Assembly (NCBI GenBank): GCA_028687375.1
Contig: JAQUAG010000018.1
Span: 1 to 45,518 of the forward strand
Length of the DNA: 45,518 nt
From: Arcobacteraceae bacterium
GTDB lineage: Bacteria > Campylobacterota > Campylobacteria > Campylobacterales > Arcobacteraceae
Direction: 5' to 3'
This document shows, one piece after another, positions 1 through 45,518 of the stretch. The position numbers and the translations under genes were made by a program. Position 1 is the stretch's first letter. Each line of letters starts with the position of its first letter. Below the pieces are notes generated by a model. It ran no database searches. It was not told where the DNA came from and saw only the letters and a list, made by a program, of their open reading frames with translations.

Positions 1-51
1 ACTGGTGATTATGATCTTGGAAATACAACACTTCATATCGAAATAGTATAA
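1..51 (+). CDS. C-terminal end of an unidentified upstream protein (partial)
   Basis: The window opens inside a reading frame that runs from base 1 to a TAA at 49-51 and encodes the tail TGDYDLGNTTLHIEIV. The composition (Gly, Asp, Asn, Thr, alternating hydrophobics) would fit the last beta strand of an extracellular repeat protein, but sixteen residues cannot establish a family. It lies 17 bases before the SapC-family gene, on the same strand, so the two may be co-transcribed. The frame could also be open by chance. Confidence 0.4.
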   Translation, partial: TGDYDLGNTTLHIEIV

Positions 52-68
52 AAATAAAAAGGGAAAAA

Positions 69-746
69 ATGTATAAAAATATAGAGATACTTGACAAAAA
101 AAAATTTAAAAATTTGAAATTCGATATGGTTTCCCCTTTGGAAGTTGGTAAAACTATAGGGGTTGTACCCCTTGGGTTTAATGAAGTTATAGATATGGCT
201 TGCTGTTCTCCTGTTCTTATTATGGGGGATGAAAATCTTGAATTTGTAGCATTTACAGGAATCTCATCGAGGGTTACTATATTTGATGATAAAACTCTTT
301 ATATACCGATGTTTCTTCAGGCATATCCTTTTTTAAATGTAATTTTAAAAGATAAAAAAAGTGGCTTAAAAAGTGTAATTGGTATAGATAAAGGGGAATT
401 TTGTGGAGATAAAAAAGAAAAATCTATCTTTCTTTCAGATGGAAAACTAGACGACATAGCATCGAAGAAAGTTGATATAGTAAAAAAACTCAACTTTCAA
501 CGAGATATCTCAAAAAAGATAATAAATGAACTTAAAAAATATGATTTATTAGAAACAAAAGATTTTAAAATAAATATGGGGGATGAGGAGAAGACTATTA
601 TAAATCAATTCTTTATCGTTAATAGAAAAAAATTAATTGGATTACCTGATGATATAGTAGCACTTTGGGCTAAAAAAGGGTGGATGACACTTATTGATAT
701 GCATATTAAATCTTTGGCAAATTTTCAAAGAATATTTGAAAAATAA
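69..746 (+). CDS. SapC family protein
   Basis: A 225-residue protein with the pattern of the SapC family (PF07277): an N-terminal 'VVPLGFNEV' segment, a central 'YPFL' motif near residue 87, and a conserved C-terminal end 'LPDDIVALWAKKGW' followed by 'KSLANFQRI'. The family is named after a gene of the Campylobacter fetus S-layer region; its biochemical role is unsettled. There is no signal peptide or membrane helix, so a cytoplasmic location is likely. The ATG is preceded by AAAGGGAAAAA, a good ribosome binding site. It follows the tail of another gene by 17 bases, and such genes often sit near secreted or S-layer-like proteins, but the neighbour is cut off here. The family call is fairly secure, the function is not. 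Confidence 0.75.
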   Translation: MYKNIEILDKKKFKNLKFDMVSPLEVGKTIGVVPLGFNEVIDMACCSPVLIMGDENLEFVAFTGISSRVTIFDDKTLYIPMFLQAYPFLNVILKDKKSGLKSVIGIDKGEFCGDKKEKSIFLSDGKLDDIASKKVDIVKKLNFQRDISKKIINELKKYDLLETKDFKINMGDEEKTIINQFFIVNRKKLIGLPDDIVALWAKKGWMTLIDMHIKSLANFQRIFEK

Positions 747-833
747 CCTCTAAGTAGTGGAATTTTTTAAACTCTTTTTTAAAATAGTCTAGAAATTATC
801 CAAAAGCATTATCGAATTTGATTTAGTTTGTAG

Positions 834-839
834 TATAAT
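834..839 (+). promoter_or_regulatory. Candidate -10 element (TATAAT) for the ATP-grasp operon
   Basis: A perfect TATAAT lies 34 bases before the TTG start of the ATP-grasp gene in an AT-rich spacer. No clear -35 box is visible, which is common for the main sigma factor of Campylobacterota. Confidence 0.5.
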
Positions 840-873
840 TTTTAAACACGATTAAATTAAATGGAGGCCTACA

Positions 874-2238
874 TTGTTGGAACAATCTAATAAAGAACTT
901 GATAAGTTTTGGGAAATTTATCAAAAGCAAGACAGAAAAAAAATCGAAGAATTTACAAAGTATATGGATAAATTTGCTGTAAATTTCAATCTTTACAAAG
1001 ATGGAAATTTTATAGAGAGATCTTTACCTTTTGATGTTGTTCCTAGAATTATAGGGGCTAGCGAATTTGATAAGATGGAGAGAGGACTATCTCAAAGGGT
1101 AAAAGCTTTAAATCTATTTTTAGAAGATTTATATACAGATAAAAAAATTGTAAAAGATGGGATAATCCCTGAAGAGTTTATCTATCAAGCAAAAGGATTT
1201 TTGAAAGAACTTGTAGGTCATTCCCCTTCAAAAAAAATAAGAACACATATCAATGGAATTGACCTTGTAAAAGATACAGTTACAAATGATTGGATTATTT
1301 TAGAGGATAATTTACGAGTTCCAAGTGGGGCTAGTTATCCACTTTCTATTCGAGATACTTACAGAAAAATCTACCCAGAATTTTTTGAACAATTAAAAAT
1401 CGAACCAATCAAACACTATCCTGAGTTTATAAAAGAATCTATGGATTATGTAAATTGTGGTGGGATAAATGTTGTTTTAACACCAGGAAGATTTAACTCT
1501 GCATACTATGAACACAGTTACTTAGCTCAAATGAGTGATGCACTTTTAGTGCGAAATCACGAACTTGTGGTAAAAGATAAAGTGGTTTATTTTAAAAATT
1601 ATGATGGAAAACTGGTAAGAGTTGGGGCAGTTTATAGAAGACTTGATGATGAGTTTTTAGACCCAAGTTTTTTTAACCCTGAAAGTCTTATTGGAGTTCC
1701 TGGTATTATGGAAGCTTATTTAGCTGGAAATGTTGCACTTTTAAATGCACCTGGAAATGGTGTTGCGGATGATAAAGGGATATATTATTTTGTACCTAAG
1801 ATGATTAAGTACTATTTAGGAGAAGAAGCTCTTCTTAAAAATGCACCTACATATCTTCCATATTTTCCTGAAGATATGAAATATATGATGGAAAATATGC
1901 ATAAACTTGTAATCAAAGATGTAGCAGAAGCTGGTGGATATGGGGTGATGTTTGGACATAGTATGTCAAAAATCCAAATCGAAGACCTTAAAACTATCAT
2001 CAAAGCAAATCCAAGAAGATTTATAGCACAAGAGCTTATTGAGTTCTATGATGAAGAGTGTTATATAAATGATCAGTTGCTTCCAAGAAAAGCAGATTTT
2101 AGAGCTTATGTTGTTATGGCTGAAGAGCCGAAAGTTTGGAAATGTGGGCTTACTAGATATGCTATGGAAGCTGGAAATTATCTTGTAAATTCTTCTCAAG
2201 GTGGAGGATTTAAAGATACATGGGTTATGGGAGAATAA
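874..2238 (+). CDS. Circularly permuted ATP-grasp ligase (stand-alone form)
   Basis: A 454-residue protein of the circularly permuted ATP-grasp type (formerly DUF404/DUF407). Family marks are 'RGLSQRVKALNLFLEDLY' near residue 70, 'DNLRVPSGASYP' near 148, 'LTPGRFNSAYYEHSYLA' near 205, 'YRRLDDEFLDP' near 252 and the C-terminal 'SSQGGGFKDTWV'. These enzymes are predicted to form amide bonds using ATP, possibly making or tagging short peptides; the substrate is unknown. The start is TTG at 874, with GGAGG six bases upstream; the ATG at 861 is in another frame and ends at once. It heads an operon with an alpha-E gene directly behind. A fused paralog lies at 12725-15211. Confidence 0.9.
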   Translation: MLEQSNKELDKFWEIYQKQDRKKIEEFTKYMDKFAVNFNLYKDGNFIERSLPFDVVPRIIGASEFDKMERGLSQRVKALNLFLEDLYTDKKIVKDGIIPEEFIYQAKGFLKELVGHSPSKKIRTHINGIDLVKDTVTNDWIILEDNLRVPSGASYPLSIRDTYRKIYPEFFEQLKIEPIKHYPEFIKESMDYVNCGGINVVLTPGRFNSAYYEHSYLAQMSDALLVRNHELVVKDKVVYFKNYDGKLVRVGAVYRRLDDEFLDPSFFNPESLIGVPGIMEAYLAGNVALLNAPGNGVADDKGIYYFVPKMIKYYLGEEALLKNAPTYLPYFPEDMKYMMENMHKLVIKDVAEAGGYGVMFGHSMSKIQIEDLKTIIKANPRRFIAQELIEFYDEECYINDQLLPRKADFRAYVVMAEEPKVWKCGLTRYAMEAGNYLVNSSQGGGFKDTWVMGE

Positions 2239-2239
2239 T

Positions 2240-2902
2240 ATGACACAACTACTAACAGCAAATTCAGCACTAAGTCTTTATTGGCTTGGAAGATATCTTG
2301 AAAGGGTAGAAGCTTCATTAATTGATATCAATACAGCATACGATAATATTATTGATGTTGATAAAAATGAGGGTGTAGCACTGTATGAAAAGCTTGGAAT
2401 TGAGATAGAGTATACAAACTCATCTGATTTTTTAAATATTGCAATGTTCGGAGAACATCCATCAAATTTGTATGAACTTTTGAGTTTCGCAAGAGAAAAT
2501 GCGATAGTAGCTAGAAGCTATATTGAAGCTGAAGCATTTGGTTCAATTATCGAACTTCACAAACATTTTGAGATTGCTCAAAAAAATGGAGCTTTTGTTG
2601 ATTTTAGATTTATAGATACAGCTATGTCATTAATAAGTGAAATATGGGGTGAACTTACAAGAAAACAAACGAGAAATATACATGATTATTTTATAGCTAT
2701 GGGAAAAAATGTTGAAAAAGTTGATATGCATTTACGACTTGCTAAAGATAAAGAATTTGCACTTATTGTGATGAAAGAGATTGATACTATCGTTTCTATT
2801 TTGGCACCAAACGCACAATTTAAACCACATACGATTGATGAAGATGATGAAGTGATACTATCTTCTATCAATAATAAAATAAATAAAATAATAGTGGAGT
2901 AG
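2240..2902 (+). CDS. Alpha-E domain protein, partner of ATP-grasp ligase
   Basis: A 220-residue all-helical protein of the alpha-E family (PF04168, DUF403). The N-terminus 'NSALSLYWLGRYLERVEAS' is the hallmark of the family. Alpha-E proteins are nearly always found with circularly permuted ATP-grasp ligases, next to them or fused, and are thought to assist in the same peptide-forming reaction. The open frame extends back to 2201, but the ATG at 2240 is the better start: it falls one base after the ligase stop, has GGAG at 2229-2232, and begins right at the conserved domain. The same domain forms the C-terminal half of the fusion protein at 12725-15211. Confidence 0.88.
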   Translation: MTQLLTANSALSLYWLGRYLERVEASLIDINTAYDNIIDVDKNEGVALYEKLGIEIEYTNSSDFLNIAMFGEHPSNLYELLSFARENAIVARSYIEAEAFGSIIELHKHFEIAQKNGAFVDFRFIDTAMSLISEIWGELTRKQTRNIHDYFIAMGKNVEKVDMHLRLAKDKEFALIVMKEIDTIVSILAPNAQFKPHTIDEDDEVILSSINNKINKIIVE

Positions 2903-2908
2903 TAGGTT

Positions 2909-3856
2909 TTGAAAGTAAAAACAAAAGAGATTTTTAGTTCAGAACTTCCTGTTGGAGAAACTTTGTCTATTAAGAGGACAAGGTATGAAGGGAAGACAAA
3001 GAATGAAAATAAAAAAAGAATATCAATAGTAAGTGGAATACATGGTGATGAGCTTGAGGGGCAACTTGCTATTTATCTTTTGGCAAAATGGTTAAATGAA
3101 AATGGGGATAAATTAAGAGGTATTGTTGATATTTATCCAGCAGTAAATGCTCTTGGTGTTGATACAATTACAAGGGGATTTCCTATCTATGAAGTTGACC
3201 TCAATCGAGCTTTTCCAGGTGGAAAAAATGACTTTTTACCTGGGCAAATTGTGTATGCACTCACACAAGATATAAAAGGAAGTGATATTGCTATTGATAT
3301 CCATTCGAGTAATATTTTTCTTCGTGAGATACCACAAATTAGGATAAATAAAGAATTTTCTCCATCAACTTTACCACTTGCAAAAGAGTTAAATTGTGAC
3401 TTTATTTGGATTCACGATGCGGTAACTGTTTTGGAAGCAACATTTTCACATACTTTAAATTCTTTAGGGACAAAAACTTTAGTAGTTGAGATGGGTGTAG
3501 GGATGAGACTTACGAATAGATATGGTGCTCAACTTTTAAATGGGATGTTAAATCTTATGAAAAAAGAGGGGATTATTGAAACAGATGAGAATTTTGAAGC
3601 AAGAACGCCATTTACATCTGAAACAGGGGATGTTTACTATATGAATGCTCCTAAAAGTGGACTTTTTGTTCAGTTTCTAGACCATTGTGCTATTGTGAAA
3701 AAAGATGAAAAAATTGGTGATATTGTCAATCCATTGACTGGCGAAGTATTAGCTGAACTCAAAGCCCCAAACGATGGAATCTTGTTCACTTTAAGAGAAT
3801 ATCCTGTTGTGTATGAAGGTTCACTTATAGCTAGAATTTTTGGAGAAAGTAAGTGA
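2909..3856 (+). CDS. Succinylglutamate desuccinylase/aspartoacylase family zinc hydrolase
   Basis: A 315-residue M14-like metallohydrolase of the AstE/AspA family, predicted to cleave an amide or peptide bond. Zinc ligands are visible: H45 and E48 in 'GIHGDELEG' and H132 in 'AIDIHSSN'. 'DLNRAFPGG' at 97-105 carries the usual substrate-binding Arg, and E194 in 'LVVEMGVG' is the likely catalytic Glu. The C-terminal 90 residues look like the barrel domain common in this family. The start is TTG at 2909, six bases after the alpha-E stop. Lying in an operon with a peptide-bond-forming ligase, it probably trims or removes the ligase product. The true substrate cannot be read from sequence. Confidence 0.85.
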   Translation: MKVKTKEIFSSELPVGETLSIKRTRYEGKTKNENKKRISIVSGIHGDELEGQLAIYLLAKWLNENGDKLRGIVDIYPAVNALGVDTITRGFPIYEVDLNRAFPGGKNDFLPGQIVYALTQDIKGSDIAIDIHSSNIFLREIPQIRINKEFSPSTLPLAKELNCDFIWIHDAVTVLEATFSHTLNSLGTKTLVVEMGVGMRLTNRYGAQLLNGMLNLMKKEGIIETDENFEARTPFTSETGDVYYMNAPKSGLFVQFLDHCAIVKKDEKIGDIVNPLTGEVLAELKAPNDGILFTLREYPVVYEGSLIARIFGESK

Positions 3857-4785
3857 AAAAAATAGAGATACTACGAATAGAATCATTAAGTAGAGCCCCT
3901 TTAGTTATTGAGGGATTTTTATTTGAGGGAAGTGACAAAAATGCACCATCTTTAGCGATAGTTGGTGCTATGGATGGAGATGCTATTTTACCTTTATATT
4001 GTGCAGCTGGGATTGTTGAATTTTTAAGACACACGGTTGCTAAAGATAAAATAAAAGGGAATATTCTTGTAATTCCATCAATAAATCATTATGCACTTAA
4101 CATTAGTGAAAGATTTTGGCCATTAGATAAAACAGATTTGAATATGATGTTTCCAGGATACGATGGTGGTGAAACAACTCAAAGGATTGCCGCAAAAATT
4201 TTTACTGCAATTCAAGGGTACACTTATGGGATAAATCTTGAAAGAAGAAGAGATCCATCAAATTGTTTACCACATATTAAACTTTTTAAAAGTGGTTACG
4301 AGGATATAAAAGGGGCTAAAAAGTTTGGATTTAAAGTGATTCATCATAGTGAACTTACATCTATTGATACAGTAACTTTACAATACAACTGGCAACTTTG
4401 GGGAACAAAAGCTTATTCGATAGTTTGTCCTGTTGATAATTTACTTGATAGTAATGATTCAACTCAAATCCATCAAGCGATGGTACGATTTATGAATAAA
4501 AGTGGAATTATAGAATACGATATGTTCAATGCGTATGAATCAAATGTTATTAACAGAAATAATATTAGGGTAGTAAAAGCAAAAAAAAGTGGTATTTTTC
4601 TTCCAAAAGAGAGAGTTGGAAATTATGTCACGAAAGGGCAGATTATTGGTGTTATTATCCATTCTTTAAGAGGGGAAATTATAAATGAAATCAAAGCATC
4701 TTGTGATGGGATGATAACTTGTTATTTTAAAAATTCACTTATTCTAGAAAATGCGGTTGCCTTTAGAATAGCTAAAATTAGATAA
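3853..4785 (+). CDS. AstE/AspA-family paralog lacking zinc ligands (likely pseudoenzyme)
   Basis: A 310-residue paralog of the preceding hydrolase: the overall pattern is kept ('DLNMMFPG' at 95-102, the same C-terminal barrel-like domain ending in 'NAVAFRIAKI'), but the active site is not. Where the neighbour has HGDE, this protein has M40-D-G-D43; the third zinc ligand His is E130 ('GINLERRRD'); the substrate Arg of DLNR is Met; and the catalytic Glu region reads 'YSIVCPVDN'. It therefore should not bind zinc in the standard way. GTG start at 3853 overlaps the upstream stop by four bases (GTGA), with GGAG 8 bases before, so the two are translationally coupled and may form a heteromer in which this is the regulatory or binding subunit. 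Confidence 0.8.
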   Translation: MKKIEILRIESLSRAPLVIEGFLFEGSDKNAPSLAIVGAMDGDAILPLYCAAGIVEFLRHTVAKDKIKGNILVIPSINHYALNISERFWPLDKTDLNMMFPGYDGGETTQRIAAKIFTAIQGYTYGINLERRRDPSNCLPHIKLFKSGYEDIKGAKKFGFKVIHHSELTSIDTVTLQYNWQLWGTKAYSIVCPVDNLLDSNDSTQIHQAMVRFMNKSGIIEYDMFNAYESNVINRNNIRVVKAKKSGIFLPKERVGNYVTKGQIIGVIIHSLRGEIINEIKASCDGMITCYFKNSLILENAVAFRIAKIR

Positions 4786-4845
4786 AAAAGTTACCAAAAA
4801 ATTACTATTAAAAGGATACTTTTTAAGGTAGCTTAGCTATCATTT

Positions 4846-4851
4846 TATAAT
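4846..4851 (+). promoter_or_regulatory. Candidate -10 element (TATAAT) for the chemosensory operon
   Basis: A perfect TATAAT sits 20 bases before the chemoreceptor ATG in the 85-base gap after the hydrolase-like gene, consistent with a separate promoter for 4871-8878. Confidence 0.5.
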
Positions 4852-4870
4852 TTTTATATAAGGAAAAAGA

Positions 4871-6301
4871 ATGTTTTTTGGAAACAGTAAAGTAAAAGAT
4901 GAGGAAATAGCTCAATTAAAGTTGCAAATTGAAAATCTTGTAAAAGAGAAAGAGCAAAAAGAAAGAGATATTTCAAGTTTACAAAGCGAACTCCAAAATG
5001 TAAACAAAAACGAGTTAGAAGAGCTTAAGCTTCAAAATAAAAGATTTCAAGAAATCGCTTCAATTTCTCAAGAAGAGGGTATAGTTGCTTTTAAAAGTGA
5101 TGGAACACTTTTTTTTATGAATAATAAAGCAAAAGAAAATATCAAGTCAAATAACACAGCAAATGTTTTTAAAGCTATTACAAGTGGGAACGATAAAATC
5201 ATTTTAGAAGATTGTGAAGCATCAATGGTTACTAAAAAAGTAGATGACATCTATATCGCATCTTTACGAAAAACATCAATCCACGATAACAAAGATGATG
5301 GACTCCTTACAAAACACAATCATAACATTAACCATGCTTTATCTGATACTCAAAGTGTTTATTTAGCACTTTTAGGTGATTTACAAAGTATGATGACAGA
5401 ATCAAAAGCAACAGCAAGTGGTTCAAATGAAGGGTTAACTCTTACTCAAAATATAGTAAGTGATACAACAAATCTTTATCAACAAATAGAAACAGAAGAG
5501 GAGATAGTAAACTCTTTAGTGAAAAAAAGTAGTGATATTTCAGAAGCTATTACTGTAATTGATCAGATTGCATTTCAAACAAATATCCTCTCTTTAAATG
5601 CAGCAGTTGAAGCAGCAACTGCTGGAGAAGCAGGAAAAGGATTTGCTGTTGTTGCACAAGAGGTACGAAACCTAGCAACAAGAAGTGCAGATGCAGCAAA
5701 AACTATAAAAGTTGTGGTAGAAGCGATACAACAAGAGACAAGACGAATGAAAAGTAGTTCTGATGTAGTTTCTTCTGTCGTAAATGAAACTAAAAAGAGA
5801 GTTGATGTGCTTATAACTCTTATGAACCAATTTCAAAAAAATTCTTCAAGATCTGTTTTTGAAGTTGAAAGTATAAGTAATAAAATTTTTATTAATCTTG
5901 CGAAGTTAGATCATGTTATTTATAAAAATAACCTATATCAATTGATTTTTGGAGATAGTAATAAATTTAATGCTGTAGATCATCATAATTGTAGACTTGG
6001 GAAATGGTATGATACAGGACTTGGGAAAGAGCAATTTAGTCATGTGAAATCATTTAAAGGGCTTGAACCATTCCATAAAATCGTTCATGATGAAGCGAAT
6101 GCTTTAGCTCATGAATGTTCAGGAAATAATGTTGTATGTACAAAACAGATTATAGAAGATAAAATTGAAAAAATTGAAAATAGTAGTCATGGAGTTTTTG
6201 AATATCTAGATAGAATTTTAGAAGAAAAAAATAATGATATTATGCTTCATGCACAAAAAAATTTATTTGAAAGTAAAGGAAAAGTAAACAATGGAAAATA
6301 A
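4871..6301 (+). CDS. Soluble methyl-accepting chemotaxis protein with CZB zinc-binding domain
   Basis: A 476-residue cytoplasmic chemoreceptor. Order of parts: coiled coil (about 5-75), a small PAS-like stretch (about 77-140), the signalling hairpin whose tip reads '[17 protein letters not shown]' and '[13 protein letters not shown]' (about 235-275), and a C-terminal chemoreceptor zinc-binding domain. The CZB ligands are visible as the His of 'KLDHVI', the Cys of '[10 protein letters not shown]' and the His pair of '[10 protein letters not shown]'. No membrane segment or HAMP domain is present. It resembles Helicobacter pylori TlpD, a soluble CZB receptor that senses oxidants through zinc. 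The last 11 bases overlap the following response regulator gene, so it may feed that regulator as well as, or instead of, the flagellar pathway. AAGGAAAAAGA precedes the ATG. Confidence 0.9.
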
Positions 6302-6659
6302 ACAATACAAAGTAGCGATTATAGATGATGAACTTGAAGTCCTTAGTATGATTGAAAGATTTTTACAAAGGGGTGGTAAATATAAAACACAAACATTTTC
6401 AAATCCAGTATCAGCATTAGCACAAATTGATAATAACTTTGATGTTATTTTACTTGATATTATGATGCCTCAAATGAATGGACTTGATGTTTTAGAGAAA
6501 ATAATGGCTAAAAATCCAAATCAAAAAGTAATTATGATGACAGCTACACTTGATAAAGTATTGAAATCACATAAATTTGGAGCTATTCATTATCTTATGA
6601 AACCATTTGATTCACTTGAAGCTCTTGAGAGAAAAATATCTGAAGTACTTAACTCTTAA
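6291..6659 (+). CDS. Single-domain response regulator (receiver only)
   Basis: A 122-residue CheY-like receiver with no output domain. The acidic pair D12-D13 ('IIDDE'), phosphorylation site D56 ('LLDIMMP'), T84 ('MMTAT') and K104 ('MKPF') are all in place. The start overlaps the chemoreceptor gene by 11 bases and the stop shares one base with the next gene's ATG (TAATG), so receptor, regulator and kinase are made together. It could be phosphorylated by the histidine kinase at 6659-8878 or by CheA. It differs from flagellar CheY by its genomic partners; whether it touches the motor cannot be told. Confidence 0.88.
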
Positions 6660-8878
6660 TGAAAATAAGTAAGAAGTTCTCTTTCTTCTTTATATTTTGT
6701 GTTTTATTCTCATTTATTGTACTTTTGATGTATAACACGAAAGAACATAGAGTAGAGGAATTTCAAAGAGAAAAATTAAAACATTTTGAGCTAAATATCA
6801 TTCAAGAGTATCAGACTTCTTCTAACCTTATGAGTTTTCTCTTTGCACTTATTTTAAAAGATAAGTTTATACAAAAAAATCTTTATAATTTTTACCGTTC
6901 TGATATTCAAACTCAAGCAAAAATCAGAGAAGATATTTACACAAAACTTTTACCTACTTATGAAGAATTTATGAAAATTTCATTTAAACAAATTCACATT
7001 CATTTAAAAGATAATAAAAGTTTTTTACGAATGCATAAAAAAGATATGTTTGGGGATGATTTAACGCAACTAAGACCAATGGTACGATATGTTAATGAAC
7101 ATAAAATTGATATAAGTGGCTTTGAAATAGGACGAATGAATGATGGATTTAGATATATTAGACCATTATTTTACAATAATCAACATGTTGGTAGTATAGA
7201 GTATGTACTGTCATCTCAATACCAAATCAATCATATGAAAGAAGCAGCCACAAATAAAATATCTTTTATTCTAAAAGAGAATGAAAAAATAGCTAACATA
7301 GATAAAGAGTATAAAAATAAATATAAAAAAATAGATAAACTCAATGGGTTTGTTATGACAACTTCTCTTTTTAATGAAAATAAAATGATGTGCGATGCTA
7401 TAGATAATCTATCAAAAGAAGATGTTGAAATAATTAATAAGAGTCTCGCTCAAAATGAAAGTTTTAATGTGGTTGTTTATCAAAATTTTCAGTATAAATT
7501 ATTTCAATTTGTTCCTCAAAAAATAGCATTAGGGGATAAAATAGGTGGTTACTATATCTATTTGGATGATGCTACTTATTTGGATGAGATGACTAAAGAT
7601 TTTCATATGATGACTGTAGTTGTTTATGTGATTTTGGTTTTAATATTTTATTTTTTATATTATCAATCAGAAACGAAAGAGATATTAAAAAGAAAAAATA
7701 AGGAACGTCAAGATAGTTGGAAAATAGTTGATAAATATGTTATTTTTTCTCAAACAGATATTAGAGGGATAATAACAGATGTAAGTTCAGCATTTTGTGA
7801 TATTAGTGGATATACGAAAGAGGAATTGATTGGAAATTCACATCGTATTATTAGACATCCAGATACACAAAAAGAGTATTTTGAACAACTTTGGACTGCT
7901 TTAAATGAAAATAAAACGTGGATTGGATTAGTAAAAAATCAAAATAAAATGGGTGAAAAATATTGGATAAAAACATTTATTGAACCTTTATTTGATGATC
8001 AAGAAAATAAAATTGGATATAAAAATATTGCTGTTGATGTAACTGATGCTAAAGCTTTAGAAAAAATAAACAAAACTTTAAATAAAAAGATAAGAAAAGC
8101 AGTAAAGTTAAATATGATGCAATATAAAAAGCGACAAGAGGAGCAACTTCAAAATATGAAGCTAAGTTCAATTGGATCTTTAGCTGCTGGTATTACACAT
8201 GAAATAAATACTCCACTTACCTATATGAAGGGTAATTTTGAGATGATGAAATATGATATTATGGATTTGGAAAATAATGATAGTTTAAAAGAAAGTCTTT
8301 TATTAAATCATACAAGAATTTTTGATGGAATTCGTAGAATTTCAAATATCATAGAAGCAATGCGAGAGTTGGCTTCTACTACAAAAGATGATGTTAAAGT
8401 GGAAACAAATGTTTATAGTTCATTGATGACAGCATTGACAATGGTTCATAATAAATCGAAACAAATTGCTAAAATTTATATAAATGGTACTTTATTTGAT
8501 ATTAATATGGATAATTCTATTTGTTGTGATTGTAAAGTTTTTGTCCATAAACAAAGAATTGAACAGGTTTGGATTGTTATTATTAATAATGCAATTGATG
8601 AACTTATAAAAATAGAGGATTATGAGAATCGAAAATTATCAATTATGATAGAAGATATTGAAGATAAAGTTATGGTTTATTTTAAAGATAATGCAGGGGG
8701 GATTGATGAAAAGATTCTTTTAAATCTTTTTGACCCATTCATAAGTACGAAAGAATCTGGAGGAATGGGTTTAGGGCTTAATATTGCTAAAAAGATCATC
8801 GATAGTAATAATGGAAAAATTGAAGCTTACAATGAAAATAATGGAGCTGTTTTTAAAGTTACTTTATCAAAAAAATAG
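6659..8878 (+). CDS. Membrane sensor histidine kinase with dCache_3 and PAS domains
   Basis: A 739-residue kinase. Helix 1 (about 7-24) and helix 2 (about 317-337) flank a periplasmic sensor of roughly 290 residues whose 'KSFLRMHKKDMFGDDL' and 'ISGFEIGRM' motifs fit the double Cache family dCache_3 (PF14827). A cytoplasmic PAS domain follows (about 357-465), then a coiled coil and a HisKA domain with the phosphoacceptor H514 in 'AGITHEINTPL'. The ATPase domain shows the N box 'NNAIDEL', G1 'DNAGGID' and G2 'GGMGLGLNIAK'. It is translationally coupled to the receiver upstream, its likely partner. The ligand of the Cache domain is unknown. Confidence 0.9.
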   Translation: MKISKKFSFFFIFCVLFSFIVLLMYNTKEHRVEEFQREKLKHFELNIIQEYQTSSNLMSFLFALILKDKFIQKNLYNFYRSDIQTQAKIREDIYTKLLPTYEEFMKISFKQIHIHLKDNKSFLRMHKKDMFGDDLTQLRPMVRYVNEHKIDISGFEIGRMNDGFRYIRPLFYNNQHVGSIEYVLSSQYQINHMKEAATNKISFILKENEKIANIDKEYKNKYKKIDKLNGFVMTTSLFNENKMMCDAIDNLSKEDVEIINKSLAQNESFNVVVYQNFQYKLFQFVPQKIALGDKIGGYYIYLDDATYLDEMTKDFHMMTVVVYVILVLIFYFLYYQSETKEILKRKNKERQDSWKIVDKYVIFSQTDIRGIITDVSSAFCDISGYTKEELIGNSHRIIRHPDTQKEYFEQLWTALNENKTWIGLVKNQNKMGEKYWIKTFIEPLFDDQENKIGYKNIAVDVTDAKALEKINKTLNKKIRKAVKLNMMQYKKRQEEQLQNMKLSSIGSLAAGITHEINTPLTYMKGNFEMMKYDIMDLENNDSLKESLLLNHTRIFDGIRRISNIIEAMRELASTTKDDVKVETNVYSSLMTALTMVHNKSKQIAKIYINGTLFDINMDNSICCDCKVFVHKQRIEQVWIVIINNAIDELIKIEDYENRKLSIMIEDIEDKVMVYFKDNAGGIDEKILLNLFDPFISTKESGGMGLGLNIAKKIIDSNNGKIEAYNENNGAVFKVTLSKK

Positions 8879-8892
8879 TTTTTATTTTATGA

Positions 8893-10716
8893 TTATTGGG
8901 ATACCAATGGTAATTCAATTGTAAAAATTACACCATTACTTGTATTTGTAGCGTAAAGTTTTCCTTTGAGATGTTTTTCAATAATCTCTTTACTCATATA
9001 CAATCCAAGTCCCGTCCCTTGTGCTTGGTGTTTTGTTGTAAAATATGGGTCAAATATTTTTGGTAATATCTCTTGTGGTATCCCTTTTCCATTATCTTCA
9101 ATTTTAATAATCGTTCTATCATTTTCTTTTTCTAGAGATATTTTTATAAATGGTTCCATAACTTCTTTCTCAACCAAGGCATCTTTCGCATTATTAAAAA
9201 GATTGATAATCACTTGGGAGAGTTCAGAATTAAGGGTATTTATTTGTATTGGTTTAGTATCATTAATCTTATTAATCAAAGTGATATGATGGTTTGAAAG
9301 TGATGCTTGAATGATATTGATATCTTTTGTTAGTGATTCTTGTAAGATCGTCTCTTTAAACTCCTTTTTCTCTTTGATATAGTCTCTAAATGTATCTATT
9401 GTTTGTGATAAATAGTTTACTTTATCTATGATTGATTCAAGCATCTCTACCTCTTGAGTATCTGTTATCGTTCCCATCTCTTTTTTTATAAGTATCCCAC
9501 TAGCAGAGGTGCTAATTACACTCAATGGTTGTCTCCATTGGTGTGCAATATTTCCTATCATCTCACCCATTTGAGCATTTTTAGCTTGTTCAAACAATAT
9601 AAAATCTTTCTTTTGACTTTTTAGAATCTCCTCATCTACCCTTTTTTGAAGTGTTGCATTTAAGGTATTGATTTTATCCTTTTCAAGGTCTAGTAATTTG
9701 ATATATTTATTGAAGTAGTGTTCTACATTTTTAATCTCATCATTTTCAAGCACTATATTTCTAGAAAACGATTTATCAATTTTGTTTGATTTAATGATGA
9801 TACTATCTACCAAAAGAGTCAATGGTTTTAAGATTCTTTTTACCATTGTTGATATAATCAAAGAGGATAATAAAATAATAATTAAAAGTAAATATACATT
9901 ATTTTGGATTGTATGATTTATCTGTGCAAAAATCTTTTTTTCTTTCATAAAAATGAAAATATTCAATTTTAAGTCACTATTGATATAACTATCTGACGCC
10001 ATAAAATAGGCTTCATCATTTTGCTCAATTGTTGCTAAATTGGTATTTAAGTTATAGATATTATTTTCAAATTTTTTAGCATTACTACTTTTGTATAAAA
10101 ATTCTTTTGTCTTTAAATTTTGTATCGTAATTGCATAAAAAGTTATTAATCTGTCAGCTAAATCTTCTTGGATATGGTTTAAGGAGATTTTAGAATACAG
10201 AATTCCTATCATTTTGTTCTCTTTTACATCAATTATCTTTGTTGCAATATCTACCATCATATCATTTGATATTGGTGAAAAATAGAGTTGACTAATATAA
10301 TAATCTTTCGCTAAAACTGTTTTAAAAAAAAGTTCATTTGAATAATTTTGAGTATCATTTTTTGTAAAAAGTTTTTCTGTAGAAACAGTTCTTATATTTT
10401 CTCCATCAAGTGAAATATACTTAATTTCACGAATCTCTTGATTGTTTTTTAAATAAAACTCTAATCTTTCTTTTAATTTAATATCATTTTCATTGAGTGT
10501 ATTATTTTCTACACCAATCGTCTTTAAAATTCTTTTGATGTGAGTTAAAGAGGAATCGATTTTACTAATGATATCTCTAAGTTCATGTTGGTATCTTGTC
10601 ATCTCTACTTTTTTTGTTTCAGTTGTAAGTTGATTGTGAATATTAAAAAAAATAACAAAGATAGATACAATCATAACAATAGAGCTACTTACGACAAGCT
10701 TTTCAGACAATTTCAT
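8893..10716 (-). CDS. Membrane sensor histidine kinase with Cache-like periplasmic domain
   Basis: A 607-residue kinase, tail to tail with the previous one. An N-terminal helix (about 9-27) and a second (about 275-293) bracket a periplasmic region of about 245 residues that looks Cache-like. A linker of about 90 residues with coiled coil leads to the HisKA motif 'GEMIGNIAHQWRQPL' (His near 391), the form usual in Campylobacterota. The ATPase domain has 'NLFNNAKDAL', 'IEDNGKGIP' and 'GTGLGLYMSK'. No response regulator adjoins it. The divergent neighbour, 117 bases away, is an ABC-type binding protein, which suggests a ligand-presenting partner. AAAGGTAAC precedes the ATG at 10716. Confidence 0.9.
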   Translation of the reverse strand: MKLSEKLVVSSSIVMIVSIFVIFFNIHNQLTTETKKVEMTRYQHELRDIISKIDSSLTHIKRILKTIGVENNTLNENDIKLKERLEFYLKNNQEIREIKYISLDGENIRTVSTEKLFTKNDTQNYSNELFFKTVLAKDYYISQLYFSPISNDMMVDIATKIIDVKENKMIGILYSKISLNHIQEDLADRLITFYAITIQNLKTKEFLYKSSNAKKFENNIYNLNTNLATIEQNDEAYFMASDSYINSDLKLNIFIFMKEKKIFAQINHTIQNNVYLLLIIILLSSLIISTMVKRILKPLTLLVDSIIIKSNKIDKSFSRNIVLENDEIKNVEHYFNKYIKLLDLEKDKINTLNATLQKRVDEEILKSQKKDFILFEQAKNAQMGEMIGNIAHQWRQPLSVISTSASGILIKKEMGTITDTQEVEMLESIIDKVNYLSQTIDTFRDYIKEKKEFKETILQESLTKDINIIQASLSNHHITLINKINDTKPIQINTLNSELSQVIINLFNNAKDALVEKEVMEPFIKISLEKENDRTIIKIEDNGKGIPQEILPKIFDPYFTTKHQAQGTGLGLYMSKEIIEKHLKGKLYATNTSNGVIFTIELPLVSQ

Positions 10717-10737
10717 TTGTTACCTTTGAACGATTTT

Positions 10738-10743
10738 ATTATA
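10738..10743 (-). promoter_or_regulatory. Candidate -10 element for the minus-strand kinase gene
   Basis: TATAAT on the minus strand, 22 bases before the kinase ATG, placing a start site close to the ribosome binding site. It lies in the divergent gap shared with the binding-protein gene. Confidence 0.4.
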
Positions 10744-10832
10744 GTGACATCATACAGTTTTTTGGTTTTTATTTAATGAATCTTTGGTGCCTTTATGATA
10801 AAATTAAAAAATTTCCAGTCAAAGGATACCAT

Positions 10833-11813
10833 ATGAAACGAACTTATGTAGTAATTTTTCTTCTCCTTTCAATTTTAGGTTTTTATCTTTCAAATAAACC
10901 TAATTCATCAACAGCAATTATTCCAACTGTTGCTTTTATCTCTTTAACTGATGTAGATAATCAAACCTTTAATGGGTTTAAAGAAAAAATGAAACAATAC
11001 GGTTGGGATGAAACAAAAAATATTAAATATATCGTTTCAAAACCAGCACAAGTACCTGAAAATCTCCCCTCTTTAGTAGCTTCTATAATCAAACAAAATC
11101 CAACTCTTATTTTAGTTTCAAGTACTCCTGCAACTAAAGAGGTGAAAAAAGCTACTGAAATAAATAATATTCCAGTTGTTTTTTGTCCAGTAAATGACCC
11201 AATCGCATCAAATATAGTTGCAAATTTAAAAGCACCAGAAAAAAATATTACAGGGGTAAGATTAGCATCTGGTGATGTGAAAAGATTTGAATGGCTTCAT
11301 CTTATAGCACCAACTGTAAAAAATATCATACTCCCTTATACATATAAAGATAAAGGTTCTATTGCTGCAAGAGAGGAGATAAAGGTAACAGCAAGTGCTT
11401 TAGGTTTGACTATAATTGAAAAAGAGTTATTAAATAGTAGCGATATAAATCAATATATGAGCCAATTACCAAATAAAATAGATGCTATTTTTTTACCAAG
11501 AGACTCTGGAATTGAAACTAAGATAGATGATTTTGTAGCATATGCCAATAGACATAAGTTACCACTTTGTGTTCCTAGCTCTCAACAAGTATATAAAGGT
11601 GGATTGTTTACTTATGGCTTTATCCACACAGAACTTGGAAAAGATGGTGCCAAAATGGTTGATAGAATTTTACAAGGGGTACAACCGACAGATATTCCTG
11701 TAAAAACAGCTGATTCTTATCTTGTAATTAATAAAAAAACAGCTCAAAAGATTGGATTAGTCTTCCCAAGTCAAGCGATTCAAAATGCCTATTTGACAAT
11801 AGAAGATGAGTAA
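10833..11813 (+). CDS. ABC-type substrate-binding protein (ABC_sub_bind / TrpX-like), orphan
   Basis: A 326-residue protein of the ABC_sub_bind family (PF04392): 'VAFISLTDVDNQTFNGF' at the N-terminus, 'ILVSSTPATKEV', 'PVVFCPVNDPIAS' and 'SSQQVYKGGLFTYG'. The first helix (MKRTYVVIFLLLSILGFYL) is a signal peptide or membrane anchor; there is no lipobox Cys. The frame opens at 10776, but ATG 10833 is preferred because it starts the signal peptide and has AAAGGAT six bases upstream. There are no permease or ATPase genes nearby, unlike TrpXYZ-type transporters, whereas a Cache-like sensor kinase is transcribed divergently. It may work as an extracytoplasmic ligand receptor for that kinase; the ligand is unknown. 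Confidence 0.8.
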   Translation: MKRTYVVIFLLLSILGFYLSNKPNSSTAIIPTVAFISLTDVDNQTFNGFKEKMKQYGWDETKNIKYIVSKPAQVPENLPSLVASIIKQNPTLILVSSTPATKEVKKATEINNIPVVFCPVNDPIASNIVANLKAPEKNITGVRLASGDVKRFEWLHLIAPTVKNIILPYTYKDKGSIAAREEIKVTASALGLTIIEKELLNSSDINQYMSQLPNKIDAIFLPRDSGIETKIDDFVAYANRHKLPLCVPSSQQVYKGGLFTYGFIHTELGKDGAKMVDRILQGVQPTDIPVKTADSYLVINKKTAQKIGLVFPSQAIQNAYLTIEDE

Positions 11814-11824
11814 TAAAATAGGAT

Positions 11825-12715
11825 TTATTCTATTACTTTGACATCTACTTTTACTCTCAATAAACTTTTTCCACTACTTTGCACAACCCCTTTAAGTGGT
11901 GCAATATCGTGGTAATCTCTCCCATATCCTAGGATAATATACTCTTCGTTTGGAAGTTTATTATTCGTTGGATCAAAATCAACCCAGCCAATATCAGGGA
12001 TATAAACACTAAACCAAGCATGACTTGCATCTGTTCCAAAAAGTTTCTCTTTTCCTTTTGCTGGATAAGTTCTAATATATCCACTCACATATCGTGTAGC
12101 TATCCCAATAGTGCGAAGTGCAGATATAGCAAATTGAGCGAAATCTTGACAAACCCCTTTTTTCTCTTTGAATATCACATCAATAGGTGTAGTAACATCA
12201 CTAAAGCCACTTTCAAAATCAAAATCTTCAAAAATTCGTCCCATAAATTCATACACTGAATCAAATAATCTTCTTTCATCCCAAAATGATTTTTTTGTAT
12301 ATTCAACTATATCATTATTGGCTATTGGTATTAAATCTGTGTGAAATAAATAGAGTTTAGAACAGTTATCCGTTGTATGGAGAGTTTTAAATCTCTCTTT
12401 AAATTGTAAATATGTCATAGTTGAATTTTTATACGATTGTATCTCTTCATAAATAGTAGTTTCATCTCTTTTTACTTTTGAAAAAGCTTTTAAAGTCAAT
12501 TTTTTATGAGCTTCTTTAAAAGATATAAACTTATTTGTATTGTTGAAAAAATCTATAAATTCACTCTCTTCATAAGGGGTAGGGGAGAGTTCTAAACGAT
12601 ATTCTAATAGCTCTTGTGTTGGAGTATTTTTTGGTTTTAATCTTGCAATATTATGGCTAAAAGTTACAAAATTTGCATATTCAAAAGAGGTTTCGTGATA
12701 AATTTCATAAATCAT
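11825..12715 (-). CDS. Bacterial transglutaminase-like cysteine protease/ligase (short form)
   Basis: A 296-residue protein with the N-terminal bacterial transglutaminase domain (PF08379 type; 'HNIARLKPKNTP') followed by a transglutaminase-like core (PF01841). The catalytic triad is visible: C189 in 'KGVCQDFAQF', H232 in 'DASHAWFSVY' and D248 in 'GWVDFDPTN'. Family members cleave or exchange amide bonds. It is the last gene of a minus-strand operon behind the ATP-grasp/alpha-E fusion, with a gap of nine bases. This three-part set is a known conserved association, predicted to make and process a peptide product. No signal peptide is seen, so it acts in the cytoplasm. Confidence 0.9.
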   Translation of the reverse strand: MIYEIYHETSFEYANFVTFSHNIARLKPKNTPTQELLEYRLELSPTPYEESEFIDFFNNTNKFISFKEAHKKLTLKAFSKVKRDETTIYEEIQSYKNSTMTYLQFKERFKTLHTTDNCSKLYLFHTDLIPIANNDIVEYTKKSFWDERRLFDSVYEFMGRIFEDFDFESGFSDVTTPIDVIFKEKKGVCQDFAQFAISALRTIGIATRYVSGYIRTYPAKGKEKLFGTDASHAWFSVYIPDIGWVDFDPTNNKLPNEEYIILGYGRDYHDIAPLKGVVQSSGKSLLRVKVDVKVIE

Positions 12716-12724
12716 AATGCTCTC

Positions 12725-15211
12725 CTAATCATTATTATGTGAAAAATAGGTATTTGTAAGCTCATCTGAAGACTTAATAAGCAATACAGAGATTTCAGAT
12801 AAAAAACTATCAAGCTCTTCATACAAAAATTGTTTATCATCTATTTTTAAAAGTGTAGCTGGATTTGAAAGTTTGATTTTAGAATATATCTTAAAAATTG
12901 GTTCCTCACAACTACTCAAATAGTCACTGTTTTTTTGTTTTGGAAGCTCTTTTAAATTTCCTAAAAGTTCAGTGATGATATAGATGAGTGATTTTGGATA
13001 TTTTGCATTAAATATCAAAAATTCTATCACATTTGATAAATCAAGGCTCGATTGATAGTAAGCTCTATATGAGTTGTAACTTTCATAAGAGTTCAGTAAA
13101 CTATCAATAACCTCATATTGAAGCATCTTTTCATGCTTCATAGTAAGAAGTGATCGAAGTTTTGAAACAAGGAGTAAAGATACTTCAATTTTCCCTCCAA
13201 TATCAAATAAAATCAACCCTTGCTCTTTAAAAATAGATTCATCAATCAACTCTTTGTAAGCCATCAAATAGATAAGGAGATTATTGATTTGATTGATATG
13301 CTCTCGTACAGGTTGATTTTTTTGCATTGTATAGCTGTACCAATTTTTATGCATCTTATCAAATATTCTCCAAGCATCAATCGTAAGGAGATTTTTTACA
13401 TTGATATTTGAATTTGAAAGCATATTAAGTGTAAAAGTCAAACTTCCAACTCTTGTTTTATCTTTGATGATACTTACCATCTCATTGATAGTAGTATTAT
13501 CTTTAAGTTCCAAAAATCCAGGATATGTCATAGTTAGATGGGTAATTGCATTATTTAATATTTTAGATATTAAATTTGTATTATCTAATCCTTCAAGTTT
13601 ATGAATATTTATCATATTTTTAAGACTAAATCGTACCATCCTTGAAGTTATGATTGCTCTGTTGATATATCTTCCAAGCCAAAATAAGTTTTCAGCCCTT
13701 TTGGTTGATATATTTTCTAATTTTGAATCGATATAAACTCTTTGACTCAAAGGATTAATCACTTTGGCATCATCTGTACCAAGTATCCATAAATCTTTAC
13801 TATAACCCATCTTTTGCCCTGAAAACATCAATGAATCTTTTGAAGCAGCAACTCTCACAAGTCCACCATTCATAACTTCATATCCATTTTCTCCAAGATA
13901 ACTAAATGATCGTAATATAGCATTTCTAGGCTCTATTTCATTGCCTGTAAAAGAGGGAACCGTTGAAAAATTGATATGTTCCTGACCAATATATGCTTGA
14001 GGAAAAAGTTTGATTTTTTCTTTGAGCTTTTCAATATCTTGGTTCATTAAATTTTTTCCAATATACGTTTCTACTTTTTCTGTTTTATCTATCTTTTTGA
14101 TAATAAGTGTCGTGATATTTTTAAGAACATATTCCAATTCACTCTCTTGACCACACCACCAAGTAGCAATTTGAGGCAAAATAAGCTCTTCATTTAAAAA
14201 GTATTTACAAATATTTTTCATAAATGGATTAAGCCCATGATTTTCTAAAATACCAATTCCCATAGGATTTATAATCGAAATATTATCATTTCTAGCAACA
14301 TTTAAAAGTCCTGTAACACCAAGTTGTGAGTCATTTTTAAGTTCCAAAGGATCACAGTATCTATCATCAACTCTACGAAGAATTCCATCCACTTTTCGTA
14401 GTCCATTGAGATTTTTAAGCCAAATTTGATTGTCTCTAGCAAGGAGATCTTCCCCTTGTACCAAAGCCAAATCCAAAAAAGCACTTAAATATGAATGTTC
14501 AAAATAAGTTTCATTATGAGGTCCTGGAGTAAGTAGAACGATAAGGGGATTCTCTTGCTGTTTTTTTGTGGATGATTTTAACATCTTTTTAAATCCATCT
14601 ATAAAACTAGCAAGCTTTTTGGTATTGATATTTGGATAAAGTTCATTTGCAATAGAGTTCATTGTAAGACGATTTTCTATCGCATAACCAAGCCCAGATG
14701 GTGCTGAAGTTCTATCGTTGATAAGCCAAAACTTCCCATCAGGTCCACGGCTAATATCAGCAGCATAGAATTTTAAACTATAATAATCTTTATTTTTAAA
14801 TCCAACAATTTCAGGGATAAATCCTTTATGTGAAAAAATAATTTCAGGAGGGATAATCCCATCTTTTAAAAGTTTTTGTTCACTATAAATATCTTTAAAA
14901 ATAAGGTCAAGTAGTTTTGCCCTTTGTTTGAGTCCTCTTGTAACTTTATCCCATTCCTCCTCTTTTAAGACAAACGGAATAGGGTCAAGATTCCATTTTC
15001 GATTGATTCCATCTGGGTCATTATAAATATTATAAGTAACCCCATTATCTTCAAGTCGCCAATCAATCTCAAACTGCTTTTGCTCTAATTGTTTGATACC
15101 AGCTTTTTCAAGAGCATTGGCAATTTCAAGCCAATGCTCTTTAATAGCTCCATTACTATTAAACATCTCGTCAAAAGAGGAATTTAATCTACAATTATCA
15201 AATAAATCCAT
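12725..15211 (-). CDS. Circularly permuted ATP-grasp / alpha-E fusion protein
   Basis: An 828-residue fusion of the two proteins encoded separately at 874-2902. The ATP-grasp half (about 1-500) has 'RGLKQRAKLLDLIFKDIY', 'APSGLGYAIENR', 'LTPGPHNETYFEHSYLS', 'LRRVDDRYCDP' and 'GGLVRVAASKDS'. The alpha-E half starts near residue 510 with 'RAENLFWLGRYINRA'. The predicted role is ATP-driven amide bond formation on an unknown substrate. The ATG directly abuts the stop of the upstream transglutaminase (no spacer) and the small transglutaminase follows nine bases after, so all three are one operon. The sequence has diverged clearly from the split version, so this is an old paralog rather than a recent duplication. 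Confidence 0.9.
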   Translation of the reverse strand: MDLFDNCRLNSSFDEMFNSNGAIKEHWLEIANALEKAGIKQLEQKQFEIDWRLEDNGVTYNIYNDPDGINRKWNLDPIPFVLKEEEWDKVTRGLKQRAKLLDLIFKDIYSEQKLLKDGIIPPEIIFSHKGFIPEIVGFKNKDYYSLKFYAADISRGPDGKFWLINDRTSAPSGLGYAIENRLTMNSIANELYPNINTKKLASFIDGFKKMLKSSTKKQQENPLIVLLTPGPHNETYFEHSYLSAFLDLALVQGEDLLARDNQIWLKNLNGLRKVDGILRRVDDRYCDPLELKNDSQLGVTGLLNVARNDNISIINPMGIGILENHGLNPFMKNICKYFLNEELILPQIATWWCGQESELEYVLKNITTLIIKKIDKTEKVETYIGKNLMNQDIEKLKEKIKLFPQAYIGQEHINFSTVPSFTGNEIEPRNAILRSFSYLGENGYEVMNGGLVRVAASKDSLMFSGQKMGYSKDLWILGTDDAKVINPLSQRVYIDSKLENISTKRAENLFWLGRYINRAIITSRMVRFSLKNMINIHKLEGLDNTNLISKILNNAITHLTMTYPGFLELKDNTTINEMVSIIKDKTRVGSLTFTLNMLSNSNINVKNLLTIDAWRIFDKMHKNWYSYTMQKNQPVREHINQINNLLIYLMAYKELIDESIFKEQGLILFDIGGKIEVSLLLVSKLRSLLTMKHEKMLQYEVIDSLLNSYESYNSYRAYYQSSLDLSNVIEFLIFNAKYPKSLIYIITELLGNLKELPKQKNSDYLSSCEEPIFKIYSKIKLSNPATLLKIDDKQFLYEELDSFLSEISVLLIKSSDELTNTYFSHNND

Positions 15212-18200
15212 TTAGTTCTTTGTCCATCTCTTTCTTAAATCCATCGTATGTGGATATTCTGGATTTGTTCCTATTTTTTGGATAACAAATACTTTTCCAC
15301 CCTCTTTTGGAACTATTTTTCTTGTTTCACTTGTTGCAGAGTTATTTGGTACAACAACTGGTGCTGTTTGTTCTACCGTTTCCCCTTGCGAGTGATTGAA
15401 GTCCCAGTATCTATTGATTCTTCTTGATTCTGCTTCATACGAATTCACAGGGAAAGTTTCATAACTTCTTCCACCTGGATGTGAAACAAAGTAGTTAAAT
15501 CCACCGATTGATTTTTTATTCCAAGTATCTACAACATCAAAAGTAAGTGGTGTATCAACTCCAATAGTTGGATGAAGAGCCGACCATGGTTGCCATGCTC
15601 TATATCTTACCCCACATACAAATTCCCCATCGATATTTGTTTTTACAAGTGGTATCTCAACTCCATTACAAGTGATAACATATCTTTCACTTACAAAATC
15701 TTTCACTTTTATTTGAAGTCGTTCAAGTGAACTATCAACATATCTAGCTGTCCCTTGACTTCCACTCTCTTCACCCAAAACATGCCAAGGCTCAATAGCT
15801 GTTCGTATCTCAATATCCATATTTTGGATAACTGTCATCCCATGTAGTGGAAATCTAAACTCAAAAAATGGGTCAAACCAATCAAGCTCAAAAGGATATC
15901 CTTCATCTTGAAGATATTCAACAACACTTTTTAAATCCTCTTTTACATAATGTTCAAGTAAAAACTCATCGTGAAGTCTTGTTCCCCAACGAACTAGTTT
16001 ATGTTTGTATGGATTTCTCCAAAATGAACTTACCAATGCTCGTACAAGAAGCATTTGTAACATCGCCATTTGGTAGTGTGGTGGCATATCAAAAGCTCGA
16101 AGTTCTAAAATCCCAAGTCGCCCCGTTGAGCTATCTGGTGAATAAAGTTTATCGATACAAAACTCACTTCTATGGGTATTTCCTGTGATATCTGTAAGCA
16201 TATGTCTAAACAATCTATCGGTAAGCCAAAAAGGGACATCCCCCTCTTCAGGAATCTGAGAAAATGCAATCTCTAACTCATAAAGATTTTCCATTCTCCC
16301 CTCATCAACTCTAGGTGCTTGAGAAGTAGGTCCGATAAATGCTCCACTAAAAAGATAAGAAAGCCCTGGATGATGTTGCCAAAAAGTTATAAAACTTTGG
16401 AGTAATCGTGGATTTCTCAGAAGTGGAGAATCACTTGGGGTCATTGCCCCAATCGTAACATGGTTACCACCACCAGTTCCTGTGTGTTTCCCATCTGTCA
16501 TAAACTTTTCAGTCCCAAGTCTACACATCCTAGCATCTTCATAAAGAGTGCTTAGATTGTCGCTTAACTCTTTCCACGAAGTTGCTGGTTGGATATTGAC
16601 CTCAATGACCCCTGGGTCTGGAGTCACTTTGATTCTATCTGTTCGTAAATCGTGTGGTGGCTCATATCCTTCAAGTATCACTTTCATATCAAGTGCTTTC
16701 GCTGTTTCCTCAATAGAAGCGATAAGGTCTAAAAACTCCTCAGTATCTGTAAGTGGTGGGAGGAATAAACAAAGTTTTTCATCTCGTATCTCTGCACACA
16801 TTGCTGTTTTTACAAAAGCTGAATAGCTATTTAATATCGTTGTAGTTTCATCTATATTTTTAGCTCTCTCTTTTACATTTGTAGTGTAGTCTCCAAGCTC
16901 TGGAAATGAAGCAAATAAATCAACTTCAAAATTTTGTTCAAGTTCTATATGTGGTTTTGCTAAAAGCGAACCAAGAGGAAGTCTTAATCCAATAGGGGAA
17001 TTTCCAGCACTTAAAAACATATGTTTTCTTCTAAATTCCCATTTTGAAGTGATCCATTTTGTTTTTCCAAACCCGATTGGTAAAACAAATCCAACCTCAT
17101 TATTAAGCCCTTTTGATAATTTCTCAGCTATTGTTTGTCTCTCTAGCGAATCATCAAGGTCAAATTCAAGTGGGTCGATATCAAGAGGCATCTCTGCCTC
17201 TTTCATGATGTAATAGACAGGGTCTTCATAAGCCGTTACAATATTTTCTGGACTGACCCCTAGTACAAGTGCAAGATAAGAAAGGAATTTTTTCGCATCT
17301 GCTGTTGTGTAGGGATATGATTTATTTTTATCAGCCAAAAGTTCTGGATTTTCCCAAACAGGAACACCATCTTTTCTCCAATAGATACTCGTTTGCCATC
17401 TAGGGATTGGCTCCCCTGGATACCATTTCCCTTGAGCGTGATGTAAAAGTCCACCATTTGTAAAAGAGCTAAGAAGTTTTCGTGATAAATCGTTTGCGAG
17501 TTCCCTTTTATGGTCCCCATCTGCTGCTGTGTTCCATTGAGGAGATTCCATATCATCAATACTCACAAAAGTTGGCTCTCCACCCATAGAGAGTCTCACA
17601 TCATTTGCGACCAAATCTTTATCAACCTCAAATCCTAAGTTATAGATAGCTTCCCATTGCTCCTCTTTGTAAGGTTTCGTAACACGAGGCGATTCAAAAA
17701 TTCTTTGCACTTTATTTTCATACTCAAAAGTAACTTCACAAGGATCACTCAAACCTTCAATCGCATGAGCTGAATCGTAGTGTGGTGTGCAAGCAAGTGG
17801 AATATGCCCCTCACCTGCAAAAAGTCCACTAGTAGAATCCAATCCAATCCAACCAGCACCTGGTACATAAACCTCAGTCCAAGCATGAAGGTCTGTAAAA
17901 TCCTCCTCAGGACCACTTGGACCATCGAGCGATTTTATATCAGCTGTAAGCTGTACAAGGTATCCAGATACAAATCTTGAAGCAAGTCCCAAATGACGAA
18001 GCACTTGAACAAAAAGCCAAGAGAAATCTCTACAACTTCCAAGTTTTTTACCCAAAGTATATTCGCAAGTTTGCACCCCAGGTTCAAGTCGTATTGTGTA
18101 GTTTAAGTGTGTATATATTTTTTGATTAAGGGCTACAAGAAAGTCAATAATTGGCATCTTACTTATATCAACAGAGGCAACAAACTCTTTGATAAGGTCA

Positions 18201-18571
18201 CTATTATCCTCTATTTCAAGATATGGAATAAGCTCTTTTTGAAGTGTTTTGCTGTAACTAAAAGGGTAATCTTTCGCACTATCTTCCACAAAAAAGTCAA
18301 ATGGATTTATTGTAACCATATTAGCTAGAACTTCTACATCAATATGGAGTTTATCGGTTTTTTCAGGAAAAACTATCCTTGCCATATAGTTTCCAAATGG
18401 GTCTTGTTGCCAATTTATAAAGTGATTTTCAGGCTTGATTTTAAGGGAATAAGCCTCGATTGGAGTTCTACTGTGAGGTGCAGGACGAAGTCTTATAATA
18501 TGAGGACTTAAACTTATTTTTCTATCATAGTTATAGTGAGTTTTGTGTGATAATACTACTTTTAGTGCCAT
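15212..18571 (-). CDS. Large transglutaminase-like protein with DUF2126 domain
   Basis: A 1119-residue protein, the usual length for this family. The N-terminal 300 residues are a transglutaminase core with triad C180 ('LGSCRDFSWLF'), H229 ('DLHAWTEVY') and D245 ('GWIGLDSTSG'). The remainder is the DUF2126 region (PF09899), recognisable by 'MGGEPTFVSIDDMESPQW', 'KWYPGEPIPRW', 'GGGNHVTIG' and 'SHPGGRSYETFPVN'. DUF2126 is thought to be related to amidoligases of the glutamine synthetase type, which would place bond-making and bond-breaking in one chain. It is the first gene of the minus-strand operon 18571-11825, with TAAGGAG before the ATG. The family call is firm; the substrate is unknown. 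Confidence 0.92.
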   Translation of the reverse strand: MALKVVLSHKTHYNYDRKISLSPHIIRLRPAPHSRTPIEAYSLKIKPENHFINWQQDPFGNYMARIVFPEKTDKLHIDVEVLANMVTINPFDFFVEDSAKDYPFSYSKTLQKELIPYLEIEDNSDLIKEFVASVDISKMPIIDFLVALNQKIYTHLNYTIRLEPGVQTCEYTLGKKLGSCRDFSWLFVQVLRHLGLASRFVSGYLVQLTADIKSLDGPSGPEEDFTDLHAWTEVYVPGAGWIGLDSTSGLFAGEGHIPLACTPHYDSAHAIEGLSDPCEVTFEYENKVQRIFESPRVTKPYKEEQWEAIYNLGFEVDKDLVANDVRLSMGGEPTFVSIDDMESPQWNTAADGDHKRELANDLSRKLLSSFTNGGLLHHAQGKWYPGEPIPRWQTSIYWRKDGVPVWENPELLADKNKSYPYTTADAKKFLSYLALVLGVSPENIVTAYEDPVYYIMKEAEMPLDIDPLEFDLDDSLERQTIAEKLSKGLNNEVGFVLPIGFGKTKWITSKWEFRRKHMFLSAGNSPIGLRLPLGSLLAKPHIELEQNFEVDLFASFPELGDYTTNVKERAKNIDETTTILNSYSAFVKTAMCAEIRDEKLCLFLPPLTDTEEFLDLIASIEETAKALDMKVILEGYEPPHDLRTDRIKVTPDPGVIEVNIQPATSWKELSDNLSTLYEDARMCRLGTEKFMTDGKHTGTGGGNHVTIGAMTPSDSPLLRNPRLLQSFITFWQHHPGLSYLFSGAFIGPTSQAPRVDEGRMENLYELEIAFSQIPEEGDVPFWLTDRLFRHMLTDITGNTHRSEFCIDKLYSPDSSTGRLGILELRAFDMPPHYQMAMLQMLLVRALVSSFWRNPYKHKLVRWGTRLHDEFLLEHYVKEDLKSVVEYLQDEGYPFELDWFDPFFEFRFPLHGMTVIQNMDIEIRTAIEPWHVLGEESGSQGTARYVDSSLERLQIKVKDFVSERYVITCNGVEIPLVKTNIDGEFVCGVRYRAWQPWSALHPTIGVDTPLTFDVVDTWNKKSIGGFNYFVSHPGGRSYETFPVNSYEAESRRINRYWDFNHSQGETVEQTAPVVVPNNSATSETRKIVPKEGGKVFVIQKIGTNPEYPHTMDLRKRWTKN

Positions 18572-18591
18572 GAAATTGCTCCTTAATTTTG

Positions 18592-18605
18592 AATCAAATT
18601 TGATT
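18592..18605. promoter_or_regulatory. Perfect 14-bp palindrome, candidate operator
   Basis: AATCAAATTTGATT is a perfect palindrome 20 bases upstream of the large transglutaminase ATG. It lies just downstream of a minus-strand TATAAT at 18607-18612, so a repressor bound here would cover the transcription start of the ligase operon. AT-rich palindromes arise by chance in such DNA, so this is a candidate only. Confidence 0.4.
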
Positions 18606-18606
18606 T

Positions 18607-18612
18607 ATTATA
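18607..18612 (-). promoter_or_regulatory. Candidate -10 element for the minus-strand transglutaminase operon
   Basis: TATAAT on the minus strand, 36 bases before the ATG of the large transglutaminase gene and between it and the channel gene stop. It would allow transcription independent of the channel gene. Confidence 0.45.
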
Positions 18613-18629
18613 AGTATATCCACCTTGTC

Positions 18630-19421
18630 TTATTTTTTCACTAGTAATTCTTTAAGTTCTTGTATCTCACTTCGTAAAAGCTGGATTTCTTGAAGTGTTT
18701 TATCTTCATTTGTATGAATCTCATCTAAAATAACCTCATTATTATCATCTTTAAGTTCATTCATAGCATCTACGACAACAGCAATAATAAGATTTATCAT
18801 AATAAAAGTAACAATAAAGATAAAAGGTACAAAAAAAAGCCAAGCCATAGGAAATTGTTCCATTACAGGTCTTGCTATCCCCATCGACCAAGACTCTAAA
18901 GTCATCACTTGGAAAAGTGTATAAAATGACTCCCCTAAAGTTCCAAACCACTCGGGAAATGCTTCTCCAAAAAGTTGTGTCGCCATAATCGCAAAGATAT
19001 AAAATAAAAGAGTAAGAAGTCCTGCAATAGAAGCCATTCCAGGGATAACACTTGCAAGTGCTAAAACTATTTTTCTCATTTGTGGTATAACTGTAACCAA
19101 TCTAAAAAGCCTTAAAACTCGAAGTACCCTAAATATTTCAAATCCTGAAGTAGTAGGTACTAAAGAGATAGTAACAATCGTAAAGTCAAATAAATTCCAA
19201 GGGTCTTTGAAAAAAGCACCTCTATAAACTGAAATCTTCATCAAAATTTCTATAGTAAAAACAGTGATAACAAAACTATCGAATAGATCTATCCAAGTAC
19301 CAAAATCTCCCATCACTACTTTTGATGTCTCTAGTCCCATAGTGATACCATTTATAATAATAAGTACAATGATAAAATTGATAAATCGTTGATTTTCTAC
19401 AATGTTTTTTATTTTTTCCAT
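18630..19421 (-). CDS. Voltage-gated sodium channel of the NavAb (BacNav) type
   Basis: A 263-residue single-domain six-helix channel that assembles as a tetramer in the inner membrane. S4 carries four gating arginines spaced by three (R98, R101, R104, R107 in '[14 protein letters not shown]'), and the selectivity filter T174-LESWS-M180 is the sodium-type filter. The stretch around it ('[20 protein letters not shown]') and the S6 '[14 protein letters not shown]' match what I recall of Arcobacter butzleri NavAb nearly residue for residue, with an offset of one. A C-terminal coiled coil (about 235-263) is the usual tetramer bundle. It is divergent from mqnP; the native role of such channels in Arcobacter (motility, pH or sodium homeostasis) is not settled. 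Confidence 0.95.
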
Positions 19422-19502
19422 TTTTTAGCCCCAATAGTGTTGATTTTTTGGGATTGTAACAAATATTAGATTAGATTTTTTACTTTTTAATTACTCTTTT
19501 GA

Positions 19503-19508
19503 TAAAAT
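19503..19508 (+). promoter_or_regulatory. Candidate extended -10 element close to mqnP ATG
   Basis: TTTTGATAAAATCC places TAAAAT at 19503-19508, just seven bases before the mqnP ATG. No ribosome binding site is visible in front of that ATG. If used, the transcript would start within a base or two of the start codon (leaderless). Confidence 0.35.
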
Positions 19509-19515
19509 CCACACC

Positions 19516-20373
19516 ATGCAAAAAATATCAAAACTTTTAAACGATTTTAATGAACTTGTGATGTTCAAACACTCTATCTTTTCACTGCCATTTATTTTTA
19601 TAGCGATGGTTGTAGCAAGTGATGGTTGGTTTGGATTTGAACTTTTAATAATGGGAATTTTAGCAGCCCTCTCTGCTCGTAATTTTGCGATGGGATTTAA
19701 CCGTTATCTTGACCGTGATATCGATGCAAAGAATCCTCGAACAATAAATCGTCCAAGTGTTGATGGGAGACTTAGTCCAAATCAAATCTATCTTTTTACT
19801 CTCATAAATGCACTTATTTTTATAGCTGTTGCATTTTTTGTAAATGACTTAGCTTTTTATCTTTCTATCCCCATTTTAGTGGTGATTGGGAGTTATTCTT
19901 ATTTTAAAAGATTTTCAAGTTTAGCTCATATTATTTTAGGGATTTCCCTCGGACTTGCTCCAATTGCTGGTGTTGTGGCTGTGAGTGAAACTATCACTTT
20001 GTGGAGTATTTATCTCTCTCTTGGGGTGATGTTTTGGGTAGCTGGATTTGATTTACTTTACTCTTTACAAGATATTGAAGTAGATAAAGAACTTGGACTG
20101 CACTCAATTCCTTCAAAATTTGGGGTAGAAAAAACGATGCTAATTTCTAAAATTATGCATATTTTGACTATTATTTTTTGGTCTTTATTTGTTTATGAAG
20201 CAAATCTTGGATTTTTTGGATTTGGAGCAATAGTTGCTAGTATTGTGATGCTTAGTTATGAACATTATTTAGTCAATAAAGACTTTAAAAAGATTGATAA
20301 AGCATTTTTTACAGTCAATGGTTACCTTGGGATATTGTTCTTTTTCCTTATCATTTTGGATGTTGCAATCTAG
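19516..20373 (+). CDS. mqnP: UbiA-family prenyltransferase, menaquinone biosynthesis (MqnP)
   Basis: A 285-residue integral membrane prenyltransferase with about eight helices. The two Asp-rich motifs that bind the magnesium diphosphate are present: N62-xxx-D66-x-D68-x-D70 ('NRYLDRDID') and D186-xxx-D190 ('LQDIEVDKE'), with 'KNPRTINRP' after the first. Campylobacterota make menaquinone by the futalosine route, in which MqnP attaches the polyprenyl tail to 1,4-dihydroxy-6-naphthoate; this sequence looks like that branch rather than UbiA. The ATG lacks a ribosome binding site and may be leaderless. A 53-residue ORF directly follows the stop. Confidence 0.88.
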   Translation: MQKISKLLNDFNELVMFKHSIFSLPFIFIAMVVASDGWFGFELLIMGILAALSARNFAMGFNRYLDRDIDAKNPRTINRPSVDGRLSPNQIYLFTLINALIFIAVAFFVNDLAFYLSIPILVVIGSYSYFKRFSSLAHIILGISLGLAPIAGVVAVSETITLWSIYLSLGVMFWVAGFDLLYSLQDIEVDKELGLHSIPSKFGVEKTMLISKIMHILTIIFWSLFVYEANLGFFGFGAIVASIVMLSYEHYLVNKDFKKIDKAFFTVNGYLGILFFFLIILDVAI

Positions 20374-20535
20374 ATGAAACACTTAAAGGGATTTTTTAAC
20401 AGATACTTTTCACTTGCTATCATTGCGATGTACTCTACATTGCATAAACTTACAAGTATTGATAGTAACTTTCAATACCACCTCAAAGCTTTTGAATATC
20501 AAGAGAGAAAGACCTCTCCACCTTTTTATAATTAA
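20374..20535 (+). CDS. 53-residue hypothetical protein directly behind mqnP
   Basis: An ATG begins at the base after the mqnP stop codon and opens a frame of 53 codons (start MKHLKGFFNRYFSL, end KTSPPFYN). The protein is basic at the N-terminus, with a short hydrophobic patch 'SLAIIAMYSTL' and a polar tail. No family is recognised. Its exact abutment to mqnP suggests translational coupling, and a likely terminator follows 31 bases later, so it would close the operon. It could be a real small membrane-associated protein or a chance frame. Confidence 0.5.
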   Translation: MKHLKGFFNRYFSLAIIAMYSTLHKLTSIDSNFQYHLKAFEYQERKTSPPFYN

Positions 20536-20566
20536 AAATTAATAGTTAAAAATTCAAAATTATTGT

Positions 20567-20587
20567 GCGATGAAAATCGCTTTTTTT
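20567..20587 (+). terminator. Short intrinsic terminator behind the mqnP operon
   Basis: A stem GCGAT/ATCGC with a GAAA tetraloop is followed by seven T residues (20581-20587). The stem has only five pairs, but the GNRA-type loop and the T run favour it. It lies 20 bases upstream of the TonB receptor ATG, so it could also act as an attenuator in that gene's leader. Confidence 0.6.
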
Positions 20588-20607
20588 ATAAAAAGGAAAA
20601 ATAAAAT

Positions 20608-22413
20608 ATGCAAAAAAATATCTCATTAAGTATAGCTACAGCTATACTATTAGCTACAAATAGTTATGCCCAAACAACTGAAGATTTGGGGATGATAACA
20701 GTTACAAGTGCCACTAAAAGTGAACAATCTATCAAAGATGTTACTTCAAATGTAGAAGTAATCACAGGTGCTGAACTAGAAGAAAAACATATCACAACAG
20801 TTATAGATGCTTTAAAGCTAACAAATATTTCAATAAATCAAAGTGGGGGAATAGGACAAACAAGTTCATTTTTTCTAGGTGGTATGAGTGCGGAACATAC
20901 TTTAGTTTTAGTTGATGGGGTACGATACAATGATCCAACTGTAACAAATGGATATGCTTTACTTGACCATCTGATGATTGCAGATATTGAAAGAATTGAG
21001 ATAATAAAAGGAGCTCAAAGTGGTATTTGGGGAGCTGATGCAGCTGCTGGTGTTATCAATATCATCACAAAAAAACCAAATGAAAAACAGACACTTATAC
21101 TCAATCTTGAAGCTGGTAGTTTCAATACAAAAAAAACAAATATGAAAATTCAAGCAAAAGATGAAAAAAATAATTTTGGGATGAGTGTTTCACAAATCAC
21201 AAGTGATGGCTTTAGTGCGATGGTGCCAAAAGGTAAAGATGTAGCGGATTACGAAGATGATAAATATGAAAATACAACTGTAAAATTACAATATGGACTC
21301 AATATCAATGATGCAAATAAGATAGATTTTGCCCATACTATTGTTGATGCAAAAGGGGATTATGATAGTAGTTTTAGTGGTGGTGCAAATGACACAACTT
21401 CAAACTTTACAAATAAAAATAAATTTACTCAAATAAATTTTAATCATATAGATTCATTCAATATATTAGATTTTTATACCAATAAATCAACTTTTGATAG
21501 AACCTATGCAGGGGGAGAATATGTTGGAGAAACTAAAGAAATAGGTGTAAAATCAAAAATACCATATCGAACAAAAGATTTTTTTATCGTTGGTGCTGAT
21601 TCAAAAGAGCAAATTATGAATAAAAGTTATTCTGTTCTTGAAGGAAAATACAAAAGTAAAGGGGTATTTGTAACCAATTCAAATAATTTTTCAAACACTA
21701 TCATAACTGAGTCGTTACGAAAAGATAATTACGATAGTTTCAAAGATAAAACAACAGGAAAACTTGGAATTAAACAGATATTTACAGAAGATTTAAGTGC
21801 AAGTGCAAACTATGGAACAGCTTATAAAACACCTTCTTTATACAATTTGTATGCAGGATGGGGTGCTGGAAATTTAAATTTGGTTCCTGAAGATATCAAA
21901 AGTTTTGATGCTTCAATTCAGTATAAAGATTTTGCAGTGAAATATTTCTCATCAACTATTGACAATGAAATTTTTTATAATAATGCTACATGGAGCTATG
22001 ACCAAAGTGATAAAAAATCAAAATACAAAGGTTATGAAATCTCTTATCAAAAAGGATTTGAAACAACTCTATTTAGTGTAAAATATATGAATCAGTCTGC
22101 AAAAGATGGAGATGGGAACGATTTACAAAGAAGAGAGAAAGAGAAAATGAATTTTTCAGCTGATTATTTTGGAATAAAAGCATTTAATTTTAATCTCAAT
22201 GGGGAATATGTTGGAAAAAGATATGACGATTTAGCCAAAACAAAACAAACAGGAAAATATACAGTGCTCAATACAGTGGTAAATTATGAATACAAAAGAA
22301 ATCTTAATTTGTATCTAAAAATCAATAATATCACTGATAAAAACTATCAAGAAGTTGATGGCTATGCAACATCTCCAAGAGCATACTATGTAGGATTAAA
22401 TGCAAAATTCTAA
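20608..22413 (+). CDS. TonB-dependent outer membrane receptor (BtuB-like)
   Basis: A 601-residue receptor: signal peptide (1-21, ending SYA), a TonB-box-like 'DLGMITVTSAT' at about 26-36, a plug domain (about 40-155; 'TLVLVDGVRYNDP', 'IERIEIIKGAQSGIWGADA', 'GVINIITKKP') and a beta barrel ending in a terminal Phe ('YYVGLNAKF'), as needed for outer membrane insertion. The size and the plug resemble BtuB-type receptors for cobalamin or similar ligands, but the ligand cannot be read from sequence. AAAAAGGAAAAA precedes the ATG. The gene overlaps the following membrane protein by 14 bases. No Fur box could be identified with confidence. Confidence 0.9.
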   Translation: MQKNISLSIATAILLATNSYAQTTEDLGMITVTSATKSEQSIKDVTSNVEVITGAELEEKHITTVIDALKLTNISINQSGGIGQTSSFFLGGMSAEHTLVLVDGVRYNDPTVTNGYALLDHLMIADIERIEIIKGAQSGIWGADAAAGVINIITKKPNEKQTLILNLEAGSFNTKKTNMKIQAKDEKNNFGMSVSQITSDGFSAMVPKGKDVADYEDDKYENTTVKLQYGLNINDANKIDFAHTIVDAKGDYDSSFSGGANDTTSNFTNKNKFTQINFNHIDSFNILDFYTNKSTFDRTYAGGEYVGETKEIGVKSKIPYRTKDFFIVGADSKEQIMNKSYSVLEGKYKSKGVFVTNSNNFSNTIITESLRKDNYDSFKDKTTGKLGIKQIFTEDLSASANYGTAYKTPSLYNLYAGWGAGNLNLVPEDIKSFDASIQYKDFAVKYFSSTIDNEIFYNNATWSYDQSDKKSKYKGYEISYQKGFETTLFSVKYMNQSAKDGDGNDLQRREKEKMNFSADYFGIKAFNFNLNGEYVGKRYDDLAKTKQTGKYTVLNTVVNYEYKRNLNLYLKINNITDKNYQEVDGYATSPRAYYVGLNAKF

Positions 22414-22969
22414 AAACATACACATAAGAGATTTTTTACAATATAAATTTTTCAATTCAGTTTTTACAGGACTCGCTATGGGTTCTGTATTTACGATTTA
22501 TGGCTCATTAGAGCCATCAATTTTCTCAATTGGTGGGATATTTTTAGCGATTGGGCTTTTGATTGTTGCTAAATATTACACAAAGATTCTCAATATAAGC
22601 TCATTTTATCGTATCTCTTTGGGAGTTGAAATTGTGATGTTTGTGATGGTGGGATATTTTTTACTAAGTCCCTATAACTACACCACAGCACTCTTAGTTT
22701 ATATCGGATATCAAATCTCATTTATGTTTGGAAGTTATCTAGTAAGGGCGGAAACAATTTTTTTAAATCGTATGCAAATCTTAAGTTTCCTAGATGTTAC
22801 AAAACAAAAAGGGTATCTTGTAGGGTTAGCAGTCTCGTATCTTTTTTATAAAATCTTAGAGTATTTTGGAACAACCGACAATCAAACACAAGTCTATTAT
22901 CTTCATTTTGGACTTTTTTTTCTTGAACTCTTTGTGATATATTTTTTATGGAAAGCTTTTAAAAAGTGA
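22400..22969 (+). CDS. Hypothetical inner membrane protein, about six helices
   Basis: A 189-residue, strongly hydrophobic protein with roughly six membrane segments. The glycine-rich helix pair at the start ('GLAMGSVFTIYG', 'GGIFLAIGLLIVAKYY') resembles half of a major facilitator transporter, but no defining motif is present and the family is not recognised. The gene starts inside the TonB receptor gene (14-base overlap) and its stop overlaps the exonuclease start by four bases. Tight coupling to an outer membrane receptor suggests an accessory role in uptake across the inner membrane; that is inference. Confidence 0.65.
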   Translation: MQNSKNIHIRDFLQYKFFNSVFTGLAMGSVFTIYGSLEPSIFSIGGIFLAIGLLIVAKYYTKILNISSFYRISLGVEIVMFVMVGYFLLSPYNYTTALLVYIGYQISFMFGSYLVRAETIFLNRMQILSFLDVTKQKGYLVGLAVSYLFYKILEYFGTTDNQTQVYYLHFGLFFLELFVIYFLWKAFKK

Positions 22970-23502
22970 TAGTCCTCGACTTTGAAACAAACACCCACAA
23001 CCAATATGATGTGATAGAGGTAGCAGCTGTAAGAATAGAGCTTGATGGGGAACTCAAAGTCAAAGAGATGTTTCATAGATACTATCTTTCACGTTATCCT
23101 GTCAATTTTCACTCTTTTAATGTCCATAAACTTACCCCAGAACTTATCTTGGAATATCGAAATAAAAATGAAATAAAATATCCAGCCTACTTTAAAGAGG
23201 ATGAGGAATTTGCACAGTTTTGCAAGGGAGCAAAAACTTTAGTCGCTCACAATATCAGCTTTGAACTTCGCCATTGTGAGAAAATCGTGAAGTTTGAAAA
23301 TCACTTTTGCACGATGAAAGAGAATAAACATATCGTCAAAGCCCTCAATAAAAAAGGTCTTATCAAAAATCCAAAACTCGATGAAACTTGTAATTTTTAC
23401 GGGATAAATTTCGACCCAAATGCCTACCACAGTGCCACTTATGATGTAAGTAAATGTTATGAGATACTCAAATGTATGAGGGAGAGGAAGTTGATACAAT
23501 AA
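22966..23502 (+). CDS. DnaQ-like 3'-5' exonuclease domain protein
   Basis: A 178-residue protein of the DEDD exonuclease fold. Exo I is 'VLDFET' (Asp and Glu metal ligands), Exo II is 'LVAHNISFELRH', and Exo III is 'YHSATYDVSKCYEIL' (HxxxxD, the DEDDh form). In Exo II the usual Asp after the Phe is a Glu, a conservative but unusual change in a metal ligand. The length fits a single exonuclease domain such as those acting with DNA polymerase or on RNA. The GTG start at 22966 overlaps the previous stop (GTGA). Why it is coupled to a receptor and a membrane protein is unclear. Confidence 0.82.
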   Translation: MIVLDFETNTHNQYDVIEVAAVRIELDGELKVKEMFHRYYLSRYPVNFHSFNVHKLTPELILEYRNKNEIKYPAYFKEDEEFAQFCKGAKTLVAHNISFELRHCEKIVKFENHFCTMKENKHIVKALNKKGLIKNPKLDETCNFYGINFDPNAYHSATYDVSKCYEILKCMRERKLIQ

Positions 23503-23571
23503 ATTTTCAACATCAATAAGATACAATCAAAAATTAAGTACAATATACCATATTGAAGAAAAAGGGTCACG

Positions 23572-24552
23572 ATGGAAAATCATTTTATAAACACTATAGC
23601 AATTAAAGATTTTAAATGTTTTAAAGATTTTCAAGCTGATGGATTTGGAAGAGTCAATCTTATTGGTGGAAAAAATAATGTTGGAAAAACTGCTTTTATG
23701 GAAGCATGTTGTATTAATGTATATGCTAATGATATTAGTAAGCTAACCAATGTATTAAGTAGTCCAAAACATGCTAGAAATTTTTTAGAAATTGGTGCTC
23801 GAATAGTAGTATCGAAAGAAGAAGCAAAAGATTTTTTAGAATCAGCAAATAATTATCATTCAATATCCAATATTAATGAAGTGACATTTAACATTTTTCA
23901 AAACAATGGAATTAAAGAATATTATTTTAAATATCACGATAAAGAACTAACCGTAAATATAAATGATTTTTCTTATGAAAGAAAAAAACAAGAAAATATT
24001 AAATTTATAACTCAATTAGGATTTACAAAACTACAACTTAAACAAGTTTTTATCAGTATGCAGACAAAAGATAAAGAGGAAATTTTATATAAATATATTA
24101 ATAATTTTGACCCAAATGTAACCAACTTTAAAATTATAGGGGGAGATGAACCATCAGCAAAAGTTCTCGATAGGGAGGAATATCAGGAAATTAATGAATT
24201 TGGGGATGGTCTTAAACATTATATATCAATTATTTGTTCACTCTATACTTGTGAAAATGGCTATCTTTTTATTGATGAGATTGACAATGGCATCCACTAC
24301 ACTCAACTTGATGAATTATGGGAGATTATCCTTTCTGTTTCTAAAGAACAAAAAGTTCAAGTTTTTGCCACAACCCATTCTAAAGAGTGTATAGAATCTT
24401 TTAATCGTATTCAACTAAAATTGCAAGATAAAGAAACTTATTATTTTGAGATGGCTAGAAATGTACAAACAAATAAAATTTTCATTTCTCAAATTGATAG
24501 TGAACAATTAGAATATGGATTATCTAATAATGAAAGGCTTCGAGGTGAATAA
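23572..24552 (+). CDS. OLD/RecF-like AAA ATPase of a two-gene module
   Basis: A 326-residue ABC/SMC-type ATPase of the AAA15/AAA21 group. Walker A is 'GGKNNVGKTA' (32-41), preceded by the family's 'IKDFKCFKDF'. A signature-like 'EFGDGLKHYIS' (about 209-219), Walker B 'YLFIDEIDNGIH' (about 229-240) and the switch His in 'FATTHSKE' follow. It is short, lacking room for a fused nuclease, and the TOPRIM-like protein is encoded by the next, overlapping gene. This split arrangement resembles OLD-family and PARIS (AriA/AriB) antiphage systems. Located between an exonuclease gene and tex. AAAGGG precedes the ATG. Defence function is inferred, not shown. Confidence 0.85.
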   Translation: MENHFINTIAIKDFKCFKDFQADGFGRVNLIGGKNNVGKTAFMEACCINVYANDISKLTNVLSSPKHARNFLEIGARIVVSKEEAKDFLESANNYHSISNINEVTFNIFQNNGIKEYYFKYHDKELTVNINDFSYERKKQENIKFITQLGFTKLQLKQVFISMQTKDKEEILYKYINNFDPNVTNFKIIGGDEPSAKVLDREEYQEINEFGDGLKHYISIICSLYTCENGYLFIDEIDNGIHYTQLDELWEIILSVSKEQKVQVFATTHSKECIESFNRIQLKLQDKETYYFEMARNVQTNKIFISQIDSEQLEYGLSNNERLRGE

Positions 24553-25174
24553 TCTTCTAATTGTTGAAAGTAATAACGATAAGTTTTTTATTCAAGCATT
24601 ATTAAATCATATGAATCTACATATAGAGATTGATAAACCTATATGCTTGGTAAATGATTTTGAGTGTATCGGTGGTATAGATAATTTAGAGCAAAAATTA
24701 AAGTTCGTATCTAATCAAACACAAAAACAATCCATTCAAAAAATAGGAATTATTTTTGATGCTGATGAAGTTGGTGTTGAAGTAAGAACAAGACAAATCG
24801 AAGAAAAAATCAATTTAGTTTTTGGAGAGACAAGAAATATTGAGTTTCAAATTTATATAATGAACTTAAAGGGTAAAGGTGAACTTGAAGATATTTTAAA
24901 AAGTATAAAAACCGAAAAATCAAATTATGCAGATTGTTTGTCAGAATGGAAAGAATGTATAGAACAAAAAGGTGAAGCCGTAACCAAGAAAATCTTTAAT
25001 AAATTTTGGATAAATAATTACATTATGTATGATACTTGTACTGCAAGTAAACATAAAGGGAAAAAAGATACATATTGTATTTTTGAATATGCATTAAAAG
25101 AGAAAAAGATTTGGAACTTTGACCATGAAATTTTAGATGATTTAAAAGAATTTTTAAATCAACTTTCTCAATAA
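24545..25174 (+). CDS. DUF3226 TOPRIM-like protein, partner of the ATPase
   Basis: About 209 residues of the DUF3226 type, with TOPRIM features: E8 in 'LLIVESNNDKFF' and the D72-x-D74 pair in 'GIIFDADEVG', which would bind metal for phosphodiester cleavage. 'GKGELEDILKSI' matches the later part of the family. The start is uncertain: ATG at 24515 or 24530 is possible, but GTG 24545 is preferred because AAAGG lies seven bases before it and it starts right at the TOPRIM strand. It overlaps the ATPase gene by eight bases, so the two are coupled. In PARIS the effector nuclease belongs to a different family (DUF4435), so this pair would be a relative at most. Confidence 0.8.
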   Translation: MNNLLIVESNNDKFFIQALLNHMNLHIEIDKPICLVNDFECIGGIDNLEQKLKFVSNQTQKQSIQKIGIIFDADEVGVEVRTRQIEEKINLVFGETRNIEFQIYIMNLKGKGELEDILKSIKTEKSNYADCLSEWKECIEQKGEAVTKKIFNKFWINNYIMYDTCTASKHKGKKDTYCIFEYALKEKKIWNFDHEILDDLKEFLNQLSQ

Positions 25175-25262
25175 AATATCATTTTAATTTTCTAAATTTA
25201 CTGAATCTTTTCTAAGATAAGTAATACATATCACTAAAATAATCTAAACAACCAAGGCAAAA

Positions 25263-27374
25263 ATGAACACTAACCTCCTAAAAATCCTCAAAGAAAAAAC
25301 TTCTTTAGAGGAAAAATATATCACAAACATCATCGCTCTTCTTGAAGAGGGATGTACTATCCCATTTATCGCAAGATATCGAAAAGACAATACTGGAAAT
25401 GCTACCGATGAGGCACTTTTGAAATTTCAAGAGATTTATGAATACAGTCTCAAACTCCTCAAACGAAAAGAGGAGATTGAACATATTTTAAAAGAGAGGG
25501 AGTCTTTAACCTCTACAGTGCAAGAGCTTTTAAACAAAGCTACTACATTGACAGCTTTGGAAGATATTTATGAGCCTTACAAAGAGTCCAAAAATACAAG
25601 AGCGGATATTGCCCTTTTAAATGGGCTTGAACCTTTGGCGAATATGATAGGTTCTATGAAATACACCCTTGAAGAGATACATCAAAAAGCATCAACATTT
25701 ACTAAAGGTGAAGTAAAAACGACTAAGGATGCGATTGATGGGGCAAAAGATATTATCGCTTTGCGGTATGCTCAAGATATCAGAACCAAAGAGAGTGTCC
25801 GAAACAATATCCACAACCACTCCATAATGCTCACCAAACCTACCAAAACTTTTGAAGCAGATGGGGTGTATAAAGATTTGGCAAATATAAATCAAAAAGC
25901 GAGTTACCTCAAATCTCATCGACTTTTGGCGATATTTCGAGCGCTAAACGAGAAACAAATCACTTTAAAACTAGAGGTGGATGAGGATTATTTAATCGAG
26001 GGGATAAAAAAATTTAAAATCCCTTCGTGGGCAAATAGTTCTAAAGTATTGGTAGTTGATGCCTATATCGATGGGTTGAAACGATTGTTGCTTCCAAGTT
26101 TAAAAAGGGAGTTTTTAAGTGAGCTTAAAGAGAGGGCAAGTGATGAAGCGATTGAGCTTTTTGGGAAAAATTTAGCAGAGCTCCTTATCACTCCCCCACT
26201 TGTCAATCAAATCATTTTAGGACTAGACCCTGGGTACAAAACAGGGTGTAAAATGGCTGTTTTGGATAAAGATGGAGGGTATCTTGATAGTGGAGTTATC
26301 TATCTTTTGAGTGCAAATGACAAAGAGAATGCTTCAAAAAAAGTGCTAGAATTGCTCAAAAAATATCAAGTTACCGCCATAGCGATAGGAAATGGAACCG
26401 CATCAAAAGAGACTGCAACATTTATTAGCGAACTTTTAAAAGCAAACAATTTAACTATCAATTATGCTGTTGTAAGTGAAATAGGCGCTTCTGTGTATTC
26501 AGCTTCAAAAATTGCACAAGAGGAGTATCCACATCTTGATGTGACGATTCGAGGGGCGATTTCGATAGCTGGAAGACTTCGTGACCCACTCTCAGCCCTT
26601 GTCAAGATTGACCCAAAAAGTTTGGGTGTGGGGCAATACCAACACGACCTCAATCAAAAGAAGTTAGAAAAAAAACTTGAGTTTACCACTGTTTCTATCG
26701 TCAATAAAGTGGGGGTTGATATCAATTCAAGCTCTTACAAACTCCTCTCTTATGTATCAGGAATCAGTGAAAAAATAGCGAAAAATATCATCGCTTTAAA
26801 AGAGGAACTTGGTGGATTTAGTTCCAAAGAGCAAATCAAAAAAGTAAAAGGTCTTGGGGCAAAAGGGTATGAGCAAAGTGTGGGATTTTTTAGAATCAAA
26901 GATGGAAAAAGCTTTTTGGATAATAGTGGCATCCACCCTGAAAACTATAAAGTTGCACTCTATTTAAAAGAGCATTTTGAACTGGAAAAGATTTCAAATG
27001 AAGAGTTGGTGAAAGTAAATGAGAAGTTTGACACAGGGCTAGAAACCTTAAAAGATATCGTAAAAGAGCTTTTAAAACCTGGGTTTGATATAAGAGATGA
27101 GCTGGAAAGTATCTCTTTTTGCCTCGATGTGAAAACGATAGAGGAGTTAAGCGAGGGGGATAGTGTAGCTGGAGTTGTCCGAAATATCACCGATTTTGGA
27201 GCCTTTGTAGATATTGGACTCAAAAATGATGCACTGCTTCATATCTCTCAAATCTCACATAAACGAATCAACCACCCAATGGATGTTTTGAGTGTCAATC
27301 AACACTTAAAAGATATCAAGATTTTGAGTATCGATAGGGAAAAAAATAAAATCAGTTTAACACTAAAAGGGTAA
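25263..27374 (+). CDS. tex: Tex family RNA-binding transcription accessory protein
   Basis: A 703-residue Tex protein, normal length. The N-terminal helical region includes 'GCTIPFIARYRKDNTGNATDE' type sequence near residue 30. A YqgF-like RNase H fold begins near 317 with 'ILGLDPGYKTGCK'. Helix-hairpin-helix repeats lie at about 498-560 ('YVSGISEKIAKNI', 'VKGLGAKGYEQS'). A C-terminal S1 domain (about 632-700) reads 'VAGVVRNITDFGAFVDIG'. Tex binds RNA and affects transcription and, in pathogens, toxin expression. It is a stand-alone housekeeping gene between the ATPase/DUF3226 pair and the DJ-1 gene. Confidence 0.95.
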   Translation: MNTNLLKILKEKTSLEEKYITNIIALLEEGCTIPFIARYRKDNTGNATDEALLKFQEIYEYSLKLLKRKEEIEHILKERESLTSTVQELLNKATTLTALEDIYEPYKESKNTRADIALLNGLEPLANMIGSMKYTLEEIHQKASTFTKGEVKTTKDAIDGAKDIIALRYAQDIRTKESVRNNIHNHSIMLTKPTKTFEADGVYKDLANINQKASYLKSHRLLAIFRALNEKQITLKLEVDEDYLIEGIKKFKIPSWANSSKVLVVDAYIDGLKRLLLPSLKREFLSELKERASDEAIELFGKNLAELLITPPLVNQIILGLDPGYKTGCKMAVLDKDGGYLDSGVIYLLSANDKENASKKVLELLKKYQVTAIAIGNGTASKETATFISELLKANNLTINYAVVSEIGASVYSASKIAQEEYPHLDVTIRGAISIAGRLRDPLSALVKIDPKSLGVGQYQHDLNQKKLEKKLEFTTVSIVNKVGVDINSSSYKLLSYVSGISEKIAKNIIALKEELGGFSSKEQIKKVKGLGAKGYEQSVGFFRIKDGKSFLDNSGIHPENYKVALYLKEHFELEKISNEELVKVNEKFDTGLETLKDIVKELLKPGFDIRDELESISFCLDVKTIEELSEGDSVAGVVRNITDFGAFVDIGLKNDALLHISQISHKRINHPMDVLSVNQHLKDIKILSIDREKNKISLTLKG

Positions 27375-27395
27375 AATAAAGGAAAAGGATTTGTT

Positions 27396-27956
27396 ATGAA
27401 AAAAGTAGTTTTAGTTCCACTTGCAAACGGTTTTGAAGAGATAGAAGCTGTGAGTATTATAGATATTCTAAGAAGAGGTGGGATTGAGGTAATTATTGGA
27501 TATTTAGAAGAATCTAATTTTATCAAAGGGGCTCATAATATCATAATACAAGGGGATAGTCATATTAAAAATATAGATATTGATACACTTGATATGATAG
27601 TCCTTCCAGGTGGTTGGGGTGGTACAAAAGTACTAGCAAGTGATGAAACTGTACAAAGTATTCTCAAAACTATGGATAAACAAAATAAACTCATAGGTGC
27701 TATTTGTGCAGCACCTTATGCTTTGCATACGGCTAGCGTACTCAAACAAAATTACACTTGTTATCCATCTGTTGAAAATGAAATTAGACTTGATGGATAC
27801 CAAGGTGAGAGTGCAATGGTTGTCGAAGATGGAAATATTTTAACTTCAAGAGGACCTGCCACTGCTATGTGTTTTGCTTTAGAAATTGTGAAAAAACTTG
27901 CAGGTGTTGAGAAATATTTAGCTGTTAAAAATGCTCTTTTGGCAAATCATTGTTAA
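27396..27956 (+). CDS. DJ-1/PfpI family protein
   Basis: A 186-residue DJ-1 superfamily protein. The nucleophile C104 sits in the elbow 'GAICAAPYAL', and E14/E15 in 'NGFEEIEAV' supplies the partner Glu. 'VLPGGWGG' and 'TSRGPATAM' complete the family pattern. This is the YajL/DJ-1 branch (chaperone or glyoxalase/deglycase activity against reactive carbonyls and oxidants), judging from length and the Cys-Ala-Ala-Pro motif. It starts 21 bases after tex with AAAGGAAAAGGA, so it may share its transcript. Confidence 0.9.
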   Translation: MKKVVLVPLANGFEEIEAVSIIDILRRGGIEVIIGYLEESNFIKGAHNIIIQGDSHIKNIDIDTLDMIVLPGGWGGTKVLASDETVQSILKTMDKQNKLIGAICAAPYALHTASVLKQNYTCYPSVENEIRLDGYQGESAMVVEDGNILTSRGPATAMCFALEIVKKLAGVEKYLAVKNALLANHC

Positions 27957-27998
27957 GTAAAAAACGATTCTTTAAGGTGGTTTACTTTTGAACTATTA

Positions 27999-28004
27999 TA
28001 TAAT
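27999..28004 (+). promoter_or_regulatory. Candidate -10 element (TATAAT) for the GGDEF gene
   Basis: A perfect TATAAT lies 29 bases before the ATG of the diguanylate cyclase gene, in the 77-base gap after the DJ-1 gene. Confidence 0.5.
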
Positions 28005-28033
28005 TTCTTTAAAGATACTATTAGGTTATAAAT

Positions 28034-29299
28034 ATGAATTCTAACTCCTCTATGTTTCAAAATATCTTAGAAGTCACAAAAGAAGCTTTGTGGATTATTG
28101 ATAAAGATAAAAAAACAATCCATGTCAATCAAGCGCTTTGTCATTTGTTAGATTATTCCTTTGATGAATTTATTGGAAAATCTCCTTTAGATTTCGTTGA
28201 TGAGGAAAATCAAGCAATTTTTGAAGAACAATTTTCAAAAATAACGAATACTAATCATAGAACATATAATATTGACCTTCAAACAAAGAATGGGATGAAT
28301 ATCTCTACTGTATTTCTAGCTACAACGGTTTATAATGAGAATAATGAACTTATATATTCGTTTGCTATGATAACTGATATGAGAGAGATGAATATAATAA
28401 AAGATGAGTTATGTAAAGCAAATGAGAAGTTGAAAATATCTGAGAATGTTATTCGAACAATTCTTGATACACAAGAAAATCTTGTTGTTGTTACAGATGG
28501 AAAACAGATAATACATGCAAATACAGCTTTTTTAAGTTTTTTTAATATTACATCTCTTGAAAAATTACTTGATAAAGAATGTATGTGTATCTGGTTTACC
28601 CTTACTCCATCATTTTTTCACAGAGACCGTAGAGGTCATAAATGTAACAACTGGCTAAAAGAGATTGAACAAAGCGGTTGGAGAGTTGATGGGAAAGATG
28701 AGGATGGGAAGATACACAATTTTATCGTTGTATCTAACCCTTATCCAAATCAAGATGGGATGTATGTCGTCACTTTTAATGATGTTACAAAACTGCAAGA
28801 GGAGAAAGAATTTTTTGTACATTTAGCTTCAACAGATACTTTGACAGCTCTCCACAATAGAGCAAAGTTAAATGAGATACTTGATTTTATGGTCAAAAAA
28901 TCTACTCGATATCAAGAGATACCATTTTGTGCCATTATGTATGATATAGATTATTTTAAAAGTATAAATGATACACATGGACACCTTACTGGTGATGTGA
29001 TACTCAAAGAGTTATCTCAACTTGTCGCTGAAAATATACGATCAAGTGATTTTATCGCAAGATATGGTGGTGAAGAGTTTATGATACTTTTATCAAATAC
29101 AAATTTGGATTATGCGATTAATGTTGCAGAAAAACTTCGTATGTTGATTGAAAAAAAACCATTTAAAAATATTCATATCACTTGTAGTTTTGGTGTATAT
29201 CAATTTGTCCCAGGGGATACTATCTCTGATATTATTCATAATGTAGATACTCTTCTTTATAAAGCAAAAGAAAATGGAAGAAATTGTATAGAGTATTAA
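28034..29299 (+). CDS. PAS-PAS-GGDEF diguanylate cyclase
   Basis: A 421-residue soluble protein with two PAS domains (about 5-120, 'IIDKDKKTIHVNQAL'; about 135-255, 'LVVVTDGKQIIHANTAF') and a GGDEF domain. The active-site loop is 'RYGGEEFMILL' near residue 344 and the metal/base region is 'YDIDYFKSINDTHGH', so it should make cyclic di-GMP. No membrane helix is present; the cue is probably intracellular (redox, ligand or light). An oddity is the Cys-rich insert of the second PAS domain ('ECMCIW', 'RRGHKCNNW'), which could bind a metal or sense redox. It is followed after 24 bases by the dGTPase gene. Confidence 0.9.
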   Translation: MNSNSSMFQNILEVTKEALWIIDKDKKTIHVNQALCHLLDYSFDEFIGKSPLDFVDEENQAIFEEQFSKITNTNHRTYNIDLQTKNGMNISTVFLATTVYNENNELIYSFAMITDMREMNIIKDELCKANEKLKISENVIRTILDTQENLVVVTDGKQIIHANTAFLSFFNITSLEKLLDKECMCIWFTLTPSFFHRDRRGHKCNNWLKEIEQSGWRVDGKDEDGKIHNFIVVSNPYPNQDGMYVVTFNDVTKLQEEKEFFVHLASTDTLTALHNRAKLNEILDFMVKKSTRYQEIPFCAIMYDIDYFKSINDTHGHLTGDVILKELSQLVAENIRSSDFIARYGGEEFMILLSNTNLDYAINVAEKLRMLIEKKPFKNIHITCSFGVYQFVPGDTISDIIHNVDTLLYKAKENGRNCIEY

Positions 29300-29323
29300 A
29301 ATATAGCTATACAAGGATAGAAA

Positions 29324-30656
29324 ATGTGGAATAATTTACTGTGTAAAAAAAGATATTATGGATTAGATGCAATAGAAGCGGATAAAAATGAGGATTATTT
29401 TAGAAGTAGTTTTCACAAAGATTATGACAGAATTATTTTTTCCAACTCTTTTAGAAGGTTATCAAAAAAAACGCAAGTTCATCCTCTTTCGACAAATGAC
29501 CATGTGCATAATAGACTCACACATAGTTTAGAAGTTGCAAGTGTTGGGAGAAGCTTAGGCTTAAGAGCAGGAGTATTTCTACAAACAAAATATCCTGAAT
29601 TGGAGATAAATCCTTACGATGTAGCGTATATTATCCAAACTGCTTGTTTAGCCCACGATATAGGAAATCCCCCTTTTGGACACGCTGGGGAAGAGGTGAT
29701 AAAAGAGTGGTTTGCAAAACATAAAGATGGATACTTTTTAGAAACATTATCAAAAGAGCAACTCAATGATTTTACCAATCTTGATGGAAATGCTCAAAGT
29801 TTTAGAATAGTAAGTCAACTAGAAAATAATTTGTTTTCTGGTGGTTTGAATCTCACTTTTACAACACTTGGAACTTTGATTAAATATCCTTATTCTTCAA
29901 ATAATTGTATCAATACAGGCAAATCAAAATTTAACTATTTTCAAAGTGAAACGAAATTTTTTAGACTTTTATTTACAGAACTTGGATTAGTGAAATCTGA
30001 TGGGACTTTTAAAAGACATCCTTTGTCTTATTTGATGGAAGCTGCTGATGATATTTGTTATGGATTGCTTGATTTACAAGATGCTTTTGAACTTCATATT
30101 ATCACATTAGAGGATATAAGAAATATTTTTATTTTGATTTGTGGCAAAGAAGAGGTTGATAAAATTTATAGCAACAATGATGCAGATATCAAAAAAATTT
30201 CAAGATTGGTTGCCTTTTCAATTAACATCTTAGCAAGACATGTAATGGAGGTTTTTGAAGAGAATTTTAACTCAATTATGGGGGATTCAACCTAAAGATT
30301 TGATAGATAAATTTTCAAACTCGCAGTTTAAAGAGGGGATAGAAAAAGCTAAGAAACTTGGTCACGAGAAGATATTTAATGAAAAAAGAAAGATTGAACT
30401 TGAGCTTGGAGCTTATAATATAATAGAAACTCTATTGAATAACTTTATCCTAGCAACATACGAATTTTATATCCAAAAAGATGAAAAAAAACTCTCTTTT
30501 AAAAGTAAAAGAGCCTTAGAACTTATGGGAGAAGATAAACCTCTTTTGGATGAAAATCTTTATACTATGTACCAAAGGGTGATAGATTATATCGTTGGGA
30601 TGACCGATAATCATGCAAAATATATAGCAAATCAATTTAATGGGATGGGGTATTGA
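29324..30656 (+). pseudogene. dgt: dGTP triphosphohydrolase gene interrupted by a one-base frameshift
   Basis: Two overlapping frames together give one full dGTPase (HD superfamily) of about 443 residues. The first part (29324-30295) has the N-terminal 'SNSFRRLSKKTQVHP', the HD metal motifs 'HNRLTHSLEVA' and 'CLAHDIGNPPFGHAGE', and 'MEAADDICYGLLDLQD'. It ends early at TAA 30293-30295 after 'NFNSIMG'. The normal continuation '[12 protein letters not shown]' onward is in the next frame. Removing one G from the G5 run at 30280-30284 restores a single ORF. The enzyme hydrolyses dGTP to deoxyguanosine and triphosphate. The catalytic HD part is intact, so a truncated product could keep some activity. 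Sequencing error, true mutation or frameshifting are all possible. AAGGA precedes the ATG. Confidence 0.85.
30255..30656 (+). CDS. C-terminal reading frame of the broken dGTPase gene
   Basis: Open frame of 133 codons that carries the C-terminal helical part of dGTPase from about 'PKDLIDKF' on, ending 'ANQFNGMGY'. Its ATG at 30255 lies in the end of the first frame and its first ten or so codons are an out-of-frame reading of that region, with no convincing ribosome binding site. It is best regarded as the second piece of the gene at 29324, not an independent protein. Confidence 0.5.
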
Positions 30657-30668
30657 AATAAACAATAC

Positions 30669-30689
30669 TTTTGTATATTTTATACAAAA
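30669..30689. promoter_or_regulatory. Perfect 9-bp inverted repeat upstream of the RloA/RloB operon
   Basis: TTTTGTATA and TATACAAAA are exact inverted repeats separated by TTT. The repeat ends one base before the TTGATA box of the operon promoter. Position and symmetry suggest an operator. A terminator role for the dgt gene is less likely, since no T run follows on the plus strand. Confidence 0.5.
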
Positions 30690-30690
30690 A

Positions 30691-30719
30691 TTGATACTAT
30701 TATGTTAGAATTTTATAAA
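30691..30719 (+). promoter_or_regulatory. Sigma-70 type promoter for the RloA/RloB/pentapeptide operon
   Basis: TTGATA (30691-30696) and TATAAA (30714-30719) are separated by 17 bases, the ideal spacing, and lie 18 bases upstream of the ATPase start. This is the best -35/-10 pair noticed in the window. Confidence 0.6.
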
Positions 30720-30737
30720 TAAAAAAGGATTTTAGCA

Positions 30738-32012
30738 ATGTTTTTACAATTTAGCGTAAATAATTATCGTTCAATCAAAGATACAGTAACTTTTAGTATG
30801 GCTACTGCTTCTAAAGATAATAATAATTTTTTCAGCGTAAGAAAATATGATTTACTCAATAGTGCTGTTATTTATGGTGCAAATGCCAGTGGTAAAAGTA
30901 ATATTTTAAAAGCGATGGCATTTATGGGTAATCTTGTTTTAAATAAAACAAAAGTTATCCAATCAACAGATACTTTACCGCATGACCCTTTTAGACTTAA
31001 TACTTCTACAAAAGATGCTTCAAGTAGTTTTGAAATTGTTTTTTTTATTGATGAAATTAAATACAGATATGGTTTTGAGATTGATAATACAACAGTTTAT
31101 AGTGAGTGGCTTTTTTCAGATGAGAAAGGGAAAGAGTCAAAATTATTTTACAGAGACAGTGAGAGCGACCACTATGTTAATCCACAAAAATTTAAAGAGG
31201 GATTTATCTTTTTTGAAAATAGTACATCAAAAATTAAAATTTCAAAAAATCAACTTTTTATTTGGAAATGTGACCAAAATGATGGGGAGATTTCAAAAAG
31301 TATTTTACAATGGTTTAGCCGTTTTAATATGATTGATGGGATAAACCACGATGGATATGTTCATTACACAATGAAAAAAATGGAAGATAGCACATTTAAA
31401 AATGAGATAATTACTTTAGTTAAAACTGCTGATATTGGGATTGAAGATATTGTACTACAAGAAGATGAAGTACCAACGGAGATATTTGAAAAATTACCAA
31501 TTCCTGAAGATTTAAAACAAGAAATTTTGAAAGATGGTGGCTTGAAATCGGTAAAAATAAACACTTATCATAATGTTTTTGATGAAAATGATGCTTTTGT
31601 AGGGAAAGAAGTTTTTGAACTAAACGATGAAGAATCACTTGGAACACAAAAGTTTTTTAAAATCTCAGCACCAATTTTAAATACCTTAAAAGAGGGAAAA
31701 ATTTTATTAATTGATGAACTTGATGCTAGTTTACATCCAATGCTTACAAAACATCTTATTAAACTTTTTCACGATAAAAGTATCAATACAAAAAATGCAC
31801 AGCTTATTTTTGCGACACACGATACAAATCTTTTAAAACCACAACTTTTTAGAAGAGACCAAATCTGGCTTACAGAAAAAGATAAATATGGCTCAACAAA
31901 TATCTACTCTTTGGCTGAAATTAAAAATGTACGAAAAACGGAAGATTTTGAAAGTCAATATATTCAGGGGAAATATGGAGCTATCCCTTATCTTGGAAAG
32001 TTTGAGTTTTAA
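30738..32012 (+). CDS. RloA-like AAA ATPase (ATP-binding protein, AAA_21 type)
   Basis: A 424-residue ABC-type ATPase. Walker A is 'YGANASGKSN' (46-55) after the typical 'FSVNNYRSIKDTVTFSM' start. The signature-like 'ESLGTQKFF' (about 303), Walker B 'ILLIDELDASLHP' (about 322-334) and switch His 'FATHDTNLL' (about 355) are intact, as is the C-terminal 'YGAIPYLG'. Such ATPases are paired with RloB proteins in restriction islands and abortive-infection systems (the AbiL type is similar). It has its own promoter, AAGGA before the ATG, and is followed after two bases by the RloB-like gene. Probably the sensor or energy module of a defence system; this is inferred from the family. Confidence 0.88.
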   Translation: MFLQFSVNNYRSIKDTVTFSMATASKDNNNFFSVRKYDLLNSAVIYGANASGKSNILKAMAFMGNLVLNKTKVIQSTDTLPHDPFRLNTSTKDASSSFEIVFFIDEIKYRYGFEIDNTTVYSEWLFSDEKGKESKLFYRDSESDHYVNPQKFKEGFIFFENSTSKIKISKNQLFIWKCDQNDGEISKSILQWFSRFNMIDGINHDGYVHYTMKKMEDSTFKNEIITLVKTADIGIEDIVLQEDEVPTEIFEKLPIPEDLKQEILKDGGLKSVKINTYHNVFDENDAFVGKEVFELNDEESLGTQKFFKISAPILNTLKEGKILLIDELDASLHPMLTKHLIKLFHDKSINTKNAQLIFATHDTNLLKPQLFRRDQIWLTEKDKYGSTNIYSLAEIKNVRKTEDFESQYIQGKYGAIPYLGKFEF

Positions 32013-32014
32013 TT

Positions 32015-32752
32015 ATGGCAAAACGAGGTGGAGATAAAATTTTTCAACGACAAAAAAAGGAATTAAAAAAACAAGATTTCGAGCGACAAAAAGAGATTAA
32101 AAGTAAAATTCCAGATATTATCATAGCTTGTGAAGATGAAGTTTCTGCACCTACATATTTTCAAATGATAGTTAAAAAACTCATAAACAGTAAACTTATC
32201 ACTCAAGATTCGTTTGTAATAGCAAATCACAACCACAATAATCCAACTGGAGTTTTAAAAGATTTAACAAATCACAAATGCGATAACGGAAAAACTTATA
32301 AAAACTTTGAGCATAAATGGATAGTGATAGATAGAGATATTGAGCGAGTAAATGGTGGCGGACACAATAAGGAAGATTTTAATAATGCCTTATCAAATGC
32401 CAAAAGATTACAAGTTGATGTGGCATACTGTAACGACTCTTTTGAACTTTGGTATTTGCTCCATTTTGATTATCGAGATACTGGAATTTTTAGAGATGAG
32501 ATACTCAAAGAGGTTATCAAAAAACTAAAAGCAAAAGATACTCATAAATTTACCAATCTTGATACACAAACTATAAAACAAGCAAATTATACGAAGTTAT
32601 TATTTGAAGAACTTCTTGAACTCCAACCTACAGCGATACACAATAGCAAAAAACTTTTATCATCCTATGGAACAACTCACAATCCACAAATTGATAATCC
32701 ATCAACTACAGTACATTTATTGGTGGAGGTACTAAATTGTCTAAACAAATAA
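32015..32752 (+). CDS. RloB-like protein (TOPRIM-related putative nuclease)
   Basis: A 245-residue RloB family protein (PF13707). Marks: E40 in 'IIACEDEVSAPTYF', D106-x-D108 in 'WIVIDRDIE', and 'AYCNDSFELWYLLHF', the strongest family motif. E and DxD are in the order expected for a TOPRIM-like active site, so a nuclease role is plausible. The N-terminus is highly basic (KRGGDKIFQRQKKELKKQ), fitting nucleic acid contact. It starts two bases after the RloA-like stop and overlaps the next gene's start by 16 bases, making a three-gene translation unit. Confidence 0.85.
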   Translation: MAKRGGDKIFQRQKKELKKQDFERQKEIKSKIPDIIIACEDEVSAPTYFQMIVKKLINSKLITQDSFVIANHNHNNPTGVLKDLTNHKCDNGKTYKNFEHKWIVIDRDIERVNGGGHNKEDFNNALSNAKRLQVDVAYCNDSFELWYLLHFDYRDTGIFRDEILKEVIKKLKAKDTHKFTNLDTQTIKQANYTKLLFEELLELQPTAIHNSKKLLSSYGTTHNPQIDNPSTTVHLLVEVLNCLNK

Positions 32753-34584
32753 TTTGTAAATGTAGTCATCAAAATTGTCAATTTGAACAATTCCTTTATG
32801 CTCAACAAGATAAAGAAAAGTTGTATTTTGAAGATCAAAAAAGTCTTGATAATTACTGTATATTTCATACACCATTAGAAATTAAAAATAACTTTGGAAT
32901 CCGTCAAAATAAGCGTTATAACGAGTTGATTGAAAATTATAGATTGGAAGCTTTTTCAAGTAAAAGTAATCTTGATTTTTCAAATGTTGTTTTTTTAGAT
33001 TGTGATTTCAAAGATAAAAATATGAGTGGCTTAGATATTGATTTTACAAATACAACTTTTATAAAAAATGTTCGATTTGATAATCTCAAATGTAAAAAAC
33101 TGATTTTAAAAGATACTCTATTTTTAGATGGTGGCGGTATCAAAAATAGGATAGAGGATAAAAATTTAGATATTAAAAACTTAGAATTTAGACCATATGC
33201 TTTACATAGTGATTTTGTTATAGATATAGGTGGATATGTTAATGAAAAAGGATTGTTAGAATTTGATAAGCAAGGTATTATTGAAAGACTACGATTTGAA
33301 AATCATAAAATTGGAGATGGTAAAATATTTTTTATAGGACTAAATGCAGATTTAAAAGAAGCAAATTTTAAAAATATGATATTAGATAATGTCTTTTTTC
33401 AAAATTGTGATTTAAAAAATTGTTACTTTTTAAATTCTAAAATAAATATAACTGAATTTAGAAATTGCTATTTTCCTCAAAATGATAATAAAAAGTTTAA
33501 GGATGATATTTTAGGACGAAAGAATAGTGTAGCATCTATATTTATGGTTTTTATGAGTTTTTATTTATTAGATTTAATGACTCAGTTTATTCAAATTAAT
33601 AGTCTTATCGAAAATATATTTGCCATAATTTATACTTTATTAATTGTTTCATTTCTTCCAATCTTTTTATCATCATTAAATTCACTAGAACAAGCAATTT
33701 CGTATTATATACGGCAAGTATTAGATAAAATAGATAAATCAGCAAACAAAAAGCAAGAGAATACAGTGATTGAAAATCATAAGAAATCTTTTAATGTACA
33801 CTATTGTATTGCTGATGAAAAAGACATTTATAAAACTTTAGAAGCCTATGCAACTGCAAAAGATAAAACCAATAGTACACAAAAAACTTTACAACAATCG
33901 CTAGATAGCTTAAGTTCATCTTATAGCCAATTAAAAGACAATTTCAAAGATACTGATTTTCAGGTTTCTGGTGACTTTTTTTATGCTCAACGATATACAG
34001 AAATATTAGCACATAGTAAAAGAAGCTCTAATGATTTAATGATGTATAACATCCATCACTTTACAAATGCTTTTGGCGAAAGTTATATGAAACCATTAGT
34101 ATGGCTTGTATTAACTCTTATCTTTTTCGCTTTTCCATTTACACCAAATAAAGATTATATTTCAACTTCTGCTACCCCATTATTTTTAATAAAAAATGCT
34201 TATAGTATTGAAAATAATCAAGAAAGTTTATCAATATTACATAAAAAAGATTATGCCAATTCAACAGATAACAGTAGCAGTTTTTATAAATCTATGATAA
34301 TTGAAGATAATAATTCTACTGATTCTAAGATTTTATATGGTTACGATAATAGATATGACTACAATCCACAAGAACAATATATTTTACGATTAGATACTGA
34401 ATATCCTAGAATCAATTTAATCCACTCATTTAGCAATATGATTTACCCATTTACACCTGAACAAAAAAGATGGTTTCAAAATATTTCAAAAGAAGCTGTT
34501 TATTACAGTTTATTGGAATCGATACTTTTATGGTATTTTACAATAGCCTTTGTTTTAGCTTTGTGGCATAGAATAAAACGATGA
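32737..34584 (+). CDS. Membrane-anchored pentapeptide-repeat protein with N-terminal Cys cluster
   Basis: A 615-residue protein. Residues 8-45 hold 'CKCSHQNC' and 'CIFHT', a possible zinc-binding cluster. Two blocks of degenerate pentapeptide repeats follow (about 82-130, 'LDFSNVVFLDCDFKDKNM'; about 205-250, 'ADLKEANFKNMILDNVFF'). Then come four predicted membrane helices (about 263-283, 290-312, 450-468, 590-612) with a region of about 120 residues before the last. The final helix with a basic tail ('FVLALWHRIKR') is common in membrane pentapeptide proteins. The start is TTG 32737 with GGAGG seven bases upstream, inside the RloB-like gene. Coupling to an ATPase and a TOPRIM-like protein suggests a membrane effector or sensor for that module; the function is unknown. 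Confidence 0.75.
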   Translation: MSKQIICKCSHQNCQFEQFLYAQQDKEKLYFEDQKSLDNYCIFHTPLEIKNNFGIRQNKRYNELIENYRLEAFSSKSNLDFSNVVFLDCDFKDKNMSGLDIDFTNTTFIKNVRFDNLKCKKLILKDTLFLDGGGIKNRIEDKNLDIKNLEFRPYALHSDFVIDIGGYVNEKGLLEFDKQGIIERLRFENHKIGDGKIFFIGLNADLKEANFKNMILDNVFFQNCDLKNCYFLNSKINITEFRNCYFPQNDNKKFKDDILGRKNSVASIFMVFMSFYLLDLMTQFIQINSLIENIFAIIYTLLIVSFLPIFLSSLNSLEQAISYYIRQVLDKIDKSANKKQENTVIENHKKSFNVHYCIADEKDIYKTLEAYATAKDKTNSTQKTLQQSLDSLSSSYSQLKDNFKDTDFQVSGDFFYAQRYTEILAHSKRSSNDLMMYNIHHFTNAFGESYMKPLVWLVLTLIFFAFPFTPNKDYISTSATPLFLIKNAYSIENNQESLSILHKKDYANSTDNSSSFYKSMIIEDNNSTDSKILYGYDNRYDYNPQEQYILRLDTEYPRINLIHSFSNMIYPFTPEQKRWFQNISKEAVYYSLLESILLWYFTIAFVLALWHRIKR

Positions 34585-34610
34585 TGAAAATATATAATAA
34601 AGGTTGAAAC

Positions 34611-34964
34611 ATGAAAAAAATCCTCTTTATTTTGGCATTTTGTAGTTCACTTCTATTTGGTGGAAACTATTTTATCAATGATGATATTACACTCAAAAAT
34701 AATATCGCTTATTTGAAATCAAACGGTAAGAAATTTGATGGGGTTATAAATGAATTTTATGAAACTGGGGAGCTTATGGGTGAAAAAACCTATAAATTTG
34801 GGATGATTGTAGATATGAAAACTTACAAAATTTCAGGTGCTTTGGCTTCTGTGGTAACTTTTAAAAATGGAAAAGCTATAGGTGGAAAAATTTTTTATGA
34901 AAATGTGAAAAAAGATAGAGCTATGACTCATGCTGATTTTATGCGATATAAGTTGGCTTATTGA
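34611..34964 (+). CDS. Small secreted protein with MORN_2-like repeats
   Basis: A 117-residue protein with a signal peptide (about 1-17, 'KILFILAFCSSLLFGG'). The mature part has degenerate repeats of the MORN_2 type: 'DGVINEFYETGELMGEKTYK' and 'VVTFKNGKAIGGKIFYEN'. Such repeats form beta hairpins of unknown binding. It begins 26 bases after the pentapeptide gene with AAAGG before the ATG, so it may be the last gene of the same operon, and a strong hairpin lies 55 bases after its stop. The exact role is not recognised. Confidence 0.65.
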   Translation: MKKILFILAFCSSLLFGGNYFINDDITLKNNIAYLKSNGKKFDGVINEFYETGELMGEKTYKFGMIVDMKTYKISGALASVVTFKNGKAIGGKIFYENVKKDRAMTHADFMRYKLAY

Positions 34965-35019
34965 TATTTTATTGTTTGATAGAAAAATTTTGAATTAAAA
35001 AATAATTAAATTTTTTTTG

Positions 35020-35053
35020 AATAAGCCACCTTAGAAAGGTGGGCTTATTTTAT
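35020..35053. terminator. Convergent intrinsic terminator
   Basis: Arms AATAAGCCACCTT (35020-35032) and AAGGTGGGCTTATT (35036-35049) pair with a single bulged C and a three-base loop, followed on the plus strand by TTATTTTATT. It lies between the converging MORN-like and parvulin genes and covers the parvulin stop codon. On the minus strand an A run follows the stem, so it works best for the plus strand. Confidence 0.7.
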
Positions 35054-35809
35054 TGGAGAAGTTTGTGGTGTTACAAGTTTATTAATCTCATTTTTAAGTG
35101 CAGATTGTCTAATAGCACCAATTAAAAGTGATTTTGATTCTTCAAATGTTGCTATTTTTTCTGGTTGATATTCCTCAATTAAAAGGATTTGCCAACCAAC
35201 TTGTGGGATATTTAGTTTTACAAGGTCACCACCTTTTTTCCCTTTTAAAAGCGTTTGCATATTTTGGTCTAATTTATTTGTCTCTACAAAACCAATCTCC
35301 CCTTCTGTTGTTTTAGCAGATGGGTCGATTGACTCTGATTTTGCTAGTTCTTTAAACTTTGTAGTTTGTTTTGCAATATCTTTTATTTGTGAGATTTGTT
35401 TGATAAGTTTATCTGCTATTGCTTCCTCTTTTACTAAAATAGTTCTTAGATTGTATTTTGATGATGCTTTTGGTTTCTCTGCATCATAAACTTTTTTAAG
35501 ATCTTCATCAGTTGGATTTATTGTTTGCATAAATTTCTTTGCCCAAATATCAACAGTAAAGAGTTTTGTAACCACTTTTAAATCAATATCATCTTTCATA
35601 CTACTTGCAAGTGCATCAGCAACTTGTGAAGTTTGAAGATATTCATTTACAAGTTGAGTTCTCCCTTGATCATTTTGAGCATCTAAACTTACTCTATATT
35701 TTTGAGCTGCATAAGAAGCTACTTCGTCCATATTTACTTTACTTTGTTCTGTAGAAAATGCAAAAGATGAGAGAAGTGCAACACTTAGTACAATTTTATT
35801 TAATTTCAT
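35045..35809 (-). CDS. Periplasmic parvulin-type peptidyl-prolyl isomerase
   Basis: A 254-residue protein with a signal peptide (1-19, 'IVLSVALLSSFAFS') and a rotamase domain of the PpiC/parvulin type (about 115-215): 'NLRTILVKEEAIADKL', 'FKELAKSESIDPSAK', 'GEIGFVETNKLDQNM' and 'VGWQILLIEEYQPEK'. The arrangement resembles PEB4/Cbf2 (Cj0596) of Campylobacter, a periplasmic chaperone for outer membrane proteins. Helical N- and C-terminal parts would form the chaperone lobe. AAAGGGAAAA precedes the ATG on the minus strand. It is a single gene, convergent with the MORN-like gene. Confidence 0.88.
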   Translation of the reverse strand: MKLNKIVLSVALLSSFAFSTEQSKVNMDEVASYAAQKYRVSLDAQNDQGRTQLVNEYLQTSQVADALASSMKDDIDLKVVTKLFTVDIWAKKFMQTINPTDEDLKKVYDAEKPKASSKYNLRTILVKEEAIADKLIKQISQIKDIAKQTTKFKELAKSESIDPSAKTTEGEIGFVETNKLDQNMQTLLKGKKGGDLVKLNIPQVGWQILLIEEYQPEKIATFEESKSLLIGAIRQSALKNEINKLVTPQTSPIK

Positions 35810-36037
35810 AATTTTCCCTTTTTTTATTTTAATTGTATCTCTATTTTTCTAAGCGAATTGTTAATTATTTTGAAAAAATAAAGAAAAGAAATAGAGATAA
35901 AAAGTATAGTTTAAAAACATAAATTTATTTAAAGGAAGAACAATAAAATAGGGCTAAGGCTATAGAGAGTATTAAGGAGAAATTGCCTAAAATAAAAGCC
36001 TACAATAAACAAAAAATTAAACTTTTGAGGGAAAAAT

Positions 36038-38494
36038 ATGAATAGTGAAAAAGTCCAATACAATCCAAAAATATTTGATGTAAAAACAGTTGAAGATGCA
36101 AAGAAAATAACTTTTTTACCAACAGATGAAACAAATAGTAAAGAGAGATGGGAGAAAGAAACATCATTTCTCAAAGAGGATATTGGAGTTTTTTTTAAAG
36201 ATTTAACTAAAGAGAGTGTAGTTGTTGATTTTGGTTGTGGTATTGGAAGAGTTAGTAAAGAGATAATTGAAAAAATTGGATGTAAGGTTATTGGGGTAGA
36301 TATTAGCGCTTCGATGAGAGAACTAGCAAAAGAATATGTTAAAAGTGATAATTTTGAAGTTATCACCCCAGCACAGTTAAGGGAAAAGGTACTTGATGGT
36401 TTAAGGGTTGATGGGATTATTTCGATTTGGGTATTGCAACATTCAAGTGACCCTTTTAGTGATGTATCACTTTTAAAAGCAACTCTAAAAGAAAATGGAT
36501 TGGTGTATGTTTTAAATAACAAAGTAACTGCAGTTCCTACGAACAAAGGTTGGGTCAATAATGGGGTGAATATTTCAGCCCTTTTAGAATTCCATTTTTC
36601 AAGTTTAGGAACTTCACAACTTCCAAAAGATGTTGTAGATGAGAAGCTGGGACTTGAGACATTTATAGCAAAACTAAAAAATAATAAACCAAAAACTGTT
36701 CCAGCTGAATATATTGAGATGCTCAAAGTTGCTTCAAGTAGTTATAGTAAAAAAGAGTTCGAAAAAGCGAAAGAGCTTTATATCAATGCATATAAAAAAT
36801 ATCCACTTTTTAGTGATGCTTTAAATGGCTTAGGTGTTGTACATAGAGCTTTGGGAGATACGAAAAGTGCGATTGATTTGTATATTAAAGCGATTAAAAT
36901 AGAGCCTTTAAATGGGTATATCTATAACAATATCTCAAATGGTTTTAAAAGTATTGGAAAATTGAATGAAGCGATAAAAGCCTCTTATGATGCGATTCGT
37001 TGTGATAGAAATAATGGGGAGTTTTATAACAATATCGGATTACTTTTTGAAAAAGTAAAAAATACAAATCAAGCAATAGAAGCTTATAAATCAGCAGTTC
37101 GTGTAGATCCAAAAAATACAAAAGCTATCAATAATCTTGGAGTTTTACTTTACAATCTTAAGAGATATGACGAATCAGCAAAAGTGTTTCAAATAGCACT
37201 TGATGTTGATCCTAATTATAATGAAGTTTACTCAAATATGGGGGCAGCTTTAAATAAAGCAAAAAAATATGATGAGTCAATTGAAGCTTTACAAACAGCT
37301 ATCAAAAAAAATCCAAAACATGGTGGTGCTTACACAAATCTTGGAAATGTTTACAACAAACTTCATAATTATAAAGAGGCTGCAAAACAACATGAAATTT
37401 CTATTAAGCTAGACCCAACTGGTTACAATGCTTATAGTAATGTAGGGACAAGTTATAAAAATTTAGGGCAAAAAGAGAAAGCAATTGAGAGTTATAAAAA
37501 AGCAATTGAGTTAAATCCAAATTTTGAAAATGCTCACTTTGACTTAGCAACTGTCTATCTTTCTAAAAAAGATTTTTTAAATGGTTGGGCTGAGTATGAG
37601 TGGAGATTTCAAAAAGAGGAGATGAAATCTCATATGTTCAAACACAAAGAGATATTTTCTAAAAAAAGATTTGATGGAGTTGAAAATATTGAAGGGAAAA
37701 CCCTTTTACTCCATACAGAACAAGGGTTTGGAGATAGTATTATGTTTGGTAAATTTGTCGATTTGGTCAAAGATAAATACAAATGCCATGTGATTTTACA
37801 GTGTAGAGATGAGTTAAAATCATTATTTGAAAATAGTTTTAAAAATATTGATCATTTTTATGGAAGAGATAAAGAGCCTTTGCCAGCTTTTGATTTGCAT
37901 TATCCGATGTTGTCGTTGCCATATCTTTTTGGTATGAAAGATGTCAAAGATATCCCATCAAAAAATCCATATCTTATCCCTTCAAAAGAGGAAAATTTAG
38001 ATATAAAAAAAGAGAAAGGAAAAATTAATGTTGGAATTTGCTGGAGTGCAAGTGTAACAGGAGAGAGTTATGATGGGAAAGTTTTTGATGTTGAGTATTT
38101 TAGACCTCTTATCGAAAATCCAAAATTCAATGTTTATACACTTCAAGTTGGACCTGAAAGTAAAGAGTTAGAAAAAGCTGGATTAAAAGATAAAGTGATT
38201 GATTTGACTGATAAATTAACCGATTTTAATAAAACAGCGTATCTTATCAAACAGCTTGATTTTGTAATTAGTAGTGATACAAGTGTGGCTCATTTGTGTG
38301 GAGCGATTAATAAAGAGGTGTGGGTACCTTTACAAAAGATACCAGATTGGAGATGGGAAACTACAGGTGATAAATCATATTGGTATCCATCTGCAAAATT
38401 ATTTAGACAAAAAACAGCGAGAGTTTGGGATGGAGTATTCCAAGCGATTTATGACAAAATAAACAAACAATATAAAGTAAAAATTAAAAAATAA
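36038..38494 (+). CDS. Methyltransferase / TPR / glycosyltransferase-like fusion protein
   Basis: An 818-residue three-part protein. Residues about 55-170 form a SAM-dependent methyltransferase ('VVVDFGCGIGRVS' 61-73, 'GVDISASM'). About 230-525 are nine tandem TPR units ('NLGNVYNKLHNYKEAAKQ' and similar). The C-terminal 270 residues ('LLLHTEQGFGDSIMFGKF', 'VGICWSASVTGE', 'SSDTSVAHLCGA') match the heptosyltransferase/GT9-like domain found behind TPR arrays. It leads the type I secretion operon (12-base gap to the ATPase gene), so it may glycosylate the exported protein, as GT41-type TPR enzymes do. GAGGGAAAAA precedes the ATG. The 228-base upstream gap holds nothing else recognised. Confidence 0.85.
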   Translation: MNSEKVQYNPKIFDVKTVEDAKKITFLPTDETNSKERWEKETSFLKEDIGVFFKDLTKESVVVDFGCGIGRVSKEIIEKIGCKVIGVDISASMRELAKEYVKSDNFEVITPAQLREKVLDGLRVDGIISIWVLQHSSDPFSDVSLLKATLKENGLVYVLNNKVTAVPTNKGWVNNGVNISALLEFHFSSLGTSQLPKDVVDEKLGLETFIAKLKNNKPKTVPAEYIEMLKVASSSYSKKEFEKAKELYINAYKKYPLFSDALNGLGVVHRALGDTKSAIDLYIKAIKIEPLNGYIYNNISNGFKSIGKLNEAIKASYDAIRCDRNNGEFYNNIGLLFEKVKNTNQAIEAYKSAVRVDPKNTKAINNLGVLLYNLKRYDESAKVFQIALDVDPNYNEVYSNMGAALNKAKKYDESIEALQTAIKKNPKHGGAYTNLGNVYNKLHNYKEAAKQHEISIKLDPTGYNAYSNVGTSYKNLGQKEKAIESYKKAIELNPNFENAHFDLATVYLSKKDFLNGWAEYEWRFQKEEMKSHMFKHKEIFSKKRFDGVENIEGKTLLLHTEQGFGDSIMFGKFVDLVKDKYKCHVILQCRDELKSLFENSFKNIDHFYGRDKEPLPAFDLHYPMLSLPYLFGMKDVKDIPSKNPYLIPSKEENLDIKKEKGKINVGICWSASVTGESYDGKVFDVEYFRPLIENPKFNVYTLQVGPESKELEKAGLKDKVIDLTDKLTDFNKTAYLIKQLDFVISSDTSVAHLCGAINKEVWVPLQKIPDWRWETTGDKSYWYPSAKLFRQKTARVWDGVFQAIYDKINKQYKVKIKK

Positions 38495-38506
38495 ACAGAG
38501 GGAAAC

Positions 38507-40690
38507 TTGGAACTAGCAAATATAAAAGACCTTAGCGAAGAGGAACTCAAAAAGTACTCAAGCAAGCTTCTTGATGATGAAGATGTAAGTGTTGAAGATC
38601 CACAAAAAGTGGAAAGATACAAAGATGACACCCTTTTACTCTCTTTAAAAAAAGTGCTTGATTTTTATTATGGGGATATTTCAATTGAAACTATTTTGAA
38701 TTTTACCCATCAAAGTGAAGAGACTTTTACACATAATATGGCAGTTGAAATTTGTTTTTCAATGGGATTGAATGCTGTGTATAAAGAGATGAAAGCTAGT
38801 GAAATAGCTCAATATTTTCTCCCTTGTATCATAATTGATAAACAAGGCGAGGCTTTTGTTTATACCACTCGAACTATGAGGGAAGCTAAGATTTTTAACC
38901 CAAAAACAAAGGAAACAATAACACATCCAATAAGTGAACTGAAAAAATTTCAAAGAGTTGTTCTTATTTTTAGAGATCAAAAGAAAAGTGAATATATCGA
39001 TATTGATAAAAGTAAAGATTGGTTTTGGAAACCTGTCAAGTCTTTTTGGAGAAAATATATTGAAATAGGAATGCTTACATTTTTTATCAATCTTTTTGGT
39101 ATCGCTATGGCTTTATTTACAATGAATGTTTATAATAGAGTTATTCCAAATAATGCAACTGAAACACTTTTTGTACTTGCTGGTGGGGTGCTTTTAATTC
39201 TTTTATTTGATCTCTTTTTTAAGAGTGTGCGAAATCATATTATTGAGCAAGTGAATAAAAATCTTGGAATCTATTTTGAAGATGAGATGATGAAGCGGAT
39301 GTTGCATGTAAGATCGAGCTTTGACACTATGTTAACAGGGATGAAAGCTGATTTATTTCGAGAATTAAATCAAGTAAAATCATTTTTTTCTACTCAATCT
39401 ATTGTAAATGTTATCGATTTACCATTTTTCTTTGTGGCTATGGGGGTGATTTATCTTATCAATCCATATCTTGCCGTGATTCCTCTTATTGTGGCTATTA
39501 TCATCATTGTTTTTAATATTTTCATGCAAATACCAATTGAAAAACTTTCAAAAGATAGGCTTAAAAATCAACAAACAAAACAAAATTATTTAGTGGAACT
39601 TATCCGTGGTGGCGAGATGGTAAAACTTTCAAATGCATCTCCAACAAAACTTTTTAATTGGAGAAATATAGTTGCTTTTCAAGATTCGATAACAAATAAA
39701 ATCCAATCATTAAATGTTTTTTCACTGAACTTTTCCCAAACTTTTATGCAAATAATCACTGTTCTTGTGATTATCGTAGGAGTTTATGAAATAGCTGCAA
39801 ATCGTTTAACGGTTGGAGGATTAATTGCTGTAAATATTTTAGTAGCAAGAGCAATGGTACCTGTCATTCATCTTTCACTTATGACTATTAAATTTAAAGA
39901 GATAAAAGAATCACTCAATAATATCAATGATTTTTGGCATCTTCCTTTAGAAACTGATAAACAAATAGAAGTAGGTATTGGAAAACTAAAAGGGGAGATA
40001 GAATTTAAAAATGTTGAGTTTTACTATAAAGATAGTAAATATGCTTCTGTTGATAAGATAAACTTTAAAATCCAAGCTGGTGAAAAAGTGGGTATTATTG
40101 GGCAAACAGGTGCAGGGAAAAGTACCATTTTACGAATGATAACGGGACTTGATGTCCCAAGTAAAGGGAGTATTTTTATAGATGGGCATGATATCTCAAC
40201 TGTTCATCCAATAGAGCTAAGACAAAATATTGGGGTGATGCCTCAAGAGCCATTTTTATTTTCAGGAACATTGAAAGAAAATATAGAACTCTCCCATCCT
40301 GTAAGTAAAGCAAGGATGATGGAAGTTATCAAAATGACAGGACTTGAAGATTTGGTTAAAAAAACTGGACAAGGGGATGGGCTTCAAGTTGGTGAAAATG
40401 GAAATAATTTATCTGTTGGACAAAGACACCTTGTAGCTATGGGAAGAGCAATTGTAAATGATCCATCCATTTTGATACTAGATGAGCCAACAACTGGACT
40501 TGATATTGGACTTGAAAAGGCACTCGTAAGTAAGATGAAAGAACTTGTTGAAGAGAAAACAGTTATTGTTATCACACACAGATTTACAGCACTTGATTTA
40601 GTTGATAGAGTTATTATTTTAGCTGAAGGTAAAATAGTAGCTGATGGTCCAAAAGATAAAATATTAGCAGCATTGCAAGGGAAGAAATAG
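38507..40690 (+). CDS. Type I secretion ABC transporter (LapB-like, degenerate C39 domain)
   Basis: A 727-residue exporter ATPase. The N-terminal 150 residues look like a C39 peptidase domain without the catalytic Cys ('TLLLSLKKVLDFYYGD'), the form used by RTX and LapA-type exporters to hold unfolded substrate. About 180-460 is the membrane domain. The nucleotide-binding domain has Walker A 'GQTGAGKST' near 534, signature 'LSVGQRHL' near 634 and Walker B 'ILILDEPTTGLD' near 656. The signature has Val in place of the usual first Gly (LSGGQ). The start is TTG 38507 with AGAGGGA upstream. Next gene is the adaptor, four bases on; no TolC-like gene is in view. Confidence 0.92.
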   Translation: MELANIKDLSEEELKKYSSKLLDDEDVSVEDPQKVERYKDDTLLLSLKKVLDFYYGDISIETILNFTHQSEETFTHNMAVEICFSMGLNAVYKEMKASEIAQYFLPCIIIDKQGEAFVYTTRTMREAKIFNPKTKETITHPISELKKFQRVVLIFRDQKKSEYIDIDKSKDWFWKPVKSFWRKYIEIGMLTFFINLFGIAMALFTMNVYNRVIPNNATETLFVLAGGVLLILLFDLFFKSVRNHIIEQVNKNLGIYFEDEMMKRMLHVRSSFDTMLTGMKADLFRELNQVKSFFSTQSIVNVIDLPFFFVAMGVIYLINPYLAVIPLIVAIIIIVFNIFMQIPIEKLSKDRLKNQQTKQNYLVELIRGGEMVKLSNASPTKLFNWRNIVAFQDSITNKIQSLNVFSLNFSQTFMQIITVLVIIVGVYEIAANRLTVGGLIAVNILVARAMVPVIHLSLMTIKFKEIKESLNNINDFWHLPLETDKQIEVGIGKLKGEIEFKNVEFYYKDSKYASVDKINFKIQAGEKVGIIGQTGAGKSTILRMITGLDVPSKGSIFIDGHDISTVHPIELRQNIGVMPQEPFLFSGTLKENIELSHPVSKARMMEVIKMTGLEDLVKKTGQGDGLQVGENGNNLSVGQRHLVAMGRAIVNDPSILILDEPTTGLDIGLEKALVSKMKELVEEKTVIVITHRFTALDLVDRVIILAEGKIVADGPKDKILAALQGKK

Positions 40691-40694
40691 TTAA

Positions 40695-41966
40695 ATGAAT
40701 AGATTATTTGAAGATGAAGAGTGGAACTATAGTTATGCAGTAGTTCCTATAATGTTGATGTTTATAGCATTTATATTATGGGCATCGTTTAGTGAACTTG
40801 ATGAAGTTGTAAGGGGTGATGGAAAAGTAGTTCCTTCTGGACAAACAAAAGTACTACAACATCTTGAAGGTGGAATTATCTCTAATATTCTAGTAAAAGA
40901 GGGTGATCATGTAAAGGCTGGAGATATTATATATGAACTCTCACAAGCTTTTTTTGATGCTGATTTGAAAACAAAAGATATTGAATTGAAATCTTTAAAA
41001 GTAAAATCGATGAGACTTCAAAGGGAGATAGATTTTAAAGATACTCTTAGCTATCCTAGTTACTTGGAAGATGCAATTCCTGATATAGTTATGAATGAAA
41101 AACTTATTTTTGATGAAAATAAACGATCAAATTTACAAAAAATTGGTATTGCACAAGATCAATTACAACAAAAAATATTAAAGAAAAAAGATTTAGAATC
41201 AAAAAAAGAGAGTTTAGAACTTGAACTCAAACTATCAAATGAAAATATGAAAATACTTGATCAACTTTATAAAAAACAAGTTGTTTCAAAACAAGAGTAT
41301 CTTAAAGAGTTACAACTTAAACAATCTCTTGTTACTAAAATTACAGATATCGATACAAATATCCCTATTGTAACTGAAGAGATAAATGAAGCTATGGGAA
41401 AAATCAAAGCTGTTAAATCAGAGATAAAATCTAAATTATTAAATGAATACTCTGATGTAAAAATAAAAATTAATACACTAGAACAAATGAGTCACGCAGA
41501 TCAAGATAGAAATCAAAGACAAGCTATTGTTTCTCCTGTAGATGGAACAGTGCAAAAACTCTATTTTTATACAGTTGGGGGAATTATAAAAGCTGGGGAT
41601 AAAGTTGCAGAGATTACACCAGGAGATGATGCGCTTATAATTGAAGCAAAAATAAGAACATCAGATCGTGCTTTAGTTTGGGCTGGGCAACCTGTAAAAA
41701 TAGCAATTACTGCTTATGATACTTCTAAATATGGACTTTTAAATGGAAAAGTACTTTTTATCTCTTCTGATAGCCAAACAGATGAGGCAACAAAAACAAG
41801 TTATTATTTGGCAAGAATAGAAGCAACTGAACAATTTGGACCAGACCTTCCAATCCTCCCTGGAATGGTTGCTAATATCAATATCTTAACTGGTAAAAAA
41901 ACAATTATGCAATATATAATTAAACCGCTTAAAGATATTTCAATGAACTCAATGACAGAAAAATAA
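40695..41966 (+). CDS. HlyD-family type I secretion membrane fusion protein
   Basis: A 423-residue adaptor with one membrane helix (about 14-30), a first lipoyl half 'VLQHLEGGIISNILVKEGDHVKAG' type sequence at about 53-75, a long periplasmic coiled coil (about 95-265) and the second lipoyl half plus beta domain from about 275 ('IVSPVDGTVQKLYFYTVGG'). It links the ABC exporter to a TolC-like outer membrane channel. It begins four bases after the exporter stop. The operon resembles LapB/LapC and may export a large adhesin, but the substrate gene is not in this window. Confidence 0.92.
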   Translation: MNRLFEDEEWNYSYAVVPIMLMFIAFILWASFSELDEVVRGDGKVVPSGQTKVLQHLEGGIISNILVKEGDHVKAGDIIYELSQAFFDADLKTKDIELKSLKVKSMRLQREIDFKDTLSYPSYLEDAIPDIVMNEKLIFDENKRSNLQKIGIAQDQLQQKILKKKDLESKKESLELELKLSNENMKILDQLYKKQVVSKQEYLKELQLKQSLVTKITDIDTNIPIVTEEINEAMGKIKAVKSEIKSKLLNEYSDVKIKINTLEQMSHADQDRNQRQAIVSPVDGTVQKLYFYTVGGIIKAGDKVAEITPGDDALIIEAKIRTSDRALVWAGQPVKIAITAYDTSKYGLLNGKVLFISSDSQTDEATKTSYYLARIEATEQFGPDLPILPGMVANINILTGKKTIMQYIIKPLKDISMNSMTEK

Positions 41967-41989
41967 GAGGAAGTAAAGAAGAGTAAATC

Positions 41990-43591
41990 TTAATTACGGC
42001 ACTCTTGAAACATATCAAGCTTCTCATCATATACAGAAGTTTTGATATCCATAATTCCTAAAATACTATGAAAAAGGTTATCATGAGAAACATCTTTTGA
42101 AGCATTCTGTTTTAGACAATTGCTATTTAGTTTCTTTTTAAAATCATCTCCAAACCACTGCAAAAATCCTATATGAGTCTGATTATCAGGAGCTAGCATA
42201 TAAGGCATACCATGTAGATAAACCCCATTTTCCCCTAAAGATTCCCCATGATCTGCACTATAAATCATAGCAGTTTGGTATTTATTTTGATTTGATTTTA
42301 AAAAGTCAATTGTTTTAGATAAAAAATAATCAGTGTATAAAATTGTATTATCGTAAGCATTTTGAATCTGTTGTTGTGTACATTGTTCTAATTGATTTGA
42401 TTCACAAATTGGGGTAAATTTATTAAATTCCTTTGGATACCTTTTGTAGTATGCTGGACCATGTGAGCCTTTTTGGTGTAGAACTATGAGCGTATCACCT
42501 GTTTGTTTATCAACATAAGTTTGTAAATCTTTAAGTAAAATCTCATCAAAACACTCACCGTCGCCACAAAGCTTTTCATCTTGTGCATTGTTGAGATCCT
42601 CGTAAGTTATTCTAGTAGCAACCCCTTTTGAATCAGAGTTATTATCTCTCCATAAAAGATTTATTTTAGCATGACTAAGGACATCAATTAGATTTTCAGT
42701 TGATTTTCCTTTACTATCTGAATAATCACTTCGCCCATAAATACTAAACATACAAGGGACAGATATAGCTGTTTCAGTTCCGCAAGAGGTTGCATTTGGG
42801 TAGTTGATGATATCTTCTAAAGCTAAAGTAGGATTTGTTTGTTTTTGGTAACCATTAAGTGAAAAATTAGCAGCTCTTGCTGCTTCCCCAACAACAAATA
42901 TTACAAGTTTTGGTTTTTTATCGGTTGAGATATTTTTGGCATCGGTTCCTAGTTGTTCAAATTTTGTGATGCTTGTAGCTTTAAGAATAAAATACTTTCC
43001 AACAGAATAGATATGGTAAGTTGGGTTTGTGTAAAATCGAAGAGACTTATGCTCTCTAAAAAATGAGGTGTAAAATTTACTAAAACTAAATAAAATAACA
43101 ACAATCAAAACTATAAATAATACAATAGCTTTTAATTTGGTAAAAAGTTCACTTTTAAAACTTTTATACGCAATATCTATTTTATAAATTATAATAGATG
43201 GAAGTAACCCTAAAAAAAGGAAATATCCTCCCATTTTCCAAGTAAGTAAATCAGCTGTTTCTGAACTATTTGTTTCAAGAGCGTTTTGAATCATATGGTC
43301 ATCTATAATTACCCCATAAGCATTCATAAAATATCCTGCAAATGAAGAGGAGATGAAAATTAAAATCAAGAAAAACTTTGTAGTGTATTTTGAGCTTACA
43401 AGGGTAAATAAAAGTGCGGTAATGGCTGTAAAAAAGATATATAATGATACTAAGTAATACCAATTTTGAGTATCAAATGGATAAACCAAAAATACATTAC
43501 TCCAAAAAGAGTAGTTATAAAATGTTGTTAATACAATACTTGAGATAACGATAAGCCAGAATTGGCTTATTTTTTTTGAAAATCTTTTCAT
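41990..43591 (-). CDS. EptA-type phosphoethanolamine transferase
   Basis: A 533-residue enzyme with an N-terminal membrane part of five helices (about 10-175) and a periplasmic alkaline-phosphatase-fold domain. Metal and catalytic motifs: 'VIFVVGEAARAANFSLNGY' (Glu ligand), the nucleophile Thr in 'GTETAISVPCMFS', and 'SADHGESLGENG'. Paired cysteines ('ATSCGTE', 'VPCMFS', 'CGDGECFDE', 'CESNQLEQC') suggest the disulfides typical of EptA/EptC. It moves phosphoethanolamine from phosphatidylethanolamine to lipid A, or to flagellar or other targets as Campylobacter EptC does. It follows the LtaS-like gene by nine bases on the minus strand. Confidence 0.9.
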   Translation of the reverse strand: MKRFSKKISQFWLIVISSIVLTTFYNYSFWSNVFLVYPFDTQNWYYLVSLYIFFTAITALLFTLVSSKYTTKFFLILIFISSSFAGYFMNAYGVIIDDHMIQNALETNSSETADLLTWKMGGYFLFLGLLPSIIIYKIDIAYKSFKSELFTKLKAIVLFIVLIVVILFSFSKFYTSFFREHKSLRFYTNPTYHIYSVGKYFILKATSITKFEQLGTDAKNISTDKKPKLVIFVVGEAARAANFSLNGYQKQTNPTLALEDIINYPNATSCGTETAISVPCMFSIYGRSDYSDSKGKSTENLIDVLSHAKINLLWRDNNSDSKGVATRITYEDLNNAQDEKLCGDGECFDEILLKDLQTYVDKQTGDTLIVLHQKGSHGPAYYKRYPKEFNKFTPICESNQLEQCTQQQIQNAYDNTILYTDYFLSKTIDFLKSNQNKYQTAMIYSADHGESLGENGVYLHGMPYMLAPDNQTHIGFLQWFGDDFKKKLNSNCLKQNASKDVSHDNLFHSILGIMDIKTSVYDEKLDMFQECRN

Positions 43592-43600
43592 ACTTATTTT

Positions 43601-45508
43601 TTATTTCCTATTGAGTTTATTATCATACAAATAGCTTGCACTTTGATAGGCTGTTATGATATCAATTTTGTGCTTTTCTATCGTTGGGGATTCTTTATAG
43701 TCAAAATCAAATTGAGATTTTTGATTTACTTCAAATTCACTATATTTATTTTGTGGCTCTATTATTGAAAGATGATTGTCTTTAAAATATCCAAGTTTTT
43801 GGTATGTTCCAAAGATAGCTCTTTCTTGAAAATCACTAGCTAAGATATTTTGCCCATAAAATTTACTTTGATAGTTCCAATTAAGATTTGCAAGAAGTGT
43901 TGGAATAGTATCTATTTGACTTGCCATTTTTGAAATAATTTGAGGTTTTATAATATCAGGAGCATAGATAATAAGTGGGATTTTATATTTTTCTATTGGT
44001 AGTTCAGATTTTCCTGCACTATTTGCACAATGGTCTGCAACAATTACAAATACAGTATTTTTAAACCAAGGTTTTGTTTTTGCTTTGTTGATGAAATCTC
44101 CAATAGCGTAGTCTGTATATTTAACAGCACCCTCTCTTCCTGTTTTTGATGGGATATCTATTTTTCCATCAGGATAGGTAAAAGGTCTATGGTTTGAAGT
44201 TGTCATAATATAGTTGAAAAAAGGTTTTTTGTTATTGTAGCTATTATCTGCAATTTTGAGTGTTTTATCAAATACATCACCATCACAAAGTCCCCAAACA
44301 TTTCCGTACGTTGACTCCTCTTTTGTAAAACTATTTCTATCTACGACAGTAAATCCATTTGAGCCAAAAAAAGCATTCATATTGTCAAAATATCCATATC
44401 CACCATAGATAAAGTGATTTTCATATCCTTGATTTGCAAATACAAATCCAGCAGAGAACATATCAGCACTATCTGGTCTTTTCACCATTGAGCTTCCTGG
44501 AGTTGGTGGAACACTTAAAGTAACTGCTTCCATTCCCCTTACAGTTCTAGTTCCAGAAGCATAAAGATTATTAAAAAATAGAGATTCTTTAGCTAATTTA
44601 TCTAAGTTTGGTGTGAGATTTTGCGTGTTTCCATAAGTTCCTAAAAATTCAGCACTCAAACTTTCAACCATAATTAAAATAACATTGGGTTTGAGTTCTT
44701 CCCCTTTTGAAGTGATGTTTCGTGTGATATTTGAAAGGTTTTGATCGATAAATTGGCTATCATTTGTTTTAAGAATAGCTCTTAAATTTCCTAACATCTC
44801 CTCTTTTGGAAGTGAAATATAAAATTTATTGTAGTTGAGTTTATTATTTCTAAATGCTGAGAATAGTGAATAGTAACCATTTTTAGCAAGTTCATTGTTG
44901 TATTGATTTTGTGAAATAGTAGGGTTTGATGGGATGACAAAGAATGTAATAATTGGGATAGCAAGAGTGAATAAAAATACTTTCAATCTTTGGCTAAACT
45001 TTGTATCATCGATAAAATATCTACCAATTAGATTGTATTTTATAACTATTGTCATAACGATAAATGAGATGATGAAAATAGCTGTAAATAGTTTTCCAAG
45101 GGGATATGATTCTTTGATATTTCCAATAACTTCATGGGTATATACAAGATAATCTACAGCAATAAAATTAAACTTTACTTTAAATTCTTCCCAAAAAAAC
45201 CACTCACTAAAACCATTGAAAATAAGTCCAATTGTAGCACTTGTAAATACAAGATAAACAACTATTTTATTGAAAAGTGAGGCAAAATATTTTTGTGGGA
45301 TTATGAGTAGATAAAATGCAAAAAATGCCACTAGATAACTAATAGCTACTAAGTCATAAAATGAACCAACAGTAAAAATTTTAAGTAGTTCAATAAGATT
45401 AAAGTCTATTTTATCTGGTGTTTGTAGTATAAGTGAGATTCTTGTGGTATTTGAAACTATCACAGAAAGTACTGTAAATATCCAAAGTAAGCCATATCTA
45501 TTTTTCAT
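43601..45508 (-). CDS. LtaS/MdoB-like phosphoglycerol transferase (sulfatase fold)
   Basis: A 635-residue membrane enzyme: five N-terminal helices (about 5-210) and a periplasmic sulfatase-fold domain starting 'NVILIMVESLSAEFLGTYG' (Glu ligand). The nucleophile Thr is in 'ASGTRTVRGMEAV', and 'VIVADHCANSAG' and 'TTSNHRPFTYP' supply later metal and substrate residues. The family transfers phosphoglycerol from phosphatidylglycerol to lipoteichoic acid or, in Gram-negatives, to periplasmic glucans or other glycans. Here an envelope glycan or lipid is the likely acceptor. AGGATTATAT precedes the ATG at the window edge; the gene appears complete. It is the first visible gene of an operon with the EptA-type enzyme. 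Confidence 0.88.
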   Translation of the reverse strand: MKNRYGLLWIFTVLSVIVSNTTRISLILQTPDKIDFNLIELLKIFTVGSFYDLVAISYLVAFFAFYLLIIPQKYFASLFNKIVVYLVFTSATIGLIFNGFSEWFFWEEFKVKFNFIAVDYLVYTHEVIGNIKESYPLGKLFTAIFIISFIVMTIVIKYNLIGRYFIDDTKFSQRLKVFLFTLAIPIITFFVIPSNPTISQNQYNNELAKNGYYSLFSAFRNNKLNYNKFYISLPKEEMLGNLRAILKTNDSQFIDQNLSNITRNITSKGEELKPNVILIMVESLSAEFLGTYGNTQNLTPNLDKLAKESLFFNNLYASGTRTVRGMEAVTLSVPPTPGSSMVKRPDSADMFSAGFVFANQGYENHFIYGGYGYFDNMNAFFGSNGFTVVDRNSFTKEESTYGNVWGLCDGDVFDKTLKIADNSYNNKKPFFNYIMTTSNHRPFTYPDGKIDIPSKTGREGAVKYTDYAIGDFINKAKTKPWFKNTVFVIVADHCANSAGKSELPIEKYKIPLIIYAPDIIKPQIISKMASQIDTIPTLLANLNWNYQSKFYGQNILASDFQERAIFGTYQKLGYFKDNHLSIIEPQNKYSEFEVNQKSQFDFDYKESPTIEKHKIDIITAYQSASYLYDNKLNRK

Positions 45509-45518
45509 ATATAATCCT

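Follow-up and report, generated by a model that had tools for sequence, protein, structure and literature searches.

Within the window, the whole 45,518-nucleotide stretch that we analysed, a four-gene operon on the plus strand begins with a circularly permuted ATP-grasp protein (874-2238; CP_ATPgrasp_2, PF14403, E 2.9e-131), a predicted amide ligase, and continues with an Alpha-E protein (2240-2902; PF04168, E 1.8e-16), whose ATG is read from the sequence at 2240, whereas the mechanical open reading frame begins at 2201. The third gene (2909-3856) encodes an AstE/AspA-family metallohydrolase, hereafter ACT, with intact H45-x-x-E48, H132, DLNR100 and E194 (PF24827, E 1.6e-16). The fourth (3853-4785) encodes an AstE/AspA-fold pseudoenzyme, hereafter PSE, in which the metal site and the catalytic Glu have been lost; its frame starts with GTG and runs for 310 amino acids without internal stops. 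The four-base GTGA stop/start overlap between the two genes, described in an earlier note on this DNA, is real, its GTG spanning 3853-3855 and its TGA 3854-3856 (plus strand, read from the sequence). Downstream of PSE, a consensus scan alone marks a terminator-like hairpin (4827-4841, plus strand), a possible end of the operon, and a promoter scan of the operon returned fewer sites than were found in shuffled sequences. Just past the operon (4871-6301, plus strand) is the gene of a chemoreceptor with a CZB zinc-binding domain, and several relatives also have a chemoreceptor near the operon. The minus strand carries an associated cluster of a transglutaminase, an ATP-grasp/Alpha-E fusion and a transglutaminase/DUF2126 putative amidoligase (11825-18571); in many relatives this second amidoligase-type cluster directly adjoins the ACT-PSE operon.

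Further along the plus strand, the window holds an AAA ATPase with an RloB-like protein (30738-32752), a candidate phage-defence pair that matches AbiLi/AbiLii in PADLOC, and an AAA_15 ATPase overlapping a DUF3226 protein (23572-25174), which resembles PADLOC AbiLi and the candidate system PDC-M38. At 29324-30656 (plus strand), an HD-domain (dGTPase-like) frame is followed by an overlapping frame (30255-30656), and a frameshift could have divided what was a single gene. None of the four operon proteins has a PADLOC match, and a phage-defence role for the operon was rejected on that ground.

PSE and ACT are homologous, sharing 25% identity across 310 aligned columns (E 1e-21). Against AstE_AspA_cat (PF24827), PSE scores 32.2 bits, above the Pfam cut-off of 25; ACT also exceeds the cut-off, and the family is matched by 58/58 PSE of our comparison set (E up to 0.01). 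Since the profile that PSE passes describes a desuccinylase/aspartoacylase catalytic domain, proteins of this kind will probably be labelled as enzymes by automatic annotation. The AlphaFold models of both proteins are confident (pLDDT 91.6 for PSE and 89.4 for ACT), and each has DoeB (6twm) as its best structural match over the full length, with Z 30.0 for PSE (residues 1-309, rmsd 3.5 over 299 residues) and Z 30.2 for ACT. By this match, PSE has the two-part fold of a catalytic domain and a C-terminal beta domain. CphZ (8ein, 8eip) is matched by both models with Z of about 27-28, and the structural matches of PSE include Helicobacter pylori Csd4, for example the Q46H variant (4wcm). Csd4 works with Gln as a metal ligand.

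Relatives were gathered by scanning GTDB species genomes with two PSE peptide patterns, MFPGYxxGE[TS] and WP[LM]D[NK]TD[IL], which gave 591 relatives. The best 80 of these were taken for locus analysis: 38 from Campylobacterota, 25 from Bacillota, 14 from Bacteroidota, and one each from Spirochaetota, Thermoplasmatota (archaea) and a MAG labelled Proteobacteria. Because the scan selected for these two motifs, their invariance in the loci obtained is in part built in, but the patterns had no bearing on the missing His and Glu residues or on the constancy of Y178, W180, W183 and S189. Pattern-free whole-protein searches covered 298 genomes of the class and 150 genomes of the family of one Lachnospiraceae member. 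For the residue comparison, 58 PSE, 56 ACT and 15 outgroup proteins were used.

All five catalytic positions (H, E, H, E and R) are intact in 56/56 ACT and 15/15 outgroup proteins. The H-x-x-E...H zinc-ligand set of active AstE/AspA enzymes, present in every one of the 56 ACT, is missing from the PSE of the window, where alignment places D41 opposite H45, A44 opposite E48, E130 opposite H132, M98 opposite Arg100 and V191 opposite Glu194. The earlier note had proposed a pseudoenzyme of the AstE/AspA fold beside an intact paralog in a ligase operon, and this is borne out by the PF24827 match and by the contrast between 58 dead PSE and 56 intact ACT. Its statement that the fold motifs and the C-terminal domain are kept agrees with the full-length DoeB match (Z 30.0), and the alignment supports its replacement of H132 by E130 as well as its loss of the DLNR Arg and the catalytic Glu. 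The loss of the zinc ligands also stands, but the residues it had set against H45 and E48, namely M40 and D43, are each one residue too early. An alignment of orthologs, which it had suggested as a way to see whether the loss is fixed, gives a clear answer: none of the 58 PSE from Campylobacterota, Bacillota, Bacteroidota, Spirochaetota and Thermoplasmatota retains H45, H132 or E194. Fixation of this pattern in 58 homologs excludes a chance origin of the losses. An ortholog with an intact HxxE...H set at this locus, which would have pointed to recent decay, was found neither in the alignment nor in the whole-protein searches of the 298 class genomes and the 150 Lachnospiraceae-family genomes.

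The residues that took over the vacated positions are varied. The first-ligand position is occupied by R, E, T, D, S, N or M, the third by A, E, T, S or R, and the position of the catalytic Glu by Y, V, I, M or L, with Tyr in 34/58 PSE. The DLNR Arg is retained in 34/58 PSE but is gone in the group to which the window belongs. Across the PSE, the dead site comes in two forms, one in Bacillota, Bacteroidota and archaea and the other in Campylobacterota. The former is nearly uniform and reads R-E-A-Y-R in 28/58 PSE: the first and second His have given way to Arg and Ala, respectively, and the catalytic Glu to Tyr, with Glu48 and Arg100 retained. The Campylobacterota form is mostly x-x-E-V/I-M or similar.

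In a maximum-likelihood tree (quick search), the PSE form one clade and the ACT another, each with 100% SH-aLRT; the relation of these clades to the outgroup is less sure, as they are joined by long branches. Between close relatives, PSE has pairwise dN/dS values of 0.02-0.11 and ACT of 0.02-0.07; when the window is compared with its nearest relatives, they are 0.10-0.12 and 0.05-0.08, respectively. PSE is thus under purifying selection. The distance matrices of ACT and PSE agree closely (Mantel r 0.88, with 0/2000 permutations as high), which shows joint inheritance rather than contact, since congruent trees and adjacency are to be expected of any co-inherited operon genes.

The operon is maintained across phyla, with the ATP-grasp gene first. 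Almost all loci with sufficient upstream DNA show the order ATP-grasp, Alpha-E, (transglutaminase), ACT, PSE; an ATP-grasp gene lies within 5 kb upstream in 64 of the 66 loci where enough upstream DNA is available. A transglutaminase gene sits between Alpha-E and ACT in the Sulfurospirillum, Bacillota and Bacteroidota loci, and the transglutaminase of the window lies 7 kb downstream of the operon on the opposite strand. ACT is found immediately upstream of PSE in 79/80 loci (the best 80 of 591), the exception being truncated by a contig end, and the genes overlap in 59 of the 79 homologous pairs, by four bases in 37. Both genes occur in the same 23 of the 298 class genomes and neither occurs alone in any. 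Of the 27 class genomes that contain Alpha-E, 23 are those with ACT-PSE, and three of the remaining four (G122, G195 and G289) have an ATP-grasp gene beside Alpha-E and neither ACT nor PSE; this joint absence indicates that, within the class, the two genes are gained or lost together. In the Lachnospiraceae sample (150 genomes), PSE is present in 33/33 genomes with strong ACT matches. PSE without ACT occurs in two genomes of this sample: in G425, a PSE fragment is joined directly to an ATP-grasp fragment, through either misassembly or deletion, and in the MAG G362, a near-complete orphan PSE has no ACT within 5.2 kb and the genome has no strong ACT match. Locus L153 carries an orphan PSE frame (1519-2442, minus strand) with ACT, ATP-grasp and Alpha-E all missing nearby. 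The Lachnospiraceae genome G298 has two separate ACT-PSE pairs, on contigs 39 and 42 (loci L124, L127, L132 and L134), and several other genomes of the sample likewise have two. Among the open frames listed, none joins ACT and PSE in a natural fusion, and the plasmid collection contained no PSE, its matches being distant RimK-type or other AstE proteins.

PSE very probably has a role of its own, and this role is most likely that of a non-catalytic partner of ACT. Our main reading, to which we give a probability of about 0.6, is that PSE arose by an ancient duplication and was fixed as the non-catalytic partner of ACT, the two forming the hydrolase module of an ATP-grasp/Alpha-E/transglutaminase operon. 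The lack of fusions among the frames listed and the orphan PSE of G362 count against it. An unlikely but serious alternative is that PSE acts separately in the pathway as a binding protein, such as a carrier, a sensor or a substrate presenter, with a metal-free pocket and no stable complex with ACT. The apparent conservation of pocket-side residues without a metal site would suit such a protein, the operon supplies other possible partners in ATP-grasp, Alpha-E and transglutaminase, and G362 has an orphan PSE. However, PSE otherwise directly follows ACT, usually with an overlap, the transglutaminase is missing from many copies of the operon, and ACT and PSE are absent together from the three genomes that retain ATP-grasp and Alpha-E, all of which speaks against this alternative.

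The pocket itself bears on two further alternatives. PSE has fixed residues that ACT does not share, namely W89, E107, Y178, N179, W180, W183 and S189, which lie in segments that align with the active-site loops of ACT. D92, G106, R111 and A113 of PSE are common in the active outgroup too and are therefore ancestral rather than new in PSE. Conserved substitute His ligands, the kind of replacement that the earlier note had set against its own proposal, are lacking, since no column has His in 80% of the PSE sequences. E130, R132, D134 and C138 are invariant in the 21 PSE of the class, as is C290 in Campylobacterota. A metal site made of Asp, Glu and Cys only is just conceivable in PSE of the Campylobacterota group. 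From these residue patterns, we infer that the PSE pocket has been rebuilt in a metal-free form and would be used for substrate recognition or regulation.

Alternatively, the old active-site cleft of PSE could have acquired a new chemistry that needs no metal, which would make PSE an enzyme. The strong purifying selection, the invariant polar residues D92, E107, R111 and Y178, the near-uniform R-E-A-Y-R of 28/58 PSE and the invariant E130, D134, C138 and C290 of Campylobacterota are all compatible with this, but the cleft residues differ between the two PSE groups, which makes one shared chemistry hard to see, and the invariant D92, G106, R111 and A113 occur in the active outgroup and are hence not novelties. 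We consider this reading improbable. Still less credible is a hydrolase that binds its metal through non-standard ligands, in the manner of Csd4 with its Gln: Csd4 is among the fold matches and the Bacillota/Bacteroidota group keeps E48 and R100, yet the ligand positions are varied, the catalytic Glu is gone, no column has His in 80% of PSE, and the Ala at the third ligand position is unable to bind zinc. The idea that PSE is a recently decaying duplicate has the loss of catalytic residues itself as its single point in favour and is refuted by the orthologs and the dN/dS values, because the loss is fixed across five phyla and two domains, the frame is open nearly everywhere and dN/dS is 0.02-0.12; the catalytic loss in PSE is ancient.

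Systems that combine ATP-grasp, Alpha-E and transglutaminase are widespread, and their usual hydrolase candidate is Anbu. The Anbu operon consists of ATP-grasp, Alpha-E, transglutaminase and Anbu, and has been proposed to be a peptide-making system with Anbu as its peptidase (PMC6376114, PMC5666114), although Anbu was inactive on the substrates tried (PMC6376114). Anbu-type operons and related ones have been linked to nitrogen starvation (PMC8050072, PMC5491218). The ACT-PSE operon resembles this arrangement in having the ATP-grasp and Alpha-E genes in the same order and, in the transglutaminase-bearing loci, the same first three gene kinds in the same order; it differs in that ACT-PSE occupies the place of Anbu. 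No proteasome-type gene is present among the four operon genes of the window, and its whole genome has a single PF00227 match. In no class genome is there more than one PF00227 protein, and this one is taken to be HslV; the lack of a second such protein in the genomes with ACT-PSE means that none of them has Anbu beside HslV.

In more detail, the main reading runs as follows. A gene for an AstE/AspA-type zinc amidohydrolase would have been duplicated in ancient times to yield PSE, which lost its metal site and would have become fixed beside ACT, its active sister, as a partner without catalysis of its own. Together they would serve as the hydrolase module at the place of Anbu in the operon: the ATP-grasp ligase, with Alpha-E, would make an amide or isopeptide product, ACT with its zinc would hydrolyse that product, and PSE would bind ACT, its rebuilt metal-free pocket recognising or regulating the substrate. 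A bolder version, which we hold tentatively and at somewhat short of even odds, is that ACT and PSE form an obligate heteromeric amidohydrolase, with ACT as its enzyme half and PSE as its metal-free pseudoenzyme half, which stands in for Anbu on the removal side of a widespread bacterial and archaeal tagging or peptide-making system built on ATP-grasp, Alpha-E and transglutaminase, and that in one branch the Arg at the first-ligand position, beside the kept Glu48, replaces the zinc ion. The product of the system would be much easier to reach through a conventional zinc hydrolase such as ACT than through Anbu.

The earlier note had held that an active/inactive heteromer in a ligase operon would be new for this family. 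Our literature search, which took in neither the 2009 amidoligase survey of these operons (Iyer et al.) nor the CphZ discovery paper, found no active/inactive pair for AstE/AspA. The arrangement accordingly appears new for the family, but it is not new in kind, as paired M16 proteins from two-gene operons are known (PMC11266112). In MPP and in the prokaryotic M16 pairs, one subunit is active and its homologue inactive, the prokaryotic pairs being encoded in a two-gene operon (PMC11266112). ACT and PSE are likewise adjacent homologous genes, one of them catalytically dead and fixed in evolution; the fold is unrelated, and the complex and the need for the dead subunit have been shown for MPP/M16, whereas the ACT-PSE pairing is known from genes. 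If our main reading is true, the principle of paired active and inactive subunits extends to the AstE/AspA family. Closer in fold are the vertebrate M14 pseudopeptidases AEBP1, CPXM2 and CPD-III, in which the catalytic Glu is changed to Tyr (PMC11266112). They have a related carboxypeptidase fold and share this change with 34/58 PSE, but are eukaryotic and have no operon partner. CphZ, the cyanophycin dipeptide hydrolase, cleaves the dipeptide released from a ligase-made polymer (PMC10206079). It has the same fold and provides a precedent for the proposed role of ACT, in another pathway. We know of no pseudoenzyme partner of CphZ. The nearest solved structures are the AstE/AspA proteins DoeB/EutE (6twm, 6twl), 3cdx and 3na6; ACT keeps the full catalytic set, PSE differs from DoeB in lacking the metal ligands and the catalytic Glu, and identity to DoeB is only 15% for PSE and 19% for ACT. 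RimK-type operons also place an ATP-grasp ligase beside an AstE/AspA hydrolase, together with a RimB-like protease, and we observed such loci at L025-L031, L135 and L137-L139, several of them with an M20-like peptidase downstream. They differ from the ACT-PSE operon in their other type of ATP-grasp and in having a single active hydrolase, with the full catalytic set in all tested, and no pseudoenzyme.
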